A DNA stretch of 50,668 nucleotides from Bacillus sp. FJAT-27245 (GTDB taxonomy: Bacteria; Bacillota; Bacilli; Bacillales; Cytobacillaceae), in NCBI RefSeq assembly GCF_001273955.1, contig NZ_LIGI01000001.1:1859758-1910425 (forward strand), read 5' to 3'. Shown here piece by piece: positions 1-50,668 of this stretch. A program made the position numbers and the translations under genes. Every line of letters begins with the position of its first letter. Positions within the stretch are counted from its first letter, which is position 1. Below the pieces are notes generated by a model. It did not search any database. It worked only from the letters and a program-made list of their open reading frames with translations, and was not told where the DNA came from.

Positions 1-35
1 AAAATAAAGAAAACAAAGATTTCGGAGGTACATAT

Positions 36-380
36 ATGGAATTTTTTAAGTTTGGAAAAGAGATAGCTCAAGAAATTGGTAATTATAACTCTGTATCTGC
101 TTTCTATTCAAAGTTAATGAAAACAGAAACACCTACTAATATAGGTTTTATTAACATAGAGCAAGGCGGAGTTGTTGGATACCATAAAGCACCCGTACCC
201 CAGCTTTTCTTAGTGGTAGAAGGCGAGGGATGGGTTGAAGGAGAAGACAAAAAAAGAATAACGGTAAAAAGTGGTCAAGGAGTATTTTGGTATAAAGGTG
301 AAGGACATATTAGCGGAAGTGAAAAGGGATTAACTGCGTTAGTTCTTCAATCTGAGGAATTGGAAAACCCATTAAAATAG
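36..380 (+). CDS. small cupin-domain protein
   Basis: The product is a 114-residue single-domain protein. The ATG at 36 follows a good Shine-Dalgarno (GGAGG near 25). The central part, from residue 50 to 105, has the alternating glycine and short beta-strand pattern of a cupin barrel: a G-Y-H-K segment near residue 49, a V-E-G-E-G-W turn near 62-67 and a G-Q-G-V-F-W strand near 80-85. The substrate is unknown. Stand-alone cupins of this size are often small-molecule or sugar binding proteins or isomerase-like enzymes, but no complete metal-binding motif is obvious. The gene stands alone and is followed directly by a dispersed palindromic repeat. It is the first of a series of single small + strand genes that are each followed by such a repeat. 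The function is not assigned. Confidence 0.7.
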   Translation: MEFFKFGKEIAQEIGNYNSVSAFYSKLMKTETPTNIGFINIEQGGVVGYHKAPVPQLFLVVEGEGWVEGEDKKRITVKSGQGVFWYKGEGHISGSEKGLTALVLQSEELENPLK

Positions 381-408
381 AGATTAACAAGAAGGTTTTA
401 TTATCCAT

Positions 409-504
409 CTTGTTGAACTAACGGGTGCGATGATCAAGGAAGGATTACCGCCCTTTTTTGTTGAAGTTCTTATTGAACAAACGGTGCAGTTTAGTTAAAG
501 AAGG
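409..504. repeat. dispersed palindromic repeat, copy 1 (units A+B)
   Basis: Two tandem units lie here. Unit A (409-443) begins CTTGTTGAACTAACGGGTGC and closes with CAAGGAAGG. A spacer reading ATTACCGCCC plus a T-run follows. Unit B (468-504) begins TTCTTATTGAACAAACGG and closes with AAAGAAGG. The unit ends are imperfect inverted repeats (CTTRTTGAAC versus GTTCAATAAG in the best copies). The same two-unit design recurs near 2983, 4611 and 5289, and single units occur near 964, 2654 and 5778. Confidence 0.85.
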
Positions 505-537
505 AATTACTCAGTTACTAATAAAGGAGTGTATCAT

Positions 538-918
538 TTGATAGTGCCTGTTCTAAAAGATATTGAAATATTAGATACTCAAACTTATCATAATGGCCTT
601 GGGTATAAGGCGACCGCTTATATTTCAGAAGAAAATGATCTGGGTGCTGATTGTTTTCATTTTCGAGTGATTACATTTAATGATCTAACACAAATCATAA
701 AGGATAAAAGAATATTCTACGGAAGGGCAACGATTTTTGTTGATGAACTTAACTTGGACTTGGTTAGGAAAGAAATTGAATTAATTCTTAAAGATTGTAT
801 ACGTACTACCTGGGAGGAAGTTGCTGGAGCTATTAATCGTCATTTGAGTTGGGAATATGATAATATTCAGTACGAAACTCTTGATGAAACCTTGAAAAGG
901 CTAAATTTAAATGAATAA
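538..918 (+). CDS. Imm8-like immunity protein
   Basis: The protein has 126 residues from the TTG at 538, which sits eight bases behind the AAGGAG at 524-529. An in-frame GTG at 529 overlaps that Shine-Dalgarno and is an unlikely start. The protein is acidic and small, with the order seen in Imm8-type immunity proteins of polymorphic toxin systems: a D-C-F-H-F-R-V strand near residue 43, a Y-G-R-A-T-I-F-V-D segment near 63, and a helix with W-E-E-V-A near 95 followed by a W-E-Y motif. Immunity proteins bind and neutralise a matching toxin C-terminal domain in the cytosol. No toxin gene is adjacent, so it looks like an orphan immunity gene. Repeats lie on both sides. The family call rests on pattern memory and is moderate. 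Confidence 0.55.
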   Translation: MIVPVLKDIEILDTQTYHNGLGYKATAYISEENDLGADCFHFRVITFNDLTQIIKDKRIFYGRATIFVDELNLDLVRKEIELILKDCIRTTWEEVAGAINRHLSWEYDNIQYETLDETLKRLNLNE

Positions 919-963
919 TTTCTGGGAGTTTAGCGTTCCTTCCCTTCACATATGGATGGCAAT

Positions 964-1000
964 CCTTATTAAGCAAACGGGGCAGTATTGTTCAATAAGG
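964..1000. repeat. dispersed palindromic repeat, copy 2 (unit B)
   Basis: A single 37-base unit that begins CCTTATTAAGCAAACGGGGC and closes TTCAATAAGG. Its ends pair as an imperfect inverted repeat. It lies between the Imm8-like gene and the next gene. Confidence 0.8.
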
Positions 1001-1035
1001 TTAAATTTAAACCTTAACCAATTGGAGGGAATGTA

Positions 1036-1575
1036 TTGCTAAAGGTTAAATACGAGATATTTGAAGATTATAAGGAAGAACTCAAAGGGATAGAACTGTC
1101 CAAATTTGATGAAGAATATCATCAGATTTACGGTCTTTTTACTATAACTATTGGTGAACAAGACTTTATTCCCTATCCTTCAGGCGATATTCCATTGTCT
1201 GCAAAAAAGTCCTATTCTGAACTACTTCTTTCTCATTTTGAATTATTAAATGAAGTGGTTAAGTTTTTGTCAGAATATGATTATGTTGCTTTGAAATATA
1301 TTGAAGACAGTTGGAGTTGGTTAGAGTTTGTTAAGATGGAAGGCGATTTAGTCAAAATAAGTGAGCTGGAATATGAAATAGACTCACTGAAGAGCCTTGT
1401 AAGTACAGATAGTACCTTACTAAAAGGAGCTAAGTTCGGCTCTATAAAAGAAGTTTCAGTTTCAAAAGAGGAATTAGTTAAAGAGATAAAACAAACAACC
1501 AAATTGTTTACTGAAGAAATAAAATGCATTAATCCAATGTTACTTAAATCAAAGTGTTTTAGTAATGTGTTATAA
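1036..1575 (+). CDS. hypothetical protein
   Basis: The protein has 179 residues. TTG at 1036 is the start, six bases behind GGAGGG; an ATG at 1031 runs straight into a stop in its own frame. The protein is soluble and acidic, with no signal peptide or membrane segment. It has an aromatic-rich centre (S-W-S-W-L-E-F near residue 97) and a long C-terminal helix rich in lysine and glutamate. I do not recognise the family. Size, charge and its place after an Imm8-like gene in an accessory array would fit another immunity-type protein, but that is only context. About 140 bases of weakly structured sequence separate it from the next hairpin. Confidence 0.55.
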   Translation: MLKVKYEIFEDYKEELKGIELSKFDEEYHQIYGLFTITIGEQDFIPYPSGDIPLSAKKSYSELLLSHFELLNEVVKFLSEYDYVALKYIEDSWSWLEFVKMEGDLVKISELEYEIDSLKSLVSTDSTLLKGAKFGSIKEVSVSKEELVKEIKQTTKLFTEEIKCINPMLLKSKCFSNVL

Positions 1576-1721
1576 ATTCCAGCTCGATATTTTGATAACG
1601 GGCGAGAGAGTATGTTACTACCTGGACGGAACTTCATATACGAACTAAAGGGACAACATTCCTGTAATAAAGCTAACTTTGTGAATAAATGTACTTAAAC
1701 ATACTGGTGCGAGAGAACAAA

Positions 1722-1742
1722 AGCAACGCCGAGAGCGTTGCT
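1722..1742 (-). terminator. rho-independent terminator of the recombinase gene
   Basis: A perfect 8-bp stem (AGCAACGC / GCGTTGCT) closes a 5-base loop. Read on the minus strand it is followed by TTTTG, so it ends the recombinase gene that stops at 1750. The + strand side has only a weak T-tail, so it may also act poorly in that direction. Confidence 0.75.
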
Positions 1743-1749
1743 TCTATGC

Positions 1750-2589
1750 TTAGAAATATTTTTGGTAAAATTCCTGCCTTAGCCTTCCGCTCAGCTGAGC
1801 GTAAATTCGTGTGGTTTCACTCTTCTCGTGTCCCAAAAGACTTTGTATGACTTCAACGGGGGCTCCGTTATTCAACAAATGGGTTGCATAGCTGTGTCTG
1901 AGTTGATGAGGATAAATTTCCTTATTTATGGCCGCACGAGCTGAGATTCGTTTGATGACATATCTCATTTGGGCAATACTCATCCTATGTGGCAGCCGCT
2001 CAGTCACAAATATGGCAGGATCCGTATCCTGGCGACCTTCAATGTACCGTTTAAGCCAGATTTCGGCTCGTATATTAAAATAAACCTCACGTTCCTTGTC
2101 TCCTTTTCCCCTGACAATTGCAGAACGATTGGACCAATTAATGCAATTACGTTCAAGCGAAACAATTTCCCCGATCCTACATCCTGTTGAGAACATAAAT
2201 TCAAACAAGGCTTTTTCCATCGGGCTAACACACGCTTCACGCAGAAGTTCGATTTCTCTTTCGGTCAGGAACTTCGGGATGCGTTTTCCGACCTTGGGTT
2301 CCTTTATCTTAGCTGCGGGGTTATGAGGTATATGGCCTTCTTCGTGGCACCAGCGAAACAATGATTTCATAAACCGTATCCTGTGTGCCATACTGGATGG
2401 CTTTAAGGCCGCCGCTGATTGATTAAGGTATTCCTTTAAATTTTCTGTGCTAATGGTGCATATTTCTGCATCCTTGAAATACAGAGCAAGCAACCTTGCC
2501 TGAATGCCATAGGCTTTGATTGTATAAGGGGAAAAGCCCTCGATCCGTTTGTCGGCTGCGTATGTTTCCCACATCTTTGATATTAACAA
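1750..2589 (-). CDS. tyrosine recombinase / integrase (XerC/D-like)
   Basis: The protein has 279 residues from a TTG at 2589 behind AGGAGG. It cuts and rejoins DNA at specific sites through a covalent 3'-phosphotyrosine. All catalytic positions are visible: R138 in T-G-C-R-I-G-E, K162 in the G-K-G-D-K turn, H228 and R231 in H-Q-L-R-H, H254 in L-L-G-H, and the nucleophile Y263. The N-terminal hundred residues form the SAM-like core-binding domain. The length is close to XerC/XerD and to integron integrases. I see no extra insertion between H228 and the earlier box that would mark it as a true integron IntI. It is the only minus strand gene in a row of + strand single genes separated by palindromic repeats, which makes it a candidate for moving those genes. 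It could equally be a remnant of an unrelated mobile element. Confidence 0.9.
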   Translation of the reverse strand: MLISKMWETYAADKRIEGFSPYTIKAYGIQARLLALYFKDAEICTISTENLKEYLNQSAAALKPSSMAHRIRFMKSLFRWCHEEGHIPHNPAAKIKEPKVGKRIPKFLTEREIELLREACVSPMEKALFEFMFSTGCRIGEIVSLERNCINWSNRSAIVRGKGDKEREVYFNIRAEIWLKRYIEGRQDTDPAIFVTERLPHRMSIAQMRYVIKRISARAAINKEIYPHQLRHSYATHLLNNGAPVEVIQSLLGHEKSETTRIYAQLSGRLRQEFYQKYF

Positions 2590-2653
2590 CCTAATTCCTC
2601 CTATTTATCTTCTCTTTTAAAAGGAATTATTGCCTGGTTTATCGAAATATAGA

Positions 2654-2688
2654 CTTATTGCACTAAAGGGGCAGGTATGTTCAATAAG
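2654..2688. repeat. dispersed palindromic repeat, copy 3 (unit B)
   Basis: The unit begins CTTATTGCACTAAAGGGGC and closes GTTCAATAAG. The arms CTTATTG...CAATAAG form an inverted repeat. It lies between the recombinase gene and a small membrane protein gene. Confidence 0.75.
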
Positions 2689-2734
2689 AAGAATTAGAAT
2701 ATTATGGTTTATGTATTTTAGGAGGCGATTTGTT

Positions 2735-2935
2735 TTGAGAAAAATAGGTGTTCTTTTAGTTGGATTATCCTTATTAACTTTATCTGTAATTATGGTTCTA
2801 TCGGAAGTTACTAAAGCTATATATCATACCGCACAAAGTTATGGTTACGACTCTATTTCTAACTTTGTCTATGTACTAATAGCTATTGTATTTTTAATAG
2901 GTTTAATATCAATTTTCATCAAGAAACAGGAGTGA
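2735..2935 (+). CDS. small two-helix membrane protein
   Basis: The protein has 66 residues from TTG at 2735, about nine bases behind AGGAGG at 2720-2725. The reading frame is open further upstream to about 2630, but that part lies over a repeat copy and has no Shine-Dalgarno. Two hydrophobic segments are visible, residues 4-24 and 46-62, with a short polar loop and a basic C-terminus. There is no recognised family. It is probably an integral membrane protein of unknown role. A repeat follows. Confidence 0.55.
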   Translation: MRKIGVLLVGLSLLTLSVIMVLSEVTKAIYHTAQSYGYDSISNFVYVLIAIVFLIGLISIFIKKQE

Positions 2936-2982
2936 CTTATTCAATAAACACCGAGCGAATGCCGTACAAGGGTTTCACCTTT

Positions 2983-3077
2983 CCTTGTTGAAGTAACGGG
3001 TGCGTTGATCCAGCAGGATTAACCGCCTTTTTTGTTGAATTCCTTATTGAAGAAACGGGGCAGAATAGTTGAATTAA
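2983..3077. repeat. dispersed palindromic repeat, copy 4 (units A+B)
   Basis: Unit A (2983-3017) begins CCTTGTTGAAGTAACGGGTG and ends CAGCAGG. The spacer contains TTAACCGCC and a T-run. Unit B (from 3042) begins CCTTATTGAAGAAACGGGGC and ends near GTTGAATTA. A partial arm (GACTTATTCAATAAAC) lies at 2932-2947 just after the upstream stop codon. Confidence 0.85.
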
Positions 3078-3145
3078 TTATGAAAACAAAAATTTAAAAA
3101 TGTTGAAATGGTTATATGTGGAAAATTATGAAGAGGTGATGTTTT

Positions 3146-4573
3146 TTGAATAAGCTCGACAGAGAAAATATAGGATGGTGGTATTTGCCATCGAATCCAA
3201 CCGAAAGGTTAACAGGAACTTTAACGATAGATGATGATAATGTTTGTAAATTAAAGATGGCTCATAATTTTGGGGGCTTATCAGGAATAGGAGTTAATGA
3301 GCTACCAATAATCCATGGTGTTTTGTCAAATGGAAAGGAAGTTACACTTGTAAACTCAATAAAAACAAACGAACGGTGGGGATTCCCAGGCTTTCCTGTA
3401 TCCGTTTGGTCAAGTAGCCTAGCCGTTATTGGTGGACTATATAATGAGGATAAAGATATAGCACTATCAGAAATAAAAGCTACGTATGAATCTTTAAATT
3501 TATGGTTAAATAAAAGGCCCTTTGAGATTAATGCCAGTCCCGCTTCATATGAGGTATTTATGCATTACAAGATGCCTGATGTGATTAAAGTTGAAAACAG
3601 CAACTTTAATATTGAATTCACCTATAAGGTGAACAGTTCGGGTGACCTCTATAGTAAATTTGAAGTTATCCAAACAGAATTCGTGAGGTTTATATTTAAA
3701 GAAAAAACGCATTATAAGGAAGGTATTAACGTAGTGGATGATTTTTCTAACTTTTTAACCCTGTGTATAGGGAAAAACGTTAATTGTGGAAACTTTTTTG
3801 CTAAAGATATTCAGGGCAAAGACATCATCCTATTATTGAAATCACAAAAGGATAATTCAGAAACAGTAAAAGACCATGAAATTATTATTAAATTCTCTTT
3901 CATTGAAGATTCATTTGAAACTTGTATACAAACATGGAGTGCAAAAAAAGAATTGTTAGAACCAATTATTCATTACTTTGTTGAAGCACATGAAAAAGGC
4001 TTTCATGTACCAATGTCATATCTTAAAGTAGTACAAGCATTAGAAGCCTTTTCGCGAAGAATGAGAAACAATAAGATGTGGTCTGAGGAAGAATTTGAAG
4101 AAATGATTGAAAGAATTACTTCCCAATTGCAGGATGAGGATGATAGAAAACTTATCTCTGGAATAATTTCAAACGAACCTAGATTAAGACAGCGATTGAA
4201 CGAAATTCTTTTAGAAGTTAACGATATTTTTGAAATTTCATCCAAAAATAGAAAATCTTATATAAATAAAATGGTGAATACTCGAAATTATTATACCCAT
4301 TTCGATGAAAGTTTAAAAGACAAAATCTTTAAAGTGGAAACGATGTATTTCATCACAAAGTATTTGAAACTTGTATTACGAGTGCTTTTATTAAGGGAGT
4401 TAGGAATAAATAATGACCTTATTAAACAGCGAATGAGTGATAATCAAGAACTAATTAGTGTTAAAGAAGGATTGGGGCTTATCCCACCTGTTGAACTTTT
4501 CAGAATAGAGGTAAAAAAAAGTACGGGAGATAATTCAAATGAAAATCATCAAGATTCAGAAGAAACTCTTTAA
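3146..4573 (+). CDS. ApeA-like HEPN-domain defence protein
   Basis: The protein has 475 residues from TTG at 3146 behind AAGAGGTG. The N-terminal part (about 1-270) is beta-rich and matches the style of the ApeA N-terminal domain, with W-W-Y-L-P near residue 7 and a G-L-S-G-I-G turn. The C-terminal part (about 285-430) is helical and contains the HEPN ribonuclease signature R-x4-H, read here as R-N-Y-Y-T-H with R380 and H385. ApeA proteins are single-gene anti-phage systems thought to act by RNA cleavage that halts the infected cell. The gene stands alone between two repeat copies. It has no membrane segments. The HEPN motif is directly visible; the ApeA label is from memory of the family architecture. 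Confidence 0.75.
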   Translation: MNKLDRENIGWWYLPSNPTERLTGTLTIDDDNVCKLKMAHNFGGLSGIGVNELPIIHGVLSNGKEVTLVNSIKTNERWGFPGFPVSVWSSSLAVIGGLYNEDKDIALSEIKATYESLNLWLNKRPFEINASPASYEVFMHYKMPDVIKVENSNFNIEFTYKVNSSGDLYSKFEVIQTEFVRFIFKEKTHYKEGINVVDDFSNFLTLCIGKNVNCGNFFAKDIQGKDIILLLKSQKDNSETVKDHEIIIKFSFIEDSFETCIQTWSAKKELLEPIIHYFVEAHEKGFHVPMSYLKVVQALEAFSRRMRNNKMWSEEEFEEMIERITSQLQDEDDRKLISGIISNEPRLRQRLNEILLEVNDIFEISSKNRKSYINKMVNTRNYYTHFDESLKDKIFKVETMYFITKYLKLVLRVLLLRELGINNDLIKQRMSDNQELISVKEGLGLIPPVELFRIEVKKSTGDNSNENHQDSEETL

Positions 4574-4610
4574 CCGTTAATTCATCGGTTGTGAGGAGAC
4601 GGTGGATAGG

Positions 4611-4700
4611 GCAAAACTAACGGGTGCGTTGTTCAGGAAGGATTAACCGCCATTTGTTGAAATCCTTATTAAGCAAACGGGGCAGTAATGTTTAATAAGG
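4611..4700. repeat. dispersed palindromic repeat, copy 5 (units A+B)
   Basis: Unit A carries ACTAACGGGTGCGTTGTTC. Then TTAACCGCC and a short spacer follow. Unit B (4663-4700) begins TCCTTATTAAGCAAACGGGG and ends TTTAATAAGG. It lies between the ApeA-like gene and the P-loop kinase gene. Confidence 0.85.
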
Positions 4701-4761
4701 AAAAACAGATTTTATATTAAAGTATTACCAGTAAGAAATAAGATAATGAATAGGGGGATTT

Positions 4762-5259
4762 ATGGAATCGAAGTTAATTATCTTACGAGGCAATTCAGGG
4801 AGTGGAAAAACGACGACTGCAAAAAACCTTCAAAATTATTTAGGTCACGGAACGCTCTTGGTTTCTCAGGATGTCGTACGCCGTGAAATGCTGAAGGTTC
4901 ACGATAGAGACGGAAACCTTTCAATTGACTTAATTCGCCAAATTACAGAATACGGTAAAGGGAAATGTGAATTTGTTATTGTCGAGGGAATTTTATATAA
5001 GTGTCGTTATGGGGAAATGCTAAATAACTTAATCCAGTTCTATAACCAAAGGGCATATATTTATTATTTTGACTTATCCTTTGAGGAAACAGTCATTCGT
5101 CACAACTCAAGTCCGAAAAAGGAGGATTTCGGGGAAGATTCTTTACGTGCCTGGTGGAACCCAAACGATTATCTTGGCGTGAATGGAGAAACAATATTGA
5201 CTAATGATATGTCACAGAATAAAGTATTGGAACTGATTTTAAATCAACTGCAAAAGTAA
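4762..5259 (+). CDS. P-loop kinase-like ATPase (zeta toxin / AAA_33 type)
   Basis: The protein has 165 residues with ATG at 4762 behind AGGGGG. A Walker A loop G-N-S-G-S-G-K-T stands at residues 10-17, right after the first beta strand. An S-Q-D-V-V-R-R segment near residue 36 resembles the substrate and lid part of small nucleoside or zeta-type kinases, and V-I-V-E-G near residue 74 is the Walker B-like strand. A W-W-N-P segment near residue 130 is a feature shared by many uncharacterised kinases in Bacillus. It probably phosphorylates a small molecule; the substrate is unknown. A partner antitoxin is not visible, so a toxin role is not supported. Confidence 0.7.
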   Translation: MESKLIILRGNSGSGKTTTAKNLQNYLGHGTLLVSQDVVRREMLKVHDRDGNLSIDLIRQITEYGKGKCEFVIVEGILYKCRYGEMLNNLIQFYNQRAYIYYFDLSFEETVIRHNSSPKKEDFGEDSLRAWWNPNDYLGVNGETILTNDMSQNKVLELILNQLQK

Positions 5260-5288
5260 TTACTCAAATTTTTTAAAATACTAATATT

Positions 5289-5372
5289 CTTGTTCAACAA
5301 ACGGGTGTGATGATCTAGTAAGGATTACCGCCCTTTTTTTGAATTTCTTATTGAACAAAACCAGCTAATAGT
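5289..5372. repeat. dispersed palindromic repeat, copy 6 (unit A plus degraded unit B)
   Basis: Unit A (5289-5323) begins CTTGTTCAACAAACGGGTG and ends CTAGTAAGG. The spacer is ATTACCGCCC plus a T-run. The following unit B starts TTCTTATTGAACAAAAC but loses the GGGGCAG core. Confidence 0.75.
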
Positions 5373-5457
5373 TTGTCTACAACAAGGATTTCAATATCCA
5401 ATGGAAATTCTGTGGTAAAAAACAGTTGAGGAAGAAAAATCAAAAGAGGTGGAGAAA

Positions 5458-5787
5458 ATGTATTGGGAGACTCTTCCTAGTTGGGTCTGGGTAATTTATT
5501 ATTTATTTTTATTTCTAACATTAGGAACTGGAATTTTGAATGTTATTCGAAAAAGAATGTTAGGTCTGTCGATTATTGTAATTGTTGTAGCCATTACTGT
5601 TCCTATTATTAGCATGTTAAACAGTGTTGGAAGAGCGGAGGGTATGAATGAATTTGAACACTTAGTTGCTCAGTTACAACATGGTGCAATTTGGTCTATT
5701 TATTCAATAATAGGTTTTCTATACCTGGTTGTATTTTGGACATTATTTTTTCTTAAAAATAAGATAAATGCCGAAGTTTCTTATTGA
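5458..5787 (+). CDS. small membrane protein
   Basis: The protein has 109 residues from ATG at 5458, six bases or so behind AGAGGTGG. A GTG at 5449 overlaps the Shine-Dalgarno and is unlikely. Three hydrophobic segments are visible, around residues 9-27, 35-55 and 78-98. There is no recognised family. The stop codon TGA lies inside the next repeat copy (TTCTTATTGAGC), so the repeat supplies the end of the gene. The function is unknown. Confidence 0.6.
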   Translation: MYWETLPSWVWVIYYLFLFLTLGTGILNVIRKRMLGLSIIVIVVAITVPIISMLNSVGRAEGMNEFEHLVAQLQHGAIWSIYSIIGFLYLVVFWTLFFLKNKINAEVSY

Positions 5788-5812
5788 GCTAACGGGTGCT
5801 TATCTTAAACAA
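5778..5812. repeat. dispersed palindromic repeat, copy 7 (partial)
   Basis: A single degenerate unit that begins TTCTTATTGAGCTAACGGGT. It overlaps the last codons and stop of the upstream membrane protein gene and marks the right end of the repeat-bearing region. Confidence 0.65.
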
Positions 5813-5831
5813 TGTGCTAATATAAAAGCTT

Positions 5832-5853
5832 AAAGCTGGCTCCGAGCTTTTTT
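5832..5853 (+). terminator. rho-independent terminator
   Basis: Stem AAAGCT / AGCTTT with a 7-base loop, then further T residues. It ends + strand transcription from the accessory gene row. The rest of the 5788-6100 stretch holds repeat copy 7 and the nested hairpin at 6013-6064; I see no gene in it. Confidence 0.6.
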
Positions 5854-6012
5854 GTGCTAATTCAACTACGAAAATCACTGCTAATTCGAATTTTGTATTT
5901 CAGAACCGAACCCGTTACAGTCATCTGTGCGGTTATTAAATTGTAAAAAAGAACTTGTATGAGGCAGTGTTAAAGGTCGTGGCTGATTTATAAATCTGCT
6001 GAATGGAAAAGA

Positions 6013-6064
6013 GGGCACTCAACAACCGCGTGTACATTGGAATCCACGCGGAAAGTAAGTGCCC
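6013..6064 (-). terminator. nested hairpin after the LCP gene
   Basis: An outer stem GGGCACT / AGTGCCC encloses a perfect inner stem CCGCGTG / CACGCGG. On the minus strand the outer arm is followed by CTCTTTTCC. It lies 36 bases past the stop of the LCP gene and probably terminates it, although the two-level fold is unusual for a simple terminator. Confidence 0.6.
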
Positions 6065-6100
6065 ATCAAAAAGTATACGGTTGGGGTTTTGGAATGCAAA

Positions 6101-7045
6101 TCAAAGATTACTATCTTCTTTTCCCAAAAACCGATCAAGCGCTTCCTTATTTTGTTCCAAATCCACATCTAGTACTTCACCGATTCCTTCATGGCGTTCA
6201 TTTGTAAAACTTCCATCTTCCGGGATTCGAAGGGTTTGTACTTTTTCACTTTTATTGGTCAGAATGTCTTTTCCAATCGCCAAGAGAGTAGCAGTGTCAA
6301 TGTCTGTATCGATGTATGTATGTAAAACTCCTAATAGATCGGGAAGCTTTGAAACACTATGTAAACTTACGGCTTCATCCTTTAATTTGGATACGACTTC
6401 TTGCTGTCTTTGCACCCGGCCGAAGTCACTTAAGCGATCTTGGCGGAACCGAACATATCCTAACAGTTCTTTACCATGAAGCTGCTGAGTCCCTTCCTCT
6501 AAAGTCATTCCGATCCCATCAGACATCTCATAGGGAATGTCTACTTCAATGCCATCGGGGATGAGGAGGTCGACTGCTTTTTCGAATCCTTTAAAGTCGA
6601 CAATCGCATAATGATGAATATCCAGATCAAAATTAGATTGAATGGTCTTTCTTAATAATTCAGGTCCTCCGAATGCATAGGCAGCATTTAATTTATGTTC
6701 TCCATGTTCGGGTATGGTTACATACATATCGCGCATAAGCGAAATAAGTTTCGCCTGATGGGTATTGGGATTATAGTGAGCAATCATAATCGTATCCGTT
6801 CTAGCTTGTTTTTCTCCCCTGGAATCACTTCCCAGTAAAAGAACATTCACTTCGTCTTGTTTACTTTTCTCCCCTTGGAATACATGCTTAGCTTCAACTT
6901 TTTTGAATGGTTGATTAACCTTTTGTATTGTTCCTTCAATAAATTGAAATACAGTTAAAAGACCAACCATGAAGATACTTAATAGAAGAAGGGCGGAAGT
7001 TACTCTCATCCATCTTATCTTTTTTCTCTTTCTTGTTTCTGCCAT
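6101..7045 (-). CDS. LytR-CpsA-Psr (LCP) family protein
   Basis: The protein has 314 residues from the ATG at 7045, seven bases behind AGGTGG; ten more codons are open upstream but lack a site. LCP enzymes attach teichoic acids or other glycopolymers from lipid carriers to peptidoglycan outside the membrane. A basic N-terminus and one membrane anchor (about residues 12-34) precede the LCP domain, which shows L-L-G-S-D-S-R, R-T-D-T-I-M, S-L-M-R-D and the arginine-rich R-F-R-Q-D-R...G-R-V-Q-R-Q-Q block. These arginines bind the lipid pyrophosphate. The gene is monocistronic. It is TagU-like in size, but which polymer it handles cannot be told. Confidence 0.9.
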   Translation of the reverse strand: MAETRKRKKIRWMRVTSALLLLSIFMVGLLTVFQFIEGTIQKVNQPFKKVEAKHVFQGEKSKQDEVNVLLLGSDSRGEKQARTDTIMIAHYNPNTHQAKLISLMRDMYVTIPEHGEHKLNAAYAFGGPELLRKTIQSNFDLDIHHYAIVDFKGFEKAVDLLIPDGIEVDIPYEMSDGIGMTLEEGTQQLHGKELLGYVRFRQDRLSDFGRVQRQQEVVSKLKDEAVSLHSVSKLPDLLGVLHTYIDTDIDTATLLAIGKDILTNKSEKVQTLRIPEDGSFTNERHEGIGEVLDVDLEQNKEALDRFLGKEDSNL

Positions 7046-7444
7046 ACTTGCACCACCTAGGCTACTAATAATCAACTAACAAAATAAAATAATAAGCGAT
7101 CTTCAATTTTAATTGTCGAAATCAAAAACTGAACTGGTTGCCTTCTTGATAACTTGAGTTATATATTATCTCACAATAACATTTCATTTCGTGATAGATT
7201 GGATTACATTTGTTTAAAATTTCGGTAACATTACTGTTTTCTTCGGTAATGAAAGGAAAAAAGGATAGTAGGGGGATCCTGTTTTTTTGCAACAGATTGC
7301 TACCATGCTCAGTGCCTAATTTTTCAATTTTAAATCAAATCAAATCAATAGAAATCAAGACACTCAAGAATTAATCTATTTTATGGAAACGGGGCCGCAG
7401 GAGGGTTCTATCTTTTTGCCTTATACCCAGATTAATCGCTTTTA

Positions 7445-7473
7445 TTCGTTTTAATTGTTTTAAATGGTATACT
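7445..7473 (+). promoter_or_regulatory. probable sigma-A promoter of cydDC leader
   Basis: TTCGTT, a 17-base spacer and TATACT. Transcription would start near 7480 and give a leader of about 230 bases. A partial Rex-like half site (TTGTGAAAAAA) lies just downstream near 7516. Upstream, 7046-7440 shows only AT-rich sequence with no gene. Confidence 0.45.
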
Positions 7474-7570
7474 AGAATAAAGTGCAAATTGCTTAATTAG
7501 CTTTCAATTCATTGTTTGTGAAAAAAGTACATACTTTAAGATTCTGAAAAATATGCAGGAAAATTGCTGG

Positions 7571-7640
7571 ACGGTTTAGAGGATGCTTAAACCGAGGCCG
7601 TGTGAGTCCGGAAACCGATACTGGACGTGTCCCAAGCCTT
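7571..7640 (+). ncRNA. structured cydDC leader RNA, possible attenuator or riboswitch aptamer
   Basis: Three pairings can be read. Hairpin 1 is CGGTTTA (7572-7578) with TAAACCG (7588-7594). A closing stem GAGGC (7594-7598) pairs with GCCTT (7636-7640). Inside it GTCCGG (7606-7611) pairs with CTGGAC (7621-7626) using one wobble. The closing stem shares bases 7637-7640 with the 5' arm of the terminator at 7637-7661, so the two folds exclude one another, as in transcription-attenuating riboswitches. I do not recognise a known class: it lacks the S-box, TPP, FMN, cobalamin, lysine and T-box hallmarks. Confidence 0.5.
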
Positions 7641-7667
7641 CAAAATAGAACATTTTGGGGGTTTTTA
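7637..7667 (+). terminator. intrinsic terminator within the cydDC leader
   Basis: Stem CCTTCAAAAT (7637-7646) and ATTTTGGGGG (7652-7661), ten pairs with two wobbles, loop AGAAC, then TTTTTATT. It lies about 40 bases before the cydD start and in the same orientation, so it would stop read-through into cydDC unless disrupted. Confidence 0.7.
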
Positions 7668-7707
7668 TTATGCCCCTAAACCTTTACTTCACTAGAGGAG
7701 GAATGGA

Positions 7708-9444
7708 ATGAATAACGTTAAAAGTTTGGCTTCGACACGCAAAAAAAGCTTCATATACCTCTTTTTATTATCCATGCTCACAGGTGCCATGATTTTAGGG
7801 CAGGCATATCTGATTGTCTCAATAATTGATGGCGTATTTTTAAAAGGGCAGGCCTTTCGTGAAATCTTTCCGATGTTGGGGTGGTTATTGTTCATCCTAT
7901 TTGGAAGGGTCTTATTCAGCTATTTTAGTCGGCGTGTGGGAATACGCATGGGTTCCAAGGTGAAAAGTGATTATCGCAAATCCCTTTTAAGCAACTACAT
8001 CCGAAACCCCATTCAATCCTCATTACGTGGACAATCAGGAAAAAAGGTTAGTATGATCATGGATGCTGTTGACGAAGTGGATAGCTACTATAGCCAGTAT
8101 ATGCCACAAGTCATTCAGTCAACGATCATCCCGCTCCTGATCCTTATCGTGATTTTCACGCAGCATACAAATTCAGGGCTTATTATGCTGATTACCACGC
8201 CTTTTATTCCAATTTTTATGATTATTATTGGGATTCAAACGAAGAAGAAGTCCGAAGAACAGCTGGAAAAGCTCGGGGCATTTTCGGGGAAATTTCTCGA
8301 TACATTACAAGGACTTGTAACCCTTAAATTATTTGGGCGCGCCAGGCAGCAAAAGGACGTAATTCAGGAAAGTAGCCTGAATTTCAGGGAAGCGACGATG
8401 GAAATATTAAAGGTTGCCTTTACGAATTCCTTTATGCTTGAACTGATTTCGATGTTGAGTATTGGACTCATTGCGCTTGAAATTGCACTGCAGCTGATTG
8501 TGTTTGATGGAATTACATTCTTTACTGCTTTCGTTGTTTTGCTCCTCGCACCGGAATATTACGCAACGCTTAAAGAACTGGGGTCTGCTTTTCACAATGG
8601 CCGCAGCAGTATGGGGGCATTGAAAAAGATAAAAGAGGAATTACAAGAAACAGACCAGCCTCCCCTGAAGTGGGGAGCATTAACTATAGGGAAGGGGGAG
8701 ACCCCGCCCGAGATCGTTTTAAAAGACGTTAACTTCAGCTATGGCGAGGGAGAATTTGCATTGAACAATATAAATGCAGAGCTACCGCCACATAGCCGAA
8801 TAGCCATAGTGGGGCCGAGTGGTTCCGGAAAAACGACATTGTTGCATATTATTGCCGGCCTGATTGCTCCCGCATCCGGGAACGTCATCGTGAATGGAAA
8901 CCCTTTGGAAAATTATAAAGAGGACCAATGGTTTAATGAACTGTCCTATATTTCGCAGCACCCGTATATTTTTTCCGGGACAATTGCGGAAAATATTTCG
9001 ATTGGCGGAAATTCCACCGCTGCCGAAAGCGATATTAGACAAGCTGCTGAACAGGCGGGGATTGCTAGTTTGATAGAGTCACTTGAAGACGGATATGATA
9101 CCCGTGTCGGAGAAGCAGGAAGAGGGCTGTCGGGTGGCGAGAAACAGCGGCTCGCATTGGCAAGGGCTTTTCTGAAAAAGCCATCCGTCATCCTTTTTGA
9201 CGAACCGACAACAGGGCTTGACCTTTATACGGAACGGATTTTACAGGCATCTATTGAAAAATTGTCGCAGCATGCAACTGTCATTACGGTTGCCCACCGG
9301 CTCCATACGATAAAAAATGCGGATTTGATTCTTTTTATGGACAGTGGGAGAGTGCTTGGGGCAGGAACACATGAACAATTAATCAAAGAAGTGTCGGCCT
9401 ATCGTGAAATGGTTGCCATTCAGCAGGGAGGGATGGCTCAATGA
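7708..9444 (+). CDS. cydD: thiol reductant ABC exporter subunit CydD
   Basis: The protein has 578 residues with ATG at 7708 behind AGAGGAGG. CydD pairs with CydC in a heterodimeric ABC transporter of the cytoplasmic membrane, needed for cytochrome bd assembly and linked to cysteine/glutathione export and heme handling. The first 320 residues form the six-helix transmembrane domain. The ATPase domain has Walker A (G-P-S-G-S-G-K-T-T near 368-376), the signature L-S-G-G-E-K-Q-R near 474 and Walker B I-L-F-D-E-P near 495. The stop overlaps the start of cydC by four bases, so the two are translationally coupled. No cydAB genes are in the window. Expression is probably controlled by the structured leader upstream. 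Confidence 0.92.
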   Translation: MNNVKSLASTRKKSFIYLFLLSMLTGAMILGQAYLIVSIIDGVFLKGQAFREIFPMLGWLLFILFGRVLFSYFSRRVGIRMGSKVKSDYRKSLLSNYIRNPIQSSLRGQSGKKVSMIMDAVDEVDSYYSQYMPQVIQSTIIPLLILIVIFTQHTNSGLIMLITTPFIPIFMIIIGIQTKKKSEEQLEKLGAFSGKFLDTLQGLVTLKLFGRARQQKDVIQESSLNFREATMEILKVAFTNSFMLELISMLSIGLIALEIALQLIVFDGITFFTAFVVLLLAPEYYATLKELGSAFHNGRSSMGALKKIKEELQETDQPPLKWGALTIGKGETPPEIVLKDVNFSYGEGEFALNNINAELPPHSRIAIVGPSGSGKTTLLHIIAGLIAPASGNVIVNGNPLENYKEDQWFNELSYISQHPYIFSGTIAENISIGGNSTAAESDIRQAAEQAGIASLIESLEDGYDTRVGEAGRGLSGGEKQRLALARAFLKKPSVILFDEPTTGLDLYTERILQASIEKLSQHATVITVAHRLHTIKNADLILFMDSGRVLGAGTHEQLIKEVSAYREMVAIQQGGMAQ

Positions 9445-11159
9445 AGGATTTGGTACATGTCACAAAATTAATGCTGAAGGAAAAAAGGGATATCCTCTAT
9501 TCGATTATTGCTGGCTTTATTGCCGGTATTGCAGCAGTTGGCCTGTTTGCCGCGAGTGGCTATCTGATTTCAAAAGCCGCACTCGCACCGCCACTGTATG
9601 CCTTGGTCATTCTCGCATCAACGGTGAAGCTGCTTGGCTTCATTAGAGCAATGACCCGTTATGTAGAACGTTACTATTCTCATCGGGCTACATTTACGAT
9701 TTTAAGTAACATAAGGGTATCTTTTTTTGAAAAGCTGGAGCCATTGGCACCGGGGATTTTCGGGAAATACAGAAGTGGTGACTTGCTATCGCGCATTGTT
9801 GGCGATGTTGAAACAATGCAGAATTACTTTTTGCGTGTTTTCTATCCACCGATTGTACTGATGATGGTCTTTTTAAGCACCATTTTATTTACCATTTACT
9901 TTTCCATCTATACAACCGTCATTCTGGTAATCGGATTTTTGTTGACGACCTTTATTGTACCTGCTTTGTTTGCCGTGAAACTGCGCAAAGTTACTAGCCG
10001 GGTACGTGAAGAGAGAGGAGAACTGTCAACAGAAGCGGCTGAGCTTTTACACGGTTTTCATGATTTGAAAATATACCAGAAGCTCGAGGAAAAAGAGCAG
10101 CAACTCATTGAAACGTCCCAAAGATATATCGGAGAGCAGGAAACCGAGGAAAACAATATTGCCTACAGCCACTCAATGAATACGTTTATTTCACTTTTCA
10201 TTACTTGGACTGTTTTAGGAGTCGGGGCTTACCTAGTTTCGGCTGGCAAAATGGATGGACTCTTTCTAGCCATGCTTGTCCTGATTGCCATTACTGTTTT
10301 CGAGGATGCAGGTACAATGGCTGTTTTCCCAATCTATTTGAATGATAGCAGGCGGGCAGCGGAGCGGTTGAACTCTGTTGTTCGAGGGGAGAAAGTTGGC
10401 GAAAAAGAACAGGTCTTTGCGGGGGCGCTTCCTCCGAACGAGGCTTTTTCCATCGAAGCGGACCATGTAAGCTTTACTTTTCCAAATGAATGGAGAAAGG
10501 CTCTAGATGACGTTACAATCCAATTGCCAGCGGGTTCGAAAATAGCCATTGTCGGCCCAAGTGGATCCGGAAAATCAACCTTGCTTCAACTTCTTTTGAA
10601 AATTTATCCTGTTGATCAAGGAGATATTCGTATCGACAATCAATCGATTTCTCATATTAGCCAGGAAAACCTCTGGAGAGAGGCCAATGTTGTGTTGCAG
10701 GAGAATCATTTCTTCTATGGAACGATTCGAAGCAATTTGCAGCTAGCCAGTGATGAACTGACTGATGATGCAATGGAAGCCGCGTTGCAAAAAGTAAAGC
10801 TTGGCCATTTTTTGCTGGAAGACCCGGTTTTTGAAAAAGGAGAAAATCTTTCTGGCGGTGAAAAACAGAGGCTCGCAATCGCTCGCGCCATGCTGAAAGG
10901 AAAGTGCAACTGGTTCCTGGATGAACCAACATCTTCGATCGATGCAATAACCGAGCAATTCATATATAGCCAACTGTTCGAGCAAGCAAAGGATGACACG
11001 CTGATTCTCGTCAGCCACCGCCTCAACGGACTCGAAAAAATGGACAAGATTATCGTCATGGAACAAGGGAGAATCATTGAGTCCGGAACATTCGAAGAGT
11101 TAATGCGGAACAAAGGGTATTTCTATGAAATGAAAGAAATTGAAAAGAATTTGCTTTAA
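9441..11159 (+). CDS. cydC: thiol reductant ABC exporter subunit CydC
   Basis: The protein has 572 residues. It is the partner half-transporter of CydD. Six membrane helices fill the first 310 residues, with a G-Y-L-I-S-K-A-A segment near residue 33 that is typical of CydC. The ATPase domain carries Walker A G-P-S-G-S-G-K-S-T near 372-380, L-S-G-G-E-K-Q-R near 470 and Walker B W-F-L-D-E-P near 491. Its ATG overlaps the end of cydD (ATGA), and a strong terminator follows its stop. Lengths of both subunits are normal for the family. Confidence 0.92.
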   Translation: MKDLVHVTKLMLKEKRDILYSIIAGFIAGIAAVGLFAASGYLISKAALAPPLYALVILASTVKLLGFIRAMTRYVERYYSHRATFTILSNIRVSFFEKLEPLAPGIFGKYRSGDLLSRIVGDVETMQNYFLRVFYPPIVLMMVFLSTILFTIYFSIYTTVILVIGFLLTTFIVPALFAVKLRKVTSRVREERGELSTEAAELLHGFHDLKIYQKLEEKEQQLIETSQRYIGEQETEENNIAYSHSMNTFISLFITWTVLGVGAYLVSAGKMDGLFLAMLVLIAITVFEDAGTMAVFPIYLNDSRRAAERLNSVVRGEKVGEKEQVFAGALPPNEAFSIEADHVSFTFPNEWRKALDDVTIQLPAGSKIAIVGPSGSGKSTLLQLLLKIYPVDQGDIRIDNQSISHISQENLWREANVVLQENHFFYGTIRSNLQLASDELTDDAMEAALQKVKLGHFLLEDPVFEKGENLSGGEKQRLAIARAMLKGKCNWFLDEPTSSIDAITEQFIYSQLFEQAKDDTLILVSHRLNGLEKMDKIIVMEQGRIIESGTFEELMRNKGYFYEMKEIEKNLL

Positions 11160-11163
11160 AGAG

Positions 11164-11210
11164 AAGCTATTCCATTGGGCGGTGAGCCTTTTATGGAATA
11201 GCTTTTTTTA
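11164..11210 (+). terminator. rho-independent terminator of cydDC
   Basis: An 11-bp perfect stem AAGCTATTCCA / TGGAATAGCTT followed by TTTTTT. It lies five bases after the cydC stop. The next 225 bases up to the sbn promoter show no gene. Confidence 0.9.
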
Positions 11211-11436
11211 TGGAATGAAAACACCAACCATGCCAAGGGATTTAAAAGTGGCCTATACCAGGCCTTCAAAATTACTTCTGATTACATATAAGTAAAAAGG
11301 TGGATTACTATAGTGCGAAAGAGCCGATTTAGTTTAGTAGTTACATCCCATACTTTTGTGTATTGGTAACTTAATTTGTAAGAATAGAGAATACTTTTGC
11401 TTATTTTAATATTTAAAATGTAGGGCTTTCGTTTAA

Positions 11437-11466
11437 TTGACAATGACAATCATTATCAATTAACAT
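11437..11466 (+). promoter_or_regulatory. sbn operon promoter
   Basis: TTGACA at 11437-11442, an 18-base spacer and TAACAT at 11461-11466. The first Fur box covers most of the -35 and the spacer, the expected place for iron repression. Confidence 0.65.
11439..11457 (+). promoter_or_regulatory. Fur box 1
   Basis: GACAATGACAATCATTATC matches the classic 19-base Fur consensus (GATAATGATAATCATTATC) at 17 of 19 positions. Fur with iron would block RNA polymerase here. Confidence 0.85.
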
Positions 11467-11473
11467 TTTAGTT

Positions 11474-12516
<1,043 letters not shown>

Positions 12517-12529
12517 AAGGGGAAACATA

Positions 12530-13585
12530 ATGAAAACTCAGACAGAAATCTTAACGAAGACAATAGAACAAAATGCGGCACCAACAATGCTTTATTTAAG
12601 TAAAAACGATATTGCTAAGGTCGGGGGAGATCATTCAGACCTTTATGTGGAGGCACTAACAGATGCTCTTTGTCTTCACGGGAAAAAAGATTTTGTTCAG
12701 CCGTTAAAACCCTATTTGCGAGCATCTGGAAAAGAGGGGCATATTGCCGACCGCATTATCGCCATGCCTGCTTATGTTGGGGGAGATGACCCCGTGTCTG
12801 GGATAAAGTGGATTGGAAGTAAACATGACAATCCAACTGTAAGAGGAATAGAGCGGGCTAGTGGACTGATTATACTAAATGATCCTAATACAAATTTTCC
12901 AATTGCAGTCCTTGAAGCAAGCTTAATTAGCAGCATGCGGACCGCAGCAGTAACGGTTGTTGCGACAAAGCATCTAGCTAAAAAAGCATTTAAATCGGTC
13001 ACGATCGTGGGCTGCGGACTGATTGCTAATAAGCAAGTACAATCATTGCTAGAACAGTTTACCCAAATAGAGGAAGTTCATTTATTTGATGTTAACCGCC
13101 AAGCGGCAACTAGTTTTGCACTTGAGTGGAAAGAAAACTATTCATCCGTTCGTTTCGTTATCCATGAAACAGCTGAAAGTGCGGTAAAGCAAGGTGAAGT
13201 AATTGTACCGTGTACTGTGACAGATCAACCGTATATTGAGTATAGCTGGCTTCAAAAAGGAGCATTTGTTTGCAACATATCCATTATGGACGTGAAAAAG
13301 GATGTCTTTTTACAAGCCGATAAAGTGATTGTGGATGATTGGGAACAAGCCAATCGTGAAAAGAAAGTCATCAATCAATTAGTTGAGGAAGGGAAATTTT
13401 CAAAAGAACGCCTTTATGCTGAATTAGGTGAAATCGTGTTGGGTGAAAAAATTGGACGTGAACTTGATGATGAAATCATTATTTTAAACCCAATGGGAAT
13501 GGCAATTGAAGATGTAGCTAGTGCTTATGCAGTCTATAAACGAGCGGTAGAGAAACAGGTTGGAACAGCGTTAAATCTTTATTAA
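12530..13585 (+). CDS. sbnB: SbnB-like 2,3-diaminopropionate biosynthesis dehydrogenase
   Basis: The protein has 351 residues, in the ornithine cyclodeaminase / mu-crystallin family. SbnB oxidatively hydrolyses ACEGA with NAD+ to give L-2,3-diaminopropionate and 2-oxoglutarate, supplying two building blocks of staphyloferrin B. The Rossmann motif reads V-G-C-G-L-I-A-N near residue 161, and the R-T-A-A-V-T segment near 137-142 is the family substrate region. It starts 14 bases after the sbnA stop with its own AAAGGGG site. Confidence 0.9.
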   Translation: MKTQTEILTKTIEQNAAPTMLYLSKNDIAKVGGDHSDLYVEALTDALCLHGKKDFVQPLKPYLRASGKEGHIADRIIAMPAYVGGDDPVSGIKWIGSKHDNPTVRGIERASGLIILNDPNTNFPIAVLEASLISSMRTAAVTVVATKHLAKKAFKSVTIVGCGLIANKQVQSLLEQFTQIEEVHLFDVNRQAATSFALEWKENYSSVRFVIHETAESAVKQGEVIVPCTVTDQPYIEYSWLQKGAFVCNISIMDVKKDVFLQADKVIVDDWEQANREKKVINQLVEEGKFSKERLYAELGEIVLGEKIGRELDDEIIILNPMGMAIEDVASAYAVYKRAVEKQVGTALNLY

Positions 13586-13603
13586 AAAGGAGTGATTGGA
13601 CTG

Positions 13604-15460
13604 TTGCTGTCCGTTGAAAATCTATCAATACATACAAAGAATTCTTATCAAGAAGCAGAAAAGCATATTATAAAAGACTTACTGGATGCTTTTCTTCTGG
13701 AAAATCTATTTTCAATAAGTGAAAACGGGAGAATCGTTCAGGGCCCGGTAGATTTCCTGAGCTTGGAAGAGGGAGAGTCACTTTTTGAAGTTCCGCTTTC
13801 GGAGAATGAATCAATCGTGTTTCCAGTCCGTTTTTCAGTGTTGCAATCCTACCGTTTAAGTGGAGAACACGTCTATCTTCTACTAAAGGAAAGAAATAAA
13901 TTACATGTACTTAACTCACTCGAAACAGCCAGGCTGTTAATTGATGCATTTGGAAAAGTGAACGGCTACTCAGAGGATAACCTTAATCATTTTTTAAGCG
14001 AGTTAACACTTGCACTCATACAAACTGCGATGGCATATAAGGCGGCTAAACTATTTCAGGACAATCAAATAGAATCATTTATTGCTACAGAGCAGCTTGC
14101 TGCCCTACGGGATCGTCCGTTTCATCCTACTTCAAAAGCAAAGGAGGGATGGACAGAAGAAGAGTATCGTTTGTATAGCCCCGAATTTCAGCAGCCATTC
14201 AAGCTTAGCTGGTTGGCTGTCCGCAGGGATTATATTCGCATAGGGAAGGCAGCAAATGAAGCCGTGTTTAATGATCTATTAACCGAGCACGAGAAGGATC
14301 GGTTGACAGAAGCGTTCGAAAAGGAAGGTATATCCAGAAAAGACTATTTTGCCATGCCTGTTCACCCGTGGCAAAAAACAAATGTTATTGCGGAACTTTA
14401 TCAAGAAGAAATAAATCAAAAAATATGTATACCCATTGATGTCCAGACAGGTTCGTTTACAGCAACATCATCACTTCGATCGTTAGTACCTGTAAATGAA
14501 TATGCCGGGGCTTACCATTTAAAACTTCCGATCGGTATATCTTCGTTAGGCGCACTAAGGCTTATGCCGACACGTTACTTATTGAATGGTGAGAAAGGAC
14601 AAAGTCTTCTAGAGCAAGCCAAAGATAAGGACCGATATTTGAAGAATCGCCTTTTTATATGTGATGAACGAAACTGGTGGGCTTTTCAGGGGGAGGATCA
14701 AGATTTGTTTGCAGATAAGCCTGGCCATTTAACATGTCAAATTCGGAGCTATCCGAGTGAATTTGTAAGTGGTTGTGAGTATACGCTTGTCTCAATGGCA
14801 GCATTGGCAGTTGGAAAAGAGGAGCATCTCTTTTCACAGTGGTTGGGCATGCAGGACAAAGAAGTTACACAGGAAAACGTAACAAATCTTTTTGACGTTT
14901 TATGCAGTGAATTCACCAGGTTTGCATCCCGTTTCTTACTATACGGTATTATGCCGGAATTGCATGGGCAAAACGTTGTGGCAGTGATAAAGGACGGTAG
15001 TTTAATAGGATTCTTGCTTCGCGATCATGACACAGTACGGATTTATCCGGAGTGGATGGAAAGAGCAAACCTGGAAGACCCCGATTATATCATTCGAAAA
15101 GATACACCTAATACGTTAATCAATCGAACTCCCGAAGATTTTTTATCTTATTTTCAGACGCTGGCTGTTGAAGTGAATCTTTATGCGATTATCGATAGCT
15201 TGTGTGCGGTTTATCACCTCGAAGAAGCCGTTCTTTGGAAAATGGTCAAAGAAAGCATTTGGAGGGCAATCCATGATCAAGATTTTGATGTGAAACAACG
15301 GAACGTGATCTATAACATTCTTTTTTTAAAGGAAACATGGCCCATGAAGCGACTGCTTGATCCTTTATTAAGAAGGAATGGTTCAGGAGGCGGAAGCATG
15401 CCTTCCAGTATTGGGGAAATTAATAACCCCTTTTATCAGTCGGAGAAGATGATGAAATGA
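13604..15460 (+). CDS. sbnC: SbnC-like NIS siderophore synthetase
   Basis: The protein has 618 residues from the TTG at 13604, eleven bases after AAAGGAG; the frame is also open from a GTG at 13592, but that codon overlaps the Shine-Dalgarno. SbnC is the IucA/IucC-type synthetase that adds 2-oxoglutarate in the last step of staphyloferrin B assembly. The ATP/acid-activating domain shows P-F-H-P-T-S-K near residue 172, the M-P-V-H-P-W-Q motif near 258 and a T-S-S-L-R-S-L motif. The usual G-H-P before the first motif is replaced by R-D-R-P. The C-terminus has the H-G-Q-N-V-V and F-L-L-R-D-H-D metal/substrate region of FhuF-like tails. Its stop overlaps the start of sbnD. Confidence 0.88.
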   Translation: MLSVENLSIHTKNSYQEAEKHIIKDLLDAFLLENLFSISENGRIVQGPVDFLSLEEGESLFEVPLSENESIVFPVRFSVLQSYRLSGEHVYLLLKERNKLHVLNSLETARLLIDAFGKVNGYSEDNLNHFLSELTLALIQTAMAYKAAKLFQDNQIESFIATEQLAALRDRPFHPTSKAKEGWTEEEYRLYSPEFQQPFKLSWLAVRRDYIRIGKAANEAVFNDLLTEHEKDRLTEAFEKEGISRKDYFAMPVHPWQKTNVIAELYQEEINQKICIPIDVQTGSFTATSSLRSLVPVNEYAGAYHLKLPIGISSLGALRLMPTRYLLNGEKGQSLLEQAKDKDRYLKNRLFICDERNWWAFQGEDQDLFADKPGHLTCQIRSYPSEFVSGCEYTLVSMAALAVGKEEHLFSQWLGMQDKEVTQENVTNLFDVLCSEFTRFASRFLLYGIMPELHGQNVVAVIKDGSLIGFLLRDHDTVRIYPEWMERANLEDPDYIIRKDTPNTLINRTPEDFLSYFQTLAVEVNLYAIIDSLCAVYHLEEAVLWKMVKESIWRAIHDQDFDVKQRNVIYNILFLKETWPMKRLLDPLLRRNGSGGGSMPSSIGEINNPFYQSEKMMK

Positions 15461-16692
15461 ATCACGCCGTTCAATGGAAGCGGAACTTCGCCATTCTTTG
15501 GAGTGGGAAATTTTTAGCGATTGCAGGGCTTACATTGCTAATCCCTTTCCTGCCAATTTATATGGGGGAGCTTGGAGTTAAAACAATGCAATCGAAGCAG
15601 CTTTGGAGTGGAATTGTCCTTGCTGCACCTGCCGTTACATCTGCCATCGCTTCCCCATTTTGGGGGAAAGTTGGCGACCGCTTTGGCCGTAAGTTAATGG
15701 TGGTGCGTGCCCTCTTTGGATTAAGTGCTTGTCTTTTCCTAATGGCTGTTGTCACAAGCCCACTGCAGTTTTTATGGGTACGCCTTTTACAAGGGGCGCT
15801 TGGGGGCGTTGTCGAAGCTTCTAGTGCATTTGCGGGTTCAGAGGCACCTGAGGAACAGCGCGGGAAAGCGCTCGGAAGCCTTCAAAGCGCCGTGGCAGCC
15901 GGTTCATTGGCTGGTCCGCTTTTAGGCGGGGTATTCGTTGATTTATATGGATTTCGTCCACTTTTATTTGTGATGGGAGCATTAACAGGAATCGGTGCGT
16001 GTGCTGCTTGGTTTCTATTAATAGAGAGAAATAGGTATAGAGATAAAGATATTCGTTCCGATGAAGTGGACAGCAGTGTTCCTCATGTATTTGCCTCGAT
16101 GTTCTCCCATCCGAGAACAAGAGGGTTTATTATAGCAGGCTTTGCCGCTAATTTAGCAGTGTTTGGTCTTGTGACACCACTTGCGCCGTTAGTAGAAAGT
16201 GTTGCAAAAAAGCCGGATCATGCAGCAACGTGGATTGGTTTTTTGCAAACAGCATTATGGTCAGCAACACTATTGAGTTCACCATGGTGGGGAAAACAAA
16301 ATGATCGTTTTAAAGTGGAACGAAATTATATGATTGCAACCGTTGTTTGTGGAATTAGTGTGATTTTACAAGCGGTTGCTGTAAGTATGCCAGCATTGTT
16401 TGCTTTCCGTGTGTTACAAGGCTTAACCTTCAGTGCGCTTGTTCAATCCGTAATGTTGGTTATTGTTCAATCGTCTACTGATGCTAATCATGGTGTTCGA
16501 ATTGGGGCAACCAATAGCCTATTAGTATGCGGGCAAGTTGTTGGCTCTATAATGGGGGCTTTGACTACCGGGATGTTCGATCCTAAAGTCTCATTTATCA
16601 TTATGGGTACGGTTTTTATTGGAAGTGCATTATGTCTGTTGCAAGGTTTTGCAATCTCCCACGGATTGCTATCTCAAGTTAATAAACGATAG
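15457..16692 (+). CDS. sbnD: SbnD-like staphyloferrin B exporter (MFS)
   Basis: The protein has 411 residues with about twelve membrane helices. It is a major facilitator family drug/proton antiporter type protein that exports the finished siderophore from the cytosol. The loop 2-3 motif is clear as G-K-V-G-D-R-F-G-R-K near residue 70, and an ascending G-x-x-x-G-P-x-x-G-G motif lies near 152-158. It starts inside the end of sbnC (ATGA overlap), so it is coupled to the synthetase. Its place between the sbnC- and sbnE-like genes is the same as in staphylococci. Confidence 0.88.
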   Translation: MNHAVQWKRNFAILWSGKFLAIAGLTLLIPFLPIYMGELGVKTMQSKQLWSGIVLAAPAVTSAIASPFWGKVGDRFGRKLMVVRALFGLSACLFLMAVVTSPLQFLWVRLLQGALGGVVEASSAFAGSEAPEEQRGKALGSLQSAVAAGSLAGPLLGGVFVDLYGFRPLLFVMGALTGIGACAAWFLLIERNRYRDKDIRSDEVDSSVPHVFASMFSHPRTRGFIIAGFAANLAVFGLVTPLAPLVESVAKKPDHAATWIGFLQTALWSATLLSSPWWGKQNDRFKVERNYMIATVVCGISVILQAVAVSMPALFAFRVLQGLTFSALVQSVMLVIVQSSTDANHGVRIGATNSLLVCGQVVGSIMGALTTGMFDPKVSFIIMGTVFIGSALCLLQGFAISHGLLSQVNKR

Positions 16693-16710
16693 AGAGGAAG
16701 CGGTGTTTCA

Positions 16711-18468
16711 TTGAAACAAAAGGTTCTTGAAAAAAAATCACACAGCAGGAAGCTAGCTGAACGGGCTGCGGTTGAACGATTGTTAAACGCTTATTTGAGA
16801 GAAAATCGTATCTTTGATCCGAGAATATCTAATGAACAATTTATGATTTCGCTAAAACATAGCGGAAAAAAGATTACCGGTTCGTTTAAATATTGGTCAC
16901 CAATTGGCCATCATACATTTGGAAAAGTATTCTGGGTATACGCAACCGAAGAATCCAGTTTTATAGAAATAACTGCACAAGAAGTAATTGATATCATAAT
17001 AGAAGAGATTTCACATTTTGAGAATGATCGACAGCTTAGGATGAAAAAAGTGGAGACGCTTCGAAGGCACATAGAAAACAGTATGGAAAAAACAGCGAAG
17101 TATCTCGAACATGCGATTACGAATGCTCAAGAGAAACGATTTGTCTATTTAAACTCTGAGCAATCCCTATTATTGGGACACCCGTTTCATCCGACACCTA
17201 AAAGTTCCGAAGGCTTTTCAGAAGATGATTTAGTGGAGTTTGGACCTGAGCTTGGTGCTTCGTTTCCTCTTTATTACTTTGCTGTTTCAAAAACATGCCT
17301 GCTTGAGGACGTGGTAATGGGGGAGACTCTTCATTTCGAAGATGCGCTTTCTAATCATGAACTGCTAGAAGTAAAGCAGAAATTAGGCGAACAATATAAC
17401 AAGTATAAGCTTCTTCCCCTACATCCATGGCAGGCACGTTATTTGTTAGGCTTTAGGGAGCTGCAGGCAGCCATTGCAAAAGGGGCGGTTGTAAACATTG
17501 GTAAGCTTGGTGCGCCTACATATCCGACTTCTTCAATAAGAACAGTATGGGATAAAACGCAAAATACATTTTATAAATTGCCGTTACATGTCAGAATTAC
17601 GAACTTTATTCGTACGAATTCTTCAGAACAGATAAAACGTACGATGGATGCTGGGAAAGTTATTGCACATATTCGTCAGAACTATGAAACGGATTCCTTT
17701 CAGATATTAATTGAACGTGGCTACCGTGCATTATCGATTCCAGAGAGTTCTGAAGAAGTAAATGAACGACTCATTCAAAATACTGCAGTCCTTTTTCGTG
17801 AAGGAATTGATGTACTCAAGAAGAAGGAAGATGAAGAACTTCATGTAACAGCCTCACTTCTGGAAGAGCTCTCGGGATGGAAAGAGAGCGAGCTAGCAAG
17901 ATTGTTAAAAATGCATCAGTACAATGAAGAAGATTGGCTGAAGCAGTATCTATCCATAACATTAACGCCGATGCTAAAGCTGTTTGCTGAAACAGGAGTA
18001 AGCCTGGAAGCACATGTTCAAAATTCGGTGATCCAATTTGTTAAAGGCTGGCCTAAAACATGCTATGTCCGCGACCTTGAAGGAGTCAGCATATCGCGTA
18101 ACAGGGCCGAAGCCTCCAGTTGGCTTCGCGGGCTATTGGCTGAAGATAGCCCTGTTTTATACAGTGAAGAAGAAGCATGGTTTCGATTTAACTATTATGT
18201 TGTTGTGAATCATCTCGGCCATCTTATCTCAAGCCTAGGGAAGGTCCATCATTATGATGAGCGCAAGCTATGGCGGGTGGTCCATTCCGTTTTACTGGAA
18301 ATAGAGGGAACGGCTACTTCACCTGCATTACGAACATACGCCCATAAGCTGCTGCAAAGTAAAACTCTGCCTGCAAAAGCAAATTTAATAAGCCGTTTTC
18401 AGGAATGTGGTGAAAGCCCATTATTTGTTGAAATACCAAACCCGATTTATGAATGTGAGGGAGCGTAA
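16711..18468 (+). CDS. sbnE: SbnE-like NIS siderophore synthetase
   Basis: The protein has 585 residues from TTG at 16711. SbnE is the first condensing enzyme: it joins citrate to L-2,3-diaminopropionate using ATP. The IucA/IucC domain shows G-H-P-F-H-P-T-P-K near residue 156, L-P-L-H-P-W-Q-A-R near 236 and the T-S-S-I-R-T motif near 273. An E-A-H-V-Q-N segment near residue 434 and R-D-L-E-G-V near 455 form the C-terminal active-site part. The length is normal for the family. It ends three bases before the sbnF start. Confidence 0.9.
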   Translation: MKQKVLEKKSHSRKLAERAAVERLLNAYLRENRIFDPRISNEQFMISLKHSGKKITGSFKYWSPIGHHTFGKVFWVYATEESSFIEITAQEVIDIIIEEISHFENDRQLRMKKVETLRRHIENSMEKTAKYLEHAITNAQEKRFVYLNSEQSLLLGHPFHPTPKSSEGFSEDDLVEFGPELGASFPLYYFAVSKTCLLEDVVMGETLHFEDALSNHELLEVKQKLGEQYNKYKLLPLHPWQARYLLGFRELQAAIAKGAVVNIGKLGAPTYPTSSIRTVWDKTQNTFYKLPLHVRITNFIRTNSSEQIKRTMDAGKVIAHIRQNYETDSFQILIERGYRALSIPESSEEVNERLIQNTAVLFREGIDVLKKKEDEELHVTASLLEELSGWKESELARLLKMHQYNEEDWLKQYLSITLTPMLKLFAETGVSLEAHVQNSVIQFVKGWPKTCYVRDLEGVSISRNRAEASSWLRGLLAEDSPVLYSEEEAWFRFNYYVVVNHLGHLISSLGKVHHYDERKLWRVVHSVLLEIEGTATSPALRTYAHKLLQSKTLPAKANLISRFQECGESPLFVEIPNPIYECEGA

Positions 18469-18471
18469 TTA

Positions 18472-20283
18472 ATGAAAGACTTAGAAAAAATTATTGAGTC
18501 AGCAGAATATCTCGATGTTATAAGACGGATTTTTCGTCAGTTAATAGAATCATTAATTTTTGAAAAAATTGTAACGCCAACGAGAACGACCTTACAAAAC
18601 GGAATGGAGAAGTTGACCATTCATGGTAAAGATAAATTTGGAGACTCTGTTACATATATATGTCATGGCAAACAAAAAGTAAGCTTTAATCGATTTAGGT
18701 TAACAAAGGATCCGATATTACGCCAAAAAAATAACGAAAAGATGGAAGCAGAATCATTTGCGCATTTTTTTGAAGAAATTGCACCACTAATTGATGCAGA
18801 TAGAAATCGACTCGCCATGTTTATAACAGAATTAAATGAGACACATATAAAGGATGCAGTTGCCCAGTATCTTTGGAAGCGATCTAATGATCTGAAGGCC
18901 GTAACCTATGACGAAGTAGAAAATGAGGCAATGGAAGGCCATCCTTATCATCCTTCTTATAAATCAAGAATTGGTTTTTCAATAGAAGATCATATGAACT
19001 TTGGACCGGATTTTAAGCCAAGCCTATCGTTGTTTTGGGTAGCCGTGCATAAAAACGAATCAGCCCTATCAATCTCGCAATCTATAAGCTATAAGGAGTT
19101 TATCCAGCAAGAGCTAGGCCTGCGTAACTTTGAACGGTTTGTAAAAAAAATAAATGAAAAAAACCGGCATGCATCGGACTTTATATTTATCCCTGTTCAT
19201 CCGTGGCAGTGGGAGAATGTCATCATTCCTCAGTTTTTCAGAGAAATGGAAAAAGTTTCTATCATTTTATTGGGGGAGGGATCTGACCAGTACGTTCCCC
19301 AACAGTCCATTCGCACCCTTTCTAATCAAACAAAGCGGACAAAATGTTATGTAAAGCTGCCATTGAGTATTACCAACACATCCACAAACCGTGTTTTAGC
19401 TCCACACACCGTCAGGAACGCTGCGAAAATATCAGATTGGCTCAATACGATTAAAGAAAGTGATCACTTTTTAAAAGAAGAGCTTAAGCTTGTTCTTTTA
19501 CGTGAGGTGATGGGAGTCGTCTACGATAAACCAAATCGCCCATCTTTTGAAAAGGAAGCTACATATGGAGTTTTAGGCAGTATTTGGCGTGAAAGCATTC
19601 ATTCGTATCTGAAGGAAGAGGAGGAGGCAATCCCGTTTAATGCGCTTTATCATTTCAAAAAAGATGGAACACCGCTTATCAATGAGTGGGTAAAGCGATA
19701 CGGAATAGAAAGATGGATAAAACAGCTTCTTCAAGTGTCCATTACACCGCTTATTCACCTTTTATATGCACATGGTGTCGCAATGGAATCCCACGCACAA
19801 AATATGGTGCTAATTCACGAGAATGGATGGCCGGTACGCCTTGCCTTAAAGGACTTCCATGATGGGATACGCTTTAAAAAAACCGCCCTTACCAATCCGT
19901 CATTGTGTCCTGATTTGATTCCGACGCCGAAAGTCCATAAAAAAGTTAACCGCAATTCATTCATTGAAACGGATGATATTCAGCTTGTTCGTGACTTTGT
20001 TCATGATGCATTCTTTTTCATTAATCTGTCGGAAATAGCTTTCTTTTTTGAAGATTACTATGGTGTACAGGAAACGGAGTTTTGGAAAAATGCGCGTGAT
20101 GTAATCGAATCTTATCAATCCCTTTTTCCGCATTTAAAAGAACGTTTTTCGATGTTTGATTTGTTTGCAGAAACCATTCAAGTGGAGCAACTTACAAAGC
20201 GAAGAATTTTTCCTGAAACTGAACTTAGAATCCAACATGCGAAAAACCCGCTTTATACAATTCGGGAGGTAACAACATGCTGA
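18472..20283 (+). CDS. sbnF: SbnF-like NIS siderophore synthetase
   Basis: The protein has 603 residues. SbnF couples the citryl-ethylenediamine intermediate to a second L-2,3-diaminopropionate. Motifs are G-H-P-Y-H-P-S-Y-K near residue 157, I-P-V-H-P-W-Q-W near 242, Q-Q-S-I-R-T near 280 and E-S-H-A-Q-N near 440, followed by L-K-D-F-H-D-G. The start is three bases after the sbnE stop and the end overlaps sbnG, which fits a tightly coupled operon. The conserved motifs of this copy are complete, unlike the SbnC copy. Confidence 0.9.
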   Translation: MKDLEKIIESAEYLDVIRRIFRQLIESLIFEKIVTPTRTTLQNGMEKLTIHGKDKFGDSVTYICHGKQKVSFNRFRLTKDPILRQKNNEKMEAESFAHFFEEIAPLIDADRNRLAMFITELNETHIKDAVAQYLWKRSNDLKAVTYDEVENEAMEGHPYHPSYKSRIGFSIEDHMNFGPDFKPSLSLFWVAVHKNESALSISQSISYKEFIQQELGLRNFERFVKKINEKNRHASDFIFIPVHPWQWENVIIPQFFREMEKVSIILLGEGSDQYVPQQSIRTLSNQTKRTKCYVKLPLSITNTSTNRVLAPHTVRNAAKISDWLNTIKESDHFLKEELKLVLLREVMGVVYDKPNRPSFEKEATYGVLGSIWRESIHSYLKEEEEAIPFNALYHFKKDGTPLINEWVKRYGIERWIKQLLQVSITPLIHLLYAHGVAMESHAQNMVLIHENGWPVRLALKDFHDGIRFKKTALTNPSLCPDLIPTPKVHKKVNRNSFIETDDIQLVRDFVHDAFFFINLSEIAFFFEDYYGVQETEFWKNARDVIESYQSLFPHLKERFSMFDLFAETIQVEQLTKRRIFPETELRIQHAKNPLYTIREVTTC

Positions 20284-21056
20284 AGAATAAAGTCAAAGCC
20301 ATGATTCAAAGCGATGAGAGGGTGTTTGGGATCTTTTGTTCAATTCCAAACCCGCTCATTGTTGAAATGATCGGCCATGCAGGGTTTAACTTTGTCATTA
20401 TTGATACCGAGCATGCAGCCATTAACCCGGAAACTGTTGAAAACATGATACGGGCAGCTGAAGTTGTTGGGTTAACGCCGTTTGTCCGTGTAAGTGAAAA
20501 TAGTGAAGGGGCGATCTTACGGGCGCTTGATGCAGGAGCAAAAGGGGTCGTTGTTCCTCATATTCGTACAAAGAAAGATGCTGAAAAGGCTGTCCGCGCA
20601 AGCCGGTATTATCCACTTGGAATGCGGAGTTTAAACGGCGGAAGACCGGCAGCATTCGGTAAAGATAACTTAACAAACTATATCGGGCAGGCAAATCAAG
20701 AAATTATGGTAATCCTTATGATTGAAGATTACGAGGGAATTGAAAATCTGGATGATATTTTGTCTGTAACAGGTATTGACATGGTGCTTGAAGGCGCAGC
20801 TGATTTATCACAATCCTATGGAATGCCTTGGCAAACAAGCTCTGAATTAGTAAAAGCCGGGATTGAAACAATCTATCAAAAAACAATGCACCATTCTATA
20901 CCCTTTTGTGCAATTCCAAGAAGTTCCCAGGATGTACAAGCATGGTTCGAGAAACGTGCAGCAGCTCTTATTATGGGTGACGATCGTGGTGTTTTCTTCC
21001 GATCCGTAAGGAGTTTACTTGTCCCGAAAACTGAAAATGAGGAGAGCCGTATATGA
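20277..21056 (+). CDS. sbnG: SbnG-like citrate synthase (HpcH/HpaI aldolase family)
   Basis: The protein has 259 residues, the same length as staphylococcal SbnG. It condenses oxaloacetate with acetyl-CoA to citrate, giving the siderophore pathway its own citrate supply when the TCA cycle is low. The aldolase-like metal site appears in I-D-T-E-H-A near residue 42 and in the E-G-A-A-D-L-S segment near 172. The G-A-K-G-V-V-V-P-H-I strand near 88 and the arginine in R-Y-Y-P-L-G near 109 are family hallmarks. It overlaps sbnF at its start and sbnH at its end. Confidence 0.88.
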   Translation: MLKNKVKAMIQSDERVFGIFCSIPNPLIVEMIGHAGFNFVIIDTEHAAINPETVENMIRAAEVVGLTPFVRVSENSEGAILRALDAGAKGVVVPHIRTKKDAEKAVRASRYYPLGMRSLNGGRPAAFGKDNLTNYIGQANQEIMVILMIEDYEGIENLDDILSVTGIDMVLEGAADLSQSYGMPWQTSSELVKAGIETIYQKTMHHSIPFCAIPRSSQDVQAWFEKRAAALIMGDDRGVFFRSVRSLLVPKTENEESRI

Positions 21057-22261
21057 AAAAGGTAATTGAAGCGATTCAGCTCTTAAAAGAAGAAATGGAT
21101 GAGCCGGTATGCAGTTATATTTATGATCTTGATCATCTAAAGGAACATGTTGAATCTGTCACTCGTACTCTTCCGGAAAACTGCCATATGTATTATGCGA
21201 TGAAAGCTAATTCAGAAGAACGAATTTTAAGAACAATTTATCCTTTTGTGAAAGGATTTGAAGTCGCTTCAATCGGTGAAGTGAAAAAAGCGCGTGCAAT
21301 AAACTCGAATGTACCTGTTATTTTTGGTGGACCCGGAAAAACGGATAATGAATTAAAAAGTGCGATTTTGGAAAATGTTCAGCTTTTTCACGTTGAAAGT
21401 ATCAATGAATTAAAGCGTCTAACAATGATTGCTGAACAACATAATAAGAAAGTATCCATTTTACTTCGCGTTAACTTACGCGGACCATTTCCTTCAGCAA
21501 CGCTTCACATGGCAGGCAGACCTACACAATTTGGAATTGATGAAGCACAAATAGAGGAAGCAATTCAGTTAGCTTTGTCATACGAATCAATTCAGCTTGA
21601 AGGCTTTCATTTCCACTCAATTTCAAACAACTTAGACAATAAGCGGCATATTGAGCTTATAAGAATCTATTTTCAAAAAGCAAGACACTGGTCAGAAAAA
21701 TATGAGTTTACCCTTGTATACATTAATGTTGGTGGGGGGATTGGGGTGAACTTTTCCGATCTTGACCAGCAATTCAATTGGGAACACTTTACAGGTGAAC
21801 TAAAGCAATTAATAGATCAGGAAAACATGTCGAATGTTGCCCTTATTTTTGAATGTGGCCGTTTTTTAACATCATCCTGCGGTTATTATGCTGTTGAAGT
21901 CATTGACATAAAAGAAAACCATGGTAAAACATTTGTTGTTGTTTGCGGTGGCACCCAGCATTTTCGCCTTCCAGTATCATGGCAGCACAATCATCCATTT
22001 GGATTGATTCCTTTTGAAAAGTGGCATTATCCGTTTGAACTAACAGCAGTTGTTAATCAGGAAGTTACTATCGTTGGCCAGCTCTGTACGCCAAAAGATG
22101 TTTTTGCAAAAGATGTATCAATCGATCAACTCCGAATTGGAGATGTAATTGTATTTCTCTATGCAGGTGCATATGGCTGGTCCATCTCACATCATGACTT
22201 CTTAAGCCATCCTCATCCACAGCATACGTTTTTAGAGACAGAAAGTATACTCAACGCTTAG
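21053..22261 (+). CDS. sbnH: SbnH-like PLP-dependent decarboxylase
   Basis: The protein has 402 residues of the fold III amino acid decarboxylase family (alanine-racemase-like barrel plus beta domain). SbnH decarboxylates citryl-diaminopropionate to citryl-ethylenediamine between the SbnE and SbnF steps. The PLP lysine is K51 in Y-Y-A-M-K-A-N. A glycine-rich phosphate loop (G-G-G-I-G near 227) and E-C-G-R near 264 are also present. The stop is followed by an AGAAGGGGG site for the last gene. ATGA overlap with sbnG indicates coupling. Confidence 0.9.
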   Translation: MKKVIEAIQLLKEEMDEPVCSYIYDLDHLKEHVESVTRTLPENCHMYYAMKANSEERILRTIYPFVKGFEVASIGEVKKARAINSNVPVIFGGPGKTDNELKSAILENVQLFHVESINELKRLTMIAEQHNKKVSILLRVNLRGPFPSATLHMAGRPTQFGIDEAQIEEAIQLALSYESIQLEGFHFHSISNNLDNKRHIELIRIYFQKARHWSEKYEFTLVYINVGGGIGVNFSDLDQQFNWEHFTGELKQLIDQENMSNVALIFECGRFLTSSCGYYAVEVIDIKENHGKTFVVVCGGTQHFRLPVSWQHNHPFGLIPFEKWHYPFELTAVVNQEVTIVGQLCTPKDVFAKDVSIDQLRIGDVIVFLYAGAYGWSISHHDFLSHPHPQHTFLETESILNA

Positions 22262-22275
22262 AAGGGGGATTTCTA

Positions 22276-23037
22276 ATGGATACCATTGTTTCTTCACTGA
22301 AACTATTACCTATAGATTTAGTCGATCTTCATGAAGATTATGAACCATCACGGCTTGGAAAAATAATTTCGAGTATTGAAAATGATCAATTTTTACGGCA
22401 TCCGATCATTGTAACGCGGCTATCAAATAACCGCTATTTGGTACTTGACGGTGTTCACCGTTTCACTAGTTTAAAAAAACTTGGATGCACAAATGTTCCT
22501 GTTCAGGAAGTAGGGAAAGATGAGTTTACCTTTACAGCATGGAATCATCTTGTCAAAAGAGGAAACTGGTATAAAGAATTGCTTCAAAACCCAAAGCTCC
22601 CTTGGGTAAAAGAGAGAAAAGAAGGAAGTATCTTTGTAGAAATGGTAACAAACAATGGTGAACGACATTATTTATATCAAAATGATATCGCATCTCACTT
22701 TTTAGAATGCTGGCACACTATCGTATCAAGCTATACAAAACAGCATAGGGTTATCAGGGTTTCGCAAGAATCAGAATTCATGCCACAAAATGAAGATGTG
22801 CTCATTACATATGGAAAATTAGATTATGATTCAATCGCACAATATGTGGTTAATGGGGAGAAACTGCCCGCGGGGGTAACGAGATTTCTGGTGAGTGGCC
22901 GGCTTTTAAACTTAAAGGTGCCGCTTGCATTGTTAAAAAAATGCAACCGATTTGAAGAAGAGTGGGATGAACTGCTTTTTAGATCTGCACAGTCGTTAAG
23001 ATGTTATGCAGAAAAAGTGTATTTATGTGAGATGTAA
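22276..23037 (+). CDS. sbnI: SbnI-like ParB/Srx-fold serine kinase and regulator
   Basis: The protein has 253 residues, close to staphylococcal SbnI. The N-terminal third is ParB/sulfiredoxin-like, with H-P-I-I-V-T-R near residue 37 and the D-G-V-H-R-F nucleotide-binding turn near 59. In Staphylococcus aureus SbnI phosphorylates free L-serine to O-phosphoserine for SbnA and also acts as a heme-sensitive activator of the operon. The second role is known only there and is inferred here. It is the last gene of the operon, 14 bases after sbnH and followed by a terminator. Confidence 0.88.
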   Translation: MDTIVSSLKLLPIDLVDLHEDYEPSRLGKIISSIENDQFLRHPIIVTRLSNNRYLVLDGVHRFTSLKKLGCTNVPVQEVGKDEFTFTAWNHLVKRGNWYKELLQNPKLPWVKERKEGSIFVEMVTNNGERHYLYQNDIASHFLECWHTIVSSYTKQHRVIRVSQESEFMPQNEDVLITYGKLDYDSIAQYVVNGEKLPAGVTRFLVSGRLLNLKVPLALLKKCNRFEEEWDELLFRSAQSLRCYAEKVYLCEM

Positions 23038-23102
23038 GAATCGTAAACGAAAAGAGAATCATTGTTACACGATTTTTCAATTAAAGGGCGGGATTCCGCC
23101 TC

Positions 23103-23132
23103 TCCGGCCCTTTTTAAGAGGGCCGGATTTGA
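23103..23132 (+). terminator. rho-independent terminator of the sbn operon
   Basis: A perfect 9-bp stem TCCGGCCCT / AGGGCCGGA followed by TTTGATTTTT. It ends the + strand operon about 65 bases after the sbnI stop. Confidence 0.85.
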
Positions 23133-23147
23133 TTTTTCAGTAAAAGA

Positions 23148-23169
23148 GTACCCCTTATCAGAAGGGTAC
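23148..23169 (-). terminator. rho-independent terminator of the alcohol dehydrogenase gene
   Basis: GTACCCTT pairs with AAGGGGTAC (one bulge) on the minus strand, followed by TCTTTT. It lies just past the stop at 23177. Confidence 0.65.
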
Positions 23170-23176
23170 CCGACGT

Positions 23177-24250
23177 CTATTCTCCTACCATCATCTCAAG
23201 CTCCAGTATTGATTCCACCACGATGTCTGATGACAATGGAATGTCCAAGAAATGAATCGATTCGTTTGGGGCAAGGGCATTGGCCGCAATGACTTTGGCG
23301 GCGCTTTCGGTGGAAAGGATGCCAAGGCTCCTAAGGCTGAATGGCAGTCCGGTTTTTTTATAAAAGGGAAGTAAGTCCAGAACTTCTTCTTTCCGGCACT
23401 CGAGCATTAGCTGGACGAGGATGCCGTAAGCGACTTTATCCCCATGAAGGTGCTGATGGGTTTCGGGTAAATGGGTGAGGGCGTTATGAATTGAATGGGC
23501 TCCGGCAATCCTCCCGAACCGATCGCCGTATCCTCCAACCATTCCGCCTGCCATTATAACCGTTTCACAGACCTTTATTAGTTCCGGGGTAATGGTTGCT
23601 GTTGCCGCGGCTTCAAGTGCCTGCTGACCGAAGGCAAGTAAATTCGTTTTGCATAAGAGGGCTGATTCTCTCGAAATTTGCATAGGTACGGTCCAATTTT
23701 CAACTTGCCTGAGTAATGCATCGGCTTCATACCATTTTGCGAGCGTATCCCCGATTCCGGCACGAAGATAAGCGTGAGGGGAGGCTGCCAGGATAGCCGG
23801 CTCGACAAGTACGGCCAGGGCGCTTCCTTTAAAAATCGAATAGTATAGGAATCGGCCGTCATTGTCATAAATCACGCTGAGCGGTGTCCAGGCTGCACAC
23901 GTTGCCGCGAGAGTTGGAACCAAAATAAATGGAACCGAAACAAGGTCTCCGGCGGCTTTTGCCAGGTCAAGTACTTTCCCGCCGCCAATTGCGATGATTG
24001 CGTCATGGCCATCATTCTTTATAAGCGTGCCAATCCGTTCTATTTCTTCATTTGAACATTCGCCGGAATAGGTTTCATGCCGCGTAACGATTCCTTTTGG
24101 GAAAAAAGCTTTTGACGCGTTCCATGAGTTTTTTCCTGTCAGCAAAAGGGGCTTTCGTAATCCATGGTTGGCAAGAATATTTGGGAGGGTTTCGAGAATC
24201 CCGGACTTACACGCATAATAATTTGGCGCTCCGCGAACTTCAAGCTTCAT
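23177..24250 (-). CDS. iron-containing alcohol dehydrogenase (glycerol dehydrogenase-like)
   Basis: The protein has 357 residues from the ATG at 24250, nine bases behind AAGGAG; an ATG at 24259 touches the Shine-Dalgarno. It is an NAD(P)-linked oxidoreductase of the GldA / hydroxycarboxylate dehydrogenase family. The nucleotide motif is G-G-G-K-V-L-D near residue 90. Metal ligands are expected at D in G-I-G-D-T near 168, the first histidine in A-G-A-H-S-I-H near 245 and H in H-L-H-G-D near 262. It lies downstream of the S-box controlled metNPQ genes, in the same direction, with only a hairpin between, so read-through is possible. The substrate is unknown. An HcxA-like role on 2-keto or 2-hydroxy acids, for example from methionine, is a guess. 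Confidence 0.8.
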   Translation of the reverse strand: MKLEVRGAPNYYACKSGILETLPNILANHGLRKPLLLTGKNSWNASKAFFPKGIVTRHETYSGECSNEEIERIGTLIKNDGHDAIIAIGGGKVLDLAKAAGDLVSVPFILVPTLAATCAAWTPLSVIYDNDGRFLYYSIFKGSALAVLVEPAILAASPHAYLRAGIGDTLAKWYEADALLRQVENWTVPMQISRESALLCKTNLLAFGQQALEAAATATITPELIKVCETVIMAGGMVGGYGDRFGRIAGAHSIHNALTHLPETHQHLHGDKVAYGILVQLMLECRKEEVLDLLPFYKKTGLPFSLRSLGILSTESAAKVIAANALAPNESIHFLDIPLSSDIVVESILELEMMVGE

Positions 24251-24271
24251 CCTGATCATCTCCTTATAAAT

Positions 24272-24300
24272 GAAGCCAGCCCGTTAACGGTGCTGGCTTC
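24272..24300 (-). terminator. hairpin between metQ and the dehydrogenase gene
   Basis: A perfect 9-bp stem GAAGCCAGC / GCTGGCTTC. On the minus strand the T-tail is poor (ATTTATAAGG), so it may only partly terminate metQ transcripts and let some continue into the dehydrogenase gene. Confidence 0.6.
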
Positions 24301-24344
24301 TTGTTATTTTAAAAATGATTATTGTAAAACTTCCCACTAGTTTC

Positions 24345-25184
24345 TTAGCGGTTTTTCATCCATTCTGGCTTGCCGAAACCTTGGAAGTCGCTGTCGATGG
24401 TCTTTTCGAATTCTTCTGACTCAACCGCAGCCTGAAGGTCTTTTGCCAGTTGGGAATCAAGGTCCTTCTTATTGACGACAACGCGGTTGCGGTAGTCATC
24501 CGGCATATTCTCCAGCTGAAGCGCGTCGAGCAGGTTCATTTTTGCGGCAAGTGCGAAGTTGCCTGGCACAAGGGCAAGGTCTACGCTTTCAACAGAGCGT
24601 GGAAGCTGAGCTGCCTCGATTGGAGTAAACTTAAGCTTCTTTGGGTTATCCTTTACATCCTTTTCAGACGCTTTCAGCGGATCAATGGAAGAGTCAATTG
24701 TGATCAGATTGGCATCTTCAAGGACTCCGAGTGCGCGTGCAAGGTTTGTCGGGTCGTTTGGCAGGGAAACCGTGCTGCCGTCCGCGACTTCATCAACTGA
24801 TTTAAATTTAGTAGAGAAAATCCCCATTGGAGCGGTCGGGACGATGACAAGTTCAGAAAGGTCCAGATTGTTTTGCTTCGCGAAGTTTTCCATGTAAATT
24901 TTGTGCTGGAACAGGTTAGCGTCGATATCCCCATTGCCAAGGGCAAGGTTTGGCTGGACGTAGTCGCTGAATTCAACCACTTCAACTTTGTAGCCATTCT
25001 TCTCAAGGACAGGCTTGATCGCTTTTGTCACCATATCGCTGTAAGGGCCAGCGGTGGCGCCGATTTTAATGTCTTTCTTTTCCGCTTTTTCGTCGCCTTT
25101 GGAGGAAGATTGGTCAGAACTGCCACAAGCAGCCAGGACACCGAGGCTTAAAACTAGAATAAGAGCAAGCAAAACTTTTTTCAT
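24345..25184 (-). CDS. metQ: methionine ABC transporter substrate-binding lipoprotein MetQ
   Basis: The protein has 279 residues. It has a type II signal peptide with lipobox L-A-A-C (cysteine at 20), then a serine-rich linker and the NLPA lipoprotein domain: I-G-A-T-A-G-P near residue 42, V-V-E-F-S-D-Y near 74, a G-D-I-D-A-N-L-F-Q-H motif near 89-98 and P-N-D-P-T-N near 147. MetQ binds D- or L-methionine outside the membrane and passes it to MetNP. It is the third gene of the operon under the S-box. Confidence 0.93.
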   Translation of the reverse strand: MKKVLLALILVLSLGVLAACGSSDQSSSKGDEKAEKKDIKIGATAGPYSDMVTKAIKPVLEKNGYKVEVVEFSDYVQPNLALGNGDIDANLFQHKIYMENFAKQNNLDLSELVIVPTAPMGIFSTKFKSVDEVADGSTVSLPNDPTNLARALGVLEDANLITIDSSIDPLKASEKDVKDNPKKLKFTPIEAAQLPRSVESVDLALVPGNFALAAKMNLLDALQLENMPDDYRNRVVVNKKDLDSQLAKDLQAAVESEEFEKTIDSDFQGFGKPEWMKNR

Positions 25185-25247
25185 TTCTCATTTCTCCTTT
25201 GATGTTTTTATGTATTTTGAAAAGCGGTGTGCTTTTGCAAAAGCGGG

Positions 25248-25916
25248 TTAACGCTTGTCGACTTTCCGGCTGATTGCGTCGCCGGATAGCTGGATAATTT
25301 GGACTAGGCAAATGAGGACTACGACCGTCACAAGCATGACGGTGTTGTCGTAGCGGTAATAGCCAAAGCGGATGGCAAGGTCCCCGATACCGCCGCCGCC
25401 GACAATTCCGGCCATTGCCGAAAAGCCGATCAATGAAATGGTTGTAAGTGTGACCCCCTGAATAATCCCGGGGCGAGCCTCTGGCAGGAGGACATCCTTG
25501 ATAATCATCCACGGAGTCGCGCCAACCGCAACAGCAGCCTCGATAATTCCCTTATCAATTTCCCTGAGGGAGGTTTCTACCAATCTCGCAAAAAACGGAA
25601 TGGCAGCAACCGAAAGGGAGACACTGGCGGCGATCGGGCCAATGGTCGTGCCGGTAATCAATTTTGTCAGCGGCAAAAGGCCGACTAGCAAAATGATGAA
25701 CGGAATGGAGCGGACCATATTGACCAGAAAGCCAAGAATCGATTTCACGGGCCTGTTTTCAAGAAATAATCCTCTGTCCGAAACAAACAGCAGTACACCA
25801 AGTGGCAGGCCTGCGACAAGGGCCACGCCAAGTGAGATGAGGACCATTTGGATTGTCTGGAAAAATGCCTTATTCAAATCAGGGAGCATTAGTTGGATTG
25901 TCTCAAGCATGTACAA
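25248..25916 (-). CDS. metP: methionine ABC transporter permease MetP (MetI)
   Basis: The protein has 222 residues with five to six membrane helices. It is the integral membrane channel of the methionine importer. The EAA loop that contacts the ATPase is visible as E-A-A-V-A-V-G-A-T-P near residue 126-135. The start overlaps the end of metN. The length is typical. Confidence 0.93.
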   Translation of the reverse strand: MYMLETIQLMLPDLNKAFFQTIQMVLISLGVALVAGLPLGVLLFVSDRGLFLENRPVKSILGFLVNMVRSIPFIILLVGLLPLTKLITGTTIGPIAASVSLSVAAIPFFARLVETSLREIDKGIIEAAVAVGATPWMIIKDVLLPEARPGIIQGVTLTTISLIGFSAMAGIVGGGGIGDLAIRFGYYRYDNTVMLVTVVVLICLVQIIQLSGDAISRKVDKR

Positions 25917-26913
25917 TCACCTCCACGTTATTGGTCCTGTCGATGAGATAGGAGATAGCTTTATCGATTTCTGTTTGTTCGCCTGTCATTTCCATAATGA
26001 AAATCCCTAGTGGAATCGATTGAATATACTCAATTTTTCCATGAAGGATATTGCCTTTCACCTTGAATTGCTGGAGGACATCCGATACGATGGCTTCCTC
26101 GGCCGCATTGCCCTTAAAGGTGATTTTAATAACAGTGCCTTCACGCCTGGCTAATAGGTGTTCCGGCAGCTCAAAGTGAAGGACGCTGTTGATGAAAGCC
26201 TTTGTCAGCGGCTGCCTTGGATTCGCGAACACTTCGTATACCGGGCCTTCTTCGATGATTTTTCCGTCCTGCATGACCGCAATCCGGTCACAGATTTCTT
26301 TAACGACATCCATTTCGTGGGTGATCAGGACGATGGTGAGTCCAAGCTCACGGTTGATTTTTTTCAAAAGAGAAAGGATGGATTTTGTCGTGCTAGGGTC
26401 CAGCGCGGACGTCGCTTCATCGCACAGAAGGACATTCGGGTCGTTGGCAAGGGCTCTTGCAATCCCGACCCGCTGCTTTTGCCCGCCGCTCAGCTGGGCA
26501 GGGTATACATCCCGCTTGTCAGTGAGCCCGACAAGCTCGAGCAGCTCGGTTACGCGTTTTTCAATCTCGGATTTGTTCTTTCCGGCAGCTTTAAGCGCGA
26601 ATGCAATATTCTCGAAAACCGTCTTTGAGGAAACGAGATAAAAGTGCTGAAAAATCATCCCGATCTTCTGCCTTGCTTCTCGCAGCTGTTTATCCGGAAG
26701 GGAGGTAAGCTTGACCCCATCGATTGTAATTTCTCCCGAGGTCGGTTTTTCAAGCAGGTTCAGGCAGCGGATTAACGAGCTTTTTCCCGCCCCGCTGTAA
26801 CCGACTATCCCGAAGATTTCGCCTTTTTTTATCTTAAGGGAAACATTGTCGACGCCTGTAACGGTTCCCTTTCTCGTTTTGTACACTTTGACCACTTTAT
26901 CGATTGCGATCAT
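25903..26913 (-). CDS. metN: methionine ABC transporter ATP-binding protein MetN
   Basis: The protein has 336 residues from the ATG at 26913, six bases behind GGGGGG; twenty more codons are open upstream but they run into the riboswitch expression platform. Walker A is G-Y-S-G-A-G-K-S-S near residue 38, the signature L-S-G-G-Q-K-Q-R near 140 and Walker B L-L-C-D-E-A near 161. The last seventy residues form the C-terminal NIL/ACT-like domain that senses methionine and inhibits transport. It is the first gene of metNPQ. Confidence 0.94.
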   Translation of the reverse strand: MIAIDKVVKVYKTRKGTVTGVDNVSLKIKKGEIFGIVGYSGAGKSSLIRCLNLLEKPTSGEITIDGVKLTSLPDKQLREARQKIGMIFQHFYLVSSKTVFENIAFALKAAGKNKSEIEKRVTELLELVGLTDKRDVYPAQLSGGQKQRVGIARALANDPNVLLCDEATSALDPSTTKSILSLLKKINRELGLTIVLITHEMDVVKEICDRIAVMQDGKIIEEGPVYEVFANPRQPLTKAFINSVLHFELPEHLLARREGTVIKITFKGNAAEEAIVSDVLQQFKVKGNILHGKIEYIQSIPLGIFIMEMTGEQTEIDKAISYLIDRTNNVEVIVHA

Positions 26914-26956
26914 GGAAATCCCCCCTGGTTCGTTCAAAAACATTTTTTCGCCATAA

Positions 26957-27111
26957 TAAAAAGCCTCTTTCATTCAGAAAGAGGCATCGTAAACAAATTG
27001 TTTATCGACTTATCTTCCAGAATGAATCCATTCTGCAGGAAGTGGCACCGTACCCAGAATTGGGGGTTGCCGGACGTCATAGGGCCTGATCCCTCGGTCG
27101 CTCTTGATAAG
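26957..27111 (-). ncRNA. SAM-I (S-box) riboswitch
   Basis: Minus strand reading starts CTTATCAAGAG at 27111 and passes the GAGGGA...GGCCC core, GACGTCCGGCAACC and GGTGCCA, which are all S-box hallmarks. The expression platform ends in a terminator (GCCTCTTT 26963-26970 with AAAGAGGC 26978-26985) followed by five T residues. High SAM would favour the terminator and switch off metNPQ. Confidence 0.95.
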
Positions 27112-27138
27112 TGTTTATGTATGAAATTAACAATACCT

Positions 27139-27167
27139 ATCATAGTCCCTGGAAAAATTGCTGTCAA
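27139..27167 (-). promoter_or_regulatory. promoter of the S-box metNPQ transcript
   Basis: On the minus strand TTGACA (27167-27162), a 17-base spacer and TATGAT (27144-27139). This is an almost perfect sigma-A promoter set to start about 20-30 bases before the riboswitch. The stretch 27170-27555 beyond it has no gene that I can support. Confidence 0.85.
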
Positions 27168-27569
27168 CAGCCATTTTCGACAGAATTTTCTTGTTACCGC
27201 TTACAATGTTGCTAATTAAGGGAATTATCGAAAAATATTTTTTTAAAAGAATTGCTTGAAGCTAACTTACATTGAGATATGATTTCCGGAAAATTTGGCA
27301 TATTGCGTGGGGAAGAATTGACAGAGTCCGGGTGTCAGTTTGGCACTTTATGTTTGGCCAGATTGGCCTGCTGTTACCATAGAGTACTTCAAAGAAAAGT
27401 TCAAAGAATTATATTACATATCCGGCTGACAAACTGCCTGCTTCTTTTTTGCTAAAAATTTCAACATCGTATGTCCTTTATTCCATTTTGCCTGTATATA
27501 GAGGGTGGAACCGTGTTTTTGAAAATTCATTGATTCAGTGGAATCAAAACGATACATGGAGGTATGGAG

Positions 27570-28280
27570 ATGAGCAGTTTATTGATAAATGATTGTGCAA
27601 TGATGGTAAGTCCAAGTTTGGCAGCAAAGATAGGTTTGAATGAAGCGATTGTACTCCGGCAGCTCCATTACTTGCTTGAGAAAAACCAGCATATGATTGA
27701 GGGCAGGAGCTGGATTTACAACACATACAGCGATTGGCAGAAACAGTTTCCGTTCTGGTCGGAGAGCACGATCAAGCGTATATTCAAGTCGCTAAAGGAC
27801 CTGGGTTATGTCGTTACAGGCAATTTCAACAAGTATAAAATAGACCAGACGAAGTGGTATACAATCGACTATGAACAACTAAACGAGGTGGCAGAAGAGG
27901 GTCTCCAGGTATATTCCGGTGAGGAGCATTCACTTGAGAAGAAAGAGGCGGAGGAGGAAGTTCCGGTTGCCGAAGTAATCGAGTATTTAAATAAAAAGAC
28001 TTATTCGGCTTTTAGGGCAGACAATCGGAGAACAATGAAGTTCGTCCAAGATCGCTGGAAAGAGGGCTATCGGCTGACTGATTTCAAAAAAGTCATTGAT
28101 AAAAAGGCGGATGAATGGCTGGACCATCCGAAGTGGAGCTTTTTTCTTCGGCCGGAAACATTGTTTGGGCCAAAGTTCCAAAAGTACTTAAAGCAAAAGC
28201 GGGCCCGGAGGAAAGGAGTGAGGGAGGAGGATTTCGCCTTTTATGATGAAGAGTGGCGTGGTGCGAACTGGTGGCAATGA
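27570..28280 (+). CDS. phage replication-like protein (replisome organizer type)
   Basis: The protein has 236 residues from ATG at 27570, seven bases behind GGAGG; another ATG at 27564 is too close to the site. The N-terminal hundred residues look like a winged-helix domain, with N-E-A-I-V-L-R-Q-L-H-Y near residue 24 and S-E-S-T-I-K-R-I-F near 65. The C-terminal part (about 130-210) has the V-I-E-Y-L-N-K-K-T...F-R-A pattern and the W-L-D-H-P-K-W-S-F-F-L-R-P-E-T-L-F motif of the conserved phage C-terminal replication domain. Such proteins load helicase at a phage origin. No other phage genes are near, so it is an orphan prophage relic or a domesticated gene. It has its own Shine-Dalgarno and an intact frame. 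Confidence 0.75.
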   Translation: MSSLLINDCAMMVSPSLAAKIGLNEAIVLRQLHYLLEKNQHMIEGRSWIYNTYSDWQKQFPFWSESTIKRIFKSLKDLGYVVTGNFNKYKIDQTKWYTIDYEQLNEVAEEGLQVYSGEEHSLEKKEAEEEVPVAEVIEYLNKKTYSAFRADNRRTMKFVQDRWKEGYRLTDFKKVIDKKADEWLDHPKWSFFLRPETLFGPKFQKYLKQKRARRKGVREEDFAFYDEEWRGANWWQ

Positions 28281-28389
28281 TACAGATGCCCGAAGGCTCC
28301 GTGCAGGACAAACTTTTGGTGGAAGTGTGCGATAAGACTTTATCGTGATATTTTTAGGTATTTTTGCGTTTTTGTTTACTTTTTATGTT

Positions 28390-28424
28390 AATAACCGTCT
28401 AATTGAGAAAGGGGGGCGGTTATT
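28390..28424 (+). promoter_or_regulatory. hairpin enclosing the lipoprotein ribosome binding site
   Basis: A perfect 8-bp inverted repeat AATAACCG (28390-28397) and CGGTTATT (28417-28424). The loop holds the GAAAGGGGGG Shine-Dalgarno, and the TTG start lies on the first base after the 3' arm. The fold could limit translation of the lipoprotein gene. Confidence 0.45.
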
Positions 28425-28892
28425 TTGAAAATCAGAACGATCATATTTTCACTATTAGTTTTATTTTTAATGGCCGGCTGTACGATTGTGGACCAAGGAA
28501 ATATAAAAATAGAAGAAGAATATTACAGCTTCCCAGCATACATTCATGTTGATGGTCAAGATTACGAAATCACAAGAGGTGGGTATGAGTGGAAAACGAA
28601 GTTGAAGTCAGGGGTAACCAGGGTTATCACGACTGATCATGCGGGTCCCTATCAAATGTCCTCAAGCATTGAGGCAATCCATTTAGAGCCAAATAAACAA
28701 GTTACGATTAAAATAAAGGGTAAACCTCAATTAGAGTTATATTTATGGAATGAAACGGGAAGATACAAAAAATATGAATTAAAACAAAATGAATTTACTA
28801 CCCATGGCGATAAGGGTGAATATATCTTTGAAATTTTTTCAAAATGGAAAAATGGCGAGGCTTCCTATACATTTGTGGTGGAAATTCAGTAA
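28425..28892 (+). CDS. hypothetical lipoprotein
   Basis: The protein has 155 residues from TTG at 28425. A type II signal peptide ends in the lipobox L-M-A-G-C with the lipidated cysteine at residue 19. The rest is beta-rich and charged, with no helix long enough to span the membrane again. It is probably an extracellular, membrane-anchored protein of unknown role. The gene is the first of a row of lineage-specific + strand genes reaching to 31.3 kb. Confidence 0.6.
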   Translation: MKIRTIIFSLLVLFLMAGCTIVDQGNIKIEEEYYSFPAYIHVDGQDYEITRGGYEWKTKLKSGVTRVITTDHAGPYQMSSSIEAIHLEPNKQVTIKIKGKPQLELYLWNETGRYKKYELKQNEFTTHGDKGEYIFEIFSKWKNGEASYTFVVEIQ

Positions 28893-29042
28893 CTTTGTAT
28901 AGTTGATAATATGACAGAACTTATGTCTCTGTATTCCAAGAAATATAACGGAAAGTATAAAGGGTGGTCAGTGACAAGAGTTTTTTAATTCGCTGGATGA
29001 CCTGGAAATACCGCATGTAGGGAAGAGGAGGGCGGTGAGTAT

Positions 29043-29489
29043 TTGCATCCCTATTTTGTGATTTCACATACTTCTTCAACTGATGGTTGGGAAAAGCTCT
29101 TTACTTCGATTTTAAATGCAAGTGATTCCTTCACAATCTACTATCCGGATGGTGAGTTTGATAGTGAAAATCCTTTAATGGGTGGCAAAGTTGACTTTGA
29201 AGGATTAAAAAATATAGTCATAGAGCCTTGGGGCGGTATGGAAAACAGTATTTCAATTAATGGGAAGTTAAATGATTTCTCAAGGAGCATTTTTTTAAAA
29301 CTCCAAGAGCCTTCGTTTGAGGGATCTAAACCAATGCTATGGTATTTTAAACTGTATAAAAATAACACATTGCTCCTTACAATTGAAGATTTTACTGTTT
29401 GTCTATTGGAAAACAACCAAGAAGTAAATTCGATTTTAAAAATTATTAATCTAGATATCAATAATATGGTCGATTTTCATTTTGGATAA
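29043..29489 (+). CDS. hypothetical protein
   Basis: The protein has 148 residues from TTG at 29043 behind AGGAGGGCGG. It is soluble and acidic, with a G-W-E-K-L-F motif near residue 15 and alternating strands later. No family is recognised; size and neighbourhood would fit an immunity-type protein but nothing proves it. Sequence just upstream (28911-29030) contains short coding-like fragments in two frames that may be the worn-out end of an older gene. Confidence 0.5.
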   Translation: MHPYFVISHTSSTDGWEKLFTSILNASDSFTIYYPDGEFDSENPLMGGKVDFEGLKNIVIEPWGGMENSISINGKLNDFSRSIFLKLQEPSFEGSKPMLWYFKLYKNNTLLLTIEDFTVCLLENNQEVNSILKIINLDINNMVDFHFG

Positions 29490-29577
29490 AGCAATTATAA
29501 AATAGGGCAGCTTTGTGATTCCCTGGTATCCCAATTTCTACGGCTTAAAATTATCAAGAAACTGAGGTGCAAAACGA

Positions 29578-30519
29578 ATGAATTATCAGTTGAACCCCGC
29601 AGTAGATTTTAAAAATGACCTTAAAGGATATTCACTTGTTTCGGCTTCGTTAGGGCCGAGCGGAGAAATTTGCATTTTGGGGGTTAATAAAGTTCCCGAA
29701 AGAATGAATGGGATGTTCCCGCCTGTCCAAACAGAAAACAGCCATAAATACAAAGCGATTATCATAGGAAAGGGTTACAAACAGGAGGTTAAAATTCCAA
29801 AACAAAGGTGGAATTATCATTTTATCCAATTAATCGACAAGAATCACATTCTGCTGGCTTGTGGTCGTGCCCGTTTATATAAAAACGGTGAATTTGACCT
29901 TAATGGGAAAGTGTTTGATATGGATGGAAACTTGGTTCGGGAGTTTTTGCTAGGTGATGGAATCCAGAATTTATATGTGACGAGGGAAAATAAGATTTGG
30001 ACTTCCTATTTTGATGAAGGGGTTTTTGGAAATTATGGCTGGGATGACCCGATTGGCGCATGGGGGTTAAGGGCATGGGATTCCAATGGGAATGAGGTGT
30101 ATACATATCCAAACAATGACCCGCATTTCATCAGCGACTGCTATGCACTTAATGTTGCCGCCGAGGAAGATGTTTGGTTTTATTTTTATACAGAGTTCGA
30201 GCTTGGCAGATACAACAAAGGATCAATTGAATACTTCCAGCCCGATATTGCAGGATCAGACGGCTTTATAGTTTATGAAGAGTATTTTTTGTTCCGGGGC
30301 GGTTATGATGATCGGAACCAGTACAACCTTTATAAATTGGGTCCCGGAAATAGATTGACTAGGGTAGATACTATTGAACTGGCCGATGAGGAAAGCTCTA
30401 CTCTCACGGCGTATTTACCTAGCTGCCGTGGACCTGAAATGCTTTTGGTACAAGATGAAAAAGCGTATGTGTTAAATCTTAAGGATTTATTGCGCGAGAG
30501 AGGGTTACTTGAAGATTAA
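29578..30519 (+). CDS. hypothetical protein with beta-propeller-like repeats
   Basis: The protein has 313 residues with the ATG at 29578. There is no signal peptide. Short repeated strands of the kind G-E-I-C-I-L-G, N-H-I-L-L-A-C-G, N-K-I-W-T-S-Y-F-D-E-G and E-D-V-W-F-Y-F-Y are spaced about 40-50 residues apart, as in SMP-30 or WD40-type beta-propellers. It is probably a cytosolic beta-propeller of unknown function. It starts about 90 bases after the previous gene with only a weak Shine-Dalgarno (ACTGAGGTG). Confidence 0.6.
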   Translation: MNYQLNPAVDFKNDLKGYSLVSASLGPSGEICILGVNKVPERMNGMFPPVQTENSHKYKAIIIGKGYKQEVKIPKQRWNYHFIQLIDKNHILLACGRARLYKNGEFDLNGKVFDMDGNLVREFLLGDGIQNLYVTRENKIWTSYFDEGVFGNYGWDDPIGAWGLRAWDSNGNEVYTYPNNDPHFISDCYALNVAAEEDVWFYFYTEFELGRYNKGSIEYFQPDIAGSDGFIVYEEYFLFRGGYDDRNQYNLYKLGPGNRLTRVDTIELADEESSTLTAYLPSCRGPEMLLVQDEKAYVLNLKDLLRERGLLED

Positions 30520-30545
30520 ATGCTCATAAAAAGGAGCAATACGAT

Positions 30546-31289
30546 ATGAGGTTTTTGAAAGTTATTATTGCATCAGTCATCTTTTCATTATTAATTTCAC
30601 TATTTGGTTCGCTAAAAAATTTTACACCCATATCAAAAAGAGAACCTGATGTTTACTATTCATCAATTGGGGAAAGTTTCATCTATGGATTTTTTTCCAT
30701 AACGCCATTTCTGCTTATTCTGAGTATTATAGCCTTTATAATTTATGTTTTATTTGAAAGAATAAAGCGTTTCTCGAATTTTTTAAAGGCGTTTAAGGTA
30801 ATTTTAAGTATAGTAATAGCAGCCTCTATCATGTCGCTAACTCTTTTTTTATATGACAAAAACAATGAAACCGGCGATATTTACCTGATACCTCAAGGGT
30901 ATGAGGGAGATGTTTATGCTTTTTACAATGTTAAAGGAGCACCGAGGGTTGAAACCGAGGATGGTTATGAGGTCCATGTTATTAATGAAAAAGGTTATTT
31001 CATAACATCGAAATCTGATATGGACTATGGCACGGTAACGGATAAATACTTTTATGTGGATGAAAAAGGCAATCGGACCCCTATCAGCAATAAATGTGTC
31101 AGCGTATTCGGTGCTGGCGGATTTTCAACAACTAGAGGTCACGTAAAAATCGATCTTAGTTACACAGGGTTCAAGCTTACTAAGGATCGTTGTAGCGAGG
31201 AATTTATGACTGAAGCTTATGGTATGGGAGAAAATAAAGAAAACATCATCCATGAAATCGCAAAGGAATACTACGGAGTTGAGCTGTAA
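30546..31289 (+). CDS. membrane protein with DUF6843-like domain
   Basis: The protein has 247 residues. Three hydrophobic segments (about 4-22, 49-69 and 81-102) are followed by a C-terminal soluble domain of about 140 residues. That domain begins G-D-I-Y-L-I-P-Q-G-Y-E-G-D-V-Y, a pattern I associate with DUF6843. It starts 26 bases after the propeller gene, behind AAAAAGGAG, so the two probably form an operon. The soluble domain is probably outside the cell. The function is unknown. Confidence 0.65.
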   Translation: MRFLKVIIASVIFSLLISLFGSLKNFTPISKREPDVYYSSIGESFIYGFFSITPFLLILSIIAFIIYVLFERIKRFSNFLKAFKVILSIVIAASIMSLTLFLYDKNNETGDIYLIPQGYEGDVYAFYNVKGAPRVETEDGYEVHVINEKGYFITSKSDMDYGTVTDKYFYVDEKGNRTPISNKCVSVFGAGGFSTTRGHVKIDLSYTGFKLTKDRCSEEFMTEAYGMGENKENIIHEIAKEYYGVEL

Positions 31290-31349
31290 TTGAGGCGAAT
31301 CAGTCCCAATTACTCGGTTTCAACAGCGACTTAATTAGGTGGAAAATAA

Positions 31350-31399
31350 AAATGCCGGGCTTTTCAGTTTCTGAAAGGCGCCCGGCATTTTTTATTTTG
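31350..31399. terminator. strong bidirectional terminator
   Basis: An 11-bp perfect stem AAATGCCGGGC / GCCCGGCATTT with T-runs on the + strand (TTTTATTTT) and A-rich sequence on the other side. It separates the + strand genes from the minus strand XRE-cupin gene. Confidence 0.85.
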
Positions 31400-31482
31400 T
31401 ATAAGAAAAAAATTGACGGCACGTTCTCACTGTTCACTATGTTTGCAAGTCATAAGTCTCCGGTTAATAAAATGCCTTATTC

Positions 31483-32010
31483 CTATTCTTCTGTATAAAT
31501 GGCAATCAGCACAGTGGCAACATCATCTCCAATATTTTTTACAAAATGGGGGACGCTTGCGCACCAGCTGAACGTATCTCCTTCTTGAAGAATAAAGGAG
31601 TCTTCCCCTTGCTCCGCGAGAATTTTTCCCTTCAGGACTAGATGGCATTCTTCACCTTCATGTGCATTTTTCCCGCCGGTAGAAGCCCCGGGTGGAAATT
31701 CGACCACACGAATGCTTAATCCTCCACGTGACGCCAAATGCTCCACCTTCATCTCGGACTCACTCAAAGTCATGACTTGCCGTTCATTTTTTCGAATGAC
31801 CGTCATTTGTTCATCTTTTTCTAAAAGAAGATACGGTAACGGTACTTTTAGGTAGTTCGCGATTGTTTGTAATGTGTTTATTGAAGGAGAAGTGTTATTG
31901 TTTTCAACATTGCTTATAAATCCTTTCGAAAGGCCTGTTCCTTCGCATATTTGCGCGATTGTTATGTTCTTTCTCTTTCGAATGGCACGTATTTTGGAAC
32001 CGATATCCAC
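31483..32010 (-). CDS. XRE-family regulator with C-terminal cupin domain
   Basis: The protein has 175 residues. Residues 6-60 are a helix-turn-helix of the XRE/Cro type, with T-I-A-Q-I-C-E-G-T-G-L-S-K-G-F-I-S near 17-33. Residues 105-170 are a small cupin barrel with the G-A-S-T-G-G and H-E-G-E-E-C-H-L motifs, which would bind a small effector. Proteins of this layout repress or activate neighbouring catabolic or stress genes. It is transcribed away from the hydrolase-dioxygenase operon, and the gap between them holds a palindrome over the -10 of that operon. Confidence 0.85.
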   Translation of the reverse strand: MDIGSKIRAIRKRKNITIAQICEGTGLSKGFISNVENNNTSPSINTLQTIANYLKVPLPYLLLEKDEQMTVIRKNERQVMTLSESEMKVEHLASRGGLSIRVVEFPPGASTGGKNAHEGEECHLVLKGKILAEQGEDSFILQEGDTFSWCASVPHFVKNIGDDVATVLIAIYTEE

Positions 32011-32068
32011 TTAATCACCCCAAAAGTTTCTTAATAGTAAACTTAATTTCATATTAACAAAAAAATGA

Positions 32069-32107
32069 TTGACACGCTATTATTACTTTTGATATTCTCT
32101 TAGAGAA
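32069..32107 (+). promoter_or_regulatory. promoter and palindromic operator of the dioxygenase operon
   Basis: TTGACA (32069-32074), an 18-base spacer and TATTCT (32093-32098). The perfect inverted repeat TTCTC-TTA-GAGAA at 32095-32107 overlaps the -10, the expected place for a repressor; the divergent XRE-cupin protein is the obvious candidate. Confidence 0.6.
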
Positions 32108-32205
32108 CAAAGATTCATGTAGGGAAACTTACTTAAGGCCATAATATTTTAATATGAATTGTTTTTTGATTTTTCCTCATGTTAAATACAAGGAGGTGTT
32201 AGCGA

Positions 32206-32850
32206 TTGGAAGCAGGGATGATTTATGAACTTCGCCGCCCCAGAAATTTTGTTGAAGGGGAAAGATATCCCGCATTGTTTGTTATGCACGGAATCGGAAG
32301 CAACGAACAAAACATGCTTTCCTTAATAGAAGGCTTGGAAGATCACTTCTATATCTTTAGTGTGAGGGGCCATCTGTCTCAAGGACCTGGTTTTGCTTAT
32401 TTCACTATTCAGGGATTCGGCAAACCTCACCGGGAAGTTTTTGACGAGGGAATCGGTAAATTATCAGCCTTTATTGATTATGCAACCGAAAAATACCCGC
32501 TGGACACGAATAAGGTTTACTTGATGGGCTTTAGCCAGGGGGCGATTGTTTCGATGACAATGGCACTTACCCTCGGAAACAAAATTAAGGGTGTCGTAGC
32601 CCTTAGCGGTTATATTCCACAATTTGTTAAGGAAGAATACACAATAAATCCAGGGGACCGTTTATCCTTGTTTATCTCACACGGGGAATACGACAATGTA
32701 CTGCCCTATGAATGGGGAACAGAGAATGTGGACTATTTTACCCAACTTGGGGTGCCTGTCACATTTAAATCCTATCCGGAAGGACACACAGTTTCCTTGG
32801 AAAATTTCCAAGATTTTCGGTCATGGATTTTGACGGATGTACAAAAATAA
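32206..32850 (+). CDS. alpha/beta hydrolase (phospholipase/carboxylesterase, MhqD-like)
   Basis: The protein has 214 residues from TTG at 32206 behind AAGGAGGTG. It has the alpha/beta hydrolase fold with an oxyanion strand M-H-G-I-G-S near residue 27, nucleophile S110 in G-F-S-Q-G, acid D163 and base H194. The family includes MhqD, a protein induced by hydroquinones and catechols in Bacillus subtilis. It could hydrolyse an ester or a ring-cleavage product. It is the first gene of a four-gene operon with ring-cleavage enzymes. Confidence 0.85.
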   Translation: MEAGMIYELRRPRNFVEGERYPALFVMHGIGSNEQNMLSLIEGLEDHFYIFSVRGHLSQGPGFAYFTIQGFGKPHREVFDEGIGKLSAFIDYATEKYPLDTNKVYLMGFSQGAIVSMTMALTLGNKIKGVVALSGYIPQFVKEEYTINPGDRLSLFISHGEYDNVLPYEWGTENVDYFTQLGVPVTFKSYPEGHTVSLENFQDFRSWILTDVQK

Positions 32851-32871
32851 ATAACATAGGAGGGAAAAGAA

Positions 32872-33651
32872 GTGTTGCCATCATTCTTTATCGCTCACGG
32901 CGCGCCATTGCTTGCCATTGAGGAGAACGTTTATACAAAGTTTTTAAACCAATTGGGCCAGAGCCTTCCACGTCCAATAGCGATTGTATTGTTTTCCGCC
33001 CACTGGGAATCTCGGGTTCAACAGGTGAGCCGGGTTGACCAATATAGGACTATCTATGATTTCGGCGGTTTTGACCCATCCCTTTACACAATCGAGTACC
33101 CAGCACGCGGAAACAGCGAAATCGCGGGGGAGATAGAGGAACTCTTTACGCAAAGTGGCATTCCTTTTAAAAATGAAACAGCTCGCGGCCTTGATCACGG
33201 GGCATGGGTAGTCCTCCGAATGCTTTATCCGAATGCGGATATTCCGGTTATCGCCATGTCTGTGAATCCGGCACTTAAACCGGAGGAGCAATATAAAATT
33301 GGAGCGGCTTTAGCATCTTTAAGGGAAAAGGATGTCTTGATTATCGGCAGCGGAGGAACTGTCCACAATCTGGGAGCGTTAAAGTGGACTGATAATGGAA
33401 ACGTTGATTCATGGGCGCTTGAATTCGAGGATTGGTTGGCCGTAAACCTTGGGAATTGGGATCTGGAATCACTTTTTAACTATGATTCACTTGCTCCTAA
33501 TGCATCGATCGCTGTCCCGCCATACGGAAACGAGCATTTTATTCCAATCTTTTATGCAATGGGAGCAGCAGACAATGATCCTAAAGCCGACTTGCTTCAT
33601 CGCAGCTACCGATACGGCAACCTAAGCCACAGTGTATGGCAATTTGGTTGA
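32872..33651 (+). CDS. class III extradiol dioxygenase (LigB / DODA family)
   Basis: The protein has 259 residues from TTG or GTG-near starts (GTGTTG at 32869-32874); the TTG at 32872 is eight bases behind GGAGGG. Members open catechol-type rings next to the hydroxyl pair using a metal bound by histidines. Visible candidates are H9 in A-H-G-A-P, H44 in S-A-H-W-E, H in G-T-V-H-N-L near 165 and H in N-E-H-F-I-P near 222. The closest well-known type is YgiD / DOPA dioxygenase. Its stop overlaps the next start by one base (TGATG), so ring opening is coupled to the following hydratase. Confidence 0.85.
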   Translation: MLPSFFIAHGAPLLAIEENVYTKFLNQLGQSLPRPIAIVLFSAHWESRVQQVSRVDQYRTIYDFGGFDPSLYTIEYPARGNSEIAGEIEELFTQSGIPFKNETARGLDHGAWVVLRMLYPNADIPVIAMSVNPALKPEEQYKIGAALASLREKDVLIIGSGGTVHNLGALKWTDNGNVDSWALEFEDWLAVNLGNWDLESLFNYDSLAPNASIAVPPYGNEHFIPIFYAMGAADNDPKADLLHRSYRYGNLSHSVWQFG

Positions 33652-34430
33652 TGAAAAAAATGGCATTAACTGACATAGCGAATGAAATTTCCCGCCATCA
33701 AAAGAGTGCTGTCGAAATGGACAGAATCTCAACACGGTATCCAGATATTACAATTGATGATGCTTATAAAATTCAGGAAATGATTATTGAAAAGGAATTG
33801 CAGGATGGTGGCAATTTAGCTGGCTGGAAAATGGGGCTGACAAGCGTCGCAAAGCAACAATCAGTTGGCGTCACTCAACCCATTTTTGGGAGATTGCTTG
33901 AGTCTATGAGGATGCCCAAAGAAGAACTTTTTTTAGCAGGCTTAATTCATCCTAGAGTGGAGCCCGAATTTGCTTTTATCATAAACAAAAAACTTGAGGG
34001 AAATAACATCACCGAACAAGATGTCTATCAGGCTACAGAGGGCATAATTCTGGCAGTAGAGGTAATTGACAGCCGCTATAAGGATTTTTCTTTCAACCTA
34101 ATTGATGTGGTTGCCGATAATACTTCAAGTGCAAAATTTTTCACTTTGGAACAAATGTATCACCCTAACCAGTTTCAGTGGGAAAACATCAAGGTCCAAA
34201 TGAAATTGAACGGGAAAGTCGTTCAAGAAGGAAAAGGTTCGGACGTATTGGGGCATCCTGCACGTTCAGTGGTTGAATTGGTTAAAATGCTGCATTCCTA
34301 TGGGCATAGTATTGAACCCGGGATGATTGTACTAACCGGTGCTTTAACGGAAGCTATACATGTTTTTAGTGGTGATACCATTGAGGTTGAATTCGAGCTA
34401 TTAGGTAAAATTAATCTAACTGTAAGTTAA
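33651..34430 (+). CDS. 2-keto-4-pentenoate hydratase family protein
   Basis: The protein has 259 residues from the ATG at 33651, which overlaps the upstream stop; five more codons are open upstream from an ATG at 33636 without a better site. MhpD-type enzymes add water to 2-hydroxypentadienoate, or decarboxylate oxalocrotonate, in the meta-cleavage pathway. Visible motifs are G-W-K-M-G-L-T-S near residue 58, the metal-binding V-E-P-E-F-A-F near 98 and G-D-T-I-E-V near 246. Together with the dioxygenase it forms the core of a catechol-like degradation route; no dehydrogenase or aldolase for the remaining steps lies next to it. Confidence 0.85.
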   Translation: MKKMALTDIANEISRHQKSAVEMDRISTRYPDITIDDAYKIQEMIIEKELQDGGNLAGWKMGLTSVAKQQSVGVTQPIFGRLLESMRMPKEELFLAGLIHPRVEPEFAFIINKKLEGNNITEQDVYQATEGIILAVEVIDSRYKDFSFNLIDVVADNTSSAKFFTLEQMYHPNQFQWENIKVQMKLNGKVVQEGKGSDVLGHPARSVVELVKMLHSYGHSIEPGMIVLTGALTEAIHVFSGDTIEVEFELLGKINLTVS

Positions 34431-34520
34431 CAGGAGAGGTTACGTCGCCACTACTACAAGCACCTCAACTATCTCGAAGTAAAAAAAATTATATTAAAGA
34501 TAAAATTAGGAGTGGAGAAA

Positions 34521-34922
34521 ATGGAAAAGAAAAATGAAATCGGAGCACTTATTTTACGGGTAGTATTAGGGTTTTTATTCTTTTACCATGGGCTTGTTAA
34601 GTTCCAGGGGGGAATTGAAAATACGGTTGGCTGGTTTGATAGTATTGGGTTGCCAGGATTCCTGGCTTATGGAGTCGCATTGCTTGAGGTAATCGGCGGC
34701 ATTGCGTTAATTATTGGGTTCGCGACAAGGATTGTTTCTGTTTTGTTTGCAGTGTTGATGGTCGGTGCAATTTTAAAAGTAAAACTTTCGCTTGGTTTAC
34801 TCGGCAATGGCCAAATGGCTGGCTATGAATTGGATTTAGCATTCATGGCGATGGCTGTCGTTCTGGCTATTACGGATAGCAAGTTATATTCTGTTGGGCA
34901 ACTGATTTTTAAAAAAGATTAA
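34521..34922 (+). CDS. DoxX family membrane protein
   Basis: The protein has 133 residues from ATG at 34521 behind TAGGAGTGG; a GTG at 34512 overlaps the site. Four membrane helices are visible. The start F-F-Y-H-G-L-V-K-F and the G-G-I-A-L-I-I-G-F motif are typical of the DoxX / MhqP / CatD group, which in Bacillus subtilis is induced by catechol and quinones and linked to thiol redox stress. It lies 80 bases after the hydratase gene and is followed by a terminator, so it closes the operon. Confidence 0.85.
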   Translation: MEKKNEIGALILRVVLGFLFFYHGLVKFQGGIENTVGWFDSIGLPGFLAYGVALLEVIGGIALIIGFATRIVSVLFAVLMVGAILKVKLSLGLLGNGQMAGYELDLAFMAMAVVLAITDSKLYSVGQLIFKKD

Positions 34923-34964
34923 GAAAACGTAGCGTGAAAATGATAGAAAGTTAAAGCTATGCAA

Positions 34965-34996
34965 AAAGGGGTCCGTAAAAACGGATCCCTTTCTTC
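34965..34996 (+). terminator. rho-independent terminator after doxX
   Basis: AGGGGTCCGT (34967-34976) pairs with ACGGATCCCT (34981-34990), one wobble, followed by TTCTT. It ends the dioxygenase operon. Confidence 0.7.
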
Positions 34997-35037
34997 GTAT
35001 TAAAGGTAAGGATGAAATTGAATTTAATAGGGCACTT

Positions 35038-35742
35038 CTAAAAACCATCAATTGTGGAGAAGGATTTATTCTTTTTATGAAAAACAATTCCAAGTGCAAC
35101 ATGGGCAACGAGGGTAACCAACCAAAAAACTGGAATGAGAAAGAAGGGGAATGTAAAACCAATAAAGTTAGATACAAAGACTAATAACATAATAGCTGCA
35201 GAAATACTGTACAATACACGGATAAATAAAGGTACAAACTTACGAGCCATTATGATAAAAAGAAAAATTCCCAATCCCCACAGCAAATTAGCTGTATCGA
35301 TTCTTGATTCTACTATTTGGAATACTGTCATTTGAATTTCTTTTAACAATTCCTGTTGTTCGGCTGTAGCATTTCCATACCGTTTTGCCATATCCAGTGC
35401 GGCTGTCCATTGAAGGTTTCCGGCTGACATCGGAATAATAAATCCAATTCCGATTGCCCCCAAAAAGGTGCTTTTAATTGGATGATCATTTTTGAAAAGC
35501 CGTGCAAAGGCAATAAAGAATACTGCGATAGATCCCCACAATAAATTGAGGGCCAAACCCGCCAATCTCAGCCCTATCGGATTTTCTGACGCAGAAATCA
35601 TATAGGCTAATTCAATAGGTGAGTCACCACTGGAACTTAATAAAATACCTATGGATAAAAACAAAAGCAAGACAGGCAGAGGTAATAAAAATATGAACCT
35701 GGAAAGAAAATGAAACCACATTTTTTCTTCGGTAGCTTTCAT
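35038..35742 (-). CDS. DUF4386-like membrane protein
   Basis: The protein has 234 residues with six hydrophobic segments and a short cytosolic tail. The L-N-L-L-W-G motif near residue 66 and the central Q-W-T-A-A-L region resemble DUF4386-type membrane proteins, but I am not sure. No enzyme motif is seen. It is monocistronic, transcribed against the DoxX operon. The function is unknown. Confidence 0.6.
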   Translation of the reverse strand: MKATEEKMWFHFLSRFIFLLPLPVLLLFLSIGILLSSSGDSPIELAYMISASENPIGLRLAGLALNLLWGSIAVFFIAFARLFKNDHPIKSTFLGAIGIGFIIPMSAGNLQWTAALDMAKRYGNATAEQQELLKEIQMTVFQIVESRIDTANLLWGLGIFLFIIMARKFVPLFIRVLYSISAAIMLLVFVSNFIGFTFPFFLIPVFWLVTLVAHVALGIVFHKKNKSFSTIDGF

Positions 35743-35887
35743 TCATAATCACCCCAAAAACACATTGATTCTTTTATCCACATTATGTTTAACGTAGGCA
35801 CATTATGATAAAAGGAAATATTTTAAAATAGTTACATAGCTTCAATTAGCTATATGCTATGCTATTAAAATTTGCATCCACAAAAAA

Positions 35888-35927
35888 AGATGCCGGGCTC
35901 TCTGAAAAGGGACCCGGCATCTTTTTG
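35888..35927. terminator. terminator of the M14 carboxypeptidase gene
   Basis: A 10-bp perfect stem AGATGCCGGG / CCCGGCATCT with T-runs on both strands (CTTTTT on the +, seven T residues on the minus). It ends three bases before the stop codon of the peptidase gene on the minus strand side. The stem core resembles the terminator at 31350. Confidence 0.85.
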
Positions 35928-35929
35928 CT

Positions 35930-38335
35930 TTACTTGATTGATATTTTCACAGAATTGAAGTTGGCTGAATTACTGAGCGGGTTGTAGTTTTTCTCAATAT
36001 TGCCCGCGGCGTCGACTGCAAACCAGTTGATGACAGTCGTTTTGTCAATCTTCAGCTTTTCGGCCGGTTCACGCGTTCCGGCAAGTCGAAGGTGGGCTGA
36101 CTCGAATGTTGGGCGGCTTCCATCAAGCGTGTAGTAGATGGTGGCCGCCTCGCTTGTTTCAAAAGATACCTCAACCGGTCCTGAGAAAGTGCCGTTGCCA
36201 GGTACCGCTTTCGTGGCTGGAGGCTGCTTATCCTTTGATTGGTTGTAGGCGACCTTGATAAGGCCAATCAGTCCGTTCGCGAACTCCATTGCTTCCTCGT
36301 GTCCTTCTTCATAAGGAGGCTGGAATCCAACTGCCCGCCATCTATTGGCAGTGGAATCCCAAAGGTCAGCGCCAACCTCGAAGTTCCATGCATAAATGCC
36401 TTTTTCATACCACAGATAATCCGCGGAGTTCCCGGCGGCGGAGTATAGTACATCCGGAATAGGGCCCGTGCGGCTAGGCAGGATGACTGTTCCGCGGTGG
36501 TCCTGGATATCGTTCAGGATTTCATTGGATGCTGCCCAATAAAATGCCTCCTGGCCTGCGGTTGGGCGTGGCAACGTAACCCTTTTTGGATCGTATGACC
36601 CTGGCGACCACATGAAATACCCGCCGTAGCTGTGAATGTTCATCGCGAATTTAATATTAGGATGTTTGTCTGCGAGCCAGATCAAGTTCCGTGCTTCCGG
36701 CTCTGAATTTTCAGCTGGACCGGCATAGGTTGAGCTTAAGCAATTCGTGCTGGACGCGCCAACGTATCCGTCAAATACGGAACCGACAGAGTGGTTTCGG
36801 TTAAGATCCACTCCCCAGCCGTTACGGTTCGCTGGATCGGATTGTGTTGGCCCGCAGTGGTTCGTCATGTTTTTACGCTGCATATTGTAGTCATAGAAGC
36901 TGTAGGTTGCGCCATCAGGGTTAACCGACGGGATCAGGAAAATATCCAGGTTGTTCACCAGCTGCTTTGTTTCCCCGTCATGGGCATAGTTCCTCAATAA
37001 CCGTTCTGCTGTTTCAATGGTCACGAGCGGAGTAACCCATTCACGGGCATGCTCCTGCGCGTAGCCAAGGACGCCAGGCTTGGAACCATCGCGGTGCTTG
37101 CCGATGCGAATCGCTTTTACGGTTTGTGGCTCGCGGGAGATATGACCCGGAGCGTTCAGGTTATCGGTTAGTTTTGCCGATCCCGCTGCTACAATCCCGG
37201 TGCCCGCATTGCCACGGTAGGTGGTTGCGGTTATGAGGCTGGCAGCTTTCGAATTTAGGGCCGAAACGACCTGGCTTGCTGTGCTTGTCATTTTACCGGA
37301 AGCATCCGTTGCCAAATCGACGGTGACCTTGTTGCCATCAACATTCACAGACAAAGGCTGGCTTGCTTTACCCGGATTTTTAAACTCAACAGTAATATCA
37401 TTTCCGCCATCATGGCCCCATGCTTTTGAAGAAACAACAACAGCTGAAGTAGTAGTTGCTCCAATTGTTGCCTGGGCTAGGCGACGGTAGCCGTTGGTTT
37501 TGTTAGGCATATCAATAATCTCCACTAAGTCCGGAAATTCCCTGGCGAGCTGCTCAGCCCTTTGATACAGTTCATATGGGTCCATATAATGGTCAACGAA
37601 TTCTTTTACATAATGTTTTTTCGGGCTGCCTTTTTTGTCCTGGCCGAGCCATTCTGTGACAGAGGTTGTCGCTGAACCGCCAAGATTGCTTGTGATTGTC
37701 ACGCTTTCAGGGACAGCGGTTACTGGAATCTCGAACCAATGGTACATGTATTCCCCGTAGTCGACGAACCGGCTTAAGGATGCGGTTTTTTCTACCCCGT
37801 TTTCAACCCACTTTGCAGTTAGGGCAGTGCTCGCGCTGGTTCCGGCGCTTGTTTTTGCCTCAACATACAAGAAGGTCGCTGACTGGTTGGTGTAGTGGTT
37901 TGCCCGGAGTACTTTAATCGTGTCTTCCGCTGCCGCAATCGCAGACTGCTGCTGTACCGCAGCATTTCTTTCCGCGGTCCGTTCGTTCCACTGGCCTTCC
38001 GTGATCAGCGTTTCTTTTACTATGATTCCATGCTTCTTCAATTCTTCAATTTCTGAAGGTGTCACAACAACATCAACTTCCAATTCTTCACCGTGCTGAT
38101 GAACCCTGTGGGTGAGGTCAATTCCCATTTCAAGCAGCTTATCTAGAGCCTTTTTATTCGGCACCTGAAGCTGGACGATGGAAATCGGCTCATCCTGCAC
38201 AATCGCTTCAGCCTCTAGCTGCTGGGCACCCGTTACTGCGGGAATGCCAAGCCCGGGGTAAAGGGTGGTGAAACTCAATGCGCTGATGGTTGTTGCCATG
38301 ATGAGGCCTTGCATGACGCTCTTTCTTTTCTTCAT
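35930..38335 (-). CDS. secreted M14 zinc carboxypeptidase with C-terminal accessory domain
   Basis: The protein has 801 residues from ATG at 38335 behind AGGAGGTG. A basic N-terminus and hydrophobic stretch to about residue 36 form a secretion signal. Then come a propeptide-like region to about 235 and the M14 carboxypeptidase domain (about 245-690). Zinc ligands are H429 and E432 (E-H-A-R-E-W) and H568 (N-I-H-S-Y); the catalytic glutamate is E653 (N-F-E-V-G). Between R-R-L-A-Q near 285 and V-K-A-I-R near 406 the catalytic domain is interrupted by about 105 residues. The last 85 residues (Y-Y-T-L-D-G-S-R-P) form a chitobiase/hexosaminidase C-terminal-like domain. It degrades extracellular peptides. 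It is monocistronic. Confidence 0.88.
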   Translation of the reverse strand: MKKRKSVMQGLIMATTISALSFTTLYPGLGIPAVTGAQQLEAEAIVQDEPISIVQLQVPNKKALDKLLEMGIDLTHRVHQHGEELEVDVVVTPSEIEELKKHGIIVKETLITEGQWNERTAERNAAVQQQSAIAAAEDTIKVLRANHYTNQSATFLYVEAKTSAGTSASTALTAKWVENGVEKTASLSRFVDYGEYMYHWFEIPVTAVPESVTITSNLGGSATTSVTEWLGQDKKGSPKKHYVKEFVDHYMDPYELYQRAEQLAREFPDLVEIIDMPNKTNGYRRLAQATIGATTTSAVVVSSKAWGHDGGNDITVEFKNPGKASQPLSVNVDGNKVTVDLATDASGKMTSTASQVVSALNSKAASLITATTYRGNAGTGIVAAGSAKLTDNLNAPGHISREPQTVKAIRIGKHRDGSKPGVLGYAQEHAREWVTPLVTIETAERLLRNYAHDGETKQLVNNLDIFLIPSVNPDGATYSFYDYNMQRKNMTNHCGPTQSDPANRNGWGVDLNRNHSVGSVFDGYVGASSTNCLSSTYAGPAENSEPEARNLIWLADKHPNIKFAMNIHSYGGYFMWSPGSYDPKRVTLPRPTAGQEAFYWAASNEILNDIQDHRGTVILPSRTGPIPDVLYSAAGNSADYLWYEKGIYAWNFEVGADLWDSTANRWRAVGFQPPYEEGHEEAMEFANGLIGLIKVAYNQSKDKQPPATKAVPGNGTFSGPVEVSFETSEAATIYYTLDGSRPTFESAHLRLAGTREPAEKLKIDKTTVINWFAVDAAGNIEKNYNPLSNSANFNSVKISIK

Positions 38336-38644
38336 CCTACACACCTCCTATGTAGTTCCACTTTTGTGGACATCCATATTATAGTTTAACTATTCAGAAA
38401 ATAATGTAGGAATAAAGTCAGAATTTTTAAACAAAAATGGATTGTTTTGAAAAAGAATAAAGATTTAAAAAAGCGCATTGCTATATCCGAATGCGAGTTT
38501 AGCACCAAAGGAGGTAAATCCAGAGGTTACCTCTTATGTATTTTGATTCTTAGGTTTCTGTAAAAATAGGAATAAATGTCAAAATTACATTAGGTTTATA
38601 CTGAGTCTTTCTACCTAAAAGACAAGTTGGGAAAATAAAAAAAT

Positions 38645-38662
38645 CGAAGACCACATGCTTCG
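38645..38662 (-). terminator. terminator after a broken small membrane gene
   Basis: CGAAG / CTTCG hairpin on the minus strand followed by ATTTTTTTATTTT. It lies just past the stop of the pseudogene at 38666. The rest of the 38336-38644 stretch holds only an inverted repeat (GAGGTAA / TTACCTC near 38512-38534) and the promoter region of the peptidase gene. Confidence 0.6.
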
Positions 38663-38665
38663 CTC

Positions 38666-38856
38666 TTATTTAATTTGTTTTATCTTATTGGCAAGCAAAA
38701 AAACGAGAAAAACAACGATCATGCCAACCACAAAATCCAGGCCAAAGAAAGAGAAAAGTTTTAATGCTGAATGGCTTGATATCTGGGGGGAATTATCAGG
38801 CCAAAAAGAGCCTGATATGAAAAGAAAGTAAATTGAGAAGGGCTGTACTCAAACAA
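38666..38856 (-). pseudogene. frameshifted small two-helix membrane protein gene
   Basis: A Shine-Dalgarno (AAAGGGATGA, 38873-38864) and TTG start at 38856 lead into L-F-E-Y-S-P. The frame then breaks at a run of three C (38840-38842 on the + strand as GGG). With one more C the reading continues as F-S-I-Y-F-L-F-I-S-G-S-F-W-P, then a second hydrophobic run G-M-I-V-V-F-L-V-F-L-L-A-N-K, to a stop at 38666. The mended product would have 63 residues and two membrane segments, and a terminator follows. It is either a real single-base deletion or a sequence error in a homopolymer. The family is unknown. Confidence 0.5.
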
Positions 38857-39124
38857 TATGGGCTCATCCCTTTTTAATGCACTGAGAATCACTCGATATA
38901 ATATGTCATTAAAAACAACAAATTTCTAAATGTTCAAAATGGACAAAATATTCATAGGTTTATTTTTCCAACTGCTATATAATACCTATGAAGGGGGATC
39001 CTAGTAATAGATAATAAGTGGAATTTGATAAGATAGTTTTAAAAGTAAAAGAATATATCGAATTCGAAAATTAGTTCCAAATTAGGATGAAGACGATTAA
39101 AAAACAGTGTAAACGGGTGATTTT

Positions 39125-39760
39125 TTGAGAATCGAAAGAAATGCAATTATCATTGTTTCTATCTTGTTTTCTTTATTGTTGGTAGCGAACGGGCTATTTC
39201 AACTATTTGCTCCAACCGCTGAAAATTCAATCATTAATCATCATGAGAACCCTTCTTTTTTCCAATGGTGGCATTTTATTTTAATTCCATCAGGAATGCT
39301 TGGGATCGCCATCTGTTCTTTTTTTACGAAATTACCAATCTATAAAGATCACTTTATGTTAAAAACTGTTAACATTTTGTCCATTATTGGTTTTGCTGTA
39401 ATGATTGTTGATAATTATAAGCAAATGATTGTAGACCACACGCTTGCCCATGATTTTATAAAATCCAGTCAATACACACAAGAGACTATTCTGATCGCCT
39501 GGGACTCCTTAACCCAGTTAAGCCCGAGCGGGTTATTGAGTATCGCTTTTATGTTTTTATGGGTATTGACAGTATCTTTGTATACGTTTAAGGAGTTTAA
39601 AAAAATATCTGTTTTAGGCATTTTATCAAGTGTATTTGGATTTGGTCTAGTGCTATCAGCGGCCTTTGATATAGATGCCATCAAAATGATCTGTGTAATG
39701 GGATCTTTGCCGCTTATTCCAATTTATTATTTATTATTAGGTTTGAAAGTATTGAAATAG
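39125..39760 (+). CDS. hypothetical multi-pass membrane protein
   Basis: The protein has 211 residues from TTG at 39125 behind GGGTGA. Six hydrophobic segments are visible across the whole length, with a W-W-H-F-I-L segment near residue 48 and few charged residues. No family is recognised. Two small membrane genes with apparent frameshifts lie on either side of it. Confidence 0.6.
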   Translation: MRIERNAIIIVSILFSLLLVANGLFQLFAPTAENSIINHHENPSFFQWWHFILIPSGMLGIAICSFFTKLPIYKDHFMLKTVNILSIIGFAVMIVDNYKQMIVDHTLAHDFIKSSQYTQETILIAWDSLTQLSPSGLLSIAFMFLWVLTVSLYTFKEFKKISVLGILSSVFGFGLVLSAAFDIDAIKMICVMGSLPLIPIYYLLLGLKVLK

Positions 39761-39841
39761 CAAGGCGCAGGTAATGTGTAAAGGACAAAATGGAAGCTGA
39801 TTCTAGATTTGATTTTAAAGTAAATAAAAGAGGCGGACTCA

Positions 39842-40058
39842 ATGTGGTTTTGTTTGGGGCGAGATCTTTATTATAGTGATCTCGTTTTTGGCGTTTGGCT
39901 ATTTATTGGATAAACTTTTTGGGATATATCAAGGATTTTTTCGTTTTGTACTTTTGATGGGTTTCGGATGCTCGAATGGGGCAATTATACTTTCAAGCTC
40001 TTGTTCTCTATTGGAATCGGGAAGTTTATTTTTAGCTTTTTCTGTTTGTGTTTTATAA
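39842..40058 (+). pseudogene. frameshifted small membrane protein gene
   Basis: ATG at 39842 has a good Shine-Dalgarno (AAGAGGCGG), but this frame ends after 24 codons. Dropping one T from the run at 39848-39851 joins it to a long hydrophobic frame: M-W-F-V-W-G-E-I-F-I-I-V-I-S-F-L-A-F-G-Y, then L-L-D-K-L-F-G and a second hydrophobic part, ending at 40058. The mended product would have 71 residues. The G-Y-L-L-D-K-L-F-G turn is a little like AtpI/AtpZ proteins. It is a single-base insertion or a homopolymer reading error. Confidence 0.45.
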
Positions 40059-40122
40059 AGAATCTATCATTTACGAAAAAAGTAAATGTATAAAAGTTTG
40101 TAATGCTTCAAAATAAAAAGAA

Positions 40123-40151
40123 CCAAATCGCTTACAAAGCAATTTGGCCAA
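40123..40151 (-). terminator. rho-independent terminator of sleL
   Basis: On the minus strand CCAAATTGCTT pairs with AAGCGATTTGG (one internal mismatch), followed by TTCTTTTTATTTT. It is about 85 bases past the stop at 40235. Confidence 0.7.
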
Positions 40152-40234
40152 CAAAATCAATTTTTAAAATACTAAACATAATATTTCGATGTGTTAGTTT
40201 ATTTGAACCGGCTACAATGGATCCTTCTGCAAAA

Positions 40235-41650
40235 TTATGTCTTCTTCCGCACCCTGAAATTCCCCCTGAGCACCGGCCAGTTTTGCGGGAGGGGCGGGCC
40301 AAGAACCCAATAGCTGACGCCTCTTAAGCCGTATTGTTTCACGAGATTATATTTTGCCTGCAGGCTACGGGCATCTTCGTACCATACTTCATGCCGCTGG
40401 CCGGTTTCATCCGTATATCTGAAAAACGGGGCCTGGTACGTTTCGTTGTATTGAATGGCCTGGCCGAAACGGGTGGCAAGGCCGACAGCGCTTTTCAAAT
40501 TAACTGTTTTCGCATAGGTGCCTTGTACCCAAGGGATTTTCCAGTCACGGCCATAAAGCGGGACGCCCATCATGATTTTGCCTGGGGGAATGGCGGTAAC
40601 GGCGTAATCGAGCACCTTCCGCACTTCGGTAATCGGGGCGATTGCCCATGGCCTGCCGCCGGACCAGCCCCATTCATAGGTCATCAGCACAACAAAGTCG
40701 ACAATTTGGCCATGCGCAGGGTAATCGTGCGCTTCATAAAGCAAACCTTTCTGGGTGCCGCTTACTTTCGGGGCGAGGGCGGTAGAGAGTGTATAACCCG
40801 CCGGATGGAGACGGGCGGCCGCTTTTCGTAAAAATGCGTTGTAATTCTCCCGGTCTTCGGGATAGACGTATTCAAAATCGATATTTAGCCCTCGGTACCC
40901 TTTTTCCCGCATGCGTGCGATGATGTTTGCCAAAAGGGTATCCTGTACAGCAGGATTTCGTAAAATTGCCGCTGCCCTATCGGAGCTGAATGAGCCGGAA
41001 ACGGTATTTGTAATTGTAAGCAAGGGAGCTGTGTTTGTCGCCTTTGCGCCTTGGAGGACAAGGGTATCCTGCAAATTTGCGAGAGAGCCATCTTCGTTAA
41101 CCCCATAGGAGAAAGGGGCGAGGTAGGTGAACAGATTGCCGTGAGCGGTAACTTCATTCCTGCCCCGTTCGTCCATCCTCGTAACATAGGCGTTCACTTC
41201 TTTGACTGTCTTGGCCACGGCTGGAATTCTCAAAATCTGCCCCGGATGAATCAGCGATGGATTGGCAATGGTATTCGCTTGTGTAATCTGGGTAACCGTT
41301 ACGCCATACCGCTTGGCGATTGCCGAGAGCGTTTCACCGGCGCGGACTGTATGGCGGAAATAGGGGATGAACAGCATTTGTCCAACAAAAATCATGGAAG
41401 GATTGGTGATATTGTTGAAGCTGGCCAAATCCTGCACCGTGACACTGTAGCGGGCTGCAATTTGTGAAAGTGTATCGCCACGCTGGACGACATATTCCTT
41501 ATCCGGATCAGGAATAACGAGCGATTCCCCGACGACAAGAACGTTCGGATTTTCCAATTCATTCACGGTTACAATCTGGCTGACTGCGGTGCGGTATGTT
41601 TGCGCCAGCCTCCAGAGGGAATCCCCCGGTTTTACGACGTAAATCCTCAT
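40235..41650 (-). CDS. sleL: LysM / GH18 spore cortex N-acetylglucosaminidase (SleL/YaaH-like)
   Basis: The protein has 471 residues from ATG at 41650 behind GGAGGTGAG; 37 more codons are open upstream without a site. Three LysM peptidoglycan-binding repeats stand at about 2-47, 51-96 and 98-143, each with a G-D-S-L/G-D-T-L/G-E-T-L start. The rest is a glycoside hydrolase 18 barrel with catalytic D258 and E260 in L-N-I-D-F-E-Y. There is no signal peptide, as for SleL/YaaH, which are placed in the spore by the mother cell. It cleaves N-acetylglucosamine bonds in cortex fragments during germination. Most SleL have two LysM units, so three is slightly unusual. Confidence 0.85.
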   Translation of the reverse strand: MRIYVVKPGDSLWRLAQTYRTAVSQIVTVNELENPNVLVVGESLVIPDPDKEYVVQRGDTLSQIAARYSVTVQDLASFNNITNPSMIFVGQMLFIPYFRHTVRAGETLSAIAKRYGVTVTQITQANTIANPSLIHPGQILRIPAVAKTVKEVNAYVTRMDERGRNEVTAHGNLFTYLAPFSYGVNEDGSLANLQDTLVLQGAKATNTAPLLTITNTVSGSFSSDRAAAILRNPAVQDTLLANIIARMREKGYRGLNIDFEYVYPEDRENYNAFLRKAAARLHPAGYTLSTALAPKVSGTQKGLLYEAHDYPAHGQIVDFVVLMTYEWGWSGGRPWAIAPITEVRKVLDYAVTAIPPGKIMMGVPLYGRDWKIPWVQGTYAKTVNLKSAVGLATRFGQAIQYNETYQAPFFRYTDETGQRHEVWYEDARSLQAKYNLVKQYGLRGVSYWVLGPPLPQNWPVLRGNFRVRKKT

Positions 41651-41829
41651 CGGCTCACCTCCATTTATGTCTTTTCTATAAAGGTATGCAGATGGGGAAG
41701 CTCTTATTGATTTTAAAAGAAAGATGAGGAGCCTTTCCTTTTTTAAAAAAGGAATAATCATTCAATTTTCTAAAAAAGGGTGCTTACCATGAGTCCTGGT
41801 TTATGGATTAAATGCTTGACTTATAAAAA

Positions 41830-41990
41830 AGGGTTCCAAGCTATCAATTCAAAATGTTCTCTGTACGGATGCTTGGCGAGCGTTTTTGACTTATGCAAAA
41901 GAAAAGGAATTGAGCATTATCGCTTTTATGCAAAGTGTAGGGAGCGAGTTAATGGGCAGGTTATTTCAATAATCGGAAGGAAAAAGGTAT
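41830..41990 (+). pseudogene. IS1595-like transposase remnant
   Basis: Two frames give adjoining pieces of one DDE transposase. The first reads I-Q-N-V-L-C-T-D-A-W-R-A-F-L-T-Y-A-K-E-K, with the catalytic-core T-D-A-W-R. The second continues K-G-I-E-H-Y-R-F-Y-A-K-C-R-E-R-V-N-G. A single-base shift near 41902 separates them. Both ends are missing, there are no terminal inverted repeats, and the fragment lies between sleL and the VOC gene. It is a decayed insertion sequence. Confidence 0.6.
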
Positions 41991-42041
41991 GTAGAAAAGG
42001 AACTATTTGATAGACCGGATTAAATAAAGGGAGAGAAGGCT

Positions 42042-42413
42042 TTGAGTAAATCATTTATTGAACAAGTACATTATATTAGAATTCCTGTAAAAGATTTAGA
42101 ACTGTCTGCACAATGGTATAGAGATGTATTAGGGCTCCAGTTACTAAACAATACTGAGGAACGTGCAATTTTAAAAGTAAATGAAGGACCTTTCTTACTT
42201 ATCTTAGTTCCTACCGAAGATGAAACATTTGCACATTTTACAATTGATAATGAACAAGAATTTAGCATTGGCTTTACAAGTCCGGAATTATCTAAATTTC
42301 ATCAACACCTAATTGATCATCAAGTTAAGGTCGAGGAGATAAAAGAAGATAATGGTCATGCCTTTTTCCACTTCTATGACCCAAATGGCAATAAACTTCA
42401 GGTTCACTGGTAA
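42042..42413 (+). CDS. VOC family protein (glyoxalase/dioxygenase superfamily)
   Basis: The protein has 123 residues from TTG at 42042 behind AAAGGGAGAGAAGG. It starts with the typical Y-I-R-I-P-V-K-D-L and W-Y-R-D-V-L-G-L motif of the vicinal oxygen chelate fold and ends with F-Y-D-P-N-G-N-K-L-Q-V. The metal-binding side is suggested by H10, E near residue 47, H near 79 and Q near 120, but the substrate cannot be told. Such proteins act in antibiotic resistance, methylglyoxal removal or ring cleavage. Confidence 0.85.
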   Translation: MSKSFIEQVHYIRIPVKDLELSAQWYRDVLGLQLLNNTEERAILKVNEGPFLLILVPTEDETFAHFTIDNEQEFSIGFTSPELSKFHQHLIDHQVKVEEIKEDNGHAFFHFYDPNGNKLQVHW

Positions 42414-42450
42414 GATTATAATGAATAAATTACGTTATTTCATTAACGGA

Positions 42451-42490
42451 ATATGGGAACGTCAAAATTAGGCGTTCCCATATTTTTTGC
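42451..42490 (+). terminator. rho-independent terminator of the VOC gene
   Basis: An 11-bp perfect stem ATATGGGAACG / CGTTCCCATAT followed by TTTTTTG. Confidence 0.85.
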
Positions 42491-42532
42491 CTGAAAAACA
42501 ACAACATTATTTAACAAGGCCTAAAAGAAAAA

Positions 42533-42566
42533 GCCCTTCATGATTTTAAAAGAAAATCAGAAGGGC
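42533..42566 (-). terminator. rho-independent terminator of the mrp operon
   Basis: On the minus strand GCCCTTCTGATTTT pairs with AAAATCATGAAGGGC (one bulge), followed by TTTTTCTTTT. It lies about 35 bases after the mrpG stop. Confidence 0.8.
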
Positions 42567-42602
42567 CTATATCATATATTTTTTCCGAAAAAATCAATGA
42601 AC

Positions 42603-42962
42603 TCATTTCTCTTCAACCATTTGGACTTCGCGGAATTTGCCTTCGTCCGTCGCCTCGGCCATTTTTACGTTCGTCATATAGGAGGCCCTTGCGATTAAAT
42701 GGGCTGAAACCGGGGCTGTCAGGAACACGAAGAAGATTCCGAGAATCAGCCTGACGCTAAAGTAGCCTTCACTGAAGAGGAAGAATACCAAGGTGCCTAC
42801 GAGTGTGAACAAAACTCCGAGTGTGGAGCTTTTTGATGCGGAGTGGGAGCGTGTGTAAACGTCCGGCAGCCGGATTAATCCGAATGAACTGAGGAAACTG
42901 GCAAGTGCTCCAATTAAGATAAAGAGGCTGGCAATGAGTTCACTAAGGGCGCTTAGATTCAA
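42603..42962 (-). CDS. mrpG: Na+/H+ antiporter subunit MrpG
   Basis: The protein has 119 residues from TTG at 42962, seven bases behind AGGGGTG. Three membrane helices are followed by a charged tail. It shows the PhaG/MnhG hallmark L-P-D-V-Y-T-R-S-H-S-A-S-K-S-S-T-L-G near residue 32-49. MrpG is a small subunit of the seven-part Mrp complex that exports Na+ in exchange for H+ and keeps pH and sodium balance. The start overlaps the end of mrpF. It is the last gene of the operon. Confidence 0.93.
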   Translation of the reverse strand: MNLSALSELIASLFILIGALASFLSSFGLIRLPDVYTRSHSASKSSTLGVLFTLVGTLVFFLFSEGYFSVRLILGIFFVFLTAPVSAHLIARASYMTNVKMAEATDEGKFREVQMVEEK

Positions 42963-43224
42963 TGGTTACACCCCTTTCCAGGAACCTGGCAAATGCCAAT
43001 GTGCCAATAAAGGATAAAATTCCAATCAGCAGGATGACTTCAAAAAACGCATGTGTCCTTAGGATGACAGAGCTTACTGCAACTACGGCAATGGACGTGA
43101 TGCCGATGGAGTCGAGCGCCTGGATTCGGTCCGGTGCCGATGGTCCTTTAATCAGCCTGTAGAAGGTCGCGAGCATTGAGATAGCCAGAAAGAATAAAGA
43201 AATCTTTAAAATTAAGTCAAACAT
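42943..43224 (-). CDS. mrpF: Na+/H+ antiporter subunit MrpF
   Basis: The protein has 93 residues and three membrane helices. The family motif G-P-S-A-P-D-R-I-Q-A-L-D lies at about 27-38. MrpF is required for assembly and ion transport in the Mrp complex and has been linked to cholate efflux in Bacillus subtilis. It overlaps mrpE at its start and mrpG at its end. Confidence 0.93.
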   Translation of the reverse strand: MFDLILKISLFFLAISMLATFYRLIKGPSAPDRIQALDSIGITSIAVVAVSSVILRTHAFFEVILLIGILSFIGTLAFARFLERGVTIESKRP

Positions 43225-43694
43225 TTCCGCGTCACCCTCTTTATCGAATTTTCAAATCGTATTTTCGAATTGATAATCGCTTCATTCGCATCCGAAGTAT
43301 CGAGTACGTGGACAAAAAATGTCTTGTTGTCTTCCGAAACCTTGATAACGACAGATCCCGGGGTCAATGTCAACAGGAGCGCAAGGAGGGTCACCTCTAA
43401 GTCAGTCTCCAAATCCGTTTCAAGCGTTAACGTTCCGGGGGCAATCGCCAGTTTCGGCCGCACGACCTGGCGAAGAACCATATAGCTGGATATAAATAAT
43501 TCCTGTATAAACACAAGAGCCAATTTAATAATATTTAATAAGGTAATCAAATAAAAATTTTCAGGCAGGAAGCGGCGCATCAAAAACAGCACGAGCATTC
43601 CGGCGAGATAGCCGCTGATAAAGGTCAGGATGCTCCAGTCTTCCTGGAGAGCCGTCCAAAGCAGAGCAATAAACAGATTGGTTAATACTTGCAT
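43212..43694 (-). CDS. mrpE: Na+/H+ antiporter subunit MrpE
   Basis: The protein has 160 residues from ATG at 43694; five codons more are open from GTG at 43709, which sits inside the AAAGGGGTGG site. Two or three membrane helices lie near the N-terminus. Then follow the P-G-T-L-T-L-E-T and L-T-P-G-S-V-V motifs of the family and a small cytosolic domain (H-V-L-D near 130). It is needed for stable Mrp assembly in some species. Confidence 0.9.
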   Translation of the reverse strand: MQVLTNLFIALLWTALQEDWSILTFISGYLAGMLVLFLMRRFLPENFYLITLLNIIKLALVFIQELFISSYMVLRQVVRPKLAIAPGTLTLETDLETDLEVTLLALLLTLTPGSVVIKVSEDNKTFFVHVLDTSDANEAIINSKIRFENSIKRVTRKCLT

Positions 43695-43740
43695 CGGCAC
43701 ATTCACCACCCCTTTCTGTGGAAATTAACGGCTGGTCCGC

Positions 43741-45228
43741 TTATTGTTCGCCAAGTACCGATTCAATATAAAGTGAAGGATCAAGCAAGCTTTCTACAGC
43801 CAGGCTTGCAAAAGCATGAATTCCTTCCGCACCAAGCCCAAGCGCAACCGTCAAGGCTGTCAGGGTGGCGATAGGGAACAGTAATCCTTTCGTTTTCCGT
43901 TTCTCTTTCTCGTATTCTTCTTCCAAATACGATTCTCCCCAAAAGCCGTTCATAAAGATTTTCATGATCGAATACAGAACCATCAAGCTTGTAATCAGGC
44001 CAAATCCCCCAAGCCAAAAGTAGCCTGCCTCGAATGTACCTTCCGTTATATACACCTTGCCGATGAAACCGCTGAATGGCGGAATTCCTGCCAGTGACAA
44101 TGCAGCAATAAAGAACATCCAGCCTAAATAAGGATACGTTTGGATCAACCCGCTGATATTCTTGAGGTTGGATGTTGCTGTAATGGCGATGACGGTTCCA
44201 CCGATCAGGAAGAGAAGGGCTTTAATAATGATGTCATGGATCAAATAGTAGACGGCTCCTGTTAGTCCTTCCGGTGTCCCGGTAGCCAGTCCTGCTAAAA
44301 TGAATCCAACGCCGACAATGACGTTATACGTCAGGATTTTTTTAATATCAGAATACGCGATGGCCCCGATTGCACCCAAAACCATCGTCAAAGCGCTCAT
44401 GATGCCGATTAGGAGATGTGTGCTGACAGGCTCATGGTAGAACACAAGTGTAAACAGCCGGATGATTGAATAAATGCCGACCTTCGTAAGGAGCGCGGCA
44501 AAAACAGCTGCAATAGCCGTCGGCGGGGCACTGTACGAGCCGGGGAGCCAAAAGAATAGCAGCAAGCCCGCTTTCAGGCTGAATACGATTAGAAATAGCA
44601 ACGAAATGGCTGTCAACAGGCCGTCCTGCCCGGCTTCCGCAACTCGTACTGAAAGGTGGGCAAAATTCAATGTGCCCATGGTCGCATACAAGTAAGAGAT
44701 GGCAACCAGGAAAAGGAGTGACGAAACAAGGTTTGTAAGGACATATTTTATCGATTCCCTTAGCTGGATGCGGGTTCCCCCAATTGAAATAAGCACATAG
44801 GAGGAAATCAGCATTACCTCAAAGCAGACGAAGAGATTGAAAATATCGCCGGTAATAAATGACCCGTTCACCCCTGTGAGCAGGAAAAGGAACACGGGGT
44901 AAAAATAGTGCATTTCACGTTCTTTCCCGATGGAGCGGAAGGCGTATATCAGGCAAAAAAAGGATACGATGTTTGCAGTCAGCAACAGCAGGGCGGAAAA
45001 CATATCCGCGGCCATGGTGACGCCAAAAGGGGCTTTCCAGCCGCCAATGTGGAGCACCTGGATGCCACCGGCTTGTATTTGAGCAATTAATACTGCAGAT
45101 ACTGCCCCTGTGCCCGCGATGGCAAGTAACCCGAGCAGCCGCTGCGCCATTATCCTCTTTCTCACCATGACCATGGTCATTCCCGCGATCAGCGGGATGA
45201 TGATGGGCAGTATGAGTAAATTATTCAT
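43741..45228 (-). CDS. mrpD: Na+/H+ antiporter subunit MrpD
   Basis: The protein has 495 residues with about fourteen membrane helices. MrpD is one of the two large subunits related to complex I antiporter-like subunits NuoL/M/N. Key charged residues in the membrane can be seen: E in F-E-V-M near 137 and K in S-L-K-A-G near 219. The proton_antipo domain runs about 125-410. It starts eight bases inside mrpC. Confidence 0.93.
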   Translation of the reverse strand: MNNLLILPIIIPLIAGMTMVMVRKRIMAQRLLGLLAIAGTGAVSAVLIAQIQAGGIQVLHIGGWKAPFGVTMAADMFSALLLLTANIVSFFCLIYAFRSIGKEREMHYFYPVFLFLLTGVNGSFITGDIFNLFVCFEVMLISSYVLISIGGTRIQLRESIKYVLTNLVSSLLFLVAISYLYATMGTLNFAHLSVRVAEAGQDGLLTAISLLFLIVFSLKAGLLLFFWLPGSYSAPPTAIAAVFAALLTKVGIYSIIRLFTLVFYHEPVSTHLLIGIMSALTMVLGAIGAIAYSDIKKILTYNVIVGVGFILAGLATGTPEGLTGAVYYLIHDIIIKALLFLIGGTVIAITATSNLKNISGLIQTYPYLGWMFFIAALSLAGIPPFSGFIGKVYITEGTFEAGYFWLGGFGLITSLMVLYSIMKIFMNGFWGESYLEEEYEKEKRKTKGLLFPIATLTALTVALGLGAEGIHAFASLAVESLLDPSLYIESVLGEQ

Positions 45229-45559
45229 TTTGTTTACCTCTCAATTTGTGCGTTTCATCTGTGCCCAAAACCTTGTAGGCGCGATAGCTCAGGACAAGGA
45301 AAAGGGCGGTCGTCCCAAAGTTGATGACAATCGCAGTTAAAATAAGCGCCTGCGGCAGGGGATCCGTATACGTATTCCCGCCAATCCCCAAAAGGGGCGG
45401 GCCGCCGGTTTTCAAGCCTCCCATCGTCAGGATGAGCAGGTTGACTGCATGACTGATGATGGAAGTTCCTAAAATAATTCTTAAGAGATTTCCTGATAAA
45501 AGTAAATACGTTCCAATGGTAAAGAGGACGCCAACAAGAATTGAGACCATAGTTTCCAT
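45221..45559 (-). CDS. mrpC: Na+/H+ antiporter subunit MrpC
   Basis: The protein has 112 residues and three membrane helices. It is related to NuoK. The run G-T-S-I-I-S-H-A-V-N-L near residue 32 and D-P-L-P-Q-A-L-I-L-T-A-I-V-I near 66 are standard for MrpC. It begins right after the mrpB stop and overlaps mrpD. Confidence 0.93.
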   Translation of the reverse strand: METMVSILVGVLFTIGTYLLLSGNLLRIILGTSIISHAVNLLILTMGGLKTGGPPLLGIGGNTYTDPLPQALILTAIVINFGTTALFLVLSYRAYKVLGTDETHKLRGKQNE

Positions 45560-45560
45560 C

Positions 45561-45986
45561 TTATCGGTCCTCGCTTATCGTAATAATGATTGTCATAGCG
45601 GTCCCAATTACGGCCAAAGCTACACCAAGGTCAAAAATCATCGCGGTTGCCAGCTCCGTTTTACCGAAAAGGGGAAGGTTGAAATAACTGTATGCCTGGG
45701 TAAGGAAAGGAGCATTATAGAGCATTCCGCCAACTCCGGTCAAAACGGCAATCAATACGCCTGCTGCTGCCATGGCCTTGAAATCAACGGGAATATTTTC
45801 CCTTACCGAGTCGATATCATACGTCAGGAAGAGAAGCGTAATCGCGCAAGCCAGCGCAAGCCCGCCCACGAAGCCGCCTCCGGGATGATGGTGGCCGGAA
45901 ATGAAGAGGTTAATGGCGAAAGTGAAAATGATGACAACCGCAACCCTCGTTACAGTGATTAAAATGACGTCATTTACTTTCTTCAT
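45561..45986 (-). CDS. mrpB: Na+/H+ antiporter subunit MrpB
   Basis: The protein has 141 residues from ATG at 45986; a GTG at 45995 is within the GGGGGTGGG site. Four membrane helices are present, with the family motif G-H-H-H-P-G-G-G-F-V-G-G-L near residue 32-44. It is part of the Mrp membrane arm. The start overlaps the end of mrpA by 17 bases. Confidence 0.93.
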   Translation of the reverse strand: MKKVNDVILITVTRVAVVIIFTFAINLFISGHHHPGGGFVGGLALACAITLLFLTYDIDSVRENIPVDFKAMAAAGVLIAVLTGVGGMLYNAPFLTQAYSYFNLPLFGKTELATAMIFDLGVALAVIGTAMTIIITISEDR

Positions 45987-48381
45987 TCTTCCCACCCCCG
46001 TTTAATTCAAGTTTTATTAACGTAAACACTCCAAGAGCCGCAATCGCGAGAACGGATATTTCCAACATCGTATCAATGCCCCTGAAGTCAACAAGAATGG
46101 CATTCACGATATTTTTAGCACCAGCCAGCTCATAGGAGTTTTCATAAAAGCTAGAGATCGGCTCAAACAGCCTGTTGCCATTTGCCGACAGAGCGAACAA
46201 GGTGACGGTAACCCCGACGCCCAAGGATATAATCAAATTTAAGGGCTTGAAGGGAATGCCTCCGGTTCCTTTAAAAAATTTCGGCAAATGATAGTAACAT
46301 AGAAGGAACAACGCAGTGGTCACCGTTTCAATGACCATTTGCGTCAGGGCTAAATCCGGGGCCCTGAAAATAACAAAAAATAGTGATACAAGATAGCCCA
46401 TTCCTCCAAGGGCAATGACGGCTGTCATGCGTGATTTTGCAAAAAGTACCGTGAGGGCAGCGACGAGCAACGCCACGGCAAGGGCACCCTCAAAAAGGCT
46501 GATCGGCGTATTTTTTGCCGAAAAAGAAAGGCGATTCGAAACAAGGAGCGCGCCTCCAGCGAGCAGGACCATAAAACTGAACGCATAGACCAGGTAATCC
46601 CTTATATTGCCGGTCATATAGCGCCCGGTCAGGAATCGGGAGCCTGCTTCGCCCCGGTCCAGACCAACCGCATACAAATGATTCAGCGTCAGGGATTGCG
46701 GATAGCGCCTCAGTATACCAACCCAGCTTCTTCTGTACCAATAGAGATAAACCCCGAACAGGACAACGCCGGCTGTCATGCCAAGTTCCAGATTAAACCC
46801 GTGCCAGGCACTGATTTTTTGTGCAAATACACCCTCAGGCAACCCAGGAAGAACTGAATGGGCGGCTGGCTGCAGCAGGTAACTGGAAAGGGTATTTGGC
46901 ATGAAAAAGATGCCTACAACAAAGACAGCCAGTACGATAGGCGGAATCAGCATCCCGAGTGGGGCTTCATGAGGCTTTTTATCGAGTCTTTCAGGCTTAT
47001 AGTTCCCTCTGAAGGTTTTATAGACAAGAATCATGCAGTAAATAAATGTGAACACGCTGGCTGTCCATGCAACAAACGGAAAGAGGATTCCCAGTGTATC
47101 CATGTTGAAAATCTGCAACCTCGAGGCGTCCACCATCGCCGCAAAAAACATTTCCTTGCTTAAAAAGCCGTTAAAAGGGGGCAGGCCGGCCATTGAAAAT
47201 GCGCCAATAACCGCAAGTGTAAACGAGACAGGCATGATTTGCATCAAGCCGCCAAGCTTACGGATATCACGGGTGCCCGTCTCATGGTCAATGATTCCGA
47301 CAACCATGAAAAGCGCGCCCTTAAAGGTTGAATGGTTAATAAGGTGAAAAACGGCCGCCAAAACGGCAACGGCATAGACGGAGGACTCACCGCCCCCAGT
47401 AAAATACAAAGCCGCGGACCCGACACCGAACAGGCTCATGATCAGGCCCAGTTGGCTAATGGTCGAATATGCAAGAAGGGCTTTTAAATCCGTTTGTTTC
47501 ACCGCATTTAAAGAACCATAGAGCAATGTAGCAAGGCCGATTCCGGAGACAATCCAGAACCACTCCGCCTCTCCTCCAAAAACAGGCGTGAAGCGGGCAA
47601 CTAAATAAATGCCGGCTTTGACCATCGTCGCTGAATGGAGATAGGCGCTGACAGGCGTCGGGGCTTCCATTGCACCCGGAAGCCATATGCTGAACGGGAA
47701 CTGGGCTGATTTTGTAAAAGCGCCAAGCAGAATCAGTACCATCGCCGGTACGAACAGGGAATGGGAAGTGATGTCCCCGACGTCGGCAAGCATTTCCCGG
47801 ATGCTGTATGTTCCGGTCATCATCGATAGCATAATAAAACCGGCAAGCATCGAAAGGCCGCCGAAAATCGTAATCATCATTGATTTTTGTGCTCCATAAC
47901 GAGAGCGTTCACGCTGATACCAATAAGCAATCAGCAAGAAGGAAGAAATGCTTGTCAATTCCCAAAATACATAAAGGAGAATGAGGTTATCCGAGAATAC
48001 AACCCCAAGCATCGCGCCCATGAACAAAAGAAGGTAGACATAAAAATGGCCTAGAGCTTCCGTGTATTTGGACATATAATAAATGGAATAAAGGATGACA
48101 AGCGCCCCTATACCGGTAATCAGCAATGCGAAAACAAGGCCGAGCCCGTCCAGGTAAAGGGTAAAGTCAATATTGAACGAAGGCATCCAGGAAACTGAGC
48201 GCAAGAGGTTCTTACCTTCGGAGATGCGTGGCATAAATCGGAGCAGATACAGGAAGAGAACGATTGGAACAAGTATAACGAACCATCCAGTGTGCACCCG
48301 CGGCGAAAAATATTTATACAATAATGGCACGAAAATCGCGAATAAAAACGGAACTAGGACAATAAAGTGCATAGTATGCAA
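45970..48381 (-). CDS. mrpA: Na+/H+ antiporter subunit MrpA
   Basis: The protein has 803 residues from TTG at 48381, eight bases behind AAGGAGG; the frame is open for 26 more codons without a site. About 20 membrane helices are present. The N-terminal 500 residues are the NuoL-like antiporter part, with E in W-E-L-T-S near 140 and the H-S-A-T-M-V-K-A-G stretch near 248-256 (conserved H and K). The C-terminal part, from about 600, is the DUF4040/MrpB-like domain. MrpA is thought to hold the main cation path. First gene of mrpABCDEFG; the complex supports alkaline pH and sodium tolerance. Confidence 0.94.
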   Translation of the reverse strand: MHTMHFIVLVPFLFAIFVPLLYKYFSPRVHTGWFVILVPIVLFLYLLRFMPRISEGKNLLRSVSWMPSFNIDFTLYLDGLGLVFALLITGIGALVILYSIYYMSKYTEALGHFYVYLLLFMGAMLGVVFSDNLILLYVFWELTSISSFLLIAYWYQRERSRYGAQKSMMITIFGGLSMLAGFIMLSMMTGTYSIREMLADVGDITSHSLFVPAMVLILLGAFTKSAQFPFSIWLPGAMEAPTPVSAYLHSATMVKAGIYLVARFTPVFGGEAEWFWIVSGIGLATLLYGSLNAVKQTDLKALLAYSTISQLGLIMSLFGVGSAALYFTGGGESSVYAVAVLAAVFHLINHSTFKGALFMVVGIIDHETGTRDIRKLGGLMQIMPVSFTLAVIGAFSMAGLPPFNGFLSKEMFFAAMVDASRLQIFNMDTLGILFPFVAWTASVFTFIYCMILVYKTFRGNYKPERLDKKPHEAPLGMLIPPIVLAVFVVGIFFMPNTLSSYLLQPAAHSVLPGLPEGVFAQKISAWHGFNLELGMTAGVVLFGVYLYWYRRSWVGILRRYPQSLTLNHLYAVGLDRGEAGSRFLTGRYMTGNIRDYLVYAFSFMVLLAGGALLVSNRLSFSAKNTPISLFEGALAVALLVAALTVLFAKSRMTAVIALGGMGYLVSLFFVIFRAPDLALTQMVIETVTTALFLLCYYHLPKFFKGTGGIPFKPLNLIISLGVGVTVTLFALSANGNRLFEPISSFYENSYELAGAKNIVNAILVDFRGIDTMLEISVLAIAALGVFTLIKLELNGGGKNEESK

Positions 48382-48464
48382 TTTAACCGCCTCCTTCAAA
48401 AATCTTTGGCAGTGGAGTATAGCTGACAAGCGTGTATGTATGAGAGCAGGATGATTCAATAGGA

Positions 48465-48493
48465 TTGACTAGCCTGCCTGCTTAAGATATAGT
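48465..48493 (+). promoter_or_regulatory. promoter of the universal stress domain gene
   Basis: TTGACT, a 17-base spacer and TATAGT, about 65 bases before the ATG at 48560. It lies in the 180-base divergent gap shared with mrpA. Confidence 0.65.
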
Positions 48494-48559
48494 CATACAG
48501 AGCTACCCTATACTCAATATTTGTTAAGAACTTCACATCTATACCGAGGTGACAACATA

Positions 48560-49246
48560 ATGGAAAAAATCAAGGGGCGCATGGACGAAAGCATCCTCGT
48601 CTGTGTTTACTACGGCCCAAATGGCGAACGGCTCATCCAGCGGGGCTGTAAAATCGCGAGTATGCTGGATTGCCCGCTTTACATTTTAACCGTAGACCCT
48701 GTGCCATTCAGCGAAATGGATGCAGAAAAATCTCACTACATTGCCAGGTGGAAACAAATTGCGGAAGGCCATGATGCCGTCTCGTTTATCCTGAAGGATA
48801 ATGAGAAGCGGCCGATTTCAAAGGTGATTGCTGAAGTGGCCAGGGAACAGCAGGTTACTCAGATCATCCTCGGCCAAACAGCGCAAAGCCGATGGGAGCA
48901 GCTTACAAAAGGGTCGATCATAAACTCTTTGTTGCGGGAAGTTCCCTTTGTCGATTTGCATATCATTTCTGTGCCGCGTTACCTTAAAGAAGCGGAAGGG
49001 CATTATGAAAAAGGTGTCCGCGCCTACTTAATCAAGGAAAATGAAAACCATAGGGTGATTTTTAAACATACAAAGGACGTCTTGTTCGAAGGTATCTTCT
49101 TCAAGGAACAAGGAACGGACTTCGATACAGGCGTTTTCAAGTTTATGAAAGACCAGCAGGTTCTTCATGTCTCGGTCGTAGACGGGACCGTTGCTGCTCT
49201 GGAAAACGTTGAAATGGAATTGGATCTTCAGGAAGAAGATATATAG
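48560..49246 (+). CDS. KdpD-type universal stress domain protein
   Basis: The protein has 228 residues from ATG at 48560 behind GAGGTGA. The N-terminal 140 residues follow the Usp fold as found in the sensor kinase KdpD: I-L-V-C-V near residue 13, G-E-R-L-I-R/Q-R-G near 22-28 and I-I-L-G-Q-T-A-Q-S-R-W near 103-113, where KdpD has a G-x-S-x-x-S-R-W nucleotide loop. The last 85 residues are an extra domain I do not recognise. In other Firmicutes KdpD-type Usp domains bind cyclic di-AMP and control potassium uptake. Here it is divergent from the Mrp sodium antiporter operon, which suggests an ion-homeostasis role. There is no kinase domain. Confidence 0.75.
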   Translation: MEKIKGRMDESILVCVYYGPNGERLIQRGCKIASMLDCPLYILTVDPVPFSEMDAEKSHYIARWKQIAEGHDAVSFILKDNEKRPISKVIAEVAREQQVTQIILGQTAQSRWEQLTKGSIINSLLREVPFVDLHIISVPRYLKEAEGHYEKGVRAYLIKENENHRVIFKHTKDVLFEGIFFKEQGTDFDTGVFKFMKDQQVLHVSVVDGTVAALENVEMELDLQEEDI

Positions 49247-49252
49247 ACAAGT

Positions 49253-49288
49253 TCAGGGCCACCGCAGTTTGCGGGGGTCCTTTTTTTG
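49253..49288 (+). terminator. rho-independent terminator of the Usp-like gene
   Basis: A stem of about eleven positions (GGGCCACCGCA with TGCGGGGGTCC, two mismatches) followed by seven T residues. Confidence 0.7.
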
Positions 49289-49394
49289 CTCGGAAAGGCG
49301 CTTCGGGTAAAAAAGCATGTAATGGATATTAAACTGCAAAGCGCGGCCGGATACCGTTTTAGGAAAAACCCAGAATATCTCGGCTGCGCCGGCA

Positions 49395-49958
49395 TTATAG
49401 GTTTACATCAATCCGTATGGAAGAATCCTCGCCGTTTTCAATCCCTATATATTTCAATGTCTCTTTAGGGCTATGATGGTTAAAAACAGCCATTAGGATT
49501 GAAATCGCAATCCCTTTTCGGTAAGCGTGATAGCCGAACGTTTTTCGAAGGGTGTGCGTTCCGATTTTCCCCGTGACCCCGACCTTTTTAGCGGCATGGT
49601 TGATAATCCGATAAGCCTGTTGCCGGGTAATGGGAAGCTCATTCTTCTTGGACTTGAACAAATAATCGTTCGCCTCAAGTTTATAAAGCTGAAAAAACAA
49701 TTCCAGTTCATTCCGAATGCTGTTGTTCAAATAAAAAGCCTGTGGTTTGCCGCCATCGCAATCATGAATAATCATGAATTCCTTCACGCTTTCTCCGTCC
49801 CAAACATCTTTCACTTTGATAGAAAGCAAATCACTAACCCTGATTCCCGTGTTGATTCCAAATACAAATAGCAATACATCACGCTGTGAATTCTCTCTTA
49901 ACTCTTCCTTAATGGCATTGATTTGCGCAATGTCTTTTATAGGGTCAACGTACTCCAC
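49395..49958 (-). CDS. short tyrosine recombinase / integrase
   Basis: The protein has 187 residues from GTG at 49958, seven bases behind GGGAGG; 13 more codons are open upstream without a site. It has only the catalytic domain: R40 in N-T-G-I-R-V-S-D, H135 and R138 in T-H-T-L-R-K-T, H161/H162 in F-N-H-H-S and nucleophile Y170. The N-terminal core-binding domain is missing. Such short recombinases occur in Bacillaceae as single genes; their target sites are unknown. It differs strongly from the 279-residue recombinase at 1.75 kb. Confidence 0.85.
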   Translation of the reverse strand: MEYVDPIKDIAQINAIKEELRENSQRDVLLFVFGINTGIRVSDLLSIKVKDVWDGESVKEFMIIHDCDGGKPQAFYLNNSIRNELELFFQLYKLEANDYLFKSKKNELPITRQQAYRIINHAAKKVGVTGKIGTHTLRKTFGYHAYRKGIAISILMAVFNHHSPKETLKYIGIENGEDSSIRIDVNL

Positions 49959-49999
49959 ACGTATTCCTCCCAATGTTACATAATTGGATTTTATCACAA

Positions 50000-50011
50000 G
50001 TTAAGTAACAT
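50000..50011. repeat. 12-base repeat GTTAAGTAACAT, copy 1
   Basis: The exact 12-mer GTTAAGTAACAT appears here, just upstream of the short recombinase gene, and again at 50556-50567. It could be an operator or a recombination core; nothing proves either. Confidence 0.4.
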
Positions 50012-50046
50012 CACAAAACGATAAACCCTCAAAATAATTATTTTTT

Positions 50047-50361
50047 TTATGGAGAAGGGGGCTGCTTTGAATACCTTTTGCTTAACACAAACAGGCTGAT
50101 AAAAAGGGTAAGGATTGAAATGAATTTGCTGCCAAGAATCAACCCGGCCGCATAGCTCTGATCAATCGGAATAAAGGGAAGTGCAATCATTATGACAGCG
50201 AGTGCAATTGTAGTGAAGAGGACGAAAAAAGCATTCGTGTAGGATTTGTTTATGATGAAGAAACTGGTCCGGCAGCTGGTTGAGACATAAATTGAGACAA
50301 TATAACCGAGCGCCACGATGACTAAATAAATTAATACTATGATGCCGACAGTAATGCCCAT
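50047..50361 (-). CDS. small membrane protein
   Basis: The protein has 104 residues from ATG at 50361 behind AAGGAGG. Three hydrophobic segments are visible (about 5-25, 42-62 and 74-95). The tail is basic with S-K-Q-P-P-S-P. No family is recognised. It lies between two copies of a 12-base repeat and next to the short recombinase gene. Confidence 0.6.
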   Translation of the reverse strand: MGITVGIIVLIYLVIVALGYIVSIYVSTSCRTSFFIINKSYTNAFFVLFTTIALAVIMIALPFIPIDQSYAAGLILGSKFISILTLFISLFVLSKRYSKQPPSP

Positions 50362-50555
50362 AAGATACCTCCTTCGTAGAAATAAGGTTGGAAAATCTTT
50401 ATAAGAATGGGGGAACACATTACGGTTCTGTGGAGTTCATATGAACGATGACTTTAAACAAAGTGGAGTTTCAGGTCGAATAGACTGCATCTGCAAATGA
50501 TGGTATGTGCCCGGTCGGAAGTTTTTAATGTGACATAATACTATTTTAGCAGAAG

Positions 50556-50585
50556 GTTAAGTAACATTGTGTGATTTAACTTAAC
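50556..50585. repeat. imperfect palindrome containing repeat copy 2
   Basis: The 12-mer GTTAAGTAACAT (50556-50567) and, after TGTGTG, ATTTAACTTAAC (50574-50585) form arms of an imperfect palindrome with ten of twelve positions paired. No gene is visible in 50362-50668 apart from this element. Confidence 0.45.
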
Positions 50586-50668
50586 TATTTTGAAATTTAG
50601 TGCAACGGCAGAATAACCTTAGGTATCAAGACCTTTTCAAGTGTATTGGCTCGTCAAAACGGTCTTTA

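Follow-up and report, generated by a model that had tools for sequence, protein, structure and literature searches.

The textbook route by which bacteria collect single genes is the integron. According to the IntegronFinder 2.0 paper (PMC9024848), complete integrons are nearly unknown in Firmicutes, with one case, in Limnochorda pilosa. Dif modules, as described in PMC13141974, are acted on by the host XerC/XerD at adjacent sites of inverse orientation and are said to be unique to Acinetobacter plasmids. We analysed a stretch of 50,668 nucleotides from Bacillus sp. FJAT-27245 (the window), whose beginning probably belongs to a mobile gene-cassette array in which a tyrosine recombinase specific to the array exchanges genes at core sites that act as double-stranded DNA. 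On our best reading, the array works like an integron but is set apart by an enzyme other than IntI, by the lack of a covarying attC hairpin and by a recombinase gene inside the array, and it is not an Acinetobacter dif module. No earlier description of such a system was found in the searched literature, which lacked bioRxiv and most subscription papers.

The array measures 7.6 kb (about G000:C1:1857998-1865570). A sequence-only reading had placed it at 1..5815, and repeats, gene order and recombinase were all located as it stated; the array is present there but is not confined to the window, since it starts 1.76 kb earlier, with three further B sites and more genes upstream, and window 1-5815 is its right part. 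Comparison also resolved the repeat, which had been taken for one two-unit palindrome, into two separate sites, each of which also occurs alone (B without A at 979, A without B at 5794). Site A is arm-GGGTGC-arm, with a 6-nt spacer, and site B is arm-spacer-arm, with a 6-7-nt spacer, GGGGCAG or GGGCAG; in both, inverted arms (TTGAACTAAC and GTTAGTTCAA) flank the spacer. A and B are often linked by a terminator-like hairpin of ~60 nt, the whole A-B repeat being ~95 nt long. The features in the window are:

36..380, + strand: cassette gene, small cupin-like protein of 114 aa (ORF; Pfam Cupin_2 E 6e-6, 26.3 bits, slightly below the cut-off of 27.2)
409..442, + strand: core site A, spacer GGGTGC at 423-428 (score 37.1)
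429..468, + strand: small terminator-like A-to-B unit that contains a T run (from the sequence; the statistics below are for the whole class, not this single copy)
469..503, + strand: core site B, spacer GGTGCAG at 483-489 (score 42.5)
529..918, + strand: cassette gene, Imm8 immunity-protein family (Pfam PF15586 E 1.5e-14)
965..999, + strand: core site B without A, spacer 979-985 (score 40.2)
1036..1575, + strand: cassette gene, protein of 179 aa (ORF; no match in Pfam, NCBIfam or PADLOC)
1691..1724, + strand: core site A, degenerate, 3' of the recombinase gene, spacer TGGTGC at 1705-1710 (score 10.7, under the threshold of 14); its position matches that of A sites adjoining other recombinase genes
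1750..2589, - strand: tyrosine recombinase of 279 aa, coded on the strand opposite to the cassettes, between A and B (Pfam PF00589 E 1.7e-37; R138 K162 H228 R231 H254 Y263)
2654..2688, + strand: core site B, ~65 nt ahead of the recombinase start, spacer 2668-2674 (score 38.8)
2735..2935, + strand: cassette gene, small membrane-like protein of 66 aa (read from the sequence; no Pfam, NCBIfam or PADLOC match)
2984..3017, + strand: core site A, spacer 2998-3003 (score 32.9)
3043..3077, + strand: core site B, spacer 3057-3063 (score 32.4)
3146..4573, + strand: cassette gene, ApeA-like HEPN defence protein (Pfam ApeA_NTD1 E 1.4e-37, HEPN_Apea E 2.9e-32; PADLOC PDC-S58 E 1.7e-199, Cas13-ApeA E 3.4e-64)
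4608..4641, + strand: core site A, GGGTGC at 4622-4627, right arm displaced by one base (found by repeat search and consensus scan, missed by the matrix even at score 10)
4665..4699, + strand: core site B, spacer 4679-4685 (score 34.2)
4762..5259, + strand: cassette gene, P-loop kinase-like protein, PRK06762 family (NCBIfam NF005251 236 bits, cut-off 183; Pfam AAA_33)
5289..5322, + strand: core site A, spacer 5303-5308 (score 27.4)
5347..5377, + strand: B left arm with an unusual right half (AACCAGCTAATAGTTTGTC), identical in L064 and L066, looser in L061 and L098
5449..5787, + strand: cassette gene, membrane protein of 112 aa (ORF; no Pfam, NCBIfam or PADLOC match)
5780..5813, + strand: final core site A without B, the right end of the array, spacer 5794-5799 (score 29.9)

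Ten matrix sites in the whole window score at least 14, and nine of them lie within 409-5815, every one on the + strand. The tenth, isolated at 34337 (score 16.6), resembles chance (0.25 such sites per random first-order Markov window). With at most one mismatch, AACGGGTGC matched the whole window 20 times (6.7 expected) and AAACGGGGCAG eight times (0.86 expected), counts reached by no shuffle. A second small group in the same genome consists of three B-like sites at 3591926-3596141. The sole match in an Rfam scan of the window was a SAM riboswitch at 27007. In stretches from seven congeners (two of them, G005 and G004, without the left flank gene), no core site was found in the ghl-lytR interval, which is occupied there by other genes, so the comparison yields no clean empty site. 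One weak site (score 15) lies outside this interval in G002.

Orientation and spacing were compared across 84 loci, mostly those of the best 80 of 441 recombinase relatives. Calling the strand by the higher score, we found 1187 of 1212 sites pointing one way and 25 the opposite way; shuffled sequence yields one hit at the same threshold. Loci retrieved by means of the recombinase were first oriented by the direction of its gene, so this count links the direction of the sites to that of the gene. The median spacing is 634 nt from B to A (408 steps) and 59 nt from A to B (395 steps, 72% of them below 130 nt), and alternation is loose, with 142 A-A and 160 B-B steps; since the loci were gathered by recombinase similarity and also trained the site model, these counts are no unbiased census, and near-duplicate loci may repeat some pairs. 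At 14 additional genome loci outside the training set, 13 carried sites (114 in total), which ran in a single direction in 11 of the 13. The sites are thus clustered, oriented and gene-spaced, not evenly spread.

The intervals between sites behave as single-gene units. Gene units in the collected loci have a median length of 652 nt and usually contain a single ORF, on the same strand as the sites: among 510 units of 200-2500 nt that run from B to A or from B to B, the longest ORF was sense in 424, antisense in 67 and lacking in 19, and 382 of the 491 units with an ORF had exactly one of at least 200 nt. Listing what lies between copies, as had been proposed, showed that single units recur with unrelated neighbours. 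We identified 37 unit families among 688 gene-size units in different arrays; the neighbours of 46 recurrent-unit pairs were both different in 29, one different with one at an edge in 14, and shared in three, which leaves 43 pairs without any shared examined neighbour. Gain, loss and shuffling were judged between species or arrays (one genome per species). In Paenisporosarcina sp. HGH0030, two arrays on one scaffold have three units in common (two 99% and one 94% identical) in a different order. The strain pair L048/L053 was set aside as evidence, its difference coinciding with an assembly gap (N).

The commonest Pfam families of cassette proteins are GNAT, DUF3231, DinB and NUDIX. PADLOC at 1e-5 matched just three of 145 cassette proteins (a sample of the 325 eligible, with one protein for each unit family and none from the window), which speaks against a defence island and makes the ApeA protein of the window an untypical cassette. 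A hairpin with a T run (<= -5 kcal/mol) was found in 37% of 281 small units, compared with 3% of shuffles and 0.7% antisense, and such terminator-like units between cassettes argue against read-through from a common promoter Pc. Promoters belonging to the cassettes did not emerge as a general feature: sigma-70-like scores at unit starts were on average no better than antisense or shuffled ones, and the highest class (>=11) alone was more frequent (2.6% of 420 units, versus 0.5% for antisense and 0.2% for 3' ends), in too few cases to carry weight.

Between arrays that match on a single flank, the junctions fall at the core spacer; the sequence-only reading had proposed to check where in the repeat they lie. 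Comparison of 1172 sites gave 60 pairs with the right flank alone in common and 66 with the left flank alone, and the step in identity between such arrays is located at the 6-7 nt spacer. The paired sites belong to the same class in 88% of right-sharing and 98% of left-sharing pairs, against 51% of random pairs. A therefore exchanges mostly with A and B with B, the exception being seven of the 60 right-sharing pairs that join A with B. The pattern persists when recombinase-adjacent sites are removed (33 pairs in 14 groups; 29 pairs in 25 groups). In right-sharing pairs, the last 5 nt before the spacer, on its left side, show an identity slightly over baseline, so the crossover is located to within a few bases.

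The recombinase has the catalytic R, K, H-x-x-R, H and Y; R138, K162, H254 and Y263 are invariant in 81 recombinases and H228 and R231 are present in 80 of them. It is under purifying selection (median dN/dS 0.064, 262 pairs) in the arrays that hold the sites: the A-int-B arrangement occurs at 49 of 74 scorable genes in the collected loci, and of the 59 genes having more than 3 kb on each side, 54 are flanked by sites both left and right. Its NCBIfam scores are under the cut-offs for XerC (194/335), XerD (202/330) and archaeal XerA (202/220), and its nearest solved relative is XerD (1a0p, E 7e-33). Phage relatives reach 35-66% identity in IMG/VR and at most 35% in an annotated phage collection. 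Here and in close relatives, the gene runs antisense to the cassettes; in the examined relatives of 61-65% identity, it is sense. At >=75% identity, two sites run with the recombinase gene and 43 against it; at 61-67%, 102 run with it and 33 against (29 of these on one plasmid). A rule that sites always oppose the recombinase gene is ruled out by this reversal in more distant relatives.

Together, these observations support the earlier proposal that the repeats are recombination sites of single-gene cassettes served by the embedded recombinase, most of the runnable tests having been passed. A and B sites succeed each other in one orientation, mostly alternating, a B-A interval being a gene unit, usually of one ORF, and an A-B interval being either a ~60-nt terminator-like unit or the recombinase gene. 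In the mechanism we envisage, the recombinase would bind the arms and swap strands in the spacer, pairing A sites with A sites and B sites with B sites. Excision between two like sites would release a circle that carries one gene and one terminator unit, and this would insert at a like site of another array. In this way, arrays could gather single genes and reshuffle them among chromosomes and plasmids. We infer catalysis by the embedded recombinase, the circular intermediates and the double-stranded action of the sites.

The best surviving alternative is an integron variant in which A and B are halves of one attC-like single-stranded hairpin recombined on one strand, with single-gene cassettes in one orientation, as observed. 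The left arm of A is indeed complementary to the right arm of B, and the right arm of A to the left arm of B, leaving the G-rich spacers unpaired; all eight folded repeats have negative z values, and one, L018:8723-8817, forms the full outer stem (z -2.95). Mutual information is strong in two adjacent inner pairs (z 14.1 and 6.4), of which one has a Watson-Crick excess of 0.11. Over 223 non-redundant repeats, however, the mean Watson-Crick excess is 0.003 in the outer pairing, 0.006 in the inner pairing, and 0.001 within A and 0.013 within B (shifted controls, -0.002 and 0.001). For six of the eight repeats the folding z value is -2.1 or weaker, with differing shapes, and A and B also occur singly and exchange mostly within their own class. 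The hairpin is on the whole unsupported by covariation and folding, and the recombinase scores 90 bits with the integron integrase profile TIGR02249 (cut-off 265) and 61 with PRK15417 (cut-off 435). We thus consider this alternative improbable, and the earlier opinion that the repeats are not attC and the enzyme not IntI stands.

Slightly less probable still is that host XerC/XerD use the sites, as in dif modules, with the embedded recombinase as a passenger. The spacer length and arm-spacer-arm form are dif-like, and distribution across genomes lends this some weight. Recombinase relatives at E 1e-60 occur in 40 of 199 genomes of the order (partial or interrupted in seven); arrays are found on Bacillales chromosomes and on plasmids. 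At least ten B sites were found in 16 of these 40 genomes and in 8 of the 159 others (p 1e-7). The expectation that arrays track the recombinase thus held as enrichment, but not for the 8 of 24 site-rich genomes without a match at E 1e-60; abundance of repeats without the enzyme was not seen in strong form. One of the eight (G138) has a decayed copy and the other seven show only distant matches, putative tyrosine recombinases, of 24-36% identity, so some arrays are relics or are served by another enzyme. A strict B pattern, present in 35 of 199 genomes, separated weakly (12/40 with and 23/159 without the recombinase); the sequence-only site model beat it, yet missed G187, whose array has 11 matrix sites. 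A strict A pattern was found in 5 of 61 genomes, two of which (G012, G030) resemble chance. Against a passenger role stand this enrichment, the purifying selection on the recombinase, its place between A and B in most scored arrays, and the single site orientation, which differs from the alternating pdif sites described in PMC13141974.

An ordinary mobile repeat (MITE- or REP-like) inserted beside resident genes, with A-int-B as the autonomous form and A-B as its short derivative, is very unlikely: A-int-B does resemble a repeat with a gene in its loop, but the single orientation of 1187/1212 sites with gene-sized units, the array-specific genes, the recurrence of units with new neighbours and the spacer junctions would all be left unexplained. 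Equally unlikely is general homologous recombination between repeats with no dedicated enzyme, for which the repeats offer some homology and the last left-arm bases of right-sharing pairs a slight rise in identity, but which would place junctions anywhere across ~95 nt, whereas the arms are short and diverged, the steps lie at the 6-7 nt spacer and the spacer class is mostly kept.

The cassette array thus looks like a Gram-positive counterpart of integrons. We lean towards an apparently undescribed Gram-positive gene-capture system, independent of integrons, with two alternating double-stranded core-site classes, terminators that would be exchangeable units of their own, and a recombinase that would replace one such unit in either direction; the same family would serve phages, and an in-frame core site in a nearby gene would be the joint of a related N-terminal part to unrelated C-terminal parts. 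If this is true, Bacillales own a large store of exchangeable genes with a different site chemistry, the recombinase having a match in a fifth of the sampled genomes of the order (40/199) and copies on plasmids, and cassette capture evolved more than once. The system would also account for many small genes that are genome-specific (those for acetyltransferases, DinB, NUDIX and immunity proteins, and some defence genes) and would provide a simple double-stranded cassette tool for Bacillus.

Like an integron, the array lines up same-strand cassettes that mostly consist of a single gene and vary in function, has a recombination sequence after each of them and a tyrosine recombinase gene within the locus, and comprises units gained, lost or shuffled singly (the 37 recurrent families, from comparison of species and arrays). 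It differs in that the enzyme is not IntI, in its two separate arm-spacer-arm cores without clear hairpin covariation, and in the terminator-like units that separate the cassettes. A B site adjoins the recombinase start, yet unlike attI, sites flank the gene on both sides (54/59). With dif modules, as described in PMC13141974, it has in common that genes lie between dif-like sites whose spacers are short, that exchange centres on the site and that two types alternate; the demand of dif modules for like spacers is mirrored here by class agreement in 88% and 98% of pairs. It departs from them in its one site orientation (1187/1212), its occurrence on Bacillales chromosomes and plasmids, and the dedicated recombinase coded in most examined arrays, which were themselves collected through it. 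XerC/XerD, XerA and phage integrases belong to the same enzyme family, from which the recombinase described here is set apart by its link to cassette arrays.

The sequence-only reading had described repeats, single genes and an opposite-strand tyrosine recombinase, all of which we confirmed, and the repeats far exceed in number what is expected by chance. It had placed the array at 1..5815 of the window; the array does lie there, but it also extends upstream, where three additional B sites and more genes widen its span. The array belongs to a genome of 4.6 Mb (Bacillus sp. FJAT-27245, G000; G004 is of the same genus), which has the window copy as its sole recombinase match at 1e-60. The features referred to below, together with two others of this genome, are as follows.

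G000:C1, about 1857998 to 1865570: full span of the cassette array
Window 1750-2589, minus strand: tyrosine recombinase gene inside the array
Window 5347-5377: left arm of B fused to a different right half, AACCAGCTAATAGTTTGTC
Window 27007-27113, minus strand: SAM riboswitch
G000:C1:3591926-3596141, other strand: further small cluster of three B-like sites

The interval that holds the array is bounded by conserved neighbours, ghl on the left and lytR on the right. In seven congeners, the stretches examined showed no core site between them; both genes were located in five of these congeners and lytR alone in two.

We scanned named genomes with the recombinase and retained the best 80 of 441 relatives, yielding 78 loci (L023-L100) from Neobacillus, Mesobacillus, Psychrobacillus, Paenisporosarcina, Litchfieldia, Lysinibacillus and other Bacilli. 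An iterated repeat profile recovered 657 repeat copies in 79 of 85 loci. The position table resolves each repeat into two units. Both consist of inverted arms enclosing a short G-rich spacer, with consensus TTnAACTAAC-GGGTGC-kTTAGTTnAAGAAG for A and CTTATTGAACTAAC-GGGGCAG-GTTAGTTGAAGAAG for B. Using an arm-spacer-arm weight matrix on 84 loci (L028 left out as a copy of L018, and the window trimmed to its first 7 kb), we found 1187 sites oriented one way versus 25 in the opposite orientation, at least seven of the latter clustered in L069; shuffled sequence gave one match at the same threshold. Loci were selected by recombinase similarity, with one genome per species, and those so found were oriented solely according to the recombinase. 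The bias therefore ties site direction to gene direction. The fused right half AACCAGCTAATAGTTTGTC recurs unchanged at L064 6790 and L066 14453 (cassette-sense coordinates) and, more loosely matched, in L061 and L098; its combination with the B left arm is perhaps a third spacer class. Some cassettes end, directly before the site, in a conserved TTGTGAA..ACTTAA element, which the collected loci show at 132 of 1187 sites: 117 of 586 A sites and 15 of 601 B sites.

The spacing of the sites distinguishes two kinds of unit. The step from B to the following A has a median length of 634 nt (408 steps), whereas that from A to B measures 59 nt (395 steps); a further 160 B-B and 142 A-A steps break the alternation, part of them probably owing to missed sites. 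Among 510 gene-size units starting at B, the longest ORF runs in the sense of the site in 424, antisense in 67 and is absent in 19, and 382 hold a single ORF of at least 200 nt. By the median, the main sense ORF begins 88 nt past the site and ends 46 nt short of the next. Many of the small A-to-B units resemble terminators: a hairpin followed by a T run occurs in 37% of 281, compared with 3% of shuffled units and 0.7% of units read on the opposite strand. The recombinase gene takes the slot of this small unit, as 56 of 70 recombinase units run from A to B. Of 74 full-length recombinase genes with scorable flanks (excluding six at contig edges and one in the opposite direction), 49 lie between A and B, 17 have one of the two sites, four have neither and four are arranged otherwise.

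The direction of the recombinase gene relative to its sites was checked independently on 14 genome loci around recombinases of 61-83% identity, absent from training of the site model. Sites were present in 13 of these (114 in total, nearly all unidirectional within one locus), while the matrix detected none in the locus of a 74.7% relative. Around relatives of at least 75% identity, including plasmid locus L101, 43 sites point against the gene and two with it. Around relatives of 61-67% identity (ten of the 14 genome loci plus four plasmid loci), 102 point with the gene and 33 against, 29 of the latter on one plasmid (L104). The gene thus lies between A and B in both groups, its direction differing by group; L146 has A, then the recombinase in sense, then B. 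The loci in which the gene points the same way as most of its sites are L146-L155, L102, L103 and L105 (61-65% relatives), the opposite of the window and its closer relatives.

Comparison of all loci with one another identified 37 gene-unit families recurring in at least two places among 688 units. Among 46 member pairs, the neighbours on either side are unrelated in 29; in 14, one side differs and the other abuts an edge; and three pairs have a neighbour in common. One scaffold of Paenisporosarcina sp. HGH0030 carries two arrays that hold three of the same units (99%, 99% and 94% identity) in changed order. We located the junctions by taking, from 1172 sites, all site pairs with only one common flank (60 right, 66 left). 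On the unshared side, identity hardly departs from baseline until the spacer is reached; from there onward, on the shared side, it is high. The spacer class is retained in 88% of right-sharing and 98% of left-sharing pairs, compared with 51% of random pairs. When recombinase-adjacent sites are removed the pattern persists (33 pairs in 14 groups and 29 pairs in 25 groups), with a small increase in identity across the five left-arm bases nearest the spacer. A step at the spacer with retention of its class is the pattern expected if a tyrosine recombinase exchanges strands at a double-stranded core; the comparison is between arrays and species, with one genome per species.

Alternatively, A and B could be the halves of one folded attC-like site, in which case a change in A-left should be matched by one in B-right, and likewise for A-right with B-left. 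Across 223 non-redundant full repeats, the mean Watson-Crick excess is 0.003 and 0.006 for these pairings, against -0.002 and 0.001 in shifted controls. Two adjacent inner pairs do show strong mutual information (z of 14.1 and 6.4), and the excess reaches 0.11 in one of them; such a signal could also arise because these arms move as parts of the same small unit. Folding the bottom strands of eight repeats gave z values between -0.13 and -2.95, without a shared shape. Since pairing excess is close to the controls and the folds are inconsistent, we prefer the inferred reading that the sites act as double-stranded cores.

The catalytic set of the recombinase is complete, with R138, K162, H254 and Y263 invariant in 81 aligned proteins and H228 and R231 present in 80, and its median dN/dS is 0.064 (262 pairs). 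It scores under the curated cut-offs for XerC, XerD, archaeal XerA and the integron integrase, and the nearest solved structure is XerD (1a0p). At E 1e-60 it has a match in 40 of 199 genomes of the order, seven of them by partial or interrupted copies alone. A sequence-only B model, which scored at most 34 candidates per genome, found at least one B site in 131 of the 199, namely 37 of the 40 recombinase genomes and 94 of the other 159; at least five in 22 of 40 versus 23 of 159 (p 4e-7); and at least ten in 16 of 40 versus 8 of 159 (p 1e-7). One of the three recombinase genomes lacking a B-model match, G187, has 11 matrix sites. The link between enzyme and sites is statistical. A looser search of 11 site-rich genomes without the recombinase recovered decayed fragments in G138 and G192 and, in the remainder, matches of 24-36% identity only; arrays without a close recombinase therefore exist. 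Ten to 32 B sites each, with recombinase relatives only distant (24-36% identity), are seen in G039, G044, G089, G150, G196, G206 and G222.

The commonest Pfam families among 145 cassette proteins scanned are GNAT acetyltransferases, DUF3231, DinB and NUDIX, and three of the 145 have PADLOC matches; the defence and immunity genes of the window array are an ApeA-like HEPN gene and Imm8. Matches to the recombinase at E 1e-60 occur in eight plasmid records and cover at least 80% of its length in six. In the stretches around the gene, a 266 kb Sporosarcina psychrophila plasmid has 11 sites, all against it; of 31 on a plasmid recorded under Arthrobacter citreus, 29 point against it; two Peribacillus frigoritolerans plasmids, which carry a recombinase fragment, have nine each, all with it; and a P. 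simplex plasmid has four with and two against. Phages carry relatives of 54-65% identity, and in at least nine of 17 IMG/VR contigs checked (L121, L123, L124, L128, L129, L131, L133, L134 and L135) a core site lies in frame within an ORF on that contig and is translated as ..LTG... Normalised scores fall from 0.70 before the site to 0.04 after it for L121/L124 and from 0.69 to 0.07 for L133/L134, as if some phage ORFs swapped C-terminal parts at the core site; L134/L135 are alike on both sides (0.54, 0.88). In L128 the recombinase gene is located in the tail module.

We found no earlier description of such a system in the literature searched. IntegronFinder 2.0 lists a single complete integron in Firmicutes (PMC9024848), the substrate of IntI is the folded bottom strand of attC (PMC8618304), and Acinetobacter dif modules are described as genus-unique, with XerC/XerD sites, a 6-bp spacer and inversely oriented neighbours (PMC13141974). 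Integrase-less clusters of integron cassettes (CALIN) likewise exist (PMC9024848), resembling the arrays here that lack a close recombinase. We file the array system as a separate kind that would work like an integron: it keeps the working logic of integrons and of dif modules, but fails defining features of each.
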